Positions 1 to 64,000 of a DNA stretch of 64,000 nucleotides are shown here, in pieces. Numbering within the stretch: position 1 is the stretch's first letter; each line of letters starts with the position of its first letter. The stretch lies in contig JAHJLN010000057.1 of NCBI GenBank assembly GCA_018821715.1, positions 1 through 64,000 on the forward strand, in the 5' to 3' direction. The position numbers were made by a program, and so were the translations under genes. Below the pieces are notes generated by a model. The model was given only the letters and a program-made list of their open reading frames with translations, did not search any database and was not told the DNA's origin. Source of the DNA: Pseudomonadota bacterium (GTDB lineage: Bacteria; Desulfobacterota; Desulfobacteria; Desulfobacterales; Desulfobacteraceae).

Positions 1-1750
1 CCTGGATTTCAGTGACCGCACCTTTGATTTGATCCTGGATTTCCTGGATATTTTTGGCAATATCTTCAGTGGCACCGGCTGTCTGGCCGGCCAATTCCTT
101 GATTTCATTTGCAACAACGGCAAACCCCTTGCCGGCTTCTCCGGCCCGTGCCGCTTCAATGGTGGCATTCAAGGCAAGAAGGTTGGTCTGGGAGGAAATA
201 CTGTTGATGGTATCGGTAACCTTATTGATTTCTTCAGCTGCCCGGCCCAGTTCGCTGACTCTTTTGGATGTCTGATGTGCCTTTTCCACGGCTTTGTTGG
301 TAATTTCCCTGGTATGGGTTGAGTTTTGTGAGACCTTTTCTATGTTTTGGCTCATATCATTGGTCCCATTGGCAACAATCTCAACGTTTGTACTTGCCTG
401 CTCCATGGCAGCAGCAACAGAATCCATATTAACGCTCATTTCTTCTGCAGCAGCCGCAACCGTATTCATCTTTGAAACGGTTATTTCAGATCCTTTGCTC
501 ATTTTATCGGAGATCTGGTTTAATTCACCGGAAGCTGAGCTCAGGGTGTCGACACCTGAATTTAAGTCGGCAATCATCTGGGCCAGGCCTTTGACCATTT
601 CATTCATGGAATCAACCGTGTCTCTGATGGCATCTTTGGCGTCATAGGTAAAGGTATAATTAAAGTTGCCTTTTGCCACTTCTTTTGCCAAGTTTGCCAT
701 ACCATTCATGTTTTTCATCAACTGCCGGTTCATAAACCCGATGATCAGCGCACCGATAATTAACGCCAGGATACCGCTGATGCCCACGCTGGTGATAATC
801 TGTTTATTTACACCCGTCAAAAGTTCCCCTTGGGATACTGCCACGGTAAAGTAAAGATCCCATGGTTTGAAGTAGTTTACATGGGCGTAATAGGTTTGTT
901 TATCATGCCCATAGATGAAAGATCCGGAGTTGCCTTTAATCATGTCCTTTCCGTTTTCAAAATCCTGGACCTTTAATGAGAGGTAATCCTTGTTCGGGTG
1001 GATAAGAATTTTGCCGTCTGAATTATTGACAAAAGAGAACCCGTATCCGCCGACATTCACTTTTTTAATAAGCCCGACAAGATCCGGGGTCAAAATTTTA
1101 CTGGTAACAGAGTATGCACCGGCAATTTTGTCTTCAAGTGTTTCCTTGAACGGCTGAAGATGCTGCATGGAAATTTCTGCTCCGTTCCTTGTAAGGAACA
1201 TATAGGGTTTGCCGGCCATTATGGTTTTGTAGACATCGGTTCCGGAAGTATAGTATTCTCCGATCGGTCTGGAACCATCTTTGTTTTTAAGGCTGCTGGA
1301 CACTTTGATGAGCTTATTCTCATGGACCTGGTAGACAGCAATGTCAGAGGTGCTGAATTGGCCGACCTTATCAACCGTCACATAATTGGCAGTGGCAAAT
1401 TCAAGGCCGAAAATTACTTTTGGGAGGGTAACGGTTTCTTTTTTTCCGGAATTGATGTCATGAATGTCCATATCAACGGTTCTTGAATTGACAATCATAA
1501 TTTTTCCGGCACTCAGACTTTCAGCGATCAAGGCACCCATATCTGAATCAATTTTTTCTTTTTGGAGGTTGTATTTAAGCTGAATGGTTTTTAACAGAAC
1601 CTCTGATACGTTTTGAATGCTGGTCTGTCCTTTGGAGAGAAAAGAACTTTTACTCTGAAAAAAATTAACAAACGCAATGATCAGGATGGTAAGGATAATG
1701 ATGCCAAAGGAACCGATATAAAGTTTTTTGTCAAATCCGATACTCGCCAT
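1..1750 (-). CDS. Methyl-accepting chemotaxis protein with periplasmic Cache-type sensor and HAMP-like region (3' end cut by window edge)
   Basis: Reverse-strand translation begins [30 protein letters not shown] and ends ...[39 protein letters not shown]..., the MCP signalling hairpin. The ORF runs off the left edge, so it is absent from the ORF track; the + strand ORFs here are shadows. Confidence 0.93.
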
Positions 1751-1924
1751 TTTTTTCTCCTCATAAAAACATGTAATCCATTGACCGTTGCAATACAGCA
1801 GCAAGGTAAGCCGAAACACACACCTTTAAAAATGGCTATGGTTTGAAATCAGGATTATTACCTAGTAGCCAAGGGTAACTTAATCTTGAAATTTAATTAT
1901 TACAAGAAAAAAAATACAATAAGG

Positions 1925-3514
1925 CTATATTGTAGCACGAACCTCTATGTTACGGTTGGCCAGATAGGTTTTTACATTCAGTATCGGCACCTCTTTTCTA
2001 TGAAAGATGCCTGCGGCCAGGGCAGCTTCAGCGGATGTGTTTTCAAACACCTGGGCAAAATGTTCTTCACAGCCTGCCCCGCTTGAGGCAATCACAGGGA
2101 TGGAGACCGCATTTTTCACTGCATTGATTAATTCAAGATCAAATCCTGAGTTTGTTCCGTCTTTGTCAATGCAATTGAGAAGAATTTCCCCGGCACCAAG
2201 ATCCTGGCAGGCTTTGGCCAATGCAACCGCATCCAGGTTTCTTGTTGTCCTGCCGCCCTGGACCGTGCATTGATACCAGCAGTAAGCTTCATCGTTAGGT
2301 CCTGGAAACCGGGTTTTGATGACATGGTGTTCTTTTGCATCCTCAGGAGAAGTCACATACACCCTTTTGGGATCAATTGAAATCACAACCGCCTGATTTC
2401 CATAGACTTTAGAGATTTGCTCGATGGAACTTGTCCCTGTTTTTTTTCCTGTCTGCAAGTACAGTTCAGCAATATAGACGGCATCACTGCCGATGGAAAC
2501 CTTGTCAGCACCGGATCTGAAATACTGGGAGGCCACATCAAGGGCAGTATATGTTTTACCGTTGCTGTCGGTATAATCCCTGATTCCGCCGCCAATGGTC
2601 AGCGGCACAAAAACATTTTGACTGGTTTTTTCAAGGACGTCTATCATGGGTAGGTCTTTTAACGGAAAATCCCTGAAGCCTGTGATATTTAAAAAAGTGA
2701 TTTCATCGGCACCCTCTTCATAATATCGTTTGGCAAGCTCCACGGGTTTGCCCAGATTCCTGACATTCCCTTTTTGTCTCACATCATACTGGTCTCCCTT
2801 GGTCACCACAAGATCACCCTGGTCATTGGCCCTTACATCCAGGCAGGCAATGATTCTTTTTGAAAGCCCTTTCCCTTTGATATCAATCGCTTTTTTGGCG
2901 CTTAAGTCCTTTTGATAAATAAAATTTTCCAAGAGTTTTATCCCGGCAGTTCCGCTTTTTTCCGGATGAAACTGGGTCCCGATAATATTGCCTTTTTGAA
3001 CACTGCTCACAAACTCATACTCATAATTTGTGGTGGTTAAAACAACAGATTCATCCTCAGGTACAATATGATAGGAGTGCACAAAATAAAATTTTGTATC
3101 CAGGGGAACACCGGTAAAAACAGGTGATTCTTTTTTCAGGTTCACCCCGTTCCATCCAATATGCGGAACAGCAAGCCGGGTTGTAAATCGTTTGACCCTG
3201 CCCTTGAAAACCCCAAGGCTTTCATTGCCTGAAAAATCTTCTTCACTTCCCTCAAAAAGTGCCTGCATGCCAAGGCAGATACCAAAGAAAGGCCGGTCGG
3301 CTTTAAGATATTCCTGCAGGGGAAGAATATAGTTTTTTTCATTGAGGATTCTGATCATGCTTTCATAATTTCCCACACCGGGAAATAACAGTTTTTCAGC
3401 ATCCAGAATATCAGACGGTCGGGTAACCGGTTTAATCGTTTGGCCCAGTTTTTCAACGGCATTAACCACACTTCGAACATTGCCGGCCCCATAATCAAGC
3501 AAGGTAATTATCAT
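1925..3514 (-). CDS. hisHF: Bifunctional imidazole glycerol phosphate synthase, HisH-HisF fusion of eukaryotic HIS7 type
   Basis: N-terminal glutaminase (DYGAGNVRSV, GICLGMQALFEGSEE, GTQFHPEKSG) fused to a HisF cyclase (IIACLDVRANDQGDLVVTKGDQYDVR, PLTIGGGIRDY, GEILLNCIDKDGTNSGFD, IPVIASSGAG, AALAAGIFHRKEVPI). Confidence 0.95.
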   Translation of the reverse strand: MIITLLDYGAGNVRSVVNAVEKLGQTIKPVTRPSDILDAEKLLFPGVGNYESMIRILNEKNYILPLQEYLKADRPFFGICLGMQALFEGSEEDFSGNESLGVFKGRVKRFTTRLAVPHIGWNGVNLKKESPVFTGVPLDTKFYFVHSYHIVPEDESVVLTTTNYEYEFVSSVQKGNIIGTQFHPEKSGTAGIKLLENFIYQKDLSAKKAIDIKGKGLSKRIIACLDVRANDQGDLVVTKGDQYDVRQKGNVRNLGKPVELAKRYYEEGADEITFLNITGFRDFPLKDLPMIDVLEKTSQNVFVPLTIGGGIRDYTDSNGKTYTALDVASQYFRSGADKVSIGSDAVYIAELYLQTGKKTGTSSIEQISKVYGNQAVVISIDPKRVYVTSPEDAKEHHVIKTRFPGPNDEAYCWYQCTVQGGRTTRNLDAVALAKACQDLGAGEILLNCIDKDGTNSGFDLELINAVKNAVSIPVIASSGAGCEEHFAQVFENTSAEAALAAGIFHRKEVPILNVKTYLANRNIEVRATI

Positions 3515-3556
3515 AGTTCTTTATCCTTCAGATTCCATTTTTCTATTTAATTAGAT

Positions 3557-4789
3557 TTATCGGATCAACAAACTTGAATTTTCACTGCAAGCCATATCCT
3601 GCTCAAATTCTTTTATAAACTTTATGATCTTATCAATCGTTATCTTTTTTACCCCCATGGCGGTACAGATTTTATCATCCAACTCGGTTTTTAGAAAGAT
3701 TTTTATCCTGTCGGTTTTGGTCATCATGGATAAAGCAGTGCCGCCATTGCCTAAATAATCCTTTTCAAGGACATCAAATGCCTGGGTAAAGTTATACTTG
3801 AAATATTCAAGGAATGTATCAGATCCGATGCCATCGCGGCACTCTGCAAAAACGACCAGGCTGCCATTGTTTTTTACAAGCATGGCTGCATTATTGATGG
3901 CCTTATGGGCCTGGATAAAATTAATGTCTTTTGGAAATCCGCCACAGGAAGCAACCACAAGCTCATACTGCTTTTTGACCCCCTCTTTATAAAAGAAATC
4001 AAGGGTTTTGCACGCAGATAAAAATTCATTGTATGTATTATTAACAAGCAGCCGGCAGACCTTTCCTTTTGAATCCATAATGCCGTGGATGGCAACTCTT
4101 TGAGTCTCAAGTCCATCATCAATGTGCTTTAAATCCTGGGCCAGGGGATTGTTTTCAAGGCTTCCGGGTTGACAACCCAGCGCAAGGCTTTTGAGGTTTT
4201 TATCAAGAAAGAGTTCATGGTTTTGATAAATATCAGGTTGATACCCCAATCCAGGGAACAACAGTTTCCGGCCACCGCCATATCCTGCAAAATAGTGATG
4301 GGAAAGCGCGCCAAAGGTGATGATCAGATCTTTTTCAAGGATATCCTTTCTCAGGTGAATCCTTGTGCCGGCCGGGGTTTTACCACGATAGGTGAAACAG
4401 CTTTTATCAGTGCTGTCATGATGAATAAATTCATAGTTTCGATAGACGTTGCCATAGGCATGAAAGCAGTCTTCATCGCTTTGTCTTGCATGGGTGCCAT
4501 AGGCGATAAAAAATTGAATCTGCCGGTTTTCCATGCCTTTTTTATGGAGAACATCCAGAAGCCACGGCAGATATGTTTTGTAACCGCAAAGCCTTGTTTT
4601 ATCCGCTACGACAATGGCAATTCCGGCATCATCGGGTAATTGTTTGGGCAATGCTGCCAGAAAATCAGCAGCAAACTTTTTTATATCTATGGAAAAGGCA
4701 GGTTCCTGGATTTTCAAAATTTCTGCTGTTTCAGGCAATTCAAACGGATAAATGGTTTTCCCATATTTAAATTCAATTTTTTTGAGCAT
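3557..4789 (-). CDS. larA: LarA-like nickel-dependent lactate racemase family protein (DUF2088)
   Basis: IAYGTHA, ALSHHYFAGYGGGRKLLFPG and ASCGGFPKDINFIQAHKAI motifs of the LarA family; start MLKKIEFKYGK chosen over the longer ORF. Confidence 0.85.
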   Translation of the reverse strand: MLKKIEFKYGKTIYPFELPETAEILKIQEPAFSIDIKKFAADFLAALPKQLPDDAGIAIVVADKTRLCGYKTYLPWLLDVLHKKGMENRQIQFFIAYGTHARQSDEDCFHAYGNVYRNYEFIHHDSTDKSCFTYRGKTPAGTRIHLRKDILEKDLIITFGALSHHYFAGYGGGRKLLFPGLGYQPDIYQNHELFLDKNLKSLALGCQPGSLENNPLAQDLKHIDDGLETQRVAIHGIMDSKGKVCRLLVNNTYNEFLSACKTLDFFYKEGVKKQYELVVASCGGFPKDINFIQAHKAINNAAMLVKNNGSLVVFAECRDGIGSDTFLEYFKYNFTQAFDVLEKDYLGNGGTALSMMTKTDRIKIFLKTELDDKICTAMGVKKITIDKIIKFIKEFEQDMACSENSSLLIR

Positions 4790-5624
4790 AAATCCCCTGT
4801 AAGTTGTCCTTGAAGCAAAGCGCTTGAAACCCTGATGTTTCAAGCCGTTTCATGGTATTTTTAATAAATGTATCCTGGGTTTTGATTTTTTTTGGGCTGC
4901 CGGTATAGTGAAATAATTTTGAACGAGGTGCCATGACCCTGAAAAGCTCAGCATAAAATTTCTTCCCATAAAGATCTCCAAAAGCCTTAGTGAAACGCGG
5001 CGGATCATGAATCACGCTGTTAAACAGGCAGGGTTCAAAATTGTCAATTTCATGGACAATATCGCCATGGATCAGCTCCAGTCTGTTATCAGCCAAGGAT
5101 GCAAGCCATGGGTTTAAATTGCGGAGGGTGATCACGGCTTGACTTGTTTCAAAAGATATCACTTTCTGGGCCCCGGCTTTCAGTGCAAAGAGTGCTGAAT
5201 ATCCAAGGCCGCCGCAGGTATCAAGAACCAGATCATTTGCCTTCACCACCAGTTGGGTTTTTAAACGGGCATCGGTTAAGGGGTCTATCTGTTTTGTCCG
5301 GTGCATCTTGATTCCGTCGATTTCAAGGATGGGTGCGCCGGCAGTGGGAACCAGCTTGTAATAGCCGTTGCTTCGAACTTCAACCGGTGCCAGTGTATTG
5401 TTTTGAAAGATAAAAAGTTTATTTTTAAATGAAGATATGGACACAAGTCTTTCTGCATCCATAACCGTATTTGTATCCAGTATCAGTCGGTCTTGTTCAA
5501 GTTGCCATTCTCTTTTTGACAGGTTCAGGTCCAGGGACAAAAAAATGCTTTTTTCACCCTTCCTGATCGCCTCAAGAATTTTTGTAACAACATCAAAATA
5601 AAAATAATAAGCAGTGGTCGTCAT
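4773..5624 (-). CDS. SAM-dependent methyltransferase (MnmC/spermidine-synthase-like Rossmann fold)
   Basis: VLDTCGGLGYSALFALKAGAQKVISFE SAM-binding motif; FNSVIHDPPRF motif IV. Overlaps the downstream larA-like start by 17 nt. Confidence 0.75.
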   Translation of the reverse strand: MTTTAYYFYFDVVTKILEAIRKGEKSIFLSLDLNLSKREWQLEQDRLILDTNTVMDAERLVSISSFKNKLFIFQNNTLAPVEVRSNGYYKLVPTAGAPILEIDGIKMHRTKQIDPLTDARLKTQLVVKANDLVLDTCGGLGYSALFALKAGAQKVISFETSQAVITLRNLNPWLASLADNRLELIHGDIVHEIDNFEPCLFNSVIHDPPRFTKAFGDLYGKKFYAELFRVMAPRSKLFHYTGSPKKIKTQDTFIKNTMKRLETSGFQALCFKDNLQGIYAQKN

Positions 5625-5707
5625 GGGTTAAAAAACAAACAGCTTCTGGAATTGTCCGACAAAACCAGAAGCCATCCTTTATTTTAAAGGTGAATCGTTT
5701 CTCTTAA

Positions 5708-5905
5708 TCAGTCATCATCAATGGGGTTAATACCATTTTGAGCTTCCAGGGTCCTGACCCGTTTTTCCAATTGGAGCAAATAGGTTTCCATCTGCTCAAG
5801 GTATTGAGCAAAGGTGTATGTTATGCCCATTTCAAGGGTTTTTGCTTCAAGCCTCAAATTAAGTTCTTCCCGGCTTTCTGTGGATCTTTCTTCAAGGGTC
5901 GGCAT
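5708..5905 (-). CDS. Small conserved-looking coiled-coil protein, unknown function
   Basis: 65 aa ORF with acidic/leucine heptad pattern and an RBS-like aggaggt upstream (minus strand); no family recognised. Confidence 0.55.
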   Translation of the reverse strand: MPTLEERSTESREELNLRLEAKTLEMGITYTFAQYLEQMETYLLQLEKRVRTLEAQNGINPIDDD

Positions 5906-5990
5906 GGATTACCTCCTAAGTTTAATCTCCTGTATTCCAAACAAAAACCAAAAGAAAAATCAAGTAAAATATTTAATAAGGCCTTGATAT

Positions 5991-7370
5991 TTAAAAGTCA
6001 ATACTGCCCGGGGTTCTTGGAAAGGGTATGACATCCCTGATATTGCTGATGCCGGTAATCATCATTAAAAATCTCTCAAAACCCATGCCAAAGCCTGAAT
6101 GCGGGGCTGAACCAAATTTTCTGGAATCCAGATACCACCAGTAATTTTCCATGGGCAGGTTCATATCCCTCATTCTTTGTTCCAGTACTAAAAGGCGCTC
6201 TTCTCTCTGGCTGCCCCCAATGAGCTCGCCGATTCCCGGGACCAGAAGATCCACGGCTGCGACCGTTTTTCCATCATCATTCATTCGCATGTAAAAGGGT
6301 TTGATTTCTTTGGGGTAATCGGTAAGAAAAACCGGCTTTTTAAAATGCTCCTCAGCCAGGTAGCGTTCATGTTCCGACTGCAGGTCGGTTCCATATTCAA
6401 CCTTAAATTCAAATGCTGTTTTGGATTTTTCCAGAATATCAATGGCTTCTGTATAGGAAACCCTGGCAAACTCAGTGTTCAAAAGGGTGTCAATCCGTTT
6501 TGACAGGGATTTATCCACAAAATTACAGAACAGTGCCATGTCTTCAGGGCATTCATCCATGGCATGCCGGGTCAAATACTTTACCAGCTCTTCGCCATGA
6601 TCCATGTTTTCCTTTAAATCACAGAAGGCCATTTCCGGTTCCAGCATCCAGAATTCCGCCACATGGCGGCTGGTATTGGAATTTTCCGCCCTGAAGGTCG
6701 GCCCAAAGCTATAGACATCCCCAAGGGCCAGGGCAAACATTTCAGCTGACAACTGGCCGGAAACCGTTAAATTGGATTCCTGGCCGAAAAAATCCTTTTT
6801 AAAATCCATTTGACCGGCCTTTTTCACCAGTTCAGGGTCAAGGCTGGTTACCCTGAACATCTCTCCTGCCCCTTCACAGTCAGACCCGGTTATCAGAGGG
6901 GTTGTCAAATATCTGAATCCCTTTTCCCTGTAGAACTTATGGATGGCAAAGGCCATTTCCGATCTGAGTCTGAAGGCAGCCCCATATTTGTTTGTCCGGG
7001 GTCTAAGATGGGCAATGGTTCTTAAAAATTCATCTGAATGCCTTTTTTTCTGAAGGGGATAGGATTCCGGTGCAATGTTTAGAATCTCAACAGCAATGGC
7101 CTGGATTTCCCATTTCTGGCCTTTTCCAGGAGATTCCACAACTTTTCCAAGAACACACACCGAGGAGCCGGTGGTAATGGTCTGAATTTGCTGGTAATTT
7201 TTCAGATCATTATTTGCAACCACCTGGATGTTTTTCAGGCATGACCCATCGTTGATTTCCATGAATAAAAATTCTTTTGAATCCCGTTTGGTCCTTACCC
7301 ATCCTTTGATCAAAGCTTCTTGTGGAGGCGTATCAATATTGAGCAGTACGTTGATTTTTGTTCTTTTCAT
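5991..7370 (-). CDS. asnS: Asparaginyl-tRNA synthetase
   Basis: Class II aaRS motifs: FRAENSNTSRHVAEFWMLEPEMAF, PKEIKPFYMRMNDDGKTVAAVDLLVPGIGELIGGSQREER, GFGMGFERFLMMITGISNIRDVIPFPRTPG. Confidence 0.96.
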   Translation of the reverse strand: MKRTKINVLLNIDTPPQEALIKGWVRTKRDSKEFLFMEINDGSCLKNIQVVANNDLKNYQQIQTITTGSSVCVLGKVVESPGKGQKWEIQAIAVEILNIAPESYPLQKKRHSDEFLRTIAHLRPRTNKYGAAFRLRSEMAFAIHKFYREKGFRYLTTPLITGSDCEGAGEMFRVTSLDPELVKKAGQMDFKKDFFGQESNLTVSGQLSAEMFALALGDVYSFGPTFRAENSNTSRHVAEFWMLEPEMAFCDLKENMDHGEELVKYLTRHAMDECPEDMALFCNFVDKSLSKRIDTLLNTEFARVSYTEAIDILEKSKTAFEFKVEYGTDLQSEHERYLAEEHFKKPVFLTDYPKEIKPFYMRMNDDGKTVAAVDLLVPGIGELIGGSQREERLLVLEQRMRDMNLPMENYWWYLDSRKFGSAPHSGFGMGFERFLMMITGISNIRDVIPFPRTPGSIDF

Positions 7371-7454
7371 TGCTTTATCCTGCAAAAAATAATATATTAA
7401 AAAATTTGATTATACCCAATTACGTAAAGATTATTTTTTAGAAAATTCACTATC

Positions 7455-9968
7455 ATGCATAAACAAAATTATCAAGACCTCCTTGCATTGGTTCAGACAC
7501 CGACTCAGTATTTAGGGAATGAAATCAATGCGGTAAAAAAAGATCCGCAACAGGTTAAAATGACATTTGCCCTGGTCTTTCCGGATCTGTATGAGATCGG
7601 CACCTCCCATTTCGGACTCCAGATTCTTTACTCCATTTTAAACAGCCATGCCAATATTGCCGCAGAGCGGTTTTTTACGCCGGCCCCGGATATGGAAGCC
7701 TATCTTGGTGAAAAAAACATTCCCTGTTTGTCCATGGAATCCCAAAAAGAACTGAAAAGCTTTGATATCATAGGAATAAGCCTTCTTTATGAACTCAATT
7801 TCACCAATATTCTAACCCTGTTGAGCCTGTCGCAAATCCCGTTTTATGCCGATCAAAGGGAGGATATTTTCCCCCTGATTATCGGCGGTGGACCCTGCGC
7901 ATTTAATCCCGAACCCCTGGCTGACTTTTTTGATGCTTTTGTGATCGGGGATGGAGAAGAAACAGCTGTTCAGATTTCACATCAGGTGATTGAGTTTAAA
8001 AAACAGGGGGATGGGAAAAAGAAAACCCTGCTCAGGCTGTTATCAAAGATCGACGGCGTTTACGTGCCCTCATTTTTTGAACCGGAATATGATGAATATG
8101 GAATCCAGACCCTGACCCCTGTATTTGAAGATTATAAAAAAGTAAAACGGGCTTTTTTACCAGACCTTACCAGGGACAGTTTCCCCACATCTCCGATTAT
8201 TCCCTTTGCCAAACCGGTCCATGACCGGCTCAGGCTTGAGATCGCCAGAGGCTGTTCAAGGGGATGCAGGTTCTGCCAGGCCGGCATGATATACCGGCCG
8301 GTCAGGGAACGGTCTTTAAAGGATTTGATTAAGATTACCCGGACGTCTTTAAAAACAACCGGATATTCAGACATCTCTCTTTTGTCCCTGAGTACCGGGG
8401 ACTATTCAAATCTGACACAATTAATAGAGCAGCTCCTTAATCTGGGCCAGGGGCATTGCAATGCCATTTCTCTTCCCTCCATCCGGGCGGAAAAACTGAC
8501 GCCGCAATTAATGAATATTATTAAAAAAGTCAGGAAAACCGGATTTACCATTGCCCCGGAAGCAGGTTCCCAGCGGCTCAGAGATATGATAAATAAGAAT
8601 CTGACGGAAGACAGCATTGCCGCAACGGTTGAAAATGCCCTTAACCTTGGCTGGAAGAATATCAAGCTGTATTTCATGATGGGGCTTCCCTTTGAAACAC
8701 CTGAAGACATAGACGCCATCTGCACTCTTTCAAAACGCCTGGCATCTGCCTATGCCAAGGGGAAAAAAATCCTCAATGTCAGTGTTGCCAGCTTTATCCC
8801 CAAAGCCCACACGCCGTTTCAAAGATGTGCCCAAATTTCTCTGGATGAAACCCGGGAAAAACTGCAGTATTTAAAGAACAATTTACGCCATCCCAAAGTG
8901 AATCTCAAATGGCAGAGCCCTGAAATGAGCATGATTGAAGGGGTTTGGGCAAGGGGGGATAGAAAGTTGTCCAAACTTCTAACGGCAGCCTTTGAAAATG
9001 GATGCCGCCTGGACGGCTGGACGGATAAATTCAATTTTTCTTTATGGCAAAAGGCTTTTGAACAGACAGGAATTGATCCGTTGTTTTATACGACCCGTGA
9101 ACGCAAGAATGAAGAGGTCCTTCCCTGGGATCATATTGACTCAGGAGTGTTGCCGGACTTTTTTAAAAAAGAATTTCAAAAAGCAAAAGACAGGTCACTC
9201 ACCCCTGACTGCAGGGAGAACGACTGCACAGGATGCGGTGTGTGTGATTTTAAAGCCATAAAACCGGTTCTGCATGATATAAAGACAGACACGGGCAAAA
9301 CAGATCAGATGGCCCGCATTATCATGAAATCATTGCCGGATGATGCCTTTAAAAAATTTGAAATTACCTTTTCAAAACTTGGGCCGGCAAGATTTTTCGG
9401 CCATCTTGAACTGGGCACCATCGTCCAGAGAGCTGTAACAAGAGCTGGGTTGAATGCAAAATATTCACAGGGATTCAATCCTTTAATGCGGCTTTCCTTT
9501 GATAATGCCCTGCCCGTTGGAATGGAAAGTGAAGAAGAAACCTTGTTTCTTTATCTTGAAAAAGATCTTTCCCCCGAGCTAATTGAGAAACAACTCAACA
9601 AGGAGCTTCCCCAGGGTATTCACATCACAGGATGCAAACCGTATAACAAATTTATTAAAAAAAGGGCTCAAGCCTCCCGTTATCGCATAGGGTTTAAAGA
9701 TGTTTGTATTGAACCTGAAAAAATAGACCGGTTTTTGAATTTATCCGAATTTATGATTGAAGACCTGAGTAAAAAAGGAAAAGTCAGGAAGACGGATTTG
9801 CGAAAATCTGTAGAGACCATCTCTTTTATCGATGACCACACCATTGAAATGGTGTTAAAAAAATATAATGAGAGGAACGTGAGGCCAACAGAAATATTGA
9901 CAAAATATTTCAGACTGGAACAAGATGTCATAACCTCAGCAAGAATAAAAAAGAGAAAACAAGGATGA
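7455..9968 (+). CDS. Radical SAM protein fused to C-terminal DUF2344 domain (TIGR03960/TIGR03936 type)
   Basis: ARGCSRGCRFCQAGMIYRPVRERS radical SAM CxxxCxxC-type cluster, GCGVC motif, C-terminal FFGHLELGTIVQRAVTRAGL...FNPLMRLSFDNALPVGMES. Confidence 0.92.
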   Translation: MHKQNYQDLLALVQTPTQYLGNEINAVKKDPQQVKMTFALVFPDLYEIGTSHFGLQILYSILNSHANIAAERFFTPAPDMEAYLGEKNIPCLSMESQKELKSFDIIGISLLYELNFTNILTLLSLSQIPFYADQREDIFPLIIGGGPCAFNPEPLADFFDAFVIGDGEETAVQISHQVIEFKKQGDGKKKTLLRLLSKIDGVYVPSFFEPEYDEYGIQTLTPVFEDYKKVKRAFLPDLTRDSFPTSPIIPFAKPVHDRLRLEIARGCSRGCRFCQAGMIYRPVRERSLKDLIKITRTSLKTTGYSDISLLSLSTGDYSNLTQLIEQLLNLGQGHCNAISLPSIRAEKLTPQLMNIIKKVRKTGFTIAPEAGSQRLRDMINKNLTEDSIAATVENALNLGWKNIKLYFMMGLPFETPEDIDAICTLSKRLASAYAKGKKILNVSVASFIPKAHTPFQRCAQISLDETREKLQYLKNNLRHPKVNLKWQSPEMSMIEGVWARGDRKLSKLLTAAFENGCRLDGWTDKFNFSLWQKAFEQTGIDPLFYTTRERKNEEVLPWDHIDSGVLPDFFKKEFQKAKDRSLTPDCRENDCTGCGVCDFKAIKPVLHDIKTDTGKTDQMARIIMKSLPDDAFKKFEITFSKLGPARFFGHLELGTIVQRAVTRAGLNAKYSQGFNPLMRLSFDNALPVGMESEEETLFLYLEKDLSPELIEKQLNKELPQGIHITGCKPYNKFIKKRAQASRYRIGFKDVCIEPEKIDRFLNLSEFMIEDLSKKGKVRKTDLRKSVETISFIDDHTIEMVLKKYNERNVRPTEILTKYFRLEQDVITSARIKKRKQG

Positions 9969-11545
9969 CCCCCATGTTAAAAGAGCTTGTCGTAAATGCA
10001 GCCCCCCATGAAACACGGGTGGCGCTTCTTGAAAACGGCACCATAGTAGAAGTGTTTATTGAAAGGGAAGATGAAACATCCATTGCCGGAAATATTTATA
10101 AAGGGCGGGTGCAGCGGGTGCTTCCAGGAATGCAGGCAGCCTTTGTTGATATCGGGTTTGATCAGGCGGCCTTCATATATGTAGACGATGTCCTGGATAC
10201 GGCCAGCCATAAAATGTATCAGAAATTTGAGCAGGGCAATGATGTGGATACTGATACCGAGCCTGTTGATAATGATATTGAAACAACCGGCATGGCAGAC
10301 AGCCATACCTCCTGGAAAGCCTCTTTAAACCAGGAGTGCAGTATTGGGGATCTGCTGACCGAAGGCCAGGAGGTTTTGGTCCAGGTGGCAAAATCATCCA
10401 TTGGTACCAAAGGGCCGAGAGTCACCACCCATATCTCCCTGGCAGGCCGGTATATGGTGTTGATGCCCACGGTTGATCATATCGGCATTTCAAAAAGGAT
10501 TGAAAAAGAAACAGAGAGAACACGGTTAAAAGATCTTTTAGTCTCCATACGGGAAAATAAATTTGGATATATCTTCAGAACACAGGCAGAAGGAATTGAT
10601 GAAGACACGATCATAAAAGAGATGGATTTTTTAAGCAAAACCTGGGACGCTATCCTGGCAAAGAGCAAAACGGCCCATGCCCCATCTCTTGTATATAAGG
10701 ACCTTACGGTAACCTTCAGGGCAGTCAGGGATCTTCTGGCCAATGAAGCGGATAAGCTGATTATCGATTCAAAAGAGGAATATGAAAATGTTCAGAATTT
10801 TTTAAAAAAGCTGATGCCGGATTTAAAATTATCCGTAGAATTATACCAGGGGCGTGAATCCATTTTTGATGCCTATAACATTGAAGGGGATGTGGCAAGG
10901 GCGTTAAAGAAAAAAGTATGGCTCAAGTCCGGCGGATATATTGTGATTGAGCAGACAGAAGCGCTGGTGGCAATAGATGTGAATACCGGCCGGTATGTGG
11001 GCAAGCATAACTTTGATGAAACCATTCTTAAAACCAATCTTGAAGCGGTCAAAGAGATTGCTTACCAGATACGGCTTCGAAATATCGGTGGTATCATTAT
11101 TATTGATTTTATTGACATGAAAAAAGACCAGCACAAGGAAAAGGTCATGGCCCAGATGAATGAAGCCATGAAAAAAGACAAGAGCCAGACAAATGTGCTG
11201 CCGTTAACCGAACTTGGCCTTGTACAGATGACCCGGAAAAGAATCCGGAGAAATCTGACCCGGACCCTTTGCGGACCCTGTTTCTATTGCAATGGTGACG
11301 GGCACCTGTTGTCAGGGAAATCCATCTGCCATAAAATTTACCGGGACCTTGTCACTGAAGCAGGCGATATCATGGGCAACCGGTTTACGGTAAAAGTGCA
11401 TCCTGAAATTGCCCAGTTGCTTCACGGAAGGGAAAAACACCTGATTTCATCCCTTGAAAACCAGTTTTCAAAACCCATTGCGATTTATCCGGAGCCTGAC
11501 TATCATCTGGAAGAGTATCACATCTTTGAATCTCTGGTAAAATAG
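9965..11545 (+). CDS. rng: Ribonuclease G/E family protein
   Basis: S1 region GNIYKGRVQRVLPGMQAAFVDIGFDQAAFIYVDD; VAIDVNTGRYVG; GGIIIIDFIDM; CGPCFYCNGDG zinc-link. Confidence 0.95.
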   Translation: MTPMLKELVVNAAPHETRVALLENGTIVEVFIEREDETSIAGNIYKGRVQRVLPGMQAAFVDIGFDQAAFIYVDDVLDTASHKMYQKFEQGNDVDTDTEPVDNDIETTGMADSHTSWKASLNQECSIGDLLTEGQEVLVQVAKSSIGTKGPRVTTHISLAGRYMVLMPTVDHIGISKRIEKETERTRLKDLLVSIRENKFGYIFRTQAEGIDEDTIIKEMDFLSKTWDAILAKSKTAHAPSLVYKDLTVTFRAVRDLLANEADKLIIDSKEEYENVQNFLKKLMPDLKLSVELYQGRESIFDAYNIEGDVARALKKKVWLKSGGYIVIEQTEALVAIDVNTGRYVGKHNFDETILKTNLEAVKEIAYQIRLRNIGGIIIIDFIDMKKDQHKEKVMAQMNEAMKKDKSQTNVLPLTELGLVQMTRKRIRRNLTRTLCGPCFYCNGDGHLLSGKSICHKIYRDLVTEAGDIMGNRFTVKVHPEIAQLLHGREKHLISSLENQFSKPIAIYPEPDYHLEEYHIFESLVK

Positions 11546-11663
11546 CGGGTATTTTTTCAAACACCAATGTGGTTGTGGAAATCAAAGGCTGCAGCCTTTT
11601 ACACCACAGCACAAGATAAATTGAACTGGAAAATAAAGAAGACAATGATATAAGGAGACATGA

Positions 11664-12872
11664 ATGTCAAAGATTCAAATGAAAACCCCCCTTGTTGAGC
11701 TTGATGGAGATGAGATGACACGGGTTCTATGGCCCCTCATCAAGGAAAAGCTTATTGAGCCTTTTGTTGATTTGAAAACCGAATATTATGATCTGGGTAT
11801 TAAAAAAAGAGATGAGACAGATGATCAGATCACCATTGATGCCGCAAAGGCCATAAAAAAATATGGGGTGGGCGTAAAAAATGCCACCATTACACCGAAC
11901 CAGGAGCGGGTGGAAGAATATGGCTTGAAAAAGCAGTGGAAAAGCCCAAATGGAACAATCCGCGCCATGCTGGATGGAACGGTTTTTAGAAAGCCAATTC
12001 TGGTAAAAAACATAGAACCGGCTGTTAAATCCTGGAAAAAACCTATTGCCGTAGGCCGGCATGCATATGGGGATGTTTACAAAAACGCTGAAATCAAAAC
12101 AAAGACAGGCGGCAGGGCAGAAATCGTCTTTACAGATACCAAGGGCAATGAGATACGCGAGACCATTATGGAACTGACCGGCCCGGGTGTTATCCAGGGC
12201 ATGCATAATACCAACGCCTCCATCTCAAGTTTTGCCAGGGCCTGTTTTGACTATTCCCTTGAAGAAACAGTGGACTGCTGGTTTGCCACAAAAGATACGA
12301 TTTCTAAAAAATATGACCAGACCTTTAAGAATATTTTTGAAGAAATTTTTGAGAAAGAATACAAGAATAAATTTAAAACTGCAGGAATTTCATATTTTTA
12401 TACCCTTATCGATGATGTGGTGGCAAGGATGATGAAGACTGAGGGAGGAATGCTCTGGGCCTGCAAGAATTATGACGGAGATGTCATGAGCGACATGGTG
12501 GCGTCGGCATTTGGCTCCCTTGCCATGATGTCATCAGTACTGGTATCTCCAAACGGATACTTTGAGTATGAAGCTGCCCATGGAACGGTCCAGAGACACT
12601 ATTATAAGTATCTTAACGGGGAGAAGACCTCAACCAACGCGGTTGCCCTTATTTTTGCCTGGACAGGGGCATTGAAAAAACGCGGTGAGCTGGATGATTT
12701 GCCGGAACTTTCGTTGTTTTCAGACAAACTGGAAAAAATAATTATTGATACAATAGAAGATGGATATATGACAGGCGATCTTGCTGCCATCTGCCATCCG
12801 CCTGCCAAAAAAGTCCTTGATTCCACGCAATTTCTTGATACGCTTGCTCAAAGACTTAAAGAAGTATTGTAA
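11664..12872 (+). CDS. icd: NADP-dependent isocitrate dehydrogenase, eukaryote-like homodimeric subfamily
   Basis: [68 protein letters not shown]. Confidence 0.95.
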
Positions 12873-12976
12873 ACGCAAAAGCCAATGACGGATATACGGC
12901 ATTAATAGGGGCAGCGGGAAAAGGGCACAAAGAAATAATACGAATGCTTAGAAATGCAGGAGCAAAACAATTTTAA
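12869..12976 (+). pseudogene. Orphan ankyrin-repeat remnant (C-terminal repeat only)
   Basis: Open frame gta aac gca...ttt taa translates [35 protein letters not shown], matching the ankyrin consensus DGxTxLxxAAxxGHxEIxxxLxxxGA. No start codon; overlaps the icd stop in another frame. Confidence 0.75.
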
Positions 12977-12991
12977 AGCTGCATGAGATTA

Positions 12992-14071
12992 CTATTTTTC
13001 TTCTATCATGGAAATAAATTTTAAGTTGGCTTTTGGAAAGGCAAAGGCATCAATATCTTTTAATTTGACCCATCTAAAGTCAATAGGCCCGTTTAAACGG
13101 ATACGGCCGGAGATATAGGTGCAGTAGAAAACTTCCATTATAATTTTAAAATGGGTGTAGGCATGGTGTATGGTTGTCAGGCGAGATTCTATTGCAGTGG
13201 TAATGCCTGTTTCTTCCCTGATCTCACGGATGCAGGCGGAACCGGCATCTTCTTTTTCTTTAAGTTTTCCCCCTGGAAATTCCCACAATCCGCCTAAAAG
13301 TCCGTCAAGTTTTCGCCGGGTGATCAAAAGGGTTCCATTTTTCCGGACAATTCCGGCGGCAATATGGAAGGTGGGCACTTTCTGGGTTTTAATACGCCTT
13401 GGATACCGGCTCACTTTATCTGACAATAAGGCTCTGCAGAATTCAGAAACAGGACAGTCAGGGCATCGAGGGTTCCTTGGCGTGCAGATTAATGCACCCA
13501 GCTCCATCATGGCCTGGTTAAAGGTTCCCGGATCGTTTTCATCCAGCAGTTTATCGGCATAGGCTAAAAATTGTTTATGAAAAGCGGGTTTGTTAACAGG
13601 GTACTTGATGCAATACAATCTTGCCAGAACCCGCTTGACGTTTCCATCTACTACGGCAAGGGTTTGACCAAAGGCGATACTTAGGACGGCAGCGGTAATA
13701 TAGTCTCCCACCCCGGGCAGTTTTTTAAACAGGTAAACATCATCCGGGATGGTACTGTTTAAGTTTTTTGATACAACAGTGACGGCTTTATGAAAATTTC
13801 TGGCCCTGGCATAATAACCAAGGCCCTCCCATAATTTTAGGATAGTTTCAAGATCAGACTGGGCCAGGTCATCAAGGGTGGGAAATTTTTTTATAAAATT
13901 AATAAAATACGGGATAACCGTTTTGACCTGGGTCTGCTGGAGCATGACTTCAGATATCCAGATGCGGTAAGGATCTTTATTCTCCCTCCAGGGCAGTTTT
14001 CGATGGTGCGTCTGATACCAGGCTTCAATTTTTTCTTGAAACCAATGGCCGTCTTTTTGCTGTGGTGTCAT
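12992..14071 (-). CDS. mutY: A/G-specific adenine glycosylase
   Basis: LPWRENKDPYRIWISEVMLQQTQVKTVIPYF; GVGDYITAAVLSIAFGQ; CxxxxxxCxxCPVSEFC Fe-S loop; C-terminal NUDIX-like domain. Confidence 0.95.
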   Translation of the reverse strand: MTPQQKDGHWFQEKIEAWYQTHHRKLPWRENKDPYRIWISEVMLQQTQVKTVIPYFINFIKKFPTLDDLAQSDLETILKLWEGLGYYARARNFHKAVTVVSKNLNSTIPDDVYLFKKLPGVGDYITAAVLSIAFGQTLAVVDGNVKRVLARLYCIKYPVNKPAFHKQFLAYADKLLDENDPGTFNQAMMELGALICTPRNPRCPDCPVSEFCRALLSDKVSRYPRRIKTQKVPTFHIAAGIVRKNGTLLITRRKLDGLLGGLWEFPGGKLKEKEDAGSACIREIREETGITTAIESRLTTIHHAYTHFKIIMEVFYCTYISGRIRLNGPIDFRWVKLKDIDAFAFPKANLKFISMIEEK

Positions 14072-14105
14072 GGGGCAGAATCCTATCACAATAAAGGGAG
14101 GCAGG

Positions 14106-14825
14106 TTAAAGATACGCACATACCAGGCCCAATTGTTTTGCAGCCAAATCAATATCCCATTTTGATGAATCCCTTTCACCCACAAAGTTTGAAGCGGATC
14201 GAATTTCAATCATCGGAATAGTATAGAGCGCAGCGATGTGAGCACTGGCAGCACCTTCCATGGCTTCCATCACCGGGGAAAAAACAGAATACAGCTGACT
14301 TGCCTGTTCAAAGGAAGATGTGATTAAAGAAACTGTGATAAAAGGCCCTTTAGTTATAGGGATTGTCTGTGTCAAAAGTTTCTGGGATAACGCCTCATGG
14401 GTCTGGTCAACCCTGTTTTGTTCAAAAGGATAAATTCCTTTCCGGCTCAATGGATTTGCTTTAATCAAATCAAACGGCAGGGGAGCGGTTTCAAGAGAAT
14501 TGGTTTGAATTCCGGTATGGATATACTGCTCTTGGGTGGCGATGGAGACATCACCGATATTCAAGCCGGTCTCCTTGAAAACACCGGCAATACCGGTCTG
14601 TAGAATCAAGGTCGGAGAGGACTTTTCAAGATACACGGTTAACGCATGGGCAGCATTGAATGCTCCCGGACCTGTAATCATAAGGTCATATGATTTGTGT
14701 CCGATTTTACCGGATATGATGGTCTGCCCGGTTTTGGTCAATTGTTTTGAATTCCCCGGGCACAGGTCAAGAAAATGGGATATCTCAGAAAATGTTGCAC
14801 ATAAAATGAGAAGATCAGGATTCAT
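14106..14825 (-). CDS. mqnB: Futalosine hydrolase
   Basis: MTP/SAH nucleosidase fold: LQTGIAGVF, VEAMEGAASAHIAALY-like PVMEAMEGAA, IEIRSASNFVGERD. Confidence 0.85.
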   Translation of the reverse strand: MNPDLLILCATFSEISHFLDLCPGNSKQLTKTGQTIISGKIGHKSYDLMITGPGAFNAAHALTVYLEKSSPTLILQTGIAGVFKETGLNIGDVSIATQEQYIHTGIQTNSLETAPLPFDLIKANPLSRKGIYPFEQNRVDQTHEALSQKLLTQTIPITKGPFITVSLITSSFEQASQLYSVFSPVMEAMEGAASAHIAALYTIPMIEIRSASNFVGERDSSKWDIDLAAKQLGLVCAYL

Positions 14826-15270
14826 TGATCATATTTGCAATGGCAGTTAATGCCATTTGATACCCGTAATGGCCAAATCCGCAAATCTGCCCTGTAACAA
14901 TGTCAGCCAGCAGTGATTTGTGACGAAAGGACTCGCGCTTGTAAATATTGGATAAATGAATCTCAACAATCGGGCAGGACAGAAGCAGCAGGGCATCTCT
15001 GAGTGCAACACTGGTATGGGTTAATGCGCCCGGATTAATCATGATGCCGTCAATATTTTCTTCAAAAATCTCATGAACTTTATCAACGATAGCCCCTTCA
15101 TGGTTGGACTGAAAAAATCCAAGATCTACCCCCAGTGGTATTGCCTGTTGTGTGAGATCTGCCATGATCTGATCAAGGGTAAGAGCGCCGTAAATTTGCG
15201 GCTCCCGTTTTCCCAGCATGTTCAGGTTGGGACCGTTAATCACGTAAATTTTTTTTGTTTTTTGTTTCAT
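14815..15270 (-). CDS. aroQ: Type II 3-dehydroquinate dehydratase
   Basis: YVINGPNLNMLGKREPQIYG, FFQSNHEGAIVDKVHE, INPGALTHTSVALRDAL, VEIHLSNIYKRESFRHKS. Confidence 0.96.
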   Translation of the reverse strand: MKQKTKKIYVINGPNLNMLGKREPQIYGALTLDQIMADLTQQAIPLGVDLGFFQSNHEGAIVDKVHEIFEENIDGIMINPGALTHTSVALRDALLLLSCPIVEIHLSNIYKRESFRHKSLLADIVTGQICGFGHYGYQMALTAIANMINES

Positions 15271-15293
15271 TTTTTTATTAAACAAAAAATTAT

Positions 15294-15351
15294 CAGGGAT
15301 CAGCAGGAACTTATCAATTCATCCCAGCTTAATGGTTCCTGCTGATCCCTG
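15294..15351 (-). terminator. Rho-independent terminator after iorB
   Basis: Perfect 17-bp inverted repeat CAGGGATCAGCAGGAAC (15294-15310) / GTTCCTGCTGATCCCTG (15335-15351), followed on the minus strand by ATAATTTTTTGTTT. Confidence 0.85.
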
Positions 15352-15373
15352 TTTTTCTTTTTTGCTCCTGCTG

Positions 15374-15973
15374 TTAGTTGCTGTAATTTTGCGCAGCCTC
15401 ATACCCCAGTTCAAAGGCTTTAATATTCATATCTAAAAAAGCCTTTTTTGTTCTTCTTTTAATGGCTTCTATCACATTTTCTTTTGTAAAGCCAAGACTT
15501 CCTGACTGAACCAGAGCACCCAACAGAACAATGTTCACACTCATGGGGCTTCCGGCTTCTTTGGCAAGTGTCATGGCATCAATCGCAACAAGGCTTCCGC
15601 ATTTTTCTTTGAGCAGTTGTTTAATTGTTTCAACTTCTGGGTAGACACCCTGGCCGATGGACACGGTAAAAGGTGGCAGGGTTGCCGTATTGGTGATGAC
15701 TTTTGTATTTTTGTTGCATCTGTTCAATGCACGCAATGTTTCGGCAGGCTCAAATCCCAGAAGGATATCTGCCTCAGCATCTGAAATAATGGAACTTGTC
15801 GCATCTCCAAAAACAATGGCAGACTCAACAACACCCCCCCGCTGAGCCATTCCGTGTATTTCACTCATCCGAACCGGCACACCTGAAATCAGTGCAGCCT
15901 CACCCAAGACCTTGGATGCCAATAGATTGCCCTGGCCGCCAACAGCTACCATGATTAATCTGGTTGTTTCCAT
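15374..15973 (-). CDS. iorB: Indolepyruvate ferredoxin oxidoreductase, beta subunit
   Basis: VAVGGQGNLLASKVLGEAALISGVPVRMSEIHGMAQRGGVVESAI; directly downstream of iorA. Confidence 0.92.
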   Translation of the reverse strand: METTRLIMVAVGGQGNLLASKVLGEAALISGVPVRMSEIHGMAQRGGVVESAIVFGDATSSIISDAEADILLGFEPAETLRALNRCNKNTKVITNTATLPPFTVSIGQGVYPEVETIKQLLKEKCGSLVAIDAMTLAKEAGSPMSVNIVLLGALVQSGSLGFTKENVIEAIKRRTKKAFLDMNIKAFELGYEAAQNYSN

Positions 15974-15999
15974 TGATTATATTATCCTTTTTTTAAAGG

Positions 16000-17850
16000 T
16001 TATTTTTTTAACGGTGTGATCGCATTTTCAGGGCATATCTGTGCACAAACCGCACACCCCACACAGGTATCTGCATCGATTTTAACCCTCCCATCTTCTA
16101 TAGAAAATGACGGACAGGCAATGGTGTTGATGCAATCCTTATGATCCACACACTTGTCAGATATTTTGAAGGCTCTCGGCTTCAGCAGCTTTAAGCTCTT
16201 TGCATAAAGCGCACAAGGCTCCTGGGAAATAACCACTGAAACACCCTTGAATTTCAGAGCTTCTTTGATGGTCTCAATGCTCTTTTTTACCTTAAAGGGT
16301 TTGACAATGGAAACATGCTCAACGCCCAGGGCTCTCACCAGTTTTTCAATATTGATCCGGCCGTAACCTTCCAGACCGAATCTTTCCATGTCCACACCCG
16401 GATGGGGTTGATGCCCGGTCATGGCTGTAATATCATTTTCAAGAATCACCAGGGTAAAATTATGGTGATTAAAAACCGCATTCACAAGTCCTGTAATACC
16501 GGAATGAAAAAATGTGGAATCACCGATAAAAGATATCACTTTCTGGTCCGTGGCCTTTGAGAATCCACAGGAAGTACTGACCGATGATCCCATGCAGATG
16601 ACAAAATCACCTGTACTTAACGGCGGCAGAAATCCCAGGGTATAGCAGCCGATATCATTGGGGCAGATAATGTCCATACCTTTGGCTGCCTGTTGCACCT
16701 CATAAAAGGTTGCCCGGTGAGAACACCCGGAGCATAAATTTGGCGGCCGCATGGGAATTTTAGGAACATTTTCAACAGACAGGTTTTCTTTTTTTGTATA
16801 GGCAATGCCAAAGTAATCCGCCATGTTTTTTCTGACCATGGCAGGATCATATTCATAGAGTCGGGAGAAAAGCGCTTCAGATTTACCGTTAATGGGGATA
16901 ATAATCCCTTCCTCCTGGGCAAATGCTTTTACTGCTTCCTCCATAAACGGTTCGCCCTCTTCAATGACAAGAACCTTATCACAGCCTGACAGGAAGTTTT
17001 TGATCTGTTTTTCCGGCAGGGGATTGGAAAATCCTATGCGTAAAATTTTCGTATTGTTCTCAATATCAAGATCTTTTATGGCATCTATTGCATAATGAAA
17101 ACTGACGCCATTGGTAATAATCCCAAACGCTCCTGATCCCTGGACCAGATTAAAGTCGGATGTTTCACAAATATCTTTTGCCCGGCCCATTTTTTCAAGC
17201 ACTTTGACATGAAGTTGTCTTGAAACCGCCGGGACTGTGACGCATCTTGACGGTTCTCGAATAAATCTTCCCTTGGTGATCCGTTTTTTCATATCGCCAA
17301 AGGTCACAAATGCATTGGAATGGTTTATCCTTGTCGTGGTTCTTAAAAGAACCGGTTGTTTGAGTTCCTCTGAAAGCTCAAATGCATATTTGATCATCTC
17401 TTTGGCTTCAGGCACGGACGAGGGTTCAAGCATGGGCAGGTTGCCGAATTTGGCATAATACCGGTTGTCCTGCTCATTCTGGCTTGAAAACATGGACGGA
17501 TCATCGGCCGTCAAAATTACCATCCCGGCCGTTACGCCGACATAGGCAAGGGTCATCAAGGGATCTGCTGCAACATTCAACCCGACATGTTTCATCATGC
17601 AAAAGGTTCGGAGCCCTGAGTTGGCAGCGGCTGCTGCAACTTCCAGCGCCACTTTTTCATTGGTGCTGTATTCGAAATAGAGATCTGATTCCTGGGACAT
17701 CTGGAAAAGATTCAGCGATATTTCAGAAGACGGTGTACCGGGATAGGTGGTGGCAAATGCAACCCCAGCCTCAATAGCACCCCTTGCAATCGCTTCATTT
17801 CCCAGGAGCATGATTTTTTTACCTGGACTGTCATTCAATAATTTATGCAT
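16000..17850 (-). CDS. iorA: Indolepyruvate ferredoxin oxidoreductase, alpha subunit
   Basis: LLGNEAIARGAIEAGVAFATTYPGTPSSEI, RPPNLCSGCSHRATF, MGSSVSTSCGFSKA, two C-terminal ferredoxin-type cysteine clusters. Confidence 0.95.
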   Translation of the reverse strand: MHKLLNDSPGKKIMLLGNEAIARGAIEAGVAFATTYPGTPSSEISLNLFQMSQESDLYFEYSTNEKVALEVAAAAANSGLRTFCMMKHVGLNVAADPLMTLAYVGVTAGMVILTADDPSMFSSQNEQDNRYYAKFGNLPMLEPSSVPEAKEMIKYAFELSEELKQPVLLRTTTRINHSNAFVTFGDMKKRITKGRFIREPSRCVTVPAVSRQLHVKVLEKMGRAKDICETSDFNLVQGSGAFGIITNGVSFHYAIDAIKDLDIENNTKILRIGFSNPLPEKQIKNFLSGCDKVLVIEEGEPFMEEAVKAFAQEEGIIIPINGKSEALFSRLYEYDPAMVRKNMADYFGIAYTKKENLSVENVPKIPMRPPNLCSGCSHRATFYEVQQAAKGMDIICPNDIGCYTLGFLPPLSTGDFVICMGSSVSTSCGFSKATDQKVISFIGDSTFFHSGITGLVNAVFNHHNFTLVILENDITAMTGHQPHPGVDMERFGLEGYGRINIEKLVRALGVEHVSIVKPFKVKKSIETIKEALKFKGVSVVISQEPCALYAKSLKLLKPRAFKISDKCVDHKDCINTIACPSFSIEDGRVKIDADTCVGCAVCAQICPENAITPLKK

Positions 17851-17883
17851 ATGTTCTCCTTAAATTAAGGGCTGTTACAATCG

Positions 17884-18189
17884 TTATGAATATAGTTTTT
17901 CCGCATCTTCAAGGGATGCGGCATATCCTTTGAATCCGTCAATATCTTCACATGAGTTAATGGTACCCGAAGCAAAAAAACCTTCTACCATGGTCTTATC
18001 ACCCTGTCTGATCAAGCCCATGAACAGGATGGGAACAATGCTGATATTGCCTTTTCCTGTTTCAACGGCAAAGTCATAGGGCTTTTTTGTTTGGTAAACA
18101 GCATAGAGGTTTTTATGTACCGGCATCAGCTGAACAATCTCAGGATGATCGGGATGATCATGGGTATGATCACTGCAATGATTACACAT
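17884..18189 (-). CDS. Small protein with Cys/His-rich N-terminus, unknown function
   Basis: MCNHCSDHTHDHPDHPEIVQLMPVHKNLYAVYQTKKPYDFAVETGKGNISIVPILFMGLIRQGDK...; upstream of iorA on the same strand. Confidence 0.6.
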   Translation of the reverse strand: MCNHCSDHTHDHPDHPEIVQLMPVHKNLYAVYQTKKPYDFAVETGKGNISIVPILFMGLIRQGDKTMVEGFFASGTINSCEDIDGFKGYAASLEDAEKLYS

Positions 18190-18211
18190 TATTAGCACCT
18201 TTCATTCATTT

Positions 18212-18964
18212 TTATAGGTTATTGTCAAATAATTGCCTTTTCTCAAGCAGGTCTGCATACTGTTTCGGTATGCCGGCCTCTTTCATCTTTTTTACAGCCG
18301 TTTGATAATCATAGGGTACAAACCTTGGTGCCACAGTCTCCTGCACGGAATCCCATATAATATATCTAGCTTCATTATAGCCGTCACGTGGCTGTCCTAC
18401 GCTACCGGTATTTATAATATATCTCCCGGCTTTTGCAAGAGAAACTGTTAATTTTATTAATATTTTCTTTTTTAAAACCCTTTGATCCAGCTCATATATC
18501 GCTGATTGATGGGTATGACCGACAAAGGTTATTTTTTGTTTTAACCGTTCCATGATACGGATTAATTGTTGCTCCGGGTGATTGAAAATATAGCTTGAAA
18601 TGGTGTCCGGCGGCACCCCATGAACAAATCGGCACCCGTATCGGACAAGGCAGGGTTGGAAACGTAAGATATATTGTTTTGCCTGATCAGACAGTTTTTT
18701 TTTGTTTATGACCAGGGCTTTTCTTGCAAAGGGATTAAAGGTTTTCAAATACGTTTCATCCAAAAGGGCAAGCTCATGGTTGCCAAGAACAGATGAAATA
18801 CCATGTCGTTTTAAATTTACAATTACCGCTTCAGGTTCCGGCCCGTATCCGATATTGTCACCCAAAGAAATAATATCATTGACCGATTGTTTTGAAATGT
18901 CATCCAGCACAGCCTGGAAGGCATCCATATTGCTGTGAATATCTGAAATAACCGCAAGTCTCAT
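18212..18964 (-). CDS. Metallophosphoesterase family protein (YfcE-like)
   Basis: MRLAVISDIHSNMDAFQAVLDD, SLGDNIGYGPEP, VLGNHE, FVGHTHQSAIYEL, NTGSVGQPRDG. Confidence 0.88.
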   Translation of the reverse strand: MRLAVISDIHSNMDAFQAVLDDISKQSVNDIISLGDNIGYGPEPEAVIVNLKRHGISSVLGNHELALLDETYLKTFNPFARKALVINKKKLSDQAKQYILRFQPCLVRYGCRFVHGVPPDTISSYIFNHPEQQLIRIMERLKQKITFVGHTHQSAIYELDQRVLKKKILIKLTVSLAKAGRYIINTGSVGQPRDGYNEARYIIWDSVQETVAPRFVPYDYQTAVKKMKEAGIPKQYADLLEKRQLFDNNL

Positions 18965-18970
18965 TGTGAT

Positions 18971-19897
18971 TTATTTTCCAAGCTTCAGCAGATCCTCCTT
19001 ACTGAAACAATAGGCTGAATTACAATGATGGCAGATCACCTCCACAGGGAATGGCCCGTTTTCCATCATATCCTTTTTTTCTTCTTTGGATAGATTTTTT
19101 AAATACCCTTGCATCCTGTCTTTGGAACATCTGCAAAAAAATTCCACCCTTCTGTTGTCTGAAAGCTTTGGTTCAAGGCGTAAAAACGCATTTTGGATAA
19201 CCGTTTCAGGTGGCTGCCCCTTGGCAAACGATTCCCCCAAAGAGTCCATGCCCTGGATTATTTTTTCAGCTTCAATCACCTTGGCTGGATCTGCCCCCGG
19301 AAGTGCCTGGAGAAAAATTCCCCCCGCACCCTTAACCTCTTCATTTTCATCAAAAAAAACACTGAGTTTAAATCCAGTGGGAAGCTGTTCTGATATTAAA
19401 AAATAATTGGCCAGGTCTTCTGCAATGCTGCCATGTTCAAGGGCTATCTGGCCGGAATAGGGTGTGGGTGCATTTTCCAGATATCTTGTCACTGTAAGAA
19501 AACCGGCACCAAAAAGTGTTGACAAATAATTGACCTTTTTTAGGTCTTGTACCTGGATGTGTTGTGTTTTCAGGTATCCTCTGACCTCTCCAAACATATT
19601 TGATTCAACATCAAGTCCCTTTACAGGTCCTGAACACTGGATACTCATGCTGATTCTGTCATTTTTATCTTTAAGACCGGATGACAAAAGGCTTGCCGCA
19701 ATATATGCCTGACCCAGCACCAGGGTTTCCAAAGGCCCCAGGTCATGATTTGCCCTCATCTCATTAACCATCCGGGTGGTATGGACAACAGCGCCCCTGA
19801 TCATCTTGTCAGCCATCATAAACCTGAAAACTCTATCTTTTGCCGAAGCCTTGAACTGCTCTTTTATGTCTTTATTAAAAATATCTTTTTTAATCAT
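18971..19897 (-). CDS. hslO: Redox-regulated chaperone Hsp33
   Basis: Hsp33 fold region (CSGPVKGLDVESN, SEQLPT) and C-terminal zinc motif FFCRCSKDR...VICHHCNSAYCF. Confidence 0.9.
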   Translation of the reverse strand: MIKKDIFNKDIKEQFKASAKDRVFRFMMADKMIRGAVVHTTRMVNEMRANHDLGPLETLVLGQAYIAASLLSSGLKDKNDRISMSIQCSGPVKGLDVESNMFGEVRGYLKTQHIQVQDLKKVNYLSTLFGAGFLTVTRYLENAPTPYSGQIALEHGSIAEDLANYFLISEQLPTGFKLSVFFDENEEVKGAGGIFLQALPGADPAKVIEAEKIIQGMDSLGESFAKGQPPETVIQNAFLRLEPKLSDNRRVEFFCRCSKDRMQGYLKNLSKEEKKDMMENGPFPVEVICHHCNSAYCFSKEDLLKLGK

Positions 19898-20042
19898 GTA
19901 AATATCTTCTTTAGGGTTGAGGGTTATCTAAAACACGCCTTGTGATACGGTGACCCCTGTTATTATAAATATTAGATCCTTAATGTAAACATGGATTCCA
20001 AGATTATTATCATTTTCAAAACCTTTATTTTTATACTCTTTC

Positions 20043-21575
20043 TTAAAAAGACCCCCTGTCAAAACTTCTGTACTGGATGGCTTCGGCAAGATGATGCCGT
20101 TCAATTTCAGGGGCATTTTCCAAATCTGCAATGGTCCTTCCCACCCGTATAACAGAATGGCAGGCCCTTACCGAAAAGCCAAGAACATCAACAGCCTGTT
20201 CAAGAAGTTTTTCGCATTCAACATCCAGGTGGCAGAATTTTTTCAAATGGCGGCTGTTCATTCTTGCATTGCCGTGTAAAGATAATTTTGAAAGCCTTTT
20301 ATTTTGAATCTTACGAGCCGTATCAACCCTTTTTCTTATCGCAGCTGAGGTCTTATCATCGGGTTTTGCCGATAAGTCCTTATACTCAACTCTTGGAACG
20401 TCTATTTGAATATCAATCCTGTCAAGAAGCGGTCCTGAAATTTTCGATCGATATTTTTGAACCTGGGGTGCTGTGCAAATGCATTTCCCCATGGGATCGG
20501 ACAAATATCCGCAGGGGCAGGGATTCATGGCTGCCACCAGCATGAATCGCGACGGAAAGGTGGCTTTCATTCCGGCCCGGGAAATGGAAACCTTTCCATC
20601 TTCAAGGGGTTGCCTTAACACCTCCAACACATTTTTTTTAAACTCAGGCAATTCATCTAAAAAAAGCACGCCATTATGGGCCAGGCTTATTTCACCGGGA
20701 ACAGGCTTTGACCCTCCACCCACAAGGCCTGCATCTGAAATCGTATGGTGGGGGGATCGAAACGGCCTTGAAAAAAAAACTGCCTTTTGATCTTCAACCA
20801 ATCCCATAACAGAATGAATTCTTGTAACCTCAATGGCTTCTTCAAAGGTCAGCTCAGGCAGAATGGTCGGCAGCCGTTTTGCCAGCATGCTTTTCCCTGA
20901 TCCCGGCGGTCCTGTCATTAAAACGCTGTGGAACCCTGCCGCAGCGATTTCCATGGCCCTTTTGGCATTGGGCTGACCCCTGACATCAGAGAAATCCATT
21001 CCATAGGCAGTCCCACCTGAACTTTTTGGTTGTATCGGGTCCATATGATAGGGTTCAATCCTGACAAATCCTGAAAAAAAATCAACAATTTGCGACAGGC
21101 TTTTTACCGGCAGCACATCAATACCCTTCACCATGGCAGCTTCATCTGCATTTTCAAAAGGGATGATAATCCCCTTGTACCCATTTTCTTTTGCTGCCAG
21201 GGCAAAGGGGAGGACTGCCTTTACAGGCTTTACTTTCCCGTCAAGGGAAAGTTCACCAGATATAAGATATGCACTTACCTGATCTGAAACAATACGCTTA
21301 GAGGCAACCAGAATACCGATGGCAATGGGCAGATCAAATCCTGTTCCTTCCTTTTTTACATCAGCAGGTGCGAGATTGACCACAAGACGTTCCATCGGGA
21401 AGGTATACCCTGAATTTTTTATTGCGGTTTTAACCCGATCCTTGCTTTCCCTGACAGATATTTCCGGCAACCCGACAATATTAAAGACCGGGAGACCATA
21501 GGAAATGTCCACTTCAACTTCAACAATAAATCCATCAATCCCTGTTACTGAGCAAGAGCCTACTTTTGCAAGCAA
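20043..21575 (-). CDS. comM: YifB/ComM-family Mg chelatase-like AAA ATPase
   Basis: VEVDISYGLPVFNIVGLPEISVRESKDRVKTAIKNSGY, GPPGSGKSMLAKRLPTILP, FRSPHHTISDAGLVGGG, ISLAHNGVLFLDELPEF. Confidence 0.95.
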   Translation of the reverse strand: MLAKVGSCSVTGIDGFIVEVEVDISYGLPVFNIVGLPEISVRESKDRVKTAIKNSGYTFPMERLVVNLAPADVKKEGTGFDLPIAIGILVASKRIVSDQVSAYLISGELSLDGKVKPVKAVLPFALAAKENGYKGIIIPFENADEAAMVKGIDVLPVKSLSQIVDFFSGFVRIEPYHMDPIQPKSSGGTAYGMDFSDVRGQPNAKRAMEIAAAGFHSVLMTGPPGSGKSMLAKRLPTILPELTFEEAIEVTRIHSVMGLVEDQKAVFFSRPFRSPHHTISDAGLVGGGSKPVPGEISLAHNGVLFLDELPEFKKNVLEVLRQPLEDGKVSISRAGMKATFPSRFMLVAAMNPCPCGYLSDPMGKCICTAPQVQKYRSKISGPLLDRIDIQIDVPRVEYKDLSAKPDDKTSAAIRKRVDTARKIQNKRLSKLSLHGNARMNSRHLKKFCHLDVECEKLLEQAVDVLGFSVRACHSVIRVGRTIADLENAPEIERHHLAEAIQYRSFDRGSF

Positions 21576-21764
21576 TTATACTCCTTTTCAAACTGTTACC
21601 CTGCGGTTTTACAATTTTTTACAATATTTGCGTTTACTTATCTCTATCAAAAAACAAGAATGAACCAAAGATTTTTTTCATTTGCTTTGCTTTATGTATT
21701 AAAATCAGATATATATAGCAAACAAAATTTTAAGTTTACCCTTAATGATGAACCCAAATAGAAT

Positions 21765-22634
21765 ATGACCAGATTTTTATTACAAAGAACGCTGTCACAA
21801 AAGGTCTCTGCTTCAGGGACCGGGGTACACTCGGGAAAGCAAACACATCTTACCATAAAACCTGCACCTGAGAACCACGGCATTAAATTCAGGCGGGTTG
21901 ATCTGCCGGGCACCCAGGATATCCAGGCCCTTTTCAAACTTGTTGTAGATACCAGCCTTGCAACGGTACTTGGAATCAATGGCGCCATTGTATCAACAAT
22001 TGAACATTTAATGGCCAGTTTTGCAGGCCTTGGAATTGATAATGCCCTGGTGGAAATAGATGACTATGAAATTCCCATTATGGACGGCAGTGCCAAAGTT
22101 TTTACTCAACTTATTGAGGCTGCAGGGATTGTAGAGCAAGCAGCCCCCAAACATTTTTTAATTGTAAACAAACCCATTAAAGTAATTGATAATGACAAGT
22201 CCGTAGCAGTGTATCCGGAACCGTGTTTTAAAATAACCTGTAACATTGAGTTTGGGCATGCTTTAATTGGAAAACAAACCATTACATTTGACCGGGCTAA
22301 AAATAATTTCAACAAAGAAATCAGTCGGGCCAGAACTTTTGGGTTTATCCAGGACCTGGAATTGTTAAGAAAATTCAGCCTTGGCAAAGGCGGAAGTCTT
22401 GACAATGCCATCATTATTGATAAAGATAGAATTTTAAATAAAGAAGGGCTAAGATATCCTGATGAATTTGTCAGACACAAACTCTTAGACAGCCTTGGAG
22501 ATTTTTCCCTGCTTGGCATGCCCATCCAGGGACATATTGTTACCCACAAATCAGGGCATACCCTGAATCATTTATTTATTGAAAAATTTTTAGAAAACAA
22601 GGATGCCTGGGAAACAGGTCCGGCAAAAATTTAA
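21765..22634 (+). CDS. lpxC: UDP-3-O-acyl-N-acetylglucosamine deacetylase
   Basis: QRTLSQKVSASGTGVHSG, STIEHLMASFAGLGIDNALVEID, EIPIMDGSA, ARTFGF, GHIVTHKSGHTLNH. Confidence 0.96.
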   Translation: MTRFLLQRTLSQKVSASGTGVHSGKQTHLTIKPAPENHGIKFRRVDLPGTQDIQALFKLVVDTSLATVLGINGAIVSTIEHLMASFAGLGIDNALVEIDDYEIPIMDGSAKVFTQLIEAAGIVEQAAPKHFLIVNKPIKVIDNDKSVAVYPEPCFKITCNIEFGHALIGKQTITFDRAKNNFNKEISRARTFGFIQDLELLRKFSLGKGGSLDNAIIIDKDRILNKEGLRYPDEFVRHKLLDSLGDFSLLGMPIQGHIVTHKSGHTLNHLFIEKFLENKDAWETGPAKI

Positions 22635-22651
22635 ATGATGTTTTTATACAT

Positions 22652-23242
22652 ATGATGCAAACTTCCTTTTATAAAACAATACTGACACTAGTTGTGTCAG
22701 TGTGTATTGTGCTGTATCTTTTGGTGCCTTCTTTAGCATCTTCATCTGAAGAATCCCCAGTGATTGAAAACATAAAACTTGCAAACACCAGAGATGATCT
22801 CTTAACCTATTTTGATGTAAAAAAGGCGTTTACAGAGAAGATAAATCAGGCGGTCCTCAATGGTATTCCAACCACGTTTTCATTTTATATTACACTGCAT
22901 AAAACAAATGGTTCATGGTTTGATAAAAAAATATCCGACATTCAGATCAAATCCACACTAAGGTATAATCCCCTGAAAAAAGAATTCTCTGTTTTGCGTG
23001 CCTGGAAAAATGAAAACGCCGTTGTTACACAGTCATTTGAAGAAGCAAAAGCCTTGATGACGGAAATTGATAATTTAAAAATCATTGCCTTGAATCGACT
23101 TGTCAAGGGAGATAAATACCAACTCGGAATCAAGGCCAAGCTTGACAAAGTCACCCTACCCTTATCGCTTCATTATGTGTTCTTTTTTGTCTCTTTTTGG
23201 GATTTTGAAACAAACTGGTATTTAATTAATTTTACCTATTAA
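22652..23242 (+). CDS. DUF4390-type secreted/membrane-anchored protein
   Basis: N-terminal signal/TM; sits between lpxC and an NtrY-like kinase; ...FTEKINQAVLNGIPTTFSFYITLHK... Confidence 0.7.
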   Translation: MMQTSFYKTILTLVVSVCIVLYLLVPSLASSSEESPVIENIKLANTRDDLLTYFDVKKAFTEKINQAVLNGIPTTFSFYITLHKTNGSWFDKKISDIQIKSTLRYNPLKKEFSVLRAWKNENAVVTQSFEEAKALMTEIDNLKIIALNRLVKGDKYQLGIKAKLDKVTLPLSLHYVFFFVSFWDFETNWYLINFTY

Positions 23243-23261
23243 TGCGCAATGCATCTTAATC

Positions 23262-25490
23262 TTGCCTGAAATGAATCATATGTCTGAATCAAAACATTCA
23301 AAAGACGAGCAGGCCAGAAAAAAAAAAGAAGGTATTTTAATTCTCGTTATCCTTATTACGGTCGGGATTCTAACTTTTATTGAAACCCGGGTCACCGATT
23401 TCGGCAGCGATTTTCCCCTATCCAGTACGGTATTGATGTTTATTTTAATCAACACCAATTTATTGCTGTTGCTTGCACTGCTCTTGCTGGTCTTTCGAAA
23501 TCTTGCAAAATTGTATTATGAAAAAAAGAATAATATTTTAGGATCTAAACTCAAAACCCGGCTGGTTGCCGCCTTTATTGTACTTGCACTTTTGCCGACA
23601 ACGGTTCTCTTCTTTTTTTCCATTCATTTTATTTCTACCAGCATTGCTTTCTGGTTTAATACCCCGGTTGAACAGACCCTCAACAGTTCATTGGCTGTCG
23701 GCCAGAAATTGTATGAATATATTGAAGAAAAAAATGAATTCTTTGCTAAAAGAGCAGCGTTTCAAATAGATTCCAGAAAGCTTTTAGACAAAGAAAACGA
23801 AAATAAGCTGACCCGTTATTCCCAGGTCATACAACGGGCATTTAACCGACATGCAGTTGAGATTTATACACCCGATGCCAAGCGTGTCAGCCTTTCTCTG
23901 GCAAATGAACTGGAAAGTCTTCATTTCGGCCTTTTAACCAGTAATGATTTGACCGACATCCCTTTTGGACAGAACACCCACACGATTTCACAGAATATCA
24001 AAGAAGGAGAATTCTTAAGGACCATTGCGGTTATTCCTTTTGGCTCTGATCCGAAAAAAGCCAAGGCGTTTATCGTCATTACCACCCTGGTATCACCTGA
24101 ACTGTCCCAAAACCTGCAGGCCATTCTAAAAGGGATAGAAGAATACCATCAGCTTAAAATGGCAAAAAAACCGGCACAGATATCCTATTATATTGCGCTT
24201 TCAATTGTTGCGCTTCTGGTTGTTTTCTGTGCTATCTGGTTCGGGTTTCAACTGGCAAAATCCATTACCATCCCCATAATGAAATTTGCAGAAGGAACTC
24301 AACGGGTAACGGATGGAGACTTAAACTATCAAATTGATTTTCAAACAGATGATGAAATCGGGACCCTGATAAAGTCTTTTAATTCAATGACCCGGCAGCT
24401 TGCCACAGGCAGGGAACAGATTGCGCTTTCCGGTGAAATGCTCAGGCAACAGAATGCCGAACTTGAAAAAAGTCGTCAATACATTGAAATTGTATTGGAA
24501 AATATTTCTGCGGGTGTGATCTCCATTGACAATAAGGGAACCATTACGACCATTAACAAGGCAGCAGAATCCTTGCTGGATATTAACAGCCACAATATTT
24601 TAAACCAAAACTTTAAAGATGTTTTAAAAGACGAATATTTACAGATTGCAGACAAGATTTATCATCAAGTGTCCCAGGGCGAGGAAACGCTTGAGATGCC
24701 CCTTTCCGCAACAGTTTCAGGTACCCCGAAGCATTTTTCCTTAAATTTTAATGCCTTAAAAAATGATCAGGGAAAAAATATCGGGTCCGTACTGGTGTTT
24801 GATGACGTCACCGAACTTGAAAAAGCTCAGCGAGTCGCCGCCTGGAGAGAGGTTGCCAGAAGAATCGCCCATGAAGTCAAAAACCCTTTGACACCCATAA
24901 AACTATCTGCTCAGCGGCTGAAACGCAAGTACGGTCATAAGATTAATGATCAGATTTTTAACAATTGTGCAGACACCATTGTGGAACACGTGGACCTGAT
25001 TAAAAATCTTGTCAATCAGTTTGCCGCTTTTGCCAAATTCCCGGATGCAAACATTGTCCAATGCAGGATTGAAAATATTATTCTTGAAACCATTGCACTG
25101 TACCGCGAAGGCCTTGAAAAAGTGGATATCAGATCCAGGTTTGCAGAGAATATCCCGGTACTAAAACTGGGCCATCAGCATATGAAACAGGCATTTATCA
25201 ACCTGATTGACAATGCCGTGTATGCGATAAATAAAGACGGCATGATTCTGATTGATGTCTCTTATGATGAGATTTTAAAAATTGTGAGAATTGAAATTGC
25301 CGACAATGGCAAAGGGATCTCGGATAAAGAAAAAACTCGATTGTTTGAACCTTATTTTTCCACTAAGAAATCAGGGATGGGACTTGGCCTTGCCATTGTC
25401 AACTCTATCATTTCCGACCATAATGGTGTAATAAGGGTTCAGGATAATAAACCTAAGGGTGCAAAATTCATCATTGAATTGCCCACATGA
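23262..25490 (+). CDS. ntrY: NtrY-like membrane sensor histidine kinase (HAMP, PAS, HisKA, HATPase)
   Basis: VTDGDLNYQIDFQTDDEIGTLIKSFNSM HAMP; ARRIAHEVKNPLTPIKLSAQRLKRKY; GMGLGLAIVNSII. Confidence 0.9.
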   Translation: MPEMNHMSESKHSKDEQARKKKEGILILVILITVGILTFIETRVTDFGSDFPLSSTVLMFILINTNLLLLLALLLLVFRNLAKLYYEKKNNILGSKLKTRLVAAFIVLALLPTTVLFFFSIHFISTSIAFWFNTPVEQTLNSSLAVGQKLYEYIEEKNEFFAKRAAFQIDSRKLLDKENENKLTRYSQVIQRAFNRHAVEIYTPDAKRVSLSLANELESLHFGLLTSNDLTDIPFGQNTHTISQNIKEGEFLRTIAVIPFGSDPKKAKAFIVITTLVSPELSQNLQAILKGIEEYHQLKMAKKPAQISYYIALSIVALLVVFCAIWFGFQLAKSITIPIMKFAEGTQRVTDGDLNYQIDFQTDDEIGTLIKSFNSMTRQLATGREQIALSGEMLRQQNAELEKSRQYIEIVLENISAGVISIDNKGTITTINKAAESLLDINSHNILNQNFKDVLKDEYLQIADKIYHQVSQGEETLEMPLSATVSGTPKHFSLNFNALKNDQGKNIGSVLVFDDVTELEKAQRVAAWREVARRIAHEVKNPLTPIKLSAQRLKRKYGHKINDQIFNNCADTIVEHVDLIKNLVNQFAAFAKFPDANIVQCRIENIILETIALYREGLEKVDIRSRFAENIPVLKLGHQHMKQAFINLIDNAVYAINKDGMILIDVSYDEILKIVRIEIADNGKGISDKEKTRLFEPYFSTKKSGMGLGLAIVNSIISDHNGVIRVQDNKPKGAKFIIELPT

Positions 25491-25523
25491 AAATTTTAAT
25501 GATAACAGGAGAAAAAACATTCT

Positions 25524-26849
25524 ATGTATCCTGCAGTTTTGATTGTTGATGATGAGACAACCATCATAGACTCCCTTGAAGGAATTCTGTCAGACGACGG
25601 ATTTGAAGTCATGCATGCCTTTAACGGGTATGAAGCATTAAAAAAAATTGAAACCGAATCCCCTGACATTGTTCTTTTAGATATCTGGATGCCGGGAATG
25701 GATGGAATAGAAACCTTAAAGGAAATTAAAAAAATAGCGCCCAATCTTCCGGTGGTGATGATTACAGGCCACGGAACCATTGAATCTGCTGTTGATGCCA
25801 CAAAATCAGGCGCCTACGATTTCCTTGAAAAACCGTTATCCATAGACAAGGTAATGGTTACCATCAATAATGCCTTAAACTTTAGAAAACTTGAAGAAGA
25901 AAATTTATACTTACGTAAAAAGAGTATTGAAAAAAATTCCATTACCGGGACCAGTGGTGCTGTTCAAAAGCTATACGGAGAAATTATGAGTGCAGCACCA
26001 ACAGAGGCCTCTATCCTGATTACAGGAGAAAACGGCACCGGAAAAGAGATGGTTGCAAGAACCATTCATCAGTTCAGCTCAAGGCCGGAACAGCCCTTTA
26101 TCATCATTAACTGTGCCGCCATCCCTGAAGAAAATCTGGACAGTGAACTTTTTGGTCATGAAAAAGGGGCTTTTGAAGAAGCCAAGTCAAAAAACAAAGG
26201 CAAATTTGAACTGGCTTCAGGCGGAACTCTTTTTCTTGATGAAATCGGGGATATGAATATCAATACCCAGGCCAAAATCTTAAGAGCCCTTGAGTCAAAG
26301 ACCTTCCAGCGAATCGGTGGCGGAAGGACCCTTCACATGGATGTCCGTCTGATTGCGTCATCCAATAAAAACCTTGAAAAAGAGATTGAAGCCGGCAATT
26401 TCAGGAAAGACCTGTTTTACAGGCTGAATGTAATCCCCATTCATGTCCCGCCGTTAAGGGATAGAAAACAAGATATCCCAATGCTCGTGGATTCGTTTCT
26501 TGAAAAATTATCCAAACAGGCATCAGGAAAAAAGAAAACCATATCTGAAAATGCCATGAACCTTCTTATTGACTATGAATGGCAGGGCAATGTCAGGGAA
26601 TTGAAAAATCTTCTGGAAAGACTTTCAATCATGGTTAAAAACGATCGGATTGGTGTGGCGGATATCCCCGAACCCTACAGCCCTAAATTCAAACCTGTCG
26701 AATTGATCGAAGAAGACCTTGGCCAGGCTAAAAAACAGTTTGAAAAACAATTTATACAGCAGCGGTTATCCCTGGAGGGAGGGGATCTGGCATCTGCAGC
26801 CAAAAAGCTTGGAATTTCTGTAAAATATATTAAGAAAAGCATTTCATAA
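25524..26849 (+). CDS. ntrX: NtrX-like sigma-54-dependent response regulator
   Basis: REC domain (ILIVDDE...DIVLLDIWMPGMDG) plus AAA+ (ITGENGTGKEMVARTIH, ELFGHEKGAFEEA, GGTLFLDEIGDM). Note GAFEEA rather than the canonical GAFTGA. Confidence 0.9.
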   Translation: MYPAVLIVDDETTIIDSLEGILSDDGFEVMHAFNGYEALKKIETESPDIVLLDIWMPGMDGIETLKEIKKIAPNLPVVMITGHGTIESAVDATKSGAYDFLEKPLSIDKVMVTINNALNFRKLEEENLYLRKKSIEKNSITGTSGAVQKLYGEIMSAAPTEASILITGENGTGKEMVARTIHQFSSRPEQPFIIINCAAIPEENLDSELFGHEKGAFEEAKSKNKGKFELASGGTLFLDEIGDMNINTQAKILRALESKTFQRIGGGRTLHMDVRLIASSNKNLEKEIEAGNFRKDLFYRLNVIPIHVPPLRDRKQDIPMLVDSFLEKLSKQASGKKKTISENAMNLLIDYEWQGNVRELKNLLERLSIMVKNDRIGVADIPEPYSPKFKPVELIEEDLGQAKKQFEKQFIQQRLSLEGGDLASAAKKLGISVKYIKKSIS

Positions 26850-26854
26850 CCGTT

Positions 26855-27397
26855 ATGAGAATTATCAGCGGCAGTTGTAAAGGCCGAAAACTTTGCAAGC
26901 TTAAAGGTCTGCAGATCCGCCCCACATCCGACCGGGTAAGAGAAGCTGTTTTTAACATCCTGGGACAGAGGGTCAAGAACGCCACCGTGCTTGATCTGTT
27001 TGCCGGAAGCGGCGCCCTGGGCATTGAAGCCTTAAGCCGGGGGGCTTCTCATGCCACATTTATTGATCTTGCCTGTGATGTTATTCTTGAAAACCTTAAC
27101 CGCTGTCGATTTGAAGAAAAAGCCACGGTTCTCTCTTATGACCTCATAAAGGGAATCATACCCAAAAGCCTTAAGGGACAGATTTTTGATCTTATCTTCA
27201 TTGATCCGCCATATGGGAAAGGGTATATTGAACACATCCTTGAAAAAGAGTCCTTTGCTGACCTGCTCAATGAGAATGGGGTCATAATTGCTGAACAACC
27301 CTGCAAGGAAAGCCTTCAAATTAACTGTTCAGCCCTTGACATTTATCGTCAAAAAAAATACTCAAAGACAATTATTTCCTTTATAAACAAAATTTAA
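26855..27397 (+). CDS. rsmD: 16S rRNA (guanine966-N2)-methyltransferase
   Basis: MRIISGSCKGRKL...IRPTSDRVREAVFNILGQ, VLDLFAGSGALGIEALSRGA, IFIDPPYGKGY-like FIDPPYG. Confidence 0.95.
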   Translation: MRIISGSCKGRKLCKLKGLQIRPTSDRVREAVFNILGQRVKNATVLDLFAGSGALGIEALSRGASHATFIDLACDVILENLNRCRFEEKATVLSYDLIKGIIPKSLKGQIFDLIFIDPPYGKGYIEHILEKESFADLLNENGVIIAEQPCKESLQINCSALDIYRQKKYSKTIISFINKI

Positions 27398-27415
27398 AAC
27401 AAGGATGGCGCATCA

Positions 27416-27910
27416 ATGGCTGATAAAATTGCAATTTACCCGGGCTCTTTTGATCCCTTAACAAATGGACATATTGATATTATTGAACGGGCCCTGGATA
27501 TTTTTGATCAGGTGATTATTGCCGTTTTACATAACCCTTCGAAAAAAGCATTGTTTACCATGGATGAAAGGGTTGCCATGATCAAGCAAAGCTTTAACGG
27601 TAAAAGATCCGTGCTTGTGGATTCTTTTGGCGGACTTCTTGTGGATTATGCAAAAATGAAAAATGCTGTGGCCATTATCCGGGGAATGAGGGCTCTTTCT
27701 GATTTTGAAAGTGAATTCCAGATGGCCTTGATGAACAGAAAATTAAACAAGGAGATACAGTCGGTATTTCTTATGACCGGATTCAGATGGATTTTCACAA
27801 GTTCTTCCATTATCAAGGAAGCGGCACAATTTGGCGGAGATATCAGCGATATGGTCCCCAAAGCCGTCAAACTGAAATTAATGGAAAAATTTCCAAAGAT
27901 AAAGGACTAA
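27416..27910 (+). CDS. coaD: Pantetheine-phosphate adenylyltransferase
   Basis: IAIYPGSFDPLTNGHIDIIERA, IIRGMRALSDFESEFQMALMNRKL, SSSIIKEAAQFGGDISDMVP. Confidence 0.97.
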   Translation: MADKIAIYPGSFDPLTNGHIDIIERALDIFDQVIIAVLHNPSKKALFTMDERVAMIKQSFNGKRSVLVDSFGGLLVDYAKMKNAVAIIRGMRALSDFESEFQMALMNRKLNKEIQSVFLMTGFRWIFTSSSIIKEAAQFGGDISDMVPKAVKLKLMEKFPKIKD

Positions 27911-27913
27911 AAA

Positions 27914-28804
27914 ATGGATCTGTGGCAGCTTCATGTCTTTGTTTCAGTTGTTGAAAACAAAAGCTTTTCAAAGGCATCTGAAGCCATCAACCTTTCTCAA
28001 CCCACGGTGAGCAGTCACATAAAAGAGCTGGAAGACCATTTTAAGTGCCGCCTTTTAGACCGGCTTGGTAAAATCACAGAACCCACAAAAGCAGGCGAAA
28101 TCCTTTATCAATATTCAAAAAAACTGTTAACCCTTAGAGATCAGGCAGAATCCTCTCTACACGATTTTCTAGGAAAAACCAAAGGAAGCCTTTTTATTGG
28201 CGGCAGCACCATTCCTTCGGGATATATCATCCCCAAACTTATCGGTCATTTTTCAAAACAATTCCCGGATATCTTTGTTGAATTGACGGCTGGTGACACC
28301 CTGCAAATTACCCAGGAGATCAAAAAAGGAAAAATTGAAATCGGCATTGTCGGTGCAAAAGTAGATGATCCAAAGATAAAGCAGGAAGAACTGGTTTTGG
28401 ATGAAATGAAACTGATCGTTCCCTCAAACCACAAATGGGCTGCAAAAAAGTCTGTCGACTGCGCAGAACTGTTTGAAGAATCTTTTATTGCAAGAGAAAA
28501 AGGATCAGGAACCTGGCAGTCCATCCTAAAAAGCATGGATAAGGCCGGATATAATTCTAAAAATCTTGATACCCGTATTACTATGGGAAACACTGTTTCT
28601 GTCATTCAAGGCATCTTAAATCATGTCGGGATATCCATTCTTTCCACCATAGCCGTTCAGGACGATATCAACAAAGGACATCTGAAAGCCTTATCTGTAA
28701 AAGGTCTCGATCTCAACCGGTTTTTTTATCTGACCGTGGCAAAAAAAAGGACCTTGTCTCCGATTTGTAAAAAATTTATGGAATTTGCAAAATCTTCCCT
28801 ATAG
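27914..28804 (+). CDS. LysR-family transcriptional regulator (resembles the selenium-metabolism-associated LysR group)
   Basis: N-terminal HTH MDLWQLHVFVSVVENKSFSKASEAINLSQPTVSSHIKELEDHF...; periplasmic-binding-like effector domain. Selenium association is recalled family knowledge, not shown by the sequence. Confidence 0.88.
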   Translation: MDLWQLHVFVSVVENKSFSKASEAINLSQPTVSSHIKELEDHFKCRLLDRLGKITEPTKAGEILYQYSKKLLTLRDQAESSLHDFLGKTKGSLFIGGSTIPSGYIIPKLIGHFSKQFPDIFVELTAGDTLQITQEIKKGKIEIGIVGAKVDDPKIKQEELVLDEMKLIVPSNHKWAAKKSVDCAELFEESFIAREKGSGTWQSILKSMDKAGYNSKNLDTRITMGNTVSVIQGILNHVGISILSTIAVQDDINKGHLKALSVKGLDLNRFFYLTVAKKRTLSPICKKFMEFAKSSL

Positions 28805-28834
28805 GCAGTACATGAGCATCAAGATTAGTTAAAC

Positions 28835-29413
28835 TCATTTTATAGGGACAAATGTGAATTTTTGCCCGCCAACAGACATTTCATACATCAATCCGCCCAG
28901 TGTGTGGATAAATACAGCCATTCCTTTTGTATAGCTTGTTTCTGCCTGTGTGCCGGTGGAGGGTCCCAGACTTGCCCCTGCTGAACTGCCCTGGGTACTT
29001 GCCTGTGCCTGGACTGCTGCCGTGATGGCAACGGCGGACAATGAACCGTCAAATTCAAAGTTGCCGCCTGTAAACTCGTCATAGGAACGTTTATCCTGGA
29101 AAAATATGATTTCACTGAAGGCCTGTCCTCCCAGTTGGAATCCGATGGTGACTTTCATCAGCTCTGTTGTGCCTGAGATGGTGCCCTGCTTGTAAACCCG
29201 ACCGGAACCATAGGCAGCGCCCACAACGATTCCACCTTTTCCAACCTTAGGAAAGACAGCATATCCATAGGCTTCTTTAAAAAAAGGTTTTACTGCATCA
29301 GCCTTATTAAACACGTCAATGGTCTTTGAATAATTGTCCGCCATTACAGTGGTTGAAACTGATAAGAATAGAAGTGTAAAGAATATGGAAAACCAAAATT
29401 TAATCAATTTCAT
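28835..29413 (-). CDS. YSC84/SYLF-domain lipid-binding-like secreted protein
   Basis: Signal peptide; GYAVFPKVGKGGIVVGAAYGSGRVYKQG, GFQLGGQAFSEIIFFQ, TYTKGMAVFIHT-like YTKGMAVFIHTLGGLMYEMSVGGQKF. Confidence 0.85.
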   Translation of the reverse strand: MKLIKFWFSIFFTLLFLSVSTTVMADNYSKTIDVFNKADAVKPFFKEAYGYAVFPKVGKGGIVVGAAYGSGRVYKQGTISGTTELMKVTIGFQLGGQAFSEIIFFQDKRSYDEFTGGNFEFDGSLSAVAITAAVQAQASTQGSSAGASLGPSTGTQAETSYTKGMAVFIHTLGGLMYEMSVGGQKFTFVPIK

Positions 29414-29640
29414 AATCTGTCTCCTTGAAGATTAAATATCATAATTAATGATGGTTTCTTTTTAACAGTCTTATGATTTTAATTCCAGCTATTTCCAGAA
29501 ATTTTTAAAAGAAAATAATGATAACAAAGTAAAATATTACTTTGGCCTTGTGGAATCCATATTATCTAAATATAATTCACTGATATGGAAAAAACTTACC
29601 CCTTTCAGACTGATCCTGGTTTAAGTCACTTGGATCTGCT

Positions 29641-30774
29641 GTGAAACCCAATATGAAACGCCTTATATTTTTTTTACTTTTGGCTTTTGTTGCCGCGATT
29701 GGTGTTCTTCATACCCTTACCCCGGGATACATGGTTTTTTACCATGATACCTTTCGCAGGCTTTGCTATTTTCCCATTGCCATCGGCGCCATCTTTTACG
29801 GCATATGGGGAGGGCTTTGTCTTGCTGTTCTGTCCTGTTTGGCCTTTGTTCCCCATTTGTTTTTATTCTGGGCAAGAGGACCGGAAGCCTATTATAGCGA
29901 ATTGTCGGAAATTTTCTTTTATCTTGCCGCAGGCCTTGTGATCGGGCTCATTTCCAGCAGGGAAAACAAATTAAGAGAAAAATATAAAGCATTGTCTGAA
30001 AAATTGGCCGGATCGTATAAACGGCTTCATGATCAGGCATCCCTGCTTGTTGAAGCTGAAAAACAACTGGGCCAAAGCCAGAAGCTTTCCATGCTGGGTC
30101 ATGTATCCGCTTCCCTTGCCCATGAAATAAAGAATCCTCTGGCTTCCATAAAAGGGGCGGCGGAAATCCTGGCAGATGAAGTGCCCCAGGGGCACCCAAA
30201 ATATGAATTTATTGAAATCATGCGGTCTGAAATTTCAAGACTGAACCATTCTGTGGAAGATGTTTTAACCTATTGCAGAGGAAAGCAGCATCAAGTCAGA
30301 AGTAAACAGGAAACAATTGAAAAAATTACCAGCCGGGTGGTCTCTTTGCTTGAAACAAGGTTTAAGGAAAAAGACATAGCGGTTACGATTCACCGGGAAT
30401 CTTACAATCAGCCATTTTTTGCAGATGAAGCGGCCATGATTCAGGTCCTGATGAACATCATGCTGAATGCGGTTGATGCGGTTGGAAAAAACGGCAGGAT
30501 CATGATTGATTTTGATCATCTTGAAAAAGGGTGTGTCATTCGGATTTCAGATGATGGACCGGGCATAGATGACAGTATGGTTAAAGAAGTGTTCCAGTCA
30601 TTTGTCACATTCAAGGAAGATGGAACAGGACTTGGGCTTTCCATTTCAAAGCGGATCATTGAACGCCTGGGGGGGAAGATTGATATTGAGAAATCTTCTC
30701 TTGGCGGGGCAATGTTTTCAATATTTTTACCTGAAAATGGTTTTTCAACTAACGAGAGTATCAAAAATGTCTGA
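29641..30774 (+). CDS. Membrane sensor histidine kinase (NtrB/AtoS-like)
   Basis: Multi-TM N-terminus; LSMLGHVSASLAHEIKNPLASIKGAAEIL; DDGPGIDDS; GTGLGLSISKRIIERLGGKI. Confidence 0.9.
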   Translation: MKPNMKRLIFFLLLAFVAAIGVLHTLTPGYMVFYHDTFRRLCYFPIAIGAIFYGIWGGLCLAVLSCLAFVPHLFLFWARGPEAYYSELSEIFFYLAAGLVIGLISSRENKLREKYKALSEKLAGSYKRLHDQASLLVEAEKQLGQSQKLSMLGHVSASLAHEIKNPLASIKGAAEILADEVPQGHPKYEFIEIMRSEISRLNHSVEDVLTYCRGKQHQVRSKQETIEKITSRVVSLLETRFKEKDIAVTIHRESYNQPFFADEAAMIQVLMNIMLNAVDAVGKNGRIMIDFDHLEKGCVIRISDDGPGIDDSMVKEVFQSFVTFKEDGTGLGLSISKRIIERLGGKIDIEKSSLGGAMFSIFLPENGFSTNESIKNV

Positions 30775-32107
30775 CACCATTTTATTAATTGATGATGATC
30801 AAAGTTTAAGGCGGGTAACAGAATACAATTTGACCGCAAAAGGGTTCAGCGTTGTGACGGCAGCGTCGGGCAGGCAGGGGCTTGAGTGTTTTAAAAATGA
30901 ACCGCCGGATCTGGTGGTGACGGATGTAAAGTTAGGCGATATGAGCGGGCTTGAAATTCTTACAAAAATCAAACAGGATGCGCCCGATATTCCTGTGATT
31001 GTCATGACGGCATTCGGCTCCATTGAAATGGCTGTTCAAGCCATGCACAAGGGCGCTTTTAATTTCATCACCAAACCCTTTGACCGGGATACGCTGATTT
31101 TATCGTGTAAAAAAGCATTGGAACTTAAGGGGTTGCGGTCTAAAACAAAACTGTTGGCAAGTGAAATCAATCGCCTTACCGGTACCAAAGGCATTGTATC
31201 TGCCAGTTCTGTCATGAAAGAGCTTTTGAATACAGCATCCAGGGCAGCAAACAGTGAGGCAACGGTTTTAATCTCCGGAGAATCCGGCACCGGCAAAGAG
31301 GTCCTGGCAAGGCTGATTCACCAGAACAGCCCCCGGAGAAATGGCCCGATGGTTGCCGTCAATTGTGCGGCAATTCCTGCAGGGCTGATAGAAAGCGAGC
31401 TGTTCGGCCATGTAAAAGGGTCTTTCACCGGTGCTATAAAAGACAGAAAAGGCCATTTTCAGACGGCTTCAGGCGGGACACTTTTTTTAGATGAAATTGG
31501 AGAGCTGACAACAGATGTCCAGGTAAAATTGTTACGGGCCATCCAGGAAAAAGAAGTACAGCCTGTGGGATCTGAAATAACAAAAAAAGTTGATATCAGG
31601 ATTATTGCCGCTACCAACCTTGATCTTCAAAAAAGAATTGCCCAGCAAGACTTTAGGGAAGATTTATATTACAGACTGAGTGTCATCCCCCTTTTTATTC
31701 CACCCCTAAGGGAGCGGACCGAAGATATTCCTGCCCTGGTTAAGCATTTTTTGAAAAAATTTGATGCACCGCCTGGTGTTCTTTTCTCAGAACAAGCCCT
31801 TGAGGTTTTAAAAACCTATCAATGGCCCGGAAATATCAGGGAAATACAAAATATTGTTGAACGGTGTATTATTTTAAGAAAAAAGAGCGTTATTGAGTCT
31901 TCCGACCTTCAGCTGCTTGTGCAAAAACCGTCATCTGAAATCCTTTTGCCTGTGATCCCTGATGACGGGATAGCCCTGGAAGATATTGAAAAAAGTTATA
32001 TTTTAAAAGCCCTTGAAAAATCGGGCCAGAATCGGTCAAAAGCTGCCAGGCTGTTAAAAATACCCAGGCACGTCCTTTTATATCGACTGGAAAAGTATGG
32101 TATGTAA
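30767..32107 (+). CDS. Sigma-54-dependent response regulator (REC-AAA+-Fis HTH)
   Basis: MSDTILLIDDDQSLRRV; GESGTGKEVLARLIHQNSPR; ELFGHVKGSFTGAIKDRKG; C-terminal KSKAARLLKIPRHVLLYRLEKYGM-like HTH. Start overlaps the kinase stop. Confidence 0.93.
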   Translation: MSDTILLIDDDQSLRRVTEYNLTAKGFSVVTAASGRQGLECFKNEPPDLVVTDVKLGDMSGLEILTKIKQDAPDIPVIVMTAFGSIEMAVQAMHKGAFNFITKPFDRDTLILSCKKALELKGLRSKTKLLASEINRLTGTKGIVSASSVMKELLNTASRAANSEATVLISGESGTGKEVLARLIHQNSPRRNGPMVAVNCAAIPAGLIESELFGHVKGSFTGAIKDRKGHFQTASGGTLFLDEIGELTTDVQVKLLRAIQEKEVQPVGSEITKKVDIRIIAATNLDLQKRIAQQDFREDLYYRLSVIPLFIPPLRERTEDIPALVKHFLKKFDAPPGVLFSEQALEVLKTYQWPGNIREIQNIVERCIILRKKSVIESSDLQLLVQKPSSEILLPVIPDDGIALEDIEKSYILKALEKSGQNRSKAARLLKIPRHVLLYRLEKYGM

Positions 32108-32153
32108 TAGTGCAGACTATTCCACAAAAAGGTGTAGAATAGTCTGCACTATT
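32106..32153 (+). terminator. Rho-independent-type hairpin after the two-component operon
   Basis: Perfect 17-bp inverted repeat AATAGTGCAGACTATTC (32106-32122) / GAATAGTCTGCACTATT (32137-32153) followed by TAATTTC. Confidence 0.7.
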
Positions 32154-32267
32154 TAATTTCTCCTCATTTCATTCCTTTATTCTCCAATTTTTATTTTATT
32201 ATAAATTCAGACGGTTAAAGCTTATTTGAGTCCTGCTTACGCCATTGGCACGTCTCTTGAGTTACAG

Positions 32268-32813
32268 ATGTCTATCAAAAGGAAAATATTAAAGGAATTG
32301 GGGGATATTTTGAAAAAAATAAGGCGGATTATCATTGGCATTGTCAGTCTGATTCTGGTTTTAACGGCTGGACAGGTCATAGCTGAAAACTTGCCAACTC
32401 AAAAGTTAAGCAGGGCTGTAATAAAAATAGACAGTTTATCCTGCGGCGGATGCTTTTCTACTATCAATGCAGGTCTTTCTTCACTGGAAGGATTTTCAGG
32501 CATGGGCGCAAATTTATTCAGAAAGCTGATCGCAATAGATTTTATTGCACCGTTGACGCCAGACAAGTTGACTCAAAAACTTTCTGAAATAGGGTATCCC
32601 GGGAATCTGGAATATGTTGATGCTATTTTGGAAAAAGAGTCGTTTGCCTATCTTGAATCAAAGAGAACCGGTCTTGGATCCGGTGGCGGCGGTTGCTGCA
32701 GCTCTGGCGGATCTCCGGGCAGCACAAATCAAGAGGCAACCGGTCAGCTGAAACAGTCTGGCGGCTCATGCTGCAAACTTCCCGGTATTTCTCAACCCAC
32801 AGAAATTTTTTAA
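32268..32813 (+). CDS. Exported/membrane-anchored heavy-metal-associated (HMA-like) protein with Gly/Cys-rich tail
   Basis: N-terminal TM, then AVIKIDSLSCGGCFSTINAGLSSLEGFSG (CxxC HMA motif) and tail GGGGCCSSGGSPG...GGSCCKLPG. Start ambiguous (32226 TTG, 32268 ATG or 32310 TTG). Confidence 0.7.
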   Translation: MSIKRKILKELGDILKKIRRIIIGIVSLILVLTAGQVIAENLPTQKLSRAVIKIDSLSCGGCFSTINAGLSSLEGFSGMGANLFRKLIAIDFIAPLTPDKLTQKLSEIGYPGNLEYVDAILEKESFAYLESKRTGLGSGGGGCCSSGGSPGSTNQEATGQLKQSGGSCCKLPGISQPTEIF

Positions 32814-32831
32814 TTGATAAGGAAGATAAAA

Positions 32832-33299
32832 ATGAAATTAATTCAGAAAATATTCACCAGTATGACCATCCTCTTAATCCTGCTTCTGGCAGGTTCAAAC
32901 GCCTGGGCACTCTTTGGCGGTAAATTCAAAACCCTCAAACCCAAAGACGGAAATCTGTATATTCCCATTAAAACCGTTAATGACGGCAATGCCCATTATT
33001 TTAAAACAACGGCTGATGACGGCACCACGGTAGACTTCTTTCTGGTTCAAAGCGGGGATGGCGTGATCCGTGCCGCCATTGATTCCTGTGATGTCTGTTA
33101 TCGTTCCGGTAAAGGGTATGTCCAGGAAGGCAATGACATGGTCTGCACCAATTGCGGCAGACGGTTTGCCATAGACAGGATAAATGAAGTTCAAGGCGGA
33201 TGCAACCCGGCGCCACTGGCAAGAGTGATGGATTCAGAGAACCTTGTTATTTCCATGAAGGATATCAATTCCAATGCCTGGTACTGCAAGTTTAAATAA
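32832..33299 (+). CDS. DUF2318-type Fe-S/metal-binding exported protein
   Basis: Signal peptide; VDFFLVQSGDGVIRAAIDSCDVCYRSGKGYVQEGNDMVCTNCGRRFAIDRINEVQGGCNPAPL. Confidence 0.85.
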   Translation: MKLIQKIFTSMTILLILLLAGSNAWALFGGKFKTLKPKDGNLYIPIKTVNDGNAHYFKTTADDGTTVDFFLVQSGDGVIRAAIDSCDVCYRSGKGYVQEGNDMVCTNCGRRFAIDRINEVQGGCNPAPLARVMDSENLVISMKDINSNAWYCKFK

Positions 33300-33320
33300 T
33301 TTAAAAAAAAGGGTTTTCAC

Positions 33321-33761
33321 ATGACATATGATCCGGAAAAATATCGGGAAAAAAGAGAGAAAGTCCTTGGCATCAGAAAAAGGGGATTTGGATTTGGAAC
33401 CATTGCCATCATGGTATCATTGGTCATTGTCGCGGGCCTGAGTATTGTAACGGTTCCCCAGGCCGTCTCCTACATGGCCACGCGACATCTGGATGATGCC
33501 ATCTTTAAACTGGAATCAGCGTCAACCTGGCCGGAAAATGTCATTAAAGAAATAAATGATATTGCAGGGGTGAAAGATATTGTTAAAGACAAGCATGGTG
33601 CAAGGCTTGTTGTCACCTATGACCGGCGACAGGTCAATCTTTCCAGCATTACAGCCCTGTTTGGCCAATACCAGTTAAATGTTACTCTTCTCAACCAGGT
33701 CAACCATCATCAGCATCAGAACACATTGAAAAAAGAGGAGAAAGAACTTGAAACTTCATAA
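33321..33761 (+). CDS. Single-TM protein with degenerate HMA-like periplasmic domain
   Basis: One TM segment; IKEINDIAGVKDIVKDKHGARLVVTYDRRQVNLSSITALFGQYQLNVTLL resembles the HMA fold without the CxxC; overlaps the next gene. Confidence 0.55.
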   Translation: MTYDPEKYREKREKVLGIRKRGFGFGTIAIMVSLVIVAGLSIVTVPQAVSYMATRHLDDAIFKLESASTWPENVIKEINDIAGVKDIVKDKHGARLVVTYDRRQVNLSSITALFGQYQLNVTLLNQVNHHQHQNTLKKEEKELETS

Positions 33762-34908
33762 TATCTCTTTTGGAAATATCAAGCGTCGAAAAGGGAAAAT
33801 GCTTTTCCTGGTCTTAGGGCTTGTGATAGGTATTTCAACGGTTGTGACCCTGCTTTCCATAACGGAAACCATGACCAAAAATATCGAAGAGCGGCTCAAC
33901 CAGTTTGGTGCCAATATTGTCATGGTTCCCAAAAGCGATAACCTGTCACTCAATTACGGGGGTATTGATGTTGGGGGTGTCAATTACAGGGTTCGGGAAT
34001 TTGACCAGGAAAAACTGTCAGATATCAGGACCATAAAAAACAATAAAAACCTTTCCATTATTGCACCGAAAATCCTGGGGCCTGTCACGATAAATGATAA
34101 AATTGTCCTGTTGATGGGGGTATTGTTTGAACAGGAACTGGCATTGAAAACGTGGTGGCATAAAGCCGGCGGGACTTTCCCTGAAAAAGAGGATGAAGTG
34201 ATGCTGGGGTCCCAGGCAGCAACCTTGCTGGGGTTTAAAGCGGGAGATATCATATTCCTATCTGGATCACCCTTTAAGGTGACAACGATCTTAAAACCCA
34301 CAGGTGCGTCAGAAGATGATGCCATTATCGCAAGCCTTGGTGCCAGCCAGAAGCTCTTAGGAAAACAAGGCAAACTTTCCATGGTTGAGATATCCGCTTT
34401 CTGCCAGGGATGTCCCATTACTGAGATAACATTGCAGATAGCAGAAAAATTTCCCGATGCAAAAGTCACGGCCATGAAACAGGCGGTCATGTCCAAAATG
34501 CAGTCCATTGACATGTTTAAATCTTTCAGCCTGGGTGTATCCATTATTGTGATTCTCATAGGGTCCTTACTGGTCCTTGTCACCATGATGGGATCAGTCA
34601 ACGAAAGAACCCGGGAGATCGGAATTTTCAGGGCCATCGGATTCAGAAGGGGACATGTCATGCAGATCATCCTGCTGGAGGCCATGCTGCTGGGGATCAT
34701 CGGCGGTATCCTTGGATTTTGCATTGGAAACCTGATTGCCTATAGTATTATTCCTTTTGTAATCAAAGACGGTGTATTTGCCGGTATCAACGCAAATCTT
34801 GGAATTGTTTCCATTCTCATGGCCGTGGCCTTAAGTCTACTGGCAAGTCTGTATCCTGCCTTTAAAGCCAGTAACATGGACCCGAGCGAAGCATTAAGAG
34901 CGCTTTAA
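33748..34908 (+). CDS. ABC transporter permease, MacB/FtsX family
   Basis: N-terminal MacB-type periplasmic core and C-terminal FtsX domain (NERTREIGIFRAIGFRRGHVMQIILLEAMLLGIIGGILG...YPAFKASNMDPSEALRAL). Confidence 0.92.
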   Translation: MKLHNISFGNIKRRKGKMLFLVLGLVIGISTVVTLLSITETMTKNIEERLNQFGANIVMVPKSDNLSLNYGGIDVGGVNYRVREFDQEKLSDIRTIKNNKNLSIIAPKILGPVTINDKIVLLMGVLFEQELALKTWWHKAGGTFPEKEDEVMLGSQAATLLGFKAGDIIFLSGSPFKVTTILKPTGASEDDAIIASLGASQKLLGKQGKLSMVEISAFCQGCPITEITLQIAEKFPDAKVTAMKQAVMSKMQSIDMFKSFSLGVSIIVILIGSLLVLVTMMGSVNERTREIGIFRAIGFRRGHVMQIILLEAMLLGIIGGILGFCIGNLIAYSIIPFVIKDGVFAGINANLGIVSILMAVALSLLASLYPAFKASNMDPSEALRAL

Positions 34909-34927
34909 TAAAAGAGAGATTATAAAT

Positions 34928-35617
34928 ATGACACAGGTGAATCATTTAATCGAAATCCACGGATTAAAAAAAACATATCAAAGTGGAGATACCAGGGTGG
35001 ATGCCATTAAACAGATGGATTTTTTTATAGATGATCAGGAGTTTATCACCATCATGGGGCAGTCCGGGTCGGGCAAGAGCACGCTGTTATCCATTATGGG
35101 GGCGCTCAATCACCCGACTAAGGGAAAAGTCCTTGTGGACTCCCTTGATCTTTATTCTTTAAGTGGTGAGCAGCGGGCTGATTTCAGGAGTGAATATATT
35201 GGATTTATCTTTCAGTCTTTCCAGCTCATTCCCTACCTGACAGTGCTGGAAAACGTCAAGCTGCCCATGGCCGTTACTGGCCAGAAAAAAAAGGTCAAAA
35301 ACCAGATGGCCTTAGAGGTGATTGACCGGGTCGGACTTGGGGCCAAGGCCAACCGCCTTCCGGATCAACTGTCCGGCGGAGAGCAGGAAAGGGTGGCTGT
35401 GGCAAGGGCCATTGTCAACAAACCCCCCATTATTCTGGCCGACGAGCCCACGGGAAATCTGGATTCAAAAACAGCCGGCGACATCATGCAGCTGCTGCAA
35501 TCTTTAAATAATGACGGGCATACCATTATTGTTGTTACCCATAATTCAGATATGGCATCCTATGCAAAAAGAAGCATCAAGGTTCAGGACGGAGAATGTT
35601 TTGACTCTTTTAAGTGA
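34928..35617 (+). CDS. ABC transporter ATP-binding protein, LolD/MacB-type
   Basis: Walker A GQSGSGKSTLLSIMG, signature LSGGEQERVAVARAI, Walker B ILADEPTGNLDS. Confidence 0.94.
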   Translation: MTQVNHLIEIHGLKKTYQSGDTRVDAIKQMDFFIDDQEFITIMGQSGSGKSTLLSIMGALNHPTKGKVLVDSLDLYSLSGEQRADFRSEYIGFIFQSFQLIPYLTVLENVKLPMAVTGQKKKVKNQMALEVIDRVGLGAKANRLPDQLSGGEQERVAVARAIVNKPPIILADEPTGNLDSKTAGDIMQLLQSLNNDGHTIIVVTHNSDMASYAKRSIKVQDGECFDSFK

Positions 35618-35980
35618 TGTGATAACCTGCAGGGTATCATAACCAGATCCGCCTTGTTTTTTGTTCTATTGCTGCCTTAGACCGGTATTGTATCAACCCT
35701 GCCGGGTGACCCCTGTCTTTAATGCGATTTTTATATTAAAACTGTATCAAATCGTCTACATGTATATTTTTTACAACATGTTTCCGGTTGCAGCCAATTT
35801 TTTCAAATTGCTGAGATATCATAATATTTTCTTATATTTTAGATGGTTACAAATTAATCAATGCCAGGTTCTATTCATGGTCTGAAAGTTGCTCAAGCTA
35901 AAGAAAAAGTTGATGAACCAAAGACAAAAGGCAATCGCCGTTTTTTAAAGGCAGCCTTTGACAAGAATGAAAGGGGTCAC

Positions 35981-36820
35981 ATGGAAATTCAGGAGCCTGA
36001 AATTAAATCATATGAAATTTTAATCATTAAAGATGAAAATTTCATTCCGGACAATGTCTGCATCGTTACAGGAGCCGGGAGCGGTATCGGCAGGGCGGCA
36101 GCCATTGCGGCCGCTAAAAATCAACTCACCGTTGTGGGCTTTGATATTAATGAAGGCGAAGCTAAAAAAACATGTGAGATGGTGGCCTCCCATGGCGGAA
36201 AAATGGAATGCATTCAAATCGATCTTTGTGACAGTGACGCAGTGGCAGAAGCGGTTGAGAAAGCAGCATCCTTTGGTCAAATCAAATACCTTGCCAATAT
36301 TGCAGGTCTTCAGCATATTGATTCTGTTGAGAATTTTCCCATGGAAAAATATGATCTCATGCAGAAACTGATGCTTCGAGCCCCTTTTCTGCTGTCAAAG
36401 CTGGTGATTCCCCATATGAAAAAAAGCAAAGATCAGATCGGTGTCATTGCCAATATGTCATCGGTTCACGGCCATATCTGTACCAAGAATAAACCGGTCT
36501 ATAATATCACAAAATTCGGACTCAGGGGGCTGAGTCAGTCTGTGTCAGCTGAAGGTGAAGGCAAAATACGATCCTTTACAATAAGTACCGGTTTTGTAAG
36601 AACCCGGCTGGCCCTGAACCAGATCGCAGCTCAGGCAGAGCAGAGAGGCATCACCCCGGATGAAGTGGTGGAAAAAGTCATGATGGGCAATTCCAGGGTC
36701 AAGGAAATGATGACCCCCATTGAGGTGGGCAACATGATCATTTTTGGTTTTTCACGTCATGCCAATTATCTTATCGGCGGGGATCTCCTGTTTGATGGCG
36801 GCATGGTGCTCACTTATTAA
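35981..36820 (+). CDS. Short-chain dehydrogenase/reductase, 3-hydroxybutyrate-dehydrogenase-like (paralog 1)
   Basis: VTGAGSGIGRAAAIAAAKN, NIAGLQHIDSVENFPMEKYDLM, YNITKFGLRGLSQSVSAEG, GGDLLFDGGMVLTY; RBS AAGGGG before ATG at 35981. Confidence 0.9.
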   Translation: MEIQEPEIKSYEILIIKDENFIPDNVCIVTGAGSGIGRAAAIAAAKNQLTVVGFDINEGEAKKTCEMVASHGGKMECIQIDLCDSDAVAEAVEKAASFGQIKYLANIAGLQHIDSVENFPMEKYDLMQKLMLRAPFLLSKLVIPHMKKSKDQIGVIANMSSVHGHICTKNKPVYNITKFGLRGLSQSVSAEGEGKIRSFTISTGFVRTRLALNQIAAQAEQRGITPDEVVEKVMMGNSRVKEMMTPIEVGNMIIFGFSRHANYLIGGDLLFDGGMVLTY

Positions 36821-36825
36821 AAAGA

Positions 36826-37536
36826 TCATTCAGACATGTTTTTGAAAAAATCCAGAACAAAGCTGATGTGATTCTGCATGGCTGTATATGCTTTTTCAGG
36901 ATCCCTTGATGTAATGACGTCCAGAATGTTCCGGTGCTGTTTTAAAATAATTTCAATGTTCTCAGGTTTCTTATACAGCGAGCTTAGGTTTTCCCGTATA
37001 CCATGCAAAAGATAATCATGAAAATTGCGCATAATAAGGATGTGCAGGGGATTTTTGGATGCATAGGCAATGGCCATATGAAAGGATGCATCCGCTTCTG
37101 TTCCCAGGCGGTTGGACCGGATTTCTTTTTCCATTTCTTCAATACACTGGCGCATGGCATTGATATCGGTTTCATCCGCCCTGAGCGCGGCCAGTGCGGC
37201 TGCATTGCATTCAAGCCCCATTCTGACTTCCAGGAGGTCTTCAAGGGTTGTATCCTGGTCTTCAATGGCTTTGATAATCGGATTTTTAGGTCCTGCATCA
37301 TAAGTGCCGACAAAGGTTCCCTGTCCGTGCTTCTGCACAATCAAGCCGATTGCGACCAGCCTCTGGATGGCATCACGAACGGTTGTCCGACTGACATTCA
37401 TCAGTTCAGCAAGCTCTCGTTCGGTCATCATTTTTTCTCCGGGTTTGAGTTTGCCCCTGAAAATCAGTTCTCTTATCTGATCAAATACCAGATCGGAAAT
37501 TCGTTTGGGTTTAATGGGTTTTATTGAAAGGGTCAT
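36826..37536 (-). CDS. GntR-family regulator with FCD domain (paralog 1)
   Basis: ISDLVFDQIRELIFRGKLKPGEKMMTERELAELMNVSRTTVRDAIQRLVAIGLI wHTH; FCD-type C-terminus with ADASFHMAIAYAS. Confidence 0.92.
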   Translation of the reverse strand: MTLSIKPIKPKRISDLVFDQIRELIFRGKLKPGEKMMTERELAELMNVSRTTVRDAIQRLVAIGLIVQKHGQGTFVGTYDAGPKNPIIKAIEDQDTTLEDLLEVRMGLECNAAALAALRADETDINAMRQCIEEMEKEIRSNRLGTEADASFHMAIAYASKNPLHILIMRNFHDYLLHGIRENLSSLYKKPENIEIILKQHRNILDVITSRDPEKAYTAMQNHISFVLDFFKNMSE

Positions 37537-37772
37537 GGGTTTATGCTGTCAATCTTTATTAAATTTTTAGTGATAAACAAAAAACAATACGAGATAAATA
37601 TATGAACTAAGAGTTTCAAGTCAACATTTTCTTTATTCTAAAAGCAGAACCCGGGACATCAGGGTCTGCCCATAACAGCTGTGGTTTTTGAAAAACCATT
37701 TGTCAAGGCCGGAGAATTGATCTATTCATCATAGAAGTTTTTAAGATTTATATAACACACGAAAGGCTATTC

Positions 37773-38681
37773 ATGTTTCTACAGGTCCTCAAGATTTTTA
37801 TCGATATTGTTACGCCGGTATTTTCTTTGGTTTTCCTTGGTTATTTTGTTGGCCCTCGGTTGAAATTGGATGCCAGGACATTGTCCAGAACAGCTTATTT
37901 TCTGCTGGTTCCCTGTTTTGTGTTTAATATGCTCAGCAAGTTGGATATTGAGGTTGCCGTGGCCGGTCAGATGATTCTGTATACGACACTCACCCACATC
38001 CTGGTGGCAGTGACCGCATTTATTACAGCCCGGCTTTTAAAACGATCCAGGGAAGTCACGGCAGCCTTTGTTATTATTGCCACCTTTGGAAATGTCGGGA
38101 ATCTGGGGCTCTCTCTTATTGATTTCAGGTTGGGCCCGGCCGCCCAGATATCGGCCACTATTTATTTTATTACCATCGTATTGGTTTCTTTTGTGATCTG
38201 CGTAGGGATTTCAAGCTGGACCCGGGGAACGGGTTTATCCGCAGTGCTGTCTGTGTTTAAAACACCGGCCCTGATTGCCATGGTGCCGGCCATGCTGTTC
38301 TACGGCACTGATCTTGAGCCCCCTTTGTTTTTATCCAGGATCACCGAGCTGTTGGGCAGGGCCATGATTCCAGTGATGCTGGTCACTTTAGGGGTACAGT
38401 TATCAGATTTGCATAAGTTTAAATTCAGTGTTGATGTGGTGGTTGCTTCTTTTCTTCGGCTGGTGGCAGCACCATTAATTGCTTTTGGGTTGACAGCCAT
38501 TTTTTCTCTGTCCGGGATGGAAATCCGTTCGGGTATCCTCCAGGCAGGCATGCCTGTAGCGGTTCTGGGCTCCATTATTGCCATTGAATATAATATCATC
38601 CCGGAATTTGTTACCACAGCGGTATTGTTCAGTACCGTCTTTAGTCTGCTGACATTGACCTTCCTGCTGTATCTTGTCTAG
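37773..38681 (+). CDS. AEC family transporter (auxin efflux carrier-like permease)
   Basis: Ten-TM pattern; FGNVGNLGLSLIDFRLGP; QAGMPVAVLGSIIAIEYN. Confidence 0.85.
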   Translation: MFLQVLKIFIDIVTPVFSLVFLGYFVGPRLKLDARTLSRTAYFLLVPCFVFNMLSKLDIEVAVAGQMILYTTLTHILVAVTAFITARLLKRSREVTAAFVIIATFGNVGNLGLSLIDFRLGPAAQISATIYFITIVLVSFVICVGISSWTRGTGLSAVLSVFKTPALIAMVPAMLFYGTDLEPPLFLSRITELLGRAMIPVMLVTLGVQLSDLHKFKFSVDVVVASFLRLVAAPLIAFGLTAIFSLSGMEIRSGILQAGMPVAVLGSIIAIEYNIIPEFVTTAVLFSTVFSLLTLTFLLYLV

Positions 38682-38711
38682 TTCGTTTTTCAAAAAGATC
38701 TTTTAAACAGC

Positions 38712-41009
38712 TCAAATTTTGAATTTGCCAACCAGGGTGTTGAGACTTTCTGCAAGCCGGGATAACTGCTCAGCACTGGATTTAACCTGCGAACTGCTGC
38801 CGGTGATTTTATCTGCAGACAGATTCACATCGGCAATATCCTCAGAAATACTTTCAGCCGTTGCAGAACTCTGAGCAATGTTTTCGGTAATATCTGATAT
38901 GCCGTCGGCAGTCTGGGTGATGTTGTCAACGATTTCACAAGTGCTGACAGATTGTTCTTCCACCGATGCCGAGATGATTGTCACAATATCATTGATCCCG
39001 TTAATGACACGGAAGATTTCCTCTATGCTGGATGCTGTTGAGGATGTGGAACCCTGGACATCATTGATCTGCTGCCGGATATCCAGGGTGGCCTGGGCGG
39101 TCTGCCTGGCCAGGGTCTTGATTTCATTGGCAACCACGGCAAATCCTTTTCCTGCCTCCCCGGCCCGTGCCGCTTCAATGGTGGCATTTAAGGCCAGAAG
39201 ATTGGTTTGTTCGGAAATATCGGTGATGGTTTCAGTGATTTTATCGATTTTCCGGGCAGCCTGTCCTAAAGCCAATACTTTCTGGGTGGCCGAACGAATC
39301 TGCTTCACTGCCTCTTTGGTTACCTCATGGGCATTCCCGGTGTTTTCAGCGATTTCAGCAATAGTGGTTGTCATCTCTCTGGCAGCGGTTGCAACGGTTG
39401 CTGTGTTGGTGGAGGACTGCTCCATGGCTGCAGAAACCGAATTCATATTCGCACTCATCTCTTTGGCAGCCGATGCAACGGTATTAGATTTTTCAAAAGT
39501 GCGTTCTGAGCCCAGGGTCATTTCATCGGAAATATTTTCCAGGGATTTTGAAGCAGTGGACAGGGTATGGATACCGTTTGAAATATCCTTGATCATGGAC
39601 TGAAGTTTTCCCATAAAATCATTAAACTTAACTGCCAGGGTCGCGACCTCATCTTTCCCGGAAGCAATCAGGCGCATGGTAAGATCCCCTTCTCCCTGGG
39701 CCAGTGCTTCCAGACCCCTGACGACTTGATGGATGGGCTTTGTAATGGAGTGGGAAATAAAAAAGGCAATCAGAAGAATCATCCCAATGCCAATACCGCC
39801 TACAATGGTATTGGCATATTTAAGGGCTGTTATGGACTTAAATGCTTCCTGTTTTGAGATTTCAGCAATCAATGCCCATTTTAAATCCAGAATTGGGAGG
39901 GGCGTATAAGCAGACAACACCTTAGTATGGGTATAGTTTTGCGTAATCTGTTTCCCTGTTTCACCGTTTAATGCCTTGGAAACGGTTTGGGTCTGGATTT
40001 TTGCTGTTTTGGGAGATTTAAAGGCAGCTCCGGCAGAAAAGGTTTGCGGAGACAAAAAGGCATCTGAGCGCATGAGCAGATCCTGTCCCACAAGATAGGT
40101 TTCTCCGGTTTGTCCCATGCCGTCCCGCTTGGTCATTATTTGGTTCAAGGGTGCCAGGGATAATTGAAAAACCGCCACCCCGATCAAGTTGTCACCATCA
40201 AACACCGGTGAACCGATAAAGCTGACCGGCTCTTCACAGGATGGCCCATATCCGGTATAATCTTCCAAAACAATCTTTTTATGGTTTGACGTGGAGATTA
40301 CCGTTTGAAATAACCGACCCAGCCGGGTGTCTTTAAGCGGCCCATCTTTCAGGCCGGCAGCAAAATCCGCTTTTTTTGAAACTGAATACAAAACAGTTCC
40401 ATTCAGGGCATCCACCAGAAGAATATCCTGAAACCCAAATGTTTCCATATAGTTTCTGAAAGAAGGATGATATTCTCTGTGAGCCCTTGTGTAGCTTGAC
40501 AGATCATTTGCCTCGTTCAGCAGTTTTTTGGACTCCATGGGGTGGGGGTTGGCTTTAATATAATAGTATTGCAGGGCAATGCCCTCGCTTGTCAGGCTGT
40601 TAAGCAGGGAATCAACATCAAATTTTCTCCCTGGATTTTTTTTTGTATACAACGGGCTGAACTCGGTTTCATAGAAATTTCGAACCTGGTTTTTAAATTC
40701 TGGAAGATTGGTTTCATCAATGTTGTTTTCAAAGGCAAAGGCTTCCAGATCGTCTTTGAATTTGAAAATGGCATCAATTGTCATTCTGTTGCTGGAAAAG
40801 GTGGCGATTTGGTTCTCAATGGTTTTAAAATAGGTGGACACCTGATTTTTTTTGATTTCCCGGACCGCCTCCAACTGGTTAAACGCTTGATTTTGAAGTG
40901 CTATTGTGGCTTTTGACATGGAAACAAGGCCGATAACAGCAAACGGTACGATCCCGACAAACAGGAAGGCCAGCACCAGCCGGGTTCCAAGTTTCAAATT
41001 TTTGAGCAT
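38712..41009 (-). CDS. Methyl-accepting chemotaxis protein with extracellular dCache-like domain
   Basis: [22 protein letters not shown]-terminal sensor, HAMP ([27 protein letters not shown]), signalling tip [44 protein letters not shown]. Confidence 0.93.
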
Positions 41010-41051
41010 AACCCGATCCTCTCTTTTAATCAGTTGATGTAAGTTCTGATG

Positions 41052-41759
41052 TTATTTTTCCCTGTTTTCAAAAAACGTTTTCACAAAGTCAATATGCTGT
41101 CGCATGCCTTGATAGGCCCCATCCGGATCACGATTGATCACCGCCGTCATGATGGCTGTATGTTGTTTTAAAATGAGCTGAATATTTTTGGGATTTTCAT
41201 AAAGAAATCTTAGGCTTTCCATAATACCTTGAAAAAGGTAGTCATAAAAATTTTTCATGACCTGGATATGGAGTTGATTTTTTGTGGCATAGGCAACGGC
41301 CATGTGAAAGGATGTGTCTGCTTCCGTTCCAAGCCGTCCGGCCCGGATTTCTTTTTCCATTTCTTCCAGGCTTTGCTCCATGGCCTGGATGTCTTTTGAA
41401 TCCGCGCGTTTGGCTGCAAGGGCTGCAGCAACACATTCCAATCCCATCCGTACTTCCAGGAGGTCATAAATAGTGGTATCCTGGGCATTCATGGCCGCTG
41501 CAAAAGGGTTTCCTGTTTTTGGATCCGGCACAGCCACAAAGGTTCCTTTACCTTGACGGTGCTCAACAAACCCCATGGTTACCAGGCGGCCGATTGCATT
41601 GCGAATGGTTGTCCTGCTGACCTTCATGGAATCGGCCATGTCCCTTTCAGTCAAAAGTCTGTCACCGGGCTTTAACTTGCCTCTGAAAATCAGCTCTTTT
41701 AACTGCTCAAATACCTGGTCGGAAATTTTTTGCTGTTTTATAGGTTTTAATAACGCCAT
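41052..41759 (-). CDS. GntR-family regulator with FCD domain (paralog 2, LldR/FadR-like)
   Basis: ISDQVFEQLKELIFRGKLKPGDRLLTERDMADSMKVSRTTIRNAIGRLVTMGFV; FCD with ADTSFHMAVAYATKNQLHIQVMKNFYDYLFQGIMESL. Confidence 0.92.
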   Translation of the reverse strand: MALLKPIKQQKISDQVFEQLKELIFRGKLKPGDRLLTERDMADSMKVSRTTIRNAIGRLVTMGFVEHRQGKGTFVAVPDPKTGNPFAAAMNAQDTTIYDLLEVRMGLECVAAALAAKRADSKDIQAMEQSLEEMEKEIRAGRLGTEADTSFHMAVAYATKNQLHIQVMKNFYDYLFQGIMESLRFLYENPKNIQLILKQHTAIMTAVINRDPDGAYQGMRQHIDFVKTFFENREK

Positions 41760-41760
41760 A

Positions 41761-43056
41761 CTATTTAATTCCTTGGGCATACAATTCTATGGGATGTTTA
41801 ATATCAATATGGCTGCTGCCTTTTGAAAGCATGTCTGAAATGTGCATCATGCAGGCAGGGCAGCTTGTTGCAATGGTATGACAGCCGGTGGCCTCAATGT
41901 TTTCTTTTTTAATTTTTCCGATCTTGGAAGAAAGATCATAATGATACAGGTTGAAACTGCCGCCCATACCACAGCATCGGTCCGGATCAGCCATTTCTTT
42001 TAAGGTATACCCAGAAGACGCATGAATAACATCTCTGGGTTCCTTACGGACGCCAAGTGATTTTGCCAGATGGCACGGGTCGTGATAGGTCACAATTTTG
42101 GGTGTTTCACTGGATTCTGACTGGAGTTCCAACCCTGCCACACTGCTTAAAAACTGGCTGATATCAAGTGTTTTTTCAGCCAGAAGCGAAACCTGTTTCT
42201 CAAGGCCGGGGGTCTGGTTTTGAACCATGGAGGGCCACAGTTTTTTCAGCGTGGAGGTGCAGGTTGCACAGGCGGTTACAAGATAATCAAACTTTTCAAC
42301 CGGGAACAGGTCTAAGTTGTATTTTACAAGGGATAAAAAGGTTAAGGTATCTCCGGCTGCTAAAGCCGGAATACCGCAGCAGCCCTGGTTTCTGGGAATA
42401 ATTACTTGAAAATTGTGATGCAAAAGCACCTTGACCGTGGCAATGCCGACCCTTGGGAATATTTTATCAATCAGGCAACCTGAAAAAAAAGCCACTCTGG
42501 GGCCGGTCGGCTTGGCCTTGGCCATCAGCTGATCAATGGATTTTTGGAAGGGAATATCTGCAGCCGGAACAATGCTGCGATGGTTTAAAAGCGGTGATAA
42601 AATTTTTAATGATGCCGTCTGTGTATGGTCGTTGCTTGGCGTTAACACAAATTTTTGCAGTTTTGCACCCATATGGATGATCCAATCAAATACCTTTGGC
42701 TGGGCCAGCATTTTTCTGAAGATAATTTTTTTGATAAACGACAGTTTTAAATAGCCTGTGATGATGGCACGGGCTTTGATGAAGATATCGGTAACTTTAA
42801 CGCCGCTGGGACAGTTTGCCGCACAGGAACCGCATAAAAGACATTTGTTGAGCCGCTTGTTGACACCATCTGGGTTGTCAAAGATGTCATTCATAAGAGA
42901 CTCTAAAAGGACGAGTTTACCCCTTGCCACATCCGCCTCTTTGTGCGTCTGTTCAAACACGGGACACACCGACTGACACATGCCGCATTTCATACAGGAA
43001 ACAAGCTGCTCTTCAAGCGTTCGCAGCTGGTTTGAAAGATCTTTCATTTCCGACAT
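41761..43056 (-). CDS. glcF: (Fe-S)-binding CCG-domain oxidoreductase subunit, GlcF-like
   Basis: CMKCGMCQSVCPVF and CLLCGSCAANCPSG clusters; CCG motifs NQGCCGIPALAAGD and PDRCCGMGGSFNLYH; adjacent to GlcD. Confidence 0.88.
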   Translation of the reverse strand: MSEMKDLSNQLRTLEEQLVSCMKCGMCQSVCPVFEQTHKEADVARGKLVLLESLMNDIFDNPDGVNKRLNKCLLCGSCAANCPSGVKVTDIFIKARAIITGYLKLSFIKKIIFRKMLAQPKVFDWIIHMGAKLQKFVLTPSNDHTQTASLKILSPLLNHRSIVPAADIPFQKSIDQLMAKAKPTGPRVAFFSGCLIDKIFPRVGIATVKVLLHHNFQVIIPRNQGCCGIPALAAGDTLTFLSLVKYNLDLFPVEKFDYLVTACATCTSTLKKLWPSMVQNQTPGLEKQVSLLAEKTLDISQFLSSVAGLELQSESSETPKIVTYHDPCHLAKSLGVRKEPRDVIHASSGYTLKEMADPDRCCGMGGSFNLYHYDLSSKIGKIKKENIEATGCHTIATSCPACMMHISDMLSKGSSHIDIKHPIELYAQGIK

Positions 43057-43057
43057 G

Positions 43058-44440
43058 TTAAACCCCCGATATTTTGCCTGGATTAAGGATATTATTGGGG
43101 TCAAGTGCTTTTCTCAGCCGTCTGGAAAAATCAACAGAGGCTTTTCCAATCTCATTTTCCAAAAATGCGGATTTGGCAATGCCTGTACCATGTTCACCGG
43201 AAAGCGTCCCCCCGAGGGCAAGTGCCTGACTGAAGATATCCTCAATGGCTTTTTCAACTTTGAGCCATTCTTTTTTATCCCGCCTGTCGGTTAGAATCGT
43301 CGGGTGAAGATTTCCATCCCCGGCATGTCCAAAGGTACCGATGGTCAGCTGGTGTTTTTGGGCTATTTTGGCCAGGCCTTTAACCATATCGGGAATTCTG
43401 CTTCTGGGGACGGTTGCATCTTCAAGAACCAGGGTGGGTTTCAATTTGGCAAGGGCGGACAATGCACTCCGCCGGGCAGCCCAGATTTTTTCTCTTTCTG
43501 CATCCGTCCGGGCTGTTTTTGTTTGATAGGCGCCATGCTTTTGACAAATGGCAACCACCTTTGATGCGTCTTCTTCTACCTGGCCGGGATACCCGTCAAG
43601 CTCAATCAGCAACAGCGCGCCTGCATCCGTCGGCAATCCGGCATGACTGAATGCTTCAACCGCCTGGATGGTAAATTTGTCCATCATTTCAAGTGTTGCC
43701 GGAACAATTCGGCTGGCAATAATGTCGGCAACTGCTTCAGAAGCATCTTCGATTGATTTGAAAGCTGTGATGATGGATTTGCGATGCTCAGGATAGGGAA
43801 TCAATTTTAAGGTGATTTCATCCAGGATACCCAGCGTGCCTTCAGAACCGATCATCAGTCCCGTAATATTGTATCCGGTAACACATTTTACTGTTTTTGA
43901 ACCGGTTCTGATGTGGTTGCCCATGGCATCAAAAAAATTGAGCCCCATGACATAGTCTTTGGTAACGCCGTATTTTAATCCCCTTAAGCCCCCGGCATTT
44001 TCCATTACATTGCCGCCCAGGGTGGAAACAGCCTGGCTGCCGGGGTCCGGCGGATAGAACAGCCCCAGAGCTTCCACACGGGAGGCAAGTTTTGCCGTTA
44101 CAACACCGGGCTGGACAATGGCATACATGTCTGCTTCATTGATTTCAATAATGTTGTTAAAAAGCTGGGTTAAAAGAACGATGCCGTTGGCCATGGGAAT
44201 GGTGCCGCCGCTTAAGTTGGTGCCGGCCCCCCGAACCGTTATGGGAAGCCTGTTTTCATGACACAGCACAATGATTTTACCCAGCTCCTCAGAAGTCCGG
44301 GGCATCAGGACAGCGGCAGGAGAAACAGAATCAAGCGGTGCGGCATCATAGGAATATGTTACCAGGTCTTCAGGTTCTGTTAAAACATGGTCTTTGCCAA
44401 CAATATCTTGAAACGCGTTATATAATGATTTTTTGATCAC
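43058..44440 (-). CDS. glcD: FAD-linked oxidase, glycolate/D-lactate dehydrogenase GlcD-like
   Basis: PITVRGAGTNLSGGTIPMANGIVL, TLGGNVMENAGGLRGLKYGVTKDYV, GTFGHAGDGNLHPTIL, GGTLSGEHGTGIAKS. GTG start at 44440 preceded by GGAGGT. Confidence 0.9.
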   Translation of the reverse strand: MIKKSLYNAFQDIVGKDHVLTEPEDLVTYSYDAAPLDSVSPAAVLMPRTSEELGKIIVLCHENRLPITVRGAGTNLSGGTIPMANGIVLLTQLFNNIIEINEADMYAIVQPGVVTAKLASRVEALGLFYPPDPGSQAVSTLGGNVMENAGGLRGLKYGVTKDYVMGLNFFDAMGNHIRTGSKTVKCVTGYNITGLMIGSEGTLGILDEITLKLIPYPEHRKSIITAFKSIEDASEAVADIIASRIVPATLEMMDKFTIQAVEAFSHAGLPTDAGALLLIELDGYPGQVEEDASKVVAICQKHGAYQTKTARTDAEREKIWAARRSALSALAKLKPTLVLEDATVPRSRIPDMVKGLAKIAQKHQLTIGTFGHAGDGNLHPTILTDRRDKKEWLKVEKAIEDIFSQALALGGTLSGEHGTGIAKSAFLENEIGKASVDFSRRLRKALDPNNILNPGKISGV

Positions 44441-44454
44441 AATACCTCCCAAAA

Positions 44455-44469
44455 ATTGGTAGTACCAAT
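44455..44469. promoter_or_regulatory. Candidate GntR/FCD operator O1 upstream of glcD
   Basis: Perfect palindrome ATTGGTA-G-TACCAAT, 15 nt upstream of the glcD start. Confidence 0.75.
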
Positions 44470-44615
44470 ATTTTTATATATGAATTGGTTTATAATGGTA
44501 TTTTATGTTTATGGTACTTCCTAAATAATTTTTCTTCTCTTGTTTATCTGATAAGCCCTATTAAATAAAGGATTAACAGATAGTTTTTTAAAATGCAACA
44601 TAAAAAATTTTTTTC

Positions 44616-44659
44616 TTGACAATAAGAAATCGAATGATTTATGTATTGGTATTACCAAT
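44616..44659 (+). promoter_or_regulatory. Promoter with overlapping operator O2 upstream of the SDR/TRAP operon
   Basis: TTGACA (44616-44621), -10-like TATGTA (44640-44645), and perfect palindrome ATTGGTA-T-TACCAAT (44645-44659) at the start region. Confidence 0.7.
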
Positions 44660-44689
44660 TTTAAAAGAAACCAATTTGGGAGAAAGTCA

Positions 44690-45529
44690 ATGAATGTCAA
44701 TGAACCGGAAATTAACCCAGGCGATATTTTAATACTCTCGGATGAACACTATATTCTGGAAAATGTCTGTATTGTCAGTGGAGCAGGTACCGGTATCGGC
44801 CGTGCCGTTGCAGTGGCTGCTGCTGCCAACGGTCTAACAACCCTGGGCCTGGACATTAATGCTGCTGAGGGTGAAAAAACGGTTGGAATGGCCAAAAAAG
44901 CCGGCGGCAGGATGGTGTTTCTTAAAACCGACCTGACAAAAGACACAGATATCCAAAGGGCTGTACAAAAAGCCGGCGAGTTAGGGAATATTAGATTTCT
45001 GGCAAATATTGCCGGTATTCAGCATATTGATTCTGTTGAAAATTTTCCCATGGAAACATATGATTTAATGGAAAGAATCATGCTCAGGGCACCGTTTTAT
45101 TTGTCAAAGCTTGTCATTCCCCATATGAAAAAAGGCGGGAACTGGTATGGTGCCATTGGTAATATGGCCTCTGTCCATGCCCATATCTGTACAAAGAACA
45201 AACCGGTTTACAATATAACAAAATTCGGTCTGCGGGCTCTGAGCCAGTCCATCTCGGCAGAGGGAGAGGGAAAGATACGATCCTTTACGGTCAGCAGCGG
45301 TTTTGTAAAAACCCCATTGGCATTGAACCAGATTCCATCCCAGGCGGAGCAGCGAAACCTGACGACGGATCAGGTGATCACCGATGTGATGATGGGCAAG
45401 TCCAGAGTCAAGGAAATGATGTCTCCAATTGAAGTGGCCAATCTGTTTGTTTTTGGATTTTCACGCTTTTCAAAATACCTGGTCGGTGGTGACCTTTTAT
45501 TTGATGGGGGAATGACCTTAACATATTAA
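44690..45529 (+). CDS. Short-chain dehydrogenase/reductase, 3-hydroxybutyrate-dehydrogenase-like (paralog 2)
   Basis: VSGAGTGIGRAVAVAAAANG, NIAGIQHIDSVENFPMETYDLM, YNITKFGLRALSQSISAEG; very similar to 35981..36820. Confidence 0.9.
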   Translation: MNVNEPEINPGDILILSDEHYILENVCIVSGAGTGIGRAVAVAAAANGLTTLGLDINAAEGEKTVGMAKKAGGRMVFLKTDLTKDTDIQRAVQKAGELGNIRFLANIAGIQHIDSVENFPMETYDLMERIMLRAPFYLSKLVIPHMKKGGNWYGAIGNMASVHAHICTKNKPVYNITKFGLRALSQSISAEGEGKIRSFTVSSGFVKTPLALNQIPSQAEQRNLTTDQVITDVMMGKSRVKEMMSPIEVANLFVFGFSRFSKYLVGGDLLFDGGMTLTY

Positions 45530-45610
45530 CGGGTGGGAAAAGGAGGGAAATACAGTACAGGACTCGAGGCAGGCAAATGGTAATATTTAAATTTTTAGGA
45601 GGGAAAATCA

Positions 45611-46693
45611 ATGTTTAAGAACAATTTGGTGAAAATTTTAATTTCAATGGTGACATTTGTTTTTGTTTTATCTTTGAATCCAGCTTTGGCTGCAGAAAAA
45701 AAGGTGCTGTTAAAAGTGCCGGTCTGTTTTTCCACAGCCCTTCCAGGACTTGGCAGTACAATCCCATGGGTGGCTGAAAGAATTGAAACAGCCAGTAACG
45801 GTACGCTGAAGATGAACGTGTATGAGCCGGGAAAACTGGTCGCACCTTTTGAAATCCTGGGCGCAGTTTCAGCCGGTAAAATCAATGCCGGATATGCAAC
45901 GGCAGGGTACTGGGCCGGTAAAATCCCAGCATCCCCTATTTTTTCTGCGATTCCCTTTGGCCCGGAAGCAGGGGAAATGCTGGCCTGGCTCTACTATGGA
46001 AATGGTATGAATTTATACCAGGAAATGTATGACAGCCATGGGTATAATGTAAAAGTCCTTGTCTGCGGTGTTATTGCACCGGAAACCTCCGGCTGGTTTA
46101 CCAAAGAAATTCAGAGTGCAGATGATATTAAGGGGTTAAGAATTAGATTTTTTGGTCTTGGCGGGCAGGTCATGCAGAAACTGGGCGCATCTGTCAGCCT
46201 TCTGCCGGGCGGTGAAATTTTCCCTGCACTTGAGAAAAAGGCCATTGACGCCACAGAGTTTTCCATGCCTGCTATTGACGAACGTCTTGGGTTTTATAAA
46301 ATTGCCAAATATAATTACTTTCCCGGCTGGCATCAGCAGGCAACAGCATTTGAACTCCTGATCAACAAAGATGTCTGGAATGGGATGAGTGATCATCAAA
46401 GAATGGTCATTGAAATGCTTTGCAAGGCCGCTACATTGGATGCATTTGCTTATACAGAAGCCATCCAGGCCAAGGCAATGAAAGAGAATGTTGAACATCG
46501 CGGTGTGAAAAACATGTACTGGTCTCCTGAAATGCTGGCCACATATAAATCTGCATGGGAAGAAGTTGCCAAGGAGCAGGCAGAAAAAGATGTCTTTTTT
46601 AAGAAAGTATGGGATGATGTCAGTGCCTTCCGTGCTGAATATAAGACATGGCAGACATATGGATTTCTGCCCCGCCCGGCACCTCCGAAATAA
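45611..46693 (+). CDS. dctP: TRAP transporter substrate-binding protein DctP
   Basis: Signal peptide; IAPETSGWFTKEIQSADDIKGLRIRFFGLGGQVMQKLGASVSLLPGGEIFPALEKKAIDATEFSMPAID. Confidence 0.92.
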   Translation: MFKNNLVKILISMVTFVFVLSLNPALAAEKKVLLKVPVCFSTALPGLGSTIPWVAERIETASNGTLKMNVYEPGKLVAPFEILGAVSAGKINAGYATAGYWAGKIPASPIFSAIPFGPEAGEMLAWLYYGNGMNLYQEMYDSHGYNVKVLVCGVIAPETSGWFTKEIQSADDIKGLRIRFFGLGGQVMQKLGASVSLLPGGEIFPALEKKAIDATEFSMPAIDERLGFYKIAKYNYFPGWHQQATAFELLINKDVWNGMSDHQRMVIEMLCKAATLDAFAYTEAIQAKAMKENVEHRGVKNMYWSPEMLATYKSAWEEVAKEQAEKDVFFKKVWDDVSAFRAEYKTWQTYGFLPRPAPPK

Positions 46694-46780
46694 GAACAGG
46701 CAAGCGTAACCGAACGTGTGCGGACAGCCGTGCTGCCCGCACTATTTTTTAAAAAAGTTGATCAATTTCAGGAAAACACC

Positions 46781-47299
46781 ATGAAGACTGAAAAGAGCAG
46801 TTCCGTGAAACTATGCGATTCTCTGGATAAATTTGTAATGGGGATTGGTCATGTGGCCATGTGGAGCAATGGGATCCTCATTTTTGTGATCATCCTCCAG
46901 GTCATTCTCAGGTATGGTTTCGGCCATGGCCTGGTGACCCTGGAAGAATTGCAATGGCACCTTTATGCCGTGGGCATCATGTTTGGGGCATCCTATGCCG
47001 TAACCCTGGACAGCCATATCCGGGTGGATATTATCCATGCCCGGCTTTCTAAAAAATGGCAGGCCCGGTGGGACCTTTTTGGGATTGTTTTTCTGCTGCT
47101 GCCCTTTATCATTATCATTTTTCACCAGAGCCTGGATTTTGTGTATGAATCCTGGCGGGTGGCTGAAAGATCCGATGCGCCCATGGGGCTGCCGTTCCGC
47201 TGGCTGATCAAAGGGGTCATACCGGCCAGTTTCGGTCTTTTGATTGTTTCAGTCGTGTCCCGGGCCATACGAATCATACATAATTTGAAAAGAGGATAG
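46781..47299 (+). CDS. dctQ: TRAP transporter small permease DctQ
   Basis: Four-TM pattern; LEELQWHLYAVGIMFGASYAVTLDSHIRVDIIHARLSKKWQARWDL. Confidence 0.9.
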   Translation: MKTEKSSSVKLCDSLDKFVMGIGHVAMWSNGILIFVIILQVILRYGFGHGLVTLEELQWHLYAVGIMFGASYAVTLDSHIRVDIIHARLSKKWQARWDLFGIVFLLLPFIIIIFHQSLDFVYESWRVAERSDAPMGLPFRWLIKGVIPASFGLLIVSVVSRAIRIIHNLKRG

Positions 47300-47302
47300 A
47301 AA

Positions 47303-48688
47303 ATGGAATTTAATGATTACCTGGTCATCGGGATGTTCCTGACCTTTATTTCCCTTTTGTTCACCGGTTTCCCCGTGGCCTGGGTTCTGGGTGGGGTTTC
47401 TGTCCTGTTTACATTTGTGGGGTATATTGCCGATCTTTATTTCGGCACCTGGACAGGACTTGATTATCTTACTCTGGGCATGTCTGTGAACCGAATATTT
47501 AAATTCATGGACAACTGGGTCCTGGTGGCCCTGCCCATGTTTATCTTCATGGGATTGATGCTGGACAGAAGCGGCATTGCAGAGAAATTGATGAAATCCA
47601 TGCAGCATCTGTTTGGAAATGTAAGGGGTGGGCTTGCCGTGACCGTTACCACCATTGGAATTATCCTTGCGGCTTCCACCGGTATTATAGGGGCTTCGGT
47701 TGTCCTTTTAGGGCTTCTTTCCCTGCCGGCAATGATGAAACAGGGGTATTCCAAAACCCTTGCCTTAGGAACCATTGCAGGGTCAGGAACGCTTGGGATC
47801 CTGATTCCGCCGAGTATCATGCTGGTAATCATGGCGGATCAACTGGGCCTGTCTGTCGGAGACCTTTTCATGGGCGCCGTGATTCCCGGTATTATCCTGG
47901 GCGCGCTCTATATCTTTTATATCCTGATTTTCTGTCTGGTGAAACCGGCTGCAGCGCCCCTGGACCAGGATCGCAAACCCTTGGGGTTGAAAGTTATCTG
48001 GGATATTTTTGTCAGCATTCTTCCGCCGGGCCTGTTGATCCTGGCAGTACTTGGATCCATCTTTGCCGGAATGACCACGCCGACTGAAGCAAGCGGTGTG
48101 GGGGCCTTAGGGGCAACCTTGCTGGCATTTGCCAATAAAAAATTGAGCATGAAAGTCATTGTCGAAGTAATGAAATCCTGCTTCAATACAACCGCTTATA
48201 TTTTTGCTATCTTTTTAGGCGCCACCTGTTTTGCCCTTGTTCTGAGGAGCCTGGGAGGGGATAACCTTATAGAAAGAGCGCTTACCGGACTGCCTTTCGG
48301 TCCTCACGGCGTCATGCTGGTGATCCTCGGGGCAGTGTTCCTGCTGGGATTTTTCCTGGACTGGATTGAGATTACCCTGATCGTACTCCCCTTGATTGCG
48401 CCGGTTGTTTCATCCCTTGGATTTGAAATAGATGGGCATGGGGTAGTGGATAACCCGGAACTGATCTGGTTTGTCATGCTGATTGCCGTGACGCTCCAGA
48501 CCTCTTTTTTAACACCGCCTGTGGGATTTGCGTTGTTCTATTTAAAAGGGGTCTGCCCGCCGGAAATAAAGTTGATCGATATTTATAAAGGGGTTGTTCC
48601 GTTTATCATTCTCCAGCTCATCGGCCTTGGCATTATTATCCTCTGGCCACAGCTTGTTATCTGGCTGCCATCGATCGCATACGGATAA
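47303..48688 (+). CDS. dctM: TRAP transporter large permease DctM
   Basis: GFPVAWVLGGVSVLFTF, GSGTLGILIPPSIMLVIMADQLGLSVGDLFMGAVIPG, TPTEASGVGALGA, LTPPVGFALFYLKGV. Confidence 0.94.
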   Translation: MEFNDYLVIGMFLTFISLLFTGFPVAWVLGGVSVLFTFVGYIADLYFGTWTGLDYLTLGMSVNRIFKFMDNWVLVALPMFIFMGLMLDRSGIAEKLMKSMQHLFGNVRGGLAVTVTTIGIILAASTGIIGASVVLLGLLSLPAMMKQGYSKTLALGTIAGSGTLGILIPPSIMLVIMADQLGLSVGDLFMGAVIPGIILGALYIFYILIFCLVKPAAAPLDQDRKPLGLKVIWDIFVSILPPGLLILAVLGSIFAGMTTPTEASGVGALGATLLAFANKKLSMKVIVEVMKSCFNTTAYIFAIFLGATCFALVLRSLGGDNLIERALTGLPFGPHGVMLVILGAVFLLGFFLDWIEITLIVLPLIAPVVSSLGFEIDGHGVVDNPELIWFVMLIAVTLQTSFLTPPVGFALFYLKGVCPPEIKLIDIYKGVVPFIILQLIGLGIIILWPQLVIWLPSIAYG

Positions 48689-48815
48689 TAAATTTATATT
48701 GCCCGAGTTAAAAAAAACCGTGATATTCGATGTGGTAATGCTATAGTGGCTAAACCAAACAGCAAATTATCAAGGGGATATTGTATTCAAATTTTGATGA
48801 AAAAGGGTAAGGTCA

Positions 48816-49406
48816 TTGAATAAAGAAAAATTAATATCAAAATTTAAGGAAAAGGCATCCCTGGTTGCAGCCATTGTGCATGAGGTGCCGGGAATAACAG
48901 AGGCCTTAAAAAAGACGGTTGAACTTTGTCTTGAAAAAGATCTTTGTGAAAATCTTATGCCGACCACCCAAACGCCCGGCAATTTAAAAATTATTGCCGC
49001 GCCGAATCTTGAACCGGAAGTTTATGACGCATTGCAGCTGCTGTGTAAAAAAAATGGGATCACCCTGATAAAAGAGGATGTGCGACATCACCCCGGCGGA
49101 ATTGAGATGGGGGTGACGGTTATGGATTTTGGCATTGCAGAAACCGGCACCCTTGTATTGAATTCGGATTCAGAGGAAACAAGACTGTCCACCATGTTAT
49201 GTGAAACCCATGTGGCCATTTTAAAAACGTCTGATATTCGGGAAACCGCCCTGATAATGTCAGAGGAGCTCAATGAGATGGTAAAAAAACCGTCATCTTA
49301 TACTGCTTTTATAACCGGTGCCAGCAGAACAGCAGATATTGAACGGGTTCTTGCCATTGGCGTTCACGGACCTCTGGCACTTCATATCCTGTTGACAGGG
49401 GATTGA
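48816..49406 (+). CDS. lutC: LUD-domain protein, LutC-like
   Basis: GVTVMDFGIAETGTLVLNSDSEETRLSTMLCETHVAI ...TAFITGASRTADIERVLAIGVHGPLALHILL; TTG start. Confidence 0.88.
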   Translation: MNKEKLISKFKEKASLVAAIVHEVPGITEALKKTVELCLEKDLCENLMPTTQTPGNLKIIAAPNLEPEVYDALQLLCKKNGITLIKEDVRHHPGGIEMGVTVMDFGIAETGTLVLNSDSEETRLSTMLCETHVAILKTSDIRETALIMSEELNEMVKKPSSYTAFITGASRTADIERVLAIGVHGPLALHILLTGD

Positions 49407-51562
49407 TCATGGAAAAAAAAGAAAGTTTTAAAGAATATAAAGACCGGCTTGACACTGCCCTGGAAAATGATTTTTTAAGAACTGCCATGGATAATTTTGC
49501 TGTGGCATACAGGACATCACGGGTCACGGCTTTTTTGGAAATGGATGTGGATGCTGTTATTAAAGAAGTGGCTGCCATCAAGGCCGATGCAGTAAAAAAT
49601 AATGACCGTCTGCTTTCCCGGTTTATCTCAAAAGCCAAAGAAAACGGTATCACGGTTCATCTGGCAGATACGGCTGAGGATGCCAACCGCATCATTTCAC
49701 AGATTGCAGAACAGACCCGGTCCAAAAAAATAGTCAAATCAAAATCCATGACCGCAGAAGAGATCCACCTGAATCAATGGCTGGAAAATAAAGGCCTTGA
49801 GGTGACGGAAACAGATCTTGGGGAATGGATCGTGCAGCTGAGAAAAGAAGGCCCGTCCCACATGGTCATGCCGGCCATCCACCTGTCCCGCCACCAGGTG
49901 GCGGAGTTGTTTTCCGATGTTACAAAAAAACACCAGGATTCTGAAATAGAAAATCTGGTTAAAGTTGCCCGACGGCAGCTCAGGGAAAAATATATCCAGG
50001 CGGATATGGGGATAACAGGCGCCAATTATGCCATTGCAGAAACAGGCACCCTAGGGATTGTCACAAATGAAGGCAATGCAAGGCTGGTGTCCACCCTGCC
50101 CAAAGTTCATGTGGCCCTTGTTGGAATCGATAAGCTTGTGCCGTCCATAAAAGACGCGCTCAGTATTAACCGGATTTTGCCGAGGAATGCCACGGGCCAG
50201 GCCATCACTTCCTATGTCACCTGGATTACCGGACCTTCGGAATGTAAGACCGCGCCTGAAGAAAAACGGCAGATGCATATTGTATTTCTGGATAACGGTC
50301 GAAAAAAAATTGCACAGGATCCTGTGTTTGCCCAGGTGCTTCAGTGCGTCAGGTGCGGGGCCTGTGCCAATGTCTGTCCGGTTTACCGGATGGTCGGCGG
50401 ACACCGCATGGGGTATATCTATATCGGGGCCATCGGCCTGATTACCACCTATTTTTTTCATGGCAGCCAGAATGCAAAACATCTGGTGCAGAACTGCACC
50501 AACTGCGGGGCCTGTAAAGCGGTCTGCGCAGGGGGCATTGACCTGCCAAGGCTTATCAAGGAAATTCATTCTAAAATTCAGGATGAACTGGGGCATCCGT
50601 TAAAAAGTCTGCTGCTGGGAAAGATGTTGAAAAACAGGAAGCTGTTTCACAGGCTCTTAAGAACGGCAAGCCTTGCCCAGAAACCGATGACCGGCGGAAC
50701 CCCTTATCTGCGTCATCTGCCCATGATATTCTCAAAAGACCACAATTTCAGGATCCTGCCGGCCATCACGGATAAACCTTTCCGTGACCGGTTTGAAAGT
50801 TTGTGCTCACCCGTTAAAAAACCAACGTGTAGAATTGCCATTTTTTCCGGCTGTGTCCAGGATTTTGTCTATCCGGAGCACCTGGAAGCTGCCATGGAAT
50901 TGTTCCATGGAGCAGGTGTACAGGTTGAATTTCCCATGGATCAGTCCTGCTGTGGGCTTCCGGCGCTGATGATGGGTGAAAAGCAGGCTGCCGTGGATGT
51001 GGGGCTTTCAAATATCAAGGCTTTTAAAAATCTTGATGTTGATTATATTGTCACCCTTTGCGCATCCTGTGCCTCTCATCTTAAAAACCACGTGCCGGAC
51101 CTTGTTGAAAATTATGCGGCAAAAGAGGCGGCTCAATTTTCTGAAAAGATCATGGTACTCAGCCAGTTCATCAATAAAGTGATGGGAATCAACCATATTA
51201 AAAACACTGCCGATGCCGCCAAGACCGCCTTTCATTCTCCCTGTCATCTGTGCCGGGGGCTTGGTATCCGGACAGATCCAAAAACAGTGATTGCCCACTC
51301 GGGTCACGACTATGTTAAAACAGATGAAGAAGAGACCTGCTGCGGGTTCGGGGGGAGTTTTTCCGTCAATTTTCCTGGGGTTTCAAAAGAAATTTTAACT
51401 CGAAAACTGGATGATGTTGAAAAATCAGGGGCCACTCTTTTAGTGACGGAATGCCCGGGATGTGTTATGCAGCTTGAAGGCGGGGCTTTAAAGCAGAACA
51501 GAAATTTTAAAGTAAAACATTTAAGTCAGATTCTTCAACCCTCGAGACCATCATCAACCTGA
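49403..51562 (+). CDS. LutB-LutA-type fusion: LUD domain, 4Fe-4S ferredoxin motifs and CCG domains in one polypeptide
   Basis: LUD (GITGANYAIAETGTLGIVTNEGNARLVSTLPKVHVAL), CVRCGACANVCPVYR, CTNCGACKAVCAGG, then CCG motifs DQSCCGLPALMMGE and EETCCGFGGSFSVNF. Confidence 0.9.
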   Translation: MIMEKKESFKEYKDRLDTALENDFLRTAMDNFAVAYRTSRVTAFLEMDVDAVIKEVAAIKADAVKNNDRLLSRFISKAKENGITVHLADTAEDANRIISQIAEQTRSKKIVKSKSMTAEEIHLNQWLENKGLEVTETDLGEWIVQLRKEGPSHMVMPAIHLSRHQVAELFSDVTKKHQDSEIENLVKVARRQLREKYIQADMGITGANYAIAETGTLGIVTNEGNARLVSTLPKVHVALVGIDKLVPSIKDALSINRILPRNATGQAITSYVTWITGPSECKTAPEEKRQMHIVFLDNGRKKIAQDPVFAQVLQCVRCGACANVCPVYRMVGGHRMGYIYIGAIGLITTYFFHGSQNAKHLVQNCTNCGACKAVCAGGIDLPRLIKEIHSKIQDELGHPLKSLLLGKMLKNRKLFHRLLRTASLAQKPMTGGTPYLRHLPMIFSKDHNFRILPAITDKPFRDRFESLCSPVKKPTCRIAIFSGCVQDFVYPEHLEAAMELFHGAGVQVEFPMDQSCCGLPALMMGEKQAAVDVGLSNIKAFKNLDVDYIVTLCASCASHLKNHVPDLVENYAAKEAAQFSEKIMVLSQFINKVMGINHIKNTADAAKTAFHSPCHLCRGLGIRTDPKTVIAHSGHDYVKTDEEETCCGFGGSFSVNFPGVSKEILTRKLDDVEKSGATLLVTECPGCVMQLEGGALKQNRNFKVKHLSQILQPSRPSST

Positions 51563-51613
51563 AAAAAAGGGTGGACCTAAGGTCTTAACGGGTTGATCAA
51601 TCAAATGGTGTGA

Positions 51614-52435
51614 ATGATGAAACTCATCATTGTGGGACTTGGTTTTGGCCTGGTGTGCTACATGTTTATTCTTGCGGCACTCTATTTTTTTCAGGGCAAA
51701 CTTTTGTTTTTTCCGGGTTCAACCCGATTCGAAGACTGTCCTGAGATGGAAAAACGTCATGCCGCAGCTGAAACCTTCGGAGATATCCGCTACTATCTTC
51801 AGATAAAAAAGGATGCGGATTCCTGGATTGTCATCTTTCACGGGAATGCCGGTAATGCCTGCGATCGCATCTATTTTCTTGACCTGTTAAAAAACACCAC
51901 TTCCAATCTGGCAGTCTTTGAATACCCGGGTTTTGGGAAAGACTTGAATGTGCCCGGTGAAACCATTATTCTTAAGCAAGCCCTTGAACTGATTCTTTAT
52001 ATCAAAAAAAAGGATGCAGCACATCTGCCGGTTTACCTTATGGGGGAGTCCCTGGGAACCGGGGTGGCCACCTTTGTTGCAACCCGTACCGATATCAGAG
52101 GCTTGATTCTTATCTCCGCTTATCCTTCCCTTGCCCAGGTGGGCCAGTATCATTATCCTTTGTTTCCGGTAAACTATTTAATAAGACACAAATTTAAGGC
52201 TCACGCCTGGGCCGGACAAACGGCAACGCCGGTGATTCTTTTTCATGGCAGTAATGATGATATTATTCCCATTCATTTTGCCAGGCGCCAGGTTTTAAAT
52301 TTTACGGGTGAAAAAGAGCTGGTTGAGATTCCGGGTTGCGGGCACAATGATATTGTCGATGTTGGCGAAACAATTTTAAAACAAAACATCCAAAAGTTTA
52401 TATCAAAAACGGTTGGTGCTGTTTCAAATAAATAA
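51614..52435 (+). CDS. Alpha/beta hydrolase, membrane-anchored (BEM46-like)
   Basis: N-terminal TM, IVIFHGNAGNACDR, LMGESLGTGVA, ILFHGSNDDIIPI, PGCGHND. Confidence 0.85.
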   Translation: MMKLIIVGLGFGLVCYMFILAALYFFQGKLLFFPGSTRFEDCPEMEKRHAAAETFGDIRYYLQIKKDADSWIVIFHGNAGNACDRIYFLDLLKNTTSNLAVFEYPGFGKDLNVPGETIILKQALELILYIKKKDAAHLPVYLMGESLGTGVATFVATRTDIRGLILISAYPSLAQVGQYHYPLFPVNYLIRHKFKAHAWAGQTATPVILFHGSNDDIIPIHFARRQVLNFTGEKELVEIPGCGHNDIVDVGETILKQNIQKFISKTVGAVSNK

Positions 52436-52452
52436 TAAATTATCGTGGTTTG

Positions 52453-53112
52453 TCAGTTCAGTGTAAAGGCCATGTATTTGATGGTCTTTCCCTTTGATTG
52501 TGCAGCTTTCTCAAACGCGGAAACAATGTCAGGCGCACCGATGGTGCAGTCTTCAGTTTCATGGATATTGTCTGATGCCTGGACAACACATCCGCCAAAG
52601 TGTTCAACAGATTTCCGGGTGTAAGTGTAGAGCAGATCGCTGTCCGTCTTCAAATGTACTGTACCGCCGGGGATGAGCAGGTGTGCATATGCGTCCAGAA
52701 AGGGGGCGGCAGACAGCCGGCACTTGACGGTCCGTTTTTTCGGGTGGGGGTCAGGAAAGGTAAGCCAGATTTCATGTATGGATTGTTCGACAAAGAATTC
52801 CTTTATCCGTTCGATCCGGGACCGAAGGAAAAGAACATTTTCAAGGCCGTGGGCAATGGCTTTTTCTGCGCCGACACACATGCGATGACTCTTGCTGTCG
52901 ATTCCCACGCAAAGCCTTTGGGAATCGGCAGCAGCAAAGGCAAGGCTGTATTCACCTTTGCCGCACCCAAGTTCGAGAACTTTTTCCATGTTTTGGTAGC
53001 GTTCCTCATACCAGGGATATGAAGCCGGTGGTCGGGACTCGCCAAACAAGGAAAAGGTCACATTGGGCAGATATTTGACGCGTTCGTATTTGTGAAGTTT
53101 GTTTTTTGACAT
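52453..53112 (-). CDS. trmB: tRNA (guanine46-N7)-methyltransferase
   Basis: VLELGCGKGEYSLAFA, IWLTFPDPHPKKR, LIPGGTVHLKTDSDLLYTYT. Confidence 0.93.
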   Translation of the reverse strand: MSKNKLHKYERVKYLPNVTFSLFGESRPPASYPWYEERYQNMEKVLELGCGKGEYSLAFAAADSQRLCVGIDSKSHRMCVGAEKAIAHGLENVLFLRSRIERIKEFFVEQSIHEIWLTFPDPHPKKRTVKCRLSAAPFLDAYAHLLIPGGTVHLKTDSDLLYTYTRKSVEHFGGCVVQASDNIHETEDCTIGAPDIVSAFEKAAQSKGKTIKYMAFTLN

Positions 53113-53217
53113 GGTGAAAATTTTAACTTTCTTGAAATTTGTCCAAGGCCAGGAGATAGGAGAAATAAAATTCAGTGTCAACCGATGAATCCCTGATTGT
53201 TTGAAAAAGAGTTCCAT

Positions 53218-55158
53218 TCAATCTGTATATTGCCTGATTTTACAGTTAAGCTGCTTGATGGAAAATGGTTTTTCGATCAAGTCGGAAAACCCGAAATCTT
53301 TGTATCTTTTGATATTCACATCATCGGAATGCCCGGTCATGAGAATCCCCCTGATATCGGGATCTGTCTTTTTAAGCTGTGCCATGGTTGGATATCCGCC
53401 CAAGCCGTTGTGGATATCAAAATCAAGCAGGGCAAGATCAATTTTTTTGCCACTGGCGTTGGCTTTTTTGCAAATTTCAATGGCCTGAGTCCCGTTTGAT
53501 GCCAGAAGGGTTTCATACCCCATTCGGGTTAACAGCTGGGAAATGACCTCCAGGATCAGTTCGTCATCATCCATGACCAGCATCCTTTTTACATTTTTAT
53601 TCAAAATAGATTCAGTTGGATGGGGATGCATTTCTTTTCCCTTGTTCTCTAACTCTTTCCCATTGAAAACCGGTAGAAAAATGTAAGCAGTTGTTCCTTT
53701 TTTTGTGATGGATTCAATATGAACTGTGCCGCCATGTCTTGCAATGATGGACCAGGCAATACTCAGGCCAAGACCGGTGCTTTTTTTATTGTCCAATGGT
53801 TTGGTAGTAAAATAGGGATTAAAAATCATGTCCAGATGATCCCGGGAGATGCCGCGGCCTGAATCTGTAATGGAAATGGAAATTCGGGGATTTTTTAATT
53901 CCTGTTCCAGGTATCGCACAGATACATCAATTCGGCCGATGCCATCCATGGATTCTATGGAGTTCTGAAGAATGTTTTTTATGGCAGCCTCTATCTGGTC
54001 AGGGTCTGCATAAAAATTGCCTGGAATTTTATCGGATTCAAATGTATAGATAATTTTTTCAGGGTCAAGGGTTTTTTCCAGCGTCTGTCGGATAAGACTT
54101 TCAATATTGATTTTTGCTTTGACCGGTCCGCCGCCTCTTGCAAAAGAAATCAGCTTTGATGATATGCTCTTGGCTTGCAGAACGCCTTTTTCAGCAATTT
54201 GAAGAAATTTTTGTGTTTCACTGTCCGGGCAGGTGAGTTGGGCAAGGTTGATATTCCCTATGATCATAGACAGGGTATTGTTGAAATCATGGGCAACCCC
54301 GCCTGCAAGGGTACCGATGCTTTCAAGCTTTTTGGACGTTTCAATGGCTTTTTCAAATTCCCGGAATAATTTTTCATGTTCTTTTTTTTGTGTGATATCA
54401 AAGGCAGTCTCCAGCCGGACAATCCTTTTATCGTACCATTCAATGGCCTTATCAACAATACTGTACCAGCGAAGGTTCCGAGTGTTGCAAAATTCCCACT
54501 CATAGGGCTCTCCTTGGCTCCCGTCCGGATTGAGCAGCCGTTTGTTCGTACAGAAAGGACAGGGTCCTGCCTGGTCCTTCTGAATAACCTGCCAGCATTT
54601 TTGTCTTTCAAGGGCCAGTGGGTTATAAGATCCAAAAGTTTTCATAAATTTTTTATTGGCATAAATCAGGTCATGTGTCTGTATATCCGAAACATAAACG
54701 ATGGCCTCCATGGAATCAAAGATACTCTTGAATATGGTAAACCCCTGTTCATTTTTCTTTTTTTGAGTGGCGCGGTTTATCAGCTGATCATATCTGTTTT
54801 CCGCTTTTTCAATGGCATCATACAGATCCTTCATGTCTTTAACCGGTTTTCGCAGATAATCAAAAGCATTGTTCTGTTTTAATGCATCAGCTGCACTATC
54901 AACAGTTGCATATCCGGTAAGAAAGATGATCTGAACATAAGGGTCAATTGTTTTTAGTTCATGCATCAGTTCAATACCGCCCATTTCATCCATCTGAATG
55001 TCAGAGATTACAACCTTGAACAAACTGGTTTTAAAGATTTCAATGGCATCAGGGCCATTGGATGCGGTTTGAACAAAAAAACCTTTGTTTTCAAACAATA
55101 CCTTGAATGATTTTATCAGGTGCGGCTCGTCGTCAACAATAAGAAGTTTTTTTCCCAT
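53218..55158 (-). CDS. Hybrid histidine kinase: REC-PAS-HisKA-HATPase-REC
   Basis: KLLIVDDEPHLIKSFKVLFENKGF; GTLAGGVAHDFNNTLSMIIGNINLAQ; STGLGLSIAWSIIARHGG; C-terminal KRMLVMDDDELILEVISQLLTRMGYE. Confidence 0.92.
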   Translation of the reverse strand: MGKKLLIVDDEPHLIKSFKVLFENKGFFVQTASNGPDAIEIFKTSLFKVVISDIQMDEMGGIELMHELKTIDPYVQIIFLTGYATVDSAADALKQNNAFDYLRKPVKDMKDLYDAIEKAENRYDQLINRATQKKKNEQGFTIFKSIFDSMEAIVYVSDIQTHDLIYANKKFMKTFGSYNPLALERQKCWQVIQKDQAGPCPFCTNKRLLNPDGSQGEPYEWEFCNTRNLRWYSIVDKAIEWYDKRIVRLETAFDITQKKEHEKLFREFEKAIETSKKLESIGTLAGGVAHDFNNTLSMIIGNINLAQLTCPDSETQKFLQIAEKGVLQAKSISSKLISFARGGGPVKAKINIESLIRQTLEKTLDPEKIIYTFESDKIPGNFYADPDQIEAAIKNILQNSIESMDGIGRIDVSVRYLEQELKNPRISISITDSGRGISRDHLDMIFNPYFTTKPLDNKKSTGLGLSIAWSIIARHGGTVHIESITKKGTTAYIFLPVFNGKELENKGKEMHPHPTESILNKNVKRMLVMDDDELILEVISQLLTRMGYETLLASNGTQAIEICKKANASGKKIDLALLDFDIHNGLGGYPTMAQLKKTDPDIRGILMTGHSDDVNIKRYKDFGFSDLIEKPFSIKQLNCKIRQYTD

Positions 55159-55186
55159 GATTTTGCGGATACTCCTTTAAATTCAC

Positions 55187-55528
55187 CTATATTACTTGAA
55201 CTTTTTTGGACTCAGATCCGGATTTTAAATATGATGGCAGGAGATCATAAACTTCGCAAGGTTTTTTTATGCTTTTTCGATTGTCGATTTTCAGGGAATC
55301 CTCAATTTTTGCATCACTTAAATCCAGTGGATCGGGCTTTTGGGACAGACAGTCTCCTTTTGTATCTGTAAAAGGGATGATCAGTGGTCCATTGCTTTCC
55401 AGAACATATGCCATCTGTCCGTTCAGCAGCAGCGTTCCTTTGCTGTTATATACATCAATCCCTGTGGTAATTTTGCCCCCCTGGGATACAATTTTAATCA
55501 AAGCATCAATATCAATTTTACCGGCCAA
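55187..55528 (-). CDS. Small protein upstream of the hybrid kinase; segment resembles N-terminal domain of HD-GYP-type proteins
   Basis: TTGIDVYNSKGTLLLNGQMAYVLESNGPLIIPF; same strand as and directly upstream of the kinase. Weak similarity by eye only. Confidence 0.5.
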   Translation of the reverse strand: MAGKIDIDALIKIVSQGGKITTGIDVYNSKGTLLLNGQMAYVLESNGPLIIPFTDTKGDCLSQKPDPLDLSDAKIEDSLKIDNRKSIKKPCEVYDLLPSYLKSGSESKKVQVI

Positions 55529-55690
55529 AAATCAGATTCCTTTATATCACAGGTTTTATCCTATTATTGTTTCGATCTTTAATTCAAACAATGTTTACAC
55601 AAGGATACAAAAAATTCAATAGGTGAAAACACCTATTTTATGTAAAAAGGCTCATGATTATTTCATAAGCTTATGCCTGAAAATCAGAGT

Positions 55691-55734
55691 TGCTCAATCG
55701 AAATTCATGTATATAATATGGGTATACATGAATG
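55691..55734 (+). promoter_or_regulatory. Candidate promoter with overlapping 11-bp inverted repeat upstream of the seleno-rhodanese (coordinates +/-1)
   Basis: TTGCTC - 16 nt - TATAAT; inverted repeat ATTCATGTATA ... TATACATGAAT spans the -10 element. Confidence 0.55.
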
Positions 55735-55765
55735 ACCATAACCCCAAATCCATGGAGGTTTTTAT

Positions 55766-56083
55766 ATGACAATCCTAAACAAGATTTCGGCAGAAGAAGC
55801 CAAAAACAGGGTGGATGCAAGCCTGTCCCTGCTGGTGTGTATCTATGATGATGACAAATTTAATTCACATGCCCATCTTGAAGGGGCAATTCCCATGAGT
55901 GAATTTTTAAAATTAAAACCTGATCTTGCCAAGAATACGAACATTATTTTTTATTGAGGCTGAGCAGACGATAAATCTTCGGCAGGTCTTGCCGTACAAT
56001 ATACTCAGGAAGGATACACCCATGTCCGGGTCCTTGATAAGGGAATCAATGGATGGAAAGAAGCAGGATTTAATATTATTTAA
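55766..56083 (+). CDS. Candidate selenoprotein: rhodanese-like protein with two in-frame UGA codons (UGU motif)
   Basis: Frame atg...TAT TGA GGC TGA GCA...ATT TAA gives MTILNKISAEEAKNRVDASLSLLVCIYDDDKFNSHAHLEGAIPMSEFLKLKPDLAKNTNIIFYUGUADDKSSAGLAVQYTQEGYTHVRVLDKGINGWKEAGFNII*. Rhodanese signatures (HLEGAIPM, IIFYC-like, SAGLAVQYTQEGYTHVRVLDKGINGWKEAGF) continue in the same frame across both UGAs. RBS GGAGG upstream. Confidence 0.85.
55980..55994 (+). promoter_or_regulatory. Candidate bacterial SECIS hairpin
   Basis: CGGCA-GGTCT-TGCCG: 5-bp GC-rich stem with G-initiated pentaloop; loop begins 21 nt after the second UGA and 27 nt after the first. Confidence 0.65.
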
Positions 56084-56090
56084 ATGAAAA

Positions 56091-56132
56091 CTAAGGGTCA
56101 TGGCAACAGGTATTGCCTGCCATGACCCTTAG
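56091..56132. terminator. Terminator hairpin between convergent seleno-rhodanese and cobT
   Basis: Perfect 15-bp inverted repeat CTAAGGGTCATGGCA (56091-56105) / TGCCATGACCCTTAG (56118-56132). Confidence 0.7.
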
Positions 56133-56144
56133 ACGTCATACCTT

Positions 56145-57206
56145 TTATTGAGCGTTATGAATTCCGACTTCTTCAAATGTTTTAATGTCTGCAAGGATTC
56201 TTGTGGAAAGATCTAAAAGTTCCATGCAGACAGCAGCGCCTGTCCCTTCTCCCAGTCTGAATTTCAGATCAATCAAGGGATCAAGACCGAGTCTTTCATG
56301 CATGAACCTGTGACCGATTTCAACGGATTTGTGGCTGACAAACAGATAATTTTTCGCTGCAGGACAAAGTTCACAGGCAATGAGCGCCCCGGCAGTGGAA
56401 ATCAAACCGTCGCAGATAACCGGGATGCCTTTGGCTGCAGCCCCCAGGACAAGACCGGCAAGTCCCCCGATTTCAAGGCCCCCGACCTTTGACAGAACAT
56501 CAATGGGGTCCCCGGGATCAGGGGTATGAAGGGCAAGCCCTTTTTTGATGACCGCAATCTTGTTTTTCAAGGTCTGGTCATCAATCCCGGTTCCGCGGCC
56601 GGTCAGTTTTTCAACTTCAATGCCGGAAAAGGCTGCAATGATGGCGGAAGACGGGGTGGTGTTGCCGATCCCCATGTCACCGGTTCCCAAAAGATCGACG
56701 GGTGCTTCTGCCTCAAGTTCGTTTACAATCTCAATCCCTGCTTCAATGGATAAAATAGCCTGGGCCCTTGTCATGGCAGGTTCTTTTGTAAAATTGGCAG
56801 TGCCGTATCGTATCTTTTTATGAAAGATGGGAAGATCAGGTTCAAAGTCATGATTTACCCCCAGATCGGCCGCTTTTACGATGGCACCGGCATGCTTTGC
56901 GATGACATTGACCGATGCCCCGTTGTTAGCGAAATTATACACCATCTGGGGGGTGACTTCAGACGGGAAAAGGCTGACGCCTTCTTCGGTCACCCCGTGG
57001 TCACCGGCACAGGTTACAATCCGTTTGTTGGAAAGATGAACATTAATGGTGCCTTTAATGGCGGCAAGCCTGGCAGAAATATCTTCCATAATTCCAAGAC
57101 TTCCGGCCGGCTTGGCCTGGTTGGCAAGCCGTTCTTTGGCTGCATGAAATGCATCTTCATTCAGTGTTTTTTTAATGGATAAAATGGTCTGGTCTAATAA
57201 TGTCAT
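56145..57206 (-). CDS. cobT: Nicotinate-nucleotide--dimethylbenzimidazole phosphoribosyltransferase
   Basis: LANQAKPAGSLGIMEDISARLAAIKG, CAGDHGVTEEGVSLFPSEVTPQMVYNF, GTGDMGIGNTTPSSAI, GLEIGGLAGLVLGAA, RLGEGTGAAVCMELLD. Confidence 0.96.
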   Translation of the reverse strand: MTLLDQTILSIKKTLNEDAFHAAKERLANQAKPAGSLGIMEDISARLAAIKGTINVHLSNKRIVTCAGDHGVTEEGVSLFPSEVTPQMVYNFANNGASVNVIAKHAGAIVKAADLGVNHDFEPDLPIFHKKIRYGTANFTKEPAMTRAQAILSIEAGIEIVNELEAEAPVDLLGTGDMGIGNTTPSSAIIAAFSGIEVEKLTGRGTGIDDQTLKNKIAVIKKGLALHTPDPGDPIDVLSKVGGLEIGGLAGLVLGAAAKGIPVICDGLISTAGALIACELCPAAKNYLFVSHKSVEIGHRFMHERLGLDPLIDLKFRLGEGTGAAVCMELLDLSTRILADIKTFEEVGIHNAQ

Positions 57207-57211
57207 AATAA

Positions 57212-58516
57212 CTACCTCTTATCTGTAATATCATTTTTAAATATTTCCATCCCTTTTTTCATGGCACAGAAATCTCCGCACATGGTGCAGGTTTCCTTTT
57301 GTAACGGCGCTTGACGCTCCCGGGTTTTTTTAGCAATCCTGGGGAATAACAGATAGGTTTCAAGATCATCCCATCTCATGTCCCGCCTTGCCATGGCAGC
57401 CTGTTTTTCATTCTCCCGACGGTCCGGGTATTTGGAAATATCCCCGATACGGACCGCAAGTCGTGTGGCCCTTACCCCTTCTCTGACATCATTGATATCC
57501 GGCAGGGCAAGATGTTCGGCAGGGGTGATATAGCAGACCAGATCCGCCCCGAATCTGGCTGAACTTGCCGCACCAATGGCAGCTGAGATATGATCGTATC
57601 CTGCACCGGTATCGCAGGGAATGGGTCCCAGGACATAGTAGGGCGCATTGCCGGACATGCGTTTTTCCAGCATGATATTGCCTTCGATTTCATCCAAGGG
57701 GACATGTCCCGGGCCTTCCACCATCATCTGGCAGCCGAGGCCCCGGCCGATTTCCGCCAGCTCGCAGTTGATGATCATTTCCGCCATCTGGGCCCGGTCA
57801 TGGCTGTCATGAATAGCGCCTGCCCTTATACCGTTACCAAGGGAGAGAACAGCATCATATTTTTTCATCAGCGCGCACACCCGGTCAAACTGCTCATACA
57901 ACGGGTTTTCTTTTTTATTGATGTCCATCCAGGCCACCATGTAAGTTCCCCCTTTGGAGGCCAGGCCCCCGTAACGGAAACCCTGTTTTCTGAGGCGTTC
58001 AATGGTGTACTGATTGATCCCGCAGTGGATTGCCATAAAACTCAACCCGTCATCCAGCTGCTTTTCGATCAGATCGAACAGGTATTCAGGATCTAATTTT
58101 GCCGGGTTTTTATATTTGCGGATGGTTTCCTTAAATGCCTGATACAGCGGCACATTACCCACGGCAAGATCGGTATGGGCAAGCACCGTTCTCCTGATCT
58201 CATCCAGGTCCCCGTCAGCAGACAATTCCATCAGGGTGTCCGCCCCTTCTTCCTGGGCAGCCCTAGCCTTTTTCACTTCAAGATCAATGTCACAGATATC
58301 CGAAGATGTACCGATGGAAGCATTGACCTTGGTTCGAAGGCCGGTTCCGATTCCAATAACAATCTGGTTTTTTCTGCTTGGATTGCAGGGAATGACGATT
58401 TCGCCTTTTGCCACGTGTTCCATGATAAAGGCTTCAGACAGTCCTTCGGATTGGGCAATGAGTTGAATTTCTTTTGTAATAGTGCCCTGGCGGGCATGTT
58501 CAAGTTGTGTTGTCAT
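57212..58516 (-). CDS. bzaF: ThiC-family radical SAM enzyme; probable 5-hydroxybenzimidazole synthase (BzaF-type) by context
   Basis: ThiC signatures (SVGNVPLYQAF-like AVGNVPLYQAF, MVEGPGHVPLDEIEGNIMLEK, LGPIPCDTGAGYDHI, CTMCGDFCAMK). Preceded by a cobalamin riboswitch and followed by cobT; a second ThiC starts at 63794. Confidence 0.8.
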   Translation of the reverse strand: MTTQLEHARQGTITKEIQLIAQSEGLSEAFIMEHVAKGEIVIPCNPSRKNQIVIGIGTGLRTKVNASIGTSSDICDIDLEVKKARAAQEEGADTLMELSADGDLDEIRRTVLAHTDLAVGNVPLYQAFKETIRKYKNPAKLDPEYLFDLIEKQLDDGLSFMAIHCGINQYTIERLRKQGFRYGGLASKGGTYMVAWMDINKKENPLYEQFDRVCALMKKYDAVLSLGNGIRAGAIHDSHDRAQMAEMIINCELAEIGRGLGCQMMVEGPGHVPLDEIEGNIMLEKRMSGNAPYYVLGPIPCDTGAGYDHISAAIGAASSARFGADLVCYITPAEHLALPDINDVREGVRATRLAVRIGDISKYPDRRENEKQAAMARRDMRWDDLETYLLFPRIAKKTRERQAPLQKETCTMCGDFCAMKKGMEIFKNDITDKR

Positions 58517-58599
58517 AGTCTCCTCGCTATCAACCCTCTTACAAAATTCAAAAAGGATTCTGTAAGAGATGAATTCTTACAAAACCCTTTACCATCGAG

Positions 58600-58775
58600 T
58601 TCCACAATGATCGTTACCTGGCTCGTCTTCTGACTTCCGGCATTAAATCTGATTTTTTTGCCTTCCCGTTTTCACAGTGGCTGTTGCAAAAAAACAGATA
58701 TTTCCGGTTACAGCGGCGGGACCGTCACGGAATTACACCGTGTTCCGTTTGCCAAGGCAACCTTAAAAATATTAA
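58600..58775 (-). ncRNA. Cobalamin (B12) riboswitch
   Basis: Minus strand: ...CGGUCCCGCCGCUGUAACCGGAAA...GCAACAGCCACUGUGAAAACGGGAAGGC...GCCGGAAGUCAGAAGACGAGCCAGGUAACGAU, matching conserved B12-riboswitch blocks. Confidence 0.9.
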
Positions 58776-58882
58776 AAACTATTTATAAGATTCAAGGAAT
58801 CAAGTCAATATCTTCTTTACAATTCTTATAGTTTATTCAATAAAGAAACGATTTCCACGGATAAGGAGAACCACTGATATCA

Positions 58883-60178
58883 ATGAAAACAAATGAACTG
58901 ACAGGCCCGCCCCTTGCAGTGGCCTGGTTTATCTGGGGCTTGGGGGCACTTTTTTATCTGGCCGGATTTTTCCAGCGGGTCGCCCCGGCCGTAATGACCC
59001 GGGAACTGATGCGCGATTTTAATATTTCTGCCTCAGGGCTGGGTCACCTGTCAGGCCTGTATTTTTATGCCTATGTGGCCATGCAGATTCCCACAGGGAT
59101 ACTGGCCGATACCCTGGGCCCTCGAAAACTTCTGACGGCCGGCTGTCTTGTGGCAGGCATGGGCACCCTTCTTTTTGCCCTGTCCCAGCAATTTTTTTGG
59201 GCCGGACTTGGCAGGTTTCTCATCGGCGGGTCTGTGGCGGTCGCTTTTGTAGGACTGCTCAAGCTGTCCTCTTCCTGGTTTCCCAAAAAAATCTATGCCT
59301 TTGTTGCTGGGAATGCCTTGTCCATCGGGCTCATTGGCGCTGTAACCGCAGGGCCGCCGTTAAGATTTCTCATGGATACGTTTTACTGGCGACAGGTTAT
59401 CAGCGTCACCGGTGCGATGACCCTTCTGCTGGGTGCCCTGATCTGGTTTATTGTCAGGGACTGGCCGCAGGAGAAAGGGTATCCCGGGTTTACGCAAAAA
59501 ATTCCCTTGCCAGCGGTATTATCAGTTGCCGGCATCCGGCATGGACTTTTCACGGTGTTAACATATCGAAATACCTGGCTTTTGTTTGTTATTCCTGGTG
59601 GGATTGTCGGGTGCATCCTCACCTTTTCCGGTCTGTGGGGCGTGCCCTATCTTATTTCCCACCACAGTTTAAGCCCGGTCAGGGCAGCGTCCTTAAGTTC
59701 TGTGCTGCTCGTTGCCTGGGCCCTGGGAGCGCCTTTTTTCGGATGGGTGTCCGACCGGATGGGAAAACGAAAACCGTTGTATATTGCAGGAAGCACAGTG
59801 GTTGCCCTGGGATGGGCATTGATCCTGTTCCAGGAAAATCTTTCTTTTTCTCAACTGGTCATGGCTTTTTTTGTTACCGGTTTTTGTTCCGGCTGTATGA
59901 TCGTCAGTTTTGCTTTTGTTGCGGAATCGGTTCCCGCATCCCTGTCCGGAACCGTCTCCGGTTTGACCAACATGGGGGTGATGATGGGCCCGATGTTACT
60001 CCAGCCGATTGTGGGCCGGATTCTGGACAGCAATTGGACAGGCCAGATGGTCAACGGGGTAAGGGTCTATTCCCTTGATGCCTACGAATACGGGTTTATA
60101 CCCATGATCGCTTGGGTTTTTTTATCTGTCCTGCTCCTGTTTTTTACCAAAGAAACCCACTGTCGTCAGATGACCTGA
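58883..60178 (+). CDS. MFS transporter
   Basis: 12-TM pattern; SGLGHLSGLYFYAYVAMQIPTGILADTLGPRKLLTAGCLVAGMGTLLFAL; GWVSDRMGKRKPLY. Confidence 0.9.
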   Translation: MKTNELTGPPLAVAWFIWGLGALFYLAGFFQRVAPAVMTRELMRDFNISASGLGHLSGLYFYAYVAMQIPTGILADTLGPRKLLTAGCLVAGMGTLLFALSQQFFWAGLGRFLIGGSVAVAFVGLLKLSSSWFPKKIYAFVAGNALSIGLIGAVTAGPPLRFLMDTFYWRQVISVTGAMTLLLGALIWFIVRDWPQEKGYPGFTQKIPLPAVLSVAGIRHGLFTVLTYRNTWLLFVIPGGIVGCILTFSGLWGVPYLISHHSLSPVRAASLSSVLLVAWALGAPFFGWVSDRMGKRKPLYIAGSTVVALGWALILFQENLSFSQLVMAFFVTGFCSGCMIVSFAFVAESVPASLSGTVSGLTNMGVMMGPMLLQPIVGRILDSNWTGQMVNGVRVYSLDAYEYGFIPMIAWVFLSVLLLFFTKETHCRQMT

Positions 60179-60319
60179 GCAAAAAGACGAGGACCATTGA
60201 TAGCGCTTTCACTTTCAGGCGTATGGATAATCCAGAAGGCACGGGATTAACCCTGAGAATTTTTTTAGAATTATATTGACAAACCCGACCCGGTTTAAGT
60301 AGTAAGGCAACAGTTAGTT

Positions 60320-60409
60320 CACTGGGGGTGCTTTTCTTAAAAAGCTGAGAGAAGTTGAAAACTTCAACCCTTGGAACCTGATACGGTTAGTACCGGCGTA
60401 GGGAAAGTG
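60320..60409 (+). ncRNA. TPP (THI-box) riboswitch
   Basis: CUGGGGGUGC...AAGCUGAGAGAAG...ACCCUUGGAACCUGAUACGGUUAGUACCGGCGUAGGGAAAGUG, canonical THI element. Confidence 0.96.
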
Positions 60410-60516
60410 TATGAAACATCCAGTTCGTTTATTTCTTATCTTTTCTTTATATTCCGAAAATCTAATATCACCGTTCAGGAACCATGACATTTTATGGGTA
60501 ATGGTATGGAGGTTTT

Positions 60517-60714
60517 ATGAACATACGCTTGAACGGCAAACAAGTGGCATCAAAAAGCCGGACCCTGATGGACCTTGTCCTGGAAAAGGGATTTGATCCA
60601 GACGCTTTGATTGCCGAGGTCAATTTTAAAGTGATCCGGCAGGAGATCTGGAAAGAGGTTGCCATAAGAGAAGGCGATATAATTGAGTTATTAAGTTTTG
60701 TGGGGGGAGGATAA
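60517..60714 (+). CDS. thiS: Sulfur carrier protein ThiS
   Basis: 65 aa, MNIRLNGKQ...VIRQEIWKEVAIREGDIIELLSFVGGG* with terminal GG. Confidence 0.95.
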   Translation: MNIRLNGKQVASKSRTLMDLVLEKGFDPDALIAEVNFKVIRQEIWKEVAIREGDIIELLSFVGGG

Positions 60715-61497
60715 ATGACGGATATTCAAAAGGATACGCTCATCCTGGGCAAGGTTGAATTTACAAGTCGCCTGTTCACCGGGACAGGCAAATTTGCCTC
60801 CAGGCAGCTGATTGCGCCCATGCTTGAGGCAAGCGGGTCCCAGTTGATCACCATTGCACTTCGACGGGTGGACTCTGATTCAAAAAATGAAAACATATTA
60901 AATGACATCCCGGATTCAGTTGTTCTGCTGCCCAATACCTCAGGGGCCAGAACGGCAGATGAAGCCGTTCGTATCGCAAGGATCGCAAGGGAAGCCGGAT
61001 GCGGTGATTTCATTAAAATAGAGGTGATCACAGACATGAGATACCTGCTGCCGGATAATCATGAAACCCTCAAGGCCACCCGGATCCTGGCAAAGGAAGG
61101 ATTTGTGGTTCTTCCCTATATGATGCCGGATATTACCGTGACCCGACAGCTCTATGATGCCGGTGCCGCCGCCGTCATGCCCCTTGGTTCACCCATCGGA
61201 ACCAACCGGGGACTTGAAACAAAGCCCTTGATCCAGATGATGATCGAGGTAAGTAAACTCCCCGTGGTGGTGGATGCCGGTATCGGCAGGCCGTCCCAGG
61301 CAGCGGAAGCCATGGAAATGGGCGCGGATGCGGTCCTTGTCAATACAGCGATTGCCACAAGCAAGGATCCTGTCCTGGCAGGAAAAGCATTTTCTCTGGC
61401 AGTAAAAGCCGGCAGAATGGCCTATCTTTCCAACATGGCGGATAAAAACGATCATGCCCGTGCCTCTTCGCCCCTTACCGGGTTTTTAAGGGAGTAA
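60715..61497 (+). CDS. thiG: Thiazole synthase
   Basis: [80 protein letters not shown]. Confidence 0.97.
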
Positions 61498-61500
61498 AAA

Positions 61501-62610
61501 ATGTCTTTTATGAACACGGTCACCCGGTTTGAATTCTTTGATTTTAACGGATATTTCAAGGCCGTTACGAATGCGGATATCCAAACGTCTTTGAACCGGG
61601 ACCATCTTGACACGTATGATCTTCTCAACCTCTTATCCCAGCCTGCCCAGGATTTTTTAGAACCCATGGCCCAAAAAGCTCAGAAAATAACCCTTCAGTA
61701 TTTCGGCAGAACCATCGGGCTTTATGCCCCCTTGTATATTTCAGATTATTGCTCCAATCACTGCACCTATTGCGGGTTTAACCAGGCAACCAATTTTAAG
61801 AGAACCCAATTGACCCTGGACCAGATCGAGCAGGAGGCAAAGGTGATTTCAGATATGGGTATCCGGCATATCCTTGTTTTAACCGGTGAAGCACCGGCCA
61901 AAACGCCTCTGTCTTATCTTGAAGATGCTGTCAGAATTTTAAAGCAATATTTTTCATCCATTGCTCTTGAGATATTTCCCATGGATGAAGAGGCCTATCG
62001 CAGCCTTAAAAATGCCGGTGCCGACTCTTTGACGGTCTACCAGGAAGTCTATGATCAAAAGATTTACAAAGAGGTCCATCCAAAAGGGAAAAAAGCCAAC
62101 TACCTGTATCGGCTGTTAACCCCTGAACGGGCGGCAAAGGCAGGGTTCAGGGCCATCAATATCGGGACATTGTTCGGCCTTGGAGAACCAGGATCAGAAG
62201 CGTTTATGGCAGGACTCCATGCAAAATATCTGGAGCAGGAGTTCCCGGATGTGGAGCTTTCCCTGTCCCTTCCCAGAATGACAAAGGCAGCCGGCGGGAT
62301 TGAACCGAAAAATGTGCTGTCGGATATCCGGTTTGTCCAGTTCATGCTGGCCTGGCGGCTGTTTATGCCAAGACTCGGGATCACCATATCCACAAGAGAG
62401 TCTGCCGCTTTCAGGGATAAACTTATTCACCTGGGCGCTACCCGGTATTCGGCAGGATCAAAAACCGATGTGGGCGGATACGCCTTAAAAGCCGATGATG
62501 CAACGGTTCAGTTTGAGGTTACGGACAAAAGAAGCGTGGCTGAAATAACCCAAATGATCCGGGAAAAAGGGTATCAGCCGATTTTTAAAGACTGGGAGAT
62601 GATGGAATGA
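61501..62610 (+). CDS. thiH: 2-iminoacetate synthase
   Basis: LYISDYCSNHCTYCGFNQ radical SAM motif; LVLTGEAP; AINIGTLFGLGE; YSAGSKTDVGGYAL. Confidence 0.96.
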   Translation: MSFMNTVTRFEFFDFNGYFKAVTNADIQTSLNRDHLDTYDLLNLLSQPAQDFLEPMAQKAQKITLQYFGRTIGLYAPLYISDYCSNHCTYCGFNQATNFKRTQLTLDQIEQEAKVISDMGIRHILVLTGEAPAKTPLSYLEDAVRILKQYFSSIALEIFPMDEEAYRSLKNAGADSLTVYQEVYDQKIYKEVHPKGKKANYLYRLLTPERAAKAGFRAINIGTLFGLGEPGSEAFMAGLHAKYLEQEFPDVELSLSLPRMTKAAGGIEPKNVLSDIRFVQFMLAWRLFMPRLGITISTRESAAFRDKLIHLGATRYSAGSKTDVGGYALKADDATVQFEVTDKRSVAEITQMIREKGYQPIFKDWEMME

Positions 62611-63797
62611 AAATAGGGATAGCAGGGATCGGCGGGATTGGCTCCAATGTGGCAAGACATCTTGCCCAGGCAGGCGTAAGACAGATCCGGATCGTGGATC
62701 ATGACCGGGTTGAAGCCTTAAATTTGAACCGTCAGTTTTATGGATTTTCCCAGGTTGGGGAAAAAAAGACCGACAGCCTGGAAAAAAATCTTAAACAAAT
62801 TTTCCCGGACATGGATATTGAAAAAATAGATCAGAAAATTGAACCCGGCGATGCAGGCGTTCTTTTTTCAGACTGCAGTATTGTCGTGGAAGGGTTTGAT
62901 AATAAAACCTTAAAGAAAATGATCATTGAAGACCTTAGTGGAACCAACAAGGTTGTTGTGTCAGCTTCCGGCATTGCCGGGAAAAATATGGCGGCTGTTA
63001 CAACCAGAAAAATGGGCAATTGCCGCATTGTCGGGGATTTTGTGTCGGATCAGACAGACCATGAACTTTTCCCGCCCAAAGTTGCCATGGTGGCCGCCGT
63101 CATGGCAGGGATGGTGTTGCGGCACATGGGCAAAGAAGCACCTGAATTCAAGCCTCTTTCCCCCCGCAGGCTTCCCCACGGGATCTACGGTATTTTAGGT
63201 GAAAAATTTTCTCTTGGCCGAACCAATGCGGATGTGGCAAGACAGATGGTGGCTGCCGGCATTGATGTTCTCCAGTACCGGGAAAAATTAAAGGACAAAA
63301 GCCTTAAGCAAATGTTGGAGGAGTGCCTTGAAATCCGGGAAATAACCCGGGATGCAGGAGTTCCCTTTATTATCAATGATCATGTCGACATTGCCCTGAT
63401 GGTGGGTGCTGACGGTATTCACCAGGGCCAGGACGATCTTCCCGTAAGCCACCTCCGGCGGATCGCCCCGGATATGATGATCGGGTGTTCCACCCATTCA
63501 CCGGACCAGGCCAGAAAAGCTTTGGCAGACGGTGCGGATTACATTGGCGTGGGGCCCATATTTCCCACCCAAACCAAAGAGGATGTCTGCGATGCAGTGG
63601 GGCTTGAATATCTTGAACAGGTAGTGAAAACTCATGATATCCCCTTTGTTGCCATTGGCGGCATTAAACGGCATAACTTAAGGGATGTCCTTTCAAGGGG
63701 TGCTAAAACCGTATGCCTGGTCACTGAAATCATCGGCGCCAGGGATATTGAAAAAAGAATCAGGGAAATCAAACAGATATTAGGAGAATTTAAATGA
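62607..63797 (+). CDS. thiF/thiE: ThiF-ThiE fusion (sulfur carrier adenylyltransferase plus thiamine-phosphate synthase)
   Basis: N-terminal [42 protein letters not shown] (E1-like) joined to C-terminal [23 protein letters not shown]...[26 protein letters not shown]...[16 protein letters not shown]...VAIGGI. Confidence 0.93.
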
Positions 63798-64000
63798 AAA
63801 AATCTTATACAACCCAGATGGATGCAGCAAGAAAAGGAATCCTCACCCCCCAGATGGAAAAGGTGCTTGAAAATGAGGCCATCTCACAGGCTGATCTAAT
63901 GGAAAACCTTGCCAAAGGGCATATCGCCATTCCGGCCAACCGGAACCATCTTAATCTTGTGGCCGCAGGGGTTGGAAAAGGGTTGAAAACCAAGATCAAT
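63794..64000 (+). CDS. thiC: Phosphomethylpyrimidine synthase ThiC (N-terminal part; truncated by window edge)
   Basis: [73 protein letters not shown] overlap with thiFE in the thi operon. Confidence 0.9.

Follow-up and report, generated by a model that had tools for sequence, protein, structure and literature searches.

What does a bacterium of the sulfate-reducer type do with a second ThiC-family gene that sits behind a cobalamin riboswitch and next to cobT, a few kilobases from a thiamin operon with a thiC of its own? The question arises in the first 64,000 nucleotides of contig JAHJLN010000057.1 (hereafter the window, meaning this whole stretch), which belongs to a metagenome-assembled genome of the Desulfobacteraceae. 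Based on phylogeny, substitutions at two catalytic positions, riboswitch type, linkage to cobT, and synteny with published bzaF loci, we identify the gene, with a probability of about 0.92, as bzaF, encoding a radical SAM enzyme paralogous to ThiC and predicted to convert 5-aminoimidazole ribotide (AIR) anaerobically to 5-hydroxybenzimidazole; a preliminary description of this locus had proposed the same identity. The features of the window that bear on this assignment are the following:

56145..57206, minus strand: cobT, nicotinate-nucleotide:benzimidazole phosphoribosyltransferase (TIGR03160, 422 bits)
57212..58516, minus strand: bzaF, ThiC-family radical SAM enzyme, 434 aa, predicted 5-hydroxybenzimidazole (5-OHBza) synthase acting on AIR
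58552..58590, minus strand: predicted intrinsic terminator between the aptamer and the bzaF start (16 pairs, then a T-rich tail)
58603..58780, minus strand: aptamer of the cobalamin riboswitch that controls bzaF-cobT (full-length match to RF00174, positions 1-189, at 85.8 bits)
58883..60178, plus strand: MFS transporter, divergent from bzaF
60314..60422, plus strand: TPP riboswitch of the thi operon (RF00059, 78.4 bits), which serves as a contrast control
60517..63797, plus strand: thiS-thiG-thiH-thiFE, upstream of the true thiC (ThiG, PF05690, 340 bits; thiS from its position and GG C-terminus only)
from 63794, past the window edge, plus strand: true thiC, 427 aa, complete on the contig

The window bzaF protein matches the PF01964 profile at 560 bits, and a profile search of the 5.73-Mb genome returned exactly two PF01964 genes, bzaF and thiC, so that the predicted synthase is a single gene with no bzaA/bzaB pair. 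The genome has a single PF02277 gene, this cobT, which starts 5 nt 3' of the bzaF stop. In the leader, the aptamer scores well above the RF00174 gathering score of 31.5 (E = 9.5e-20), and the terminator stem is likely the expression platform of the riboswitch; two terminator-like sites were found in a 421-nt stretch vs. 0.3 expected, and the leader fold beats all 200 shuffles (z = -4.1). The riboswitch, the adjoining cobT, and a second ThiC starting at 63794 in a TPP-riboswitch thi operon had all been described from the sequence, and each was recovered by its model; the span first given for the locus, 57212-58775, does contain the gene plus its riboswitch, with the 5' end of the aptamer now placed at 58780. 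The TPP riboswitch is divergent from bzaF, lies past the MFS transporter, and is followed by thiS-like, thiG, thiH, thiF-thiE, and thiC genes. Here the ThiF-ThiE fusion is one 396-aa protein (62607-63797, plus strand), an arrangement also seen in relatives (e.g. L030, L016, L066), with separate pieces apparent in others. The MFS transporter shares 30% identity over 422 aa with one (L171:8382-9656) that stands first in a bzaC-bzaD operon of genome G032, an association that is no more than suggestive.

This organization recurs across relatives. Each of the 23 named loci that were scanned has a cobalamin riboswitch 5' of bzaF, mostly no more than about 500 nt away (in L135 the distance is 1.4 kb), and in none of the 23 does a TPP riboswitch read into bzaF. 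Six close relatives carry a divergent TPP riboswitch 2-4 kb away, indicating that the bzaF/thi arrangement is conserved. Where a bzaF was called, cobT is part of the locus in 54 of 72 named cases, nearly always directly 3' of bzaF, and several of the remaining loci are contig ends. Desulfobacula MAGs, at 90% identity, and Desulfospira joergensenii, at 86%, are the closest relatives that bear names.

Phylogenetically, the window protein falls outside ThiC. In a tree of 113 non-redundant rows, 82 BzaF-like rows including the window protein are separated from 31 ThiC rows (E. coli ThiC among them) by a branch of length 2.1 with a support of 100; such a phylogeny was among the checks that the preliminary description had named. 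While the groups in this tree were labelled by the two residues discussed below, the identity listing gives the same split with no exception: identity to the window protein is at least 57% inside the clade and at most 47% for ThiC, with no sequence between 47 and 57%. Likewise, matches to the window protein across 345 genomes of the phylum form two sets, one at 58-79% (about 70 genomes, with which a contig-edge fragment at 66% belongs) and one at 48% or less.

The clade is tied to characterized enzymes, i.e., the hydroxybenzimidazole synthases of Geobacter/Desulfuromonas (GSU3005 of G. sulfurreducens, Geob_0543 of Geotalea daltonii; PMC7726332, PMC13119186), via synteny and not via named sequences. 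One member, L178, has HMM-confirmed cobU, cobT, cobS, cbiA, and bzaF in consecutive order, which is the order published for the G. daltonii locus (PMC13119186), except that the cobC also present in the latter was not seen at L178. The window bzaF protein is 63-65% identical to genes in this Geotalea-type arrangement and resembles the Geobacter/Desulfuromonas BzaF in being a ThiC-family single-gene synthase of Desulfobacterota encoded next to cob genes, with cobalamin control near the locus (PMC7726332, PMC13119186). Those genes lie beside cbiA and close a cob operon; the window gene directly adjoins cobT and has its own riboswitch.

Six sequences at 57-60% identity (L217, L219, L224, L225, L226, L232) form a deep branch of the BzaF clade that keeps a ThiC-like SRGG motif alongside the BzaF two-residue signature (S67/N228), and their function may differ. 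MAGs labelled Planctomycetota, Lentisphaerota, and Kiritimatiellota (L127, L129, L130, L135, L082) encode bzaF, mostly with cobT, nested among Desulfobacterota genes, by horizontal transfer or misbinning. A contig filed as viral (L032, IMGVR_UViG_3300027985_001953) carries a bzaF 87% identical to that of the window and is probably host DNA. Finally, the ThiC-family proteins of L017 and L019 lie on long branches and carry a CSMCGEWC motif; their genomes (G037 and G033) have neither a second ThiC-family copy nor a full-length ThiG match.

The two paralogs differ systematically in the active site. Mapping by alignment to PDB structures places Asn228 and Asp383 of AtThiC at Ser67 and Asn228 of the window protein, which thus lacks the Asn-Asp pair that marks ThiC. 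All 157 BzaF-clade sequences (repeat fetches included) have Ser and Asn at these positions, where each of the 36 ThiC sequences has Asn and Asp. Unchanged across BzaF and ThiC are Glu422, Cys474 of CcThiC, the histidines of EGPGH and PxEH, and the three cluster cysteines, the latter being C410, C413, and C417 in the C410-x2-C413-x3-C417 motif of the window protein. The spacing of this motif (CX2CX3C vs. CX2CX4C) was rejected as a mark of BzaF, since the short form also occurs in ThiCs of this phylum. An AlphaFold model of the window protein, with low local confidence around residues 232-235, aligns to AIR-bound AtThiC (4S28) with a TM of 0.91; the protein is comparable to ThiC (AtThiC 4S28, CcThiC 3EPM) in predicted fold, AIR-site Glu and Cys, and cluster cysteines, but differs in the N228S and D383N equivalents, in its cobalamin control, and in an identity of 34-41%.

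Published mutants suggest what these substitutions could mean. In AtThiC, Asn228 binds the 3' hydroxyl and Asp383 is the proposed proton donor to N3 of the aminoimidazole in radical addition; D383A and N228D yield no HMP-P, and D383N only a partial rescue (PMC11117688). An enzyme that builds a benzene ring onto an intact imidazole would need no acid for ring expansion, and the N-to-S and D-to-N swaps may be part of the change by which a ThiC ancestor moved from ring expansion to ring annulation. Within the examined set, the two-residue signature tells the paralogs apart in every case, and it points to mutants with which this evolution could be tested.

In the proposed pathway, for which we infer enzyme activity, step order, and final ligand, BzaF would convert AIR to 5-hydroxybenzimidazole anaerobically, and the co-transcribed CobT would activate the base so that it can be joined to the corrin ring. 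Plentiful cobamide would turn the operon off through the cobalamin riboswitch, probably via the terminator. The base is probably not left as it is, because a second operon encodes candidate tailoring enzymes. Among the eight cobalamin riboswitches of the genome, one heads an operon on contig 275 in which a sodium:solute symporter (SSF), BzaC-DUF2284, BzaD-like, and BzaE-like genes follow on the same strand, the last three abutting:

L168:6685-8220 (contig 275): BzaC-like O-methyltransferase fused to DUF2284 (PF00891 plus DUF2284)
L168:8262-9821 (contig 275): sodium:solute symporter, first gene after the riboswitch of the bzaCDE operon

The BzaC-like protein scores 282.7 bits against an alignment of the methyltransferases encoded after bzaF-cobT. 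The BzaD-like protein is the best TIGR04385 match in the genome and full length, at 424 bits vs. a cut-off of 450, and the BzaE-like protein is a B12-binding/radical SAM ORF that overlaps bzaD and is 54% identical to its L115 counterpart. The BzaC and BzaE calls rely on operon position and on similarity to operons of the bzaF-cobT-bzaC-bzaD type, not on a curated model; in three such loci (L112, L115, L128), genes related to the contig-275 set directly follow bzaF-cobT. DUF2284 is a predicted metal-binding domain, and its fusion to BzaC also occurs in congeners and in L112, L115, L128, and L135, other loci being unfused. No counterpart of the symporter turned up in the other bza loci that were fetched; this protein may serve to import a corrinoid or base precursor. 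In pathway logic, cobT linkage, and probably the types of downstream genes in the genome, this system resembles the bzaAB-cobT-bzaC(-bzaD-bzaE) operons of Moorella, Eubacterium limosum, and Acetobacterium (PMC8123684), from which it differs by bzaF in place of bzaA and bzaB, by bzaC-, bzaD-, and bzaE-like genes forming a separate riboswitch operon, and by the fusion of the BzaC-like protein to DUF2284.

The preliminary description had called for a search for further bza genes, which this operon answers, and had described 5-hydroxybenzimidazole as made for the lower ligand. With bzaC-, bzaD-, and bzaE-like genes on contig 275, that compound stands as the predicted product of BzaF but probably serves as an intermediate, which BzaC, BzaD, and BzaE probably O-methylate and C-methylate to 5,6-dimethylbenzimidazole (DMB). 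BluB, an alternative source of DMB, was rejected: matches in the genome are all sub-threshold, the best at 34 bits vs. a cut-off of 150. CbiD, CbiK, and CbiL are present. Together, the tailoring genes and the lack of a confirmed bluB make DMB, and hence true cobalamin, the probable final ligand as judged from gene content.

It is less likely that BzaF acts as proposed and the final ligand is 5-hydroxybenzimidazole itself (factor III), with the contig-275 genes otherwise employed or contaminants. The genome is a MAG with 5.85% contamination and contig 275 could be foreign, although its GC content agrees with that of the genome (42.6 vs. 43.9%) and its closest relatives are congeners. In addition, the closed congener G008 has bzaF-cobT and the riboswitch but lacks comparably strong matches to BzaC or BzaD. 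Against this, the contig-275 operon is itself under cobalamin-riboswitch control, its BzaD reaches the 424 bits given above, and closely related operons are present in four congeners (G002, G005, G014, and G020). Since comparable BzaC or BzaD matches are also lacking in congener G017, as in G008, the lower ligand probably differs within the genus. Beyond it, Desulfogranum mediterraneum (G125, L110) combines bzaF and a strong BzaC with no comparable BzaD match, which suggests 5-methoxybenzimidazole as its ligand.

That the gene is instead a second true ThiC (HMP-P synthase), under cobalamin control by chance, is very improbable. Its modelled fold is that of ThiC, and it passes the cut-offs of the ThiC models NF009895 (550 bits) and TIGR00190 (490); yet these models also score the synteny-anchored BzaF of L178 (594 and 553) and are therefore non-discriminating. 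NCBIfam, which has no BzaF model, was for this reason set aside as a discriminator. The separate clade, the substitutions at two catalytic positions, the cobT linkage, and a dedicated thiC in the same genome all argue against a second ThiC, as does the regulatory context, the TPP riboswitch being that of the divergent thi operon. So does the distribution of thiamin genes: within the genus, every one of 23 genomes has either both thiC and thiG (8) or neither (15; p = 2e-6, counting the partial thiG of G003 as present), thiG shows no significant dependence on bzaF in the same 23 genomes (p = 0.18), and the congeners with bzaF and no thiC (G013, G016, G017, G020) lack thiG. One genome from another part of the phylum, G336, is an exception, with ThiG and bzaF and no thiC. 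Equally improbable is that the protein is one half of a two-protein BzaA/BzaB hydroxybenzimidazole synthase, as its 482-bit match to the BzaB model TIGR04386 is below the 700-bit cut-off and exceeded by that of the true thiC (523), and the genome has no third ThiC-family gene as a partner. A single homologue scan across genome contigs returned close relatives only (at least 74% identity) and no BzaA/BzaB reference.

While bzaF in Desulfobacterota has already been published, the bzaF assignment made here adds a residue signature, a split into core and tailoring modules, and the misnaming of the gene by curated models. A broader reading, which we offer tentatively, is that sulfate reducers combine a fixed bzaF-cobT core with a tailoring module (DUF2284-fused BzaC, BzaD, and BzaE, under a separate riboswitch and in some cases with a transporter) that can be gained or lost, that species of one genus may thereby make different cobamides, and that the residue swaps were part of the change from ThiC to BzaF. 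One version of the module may make 5-methylbenzimidazole, for which we know of no gene set. This base is reported from some sulfate reducers, according to the title of Kraeutler 1988 as cited in PMC4303638. Because curated models name bzaF as thiC, it is easy to overlook producers of B12 ligands among sulfate reducers and to count too many thiamin prototrophs. Anaerobic communities are shaped by which organisms produce true vitamin B12 and which produce variants that are of no use to other microbes.
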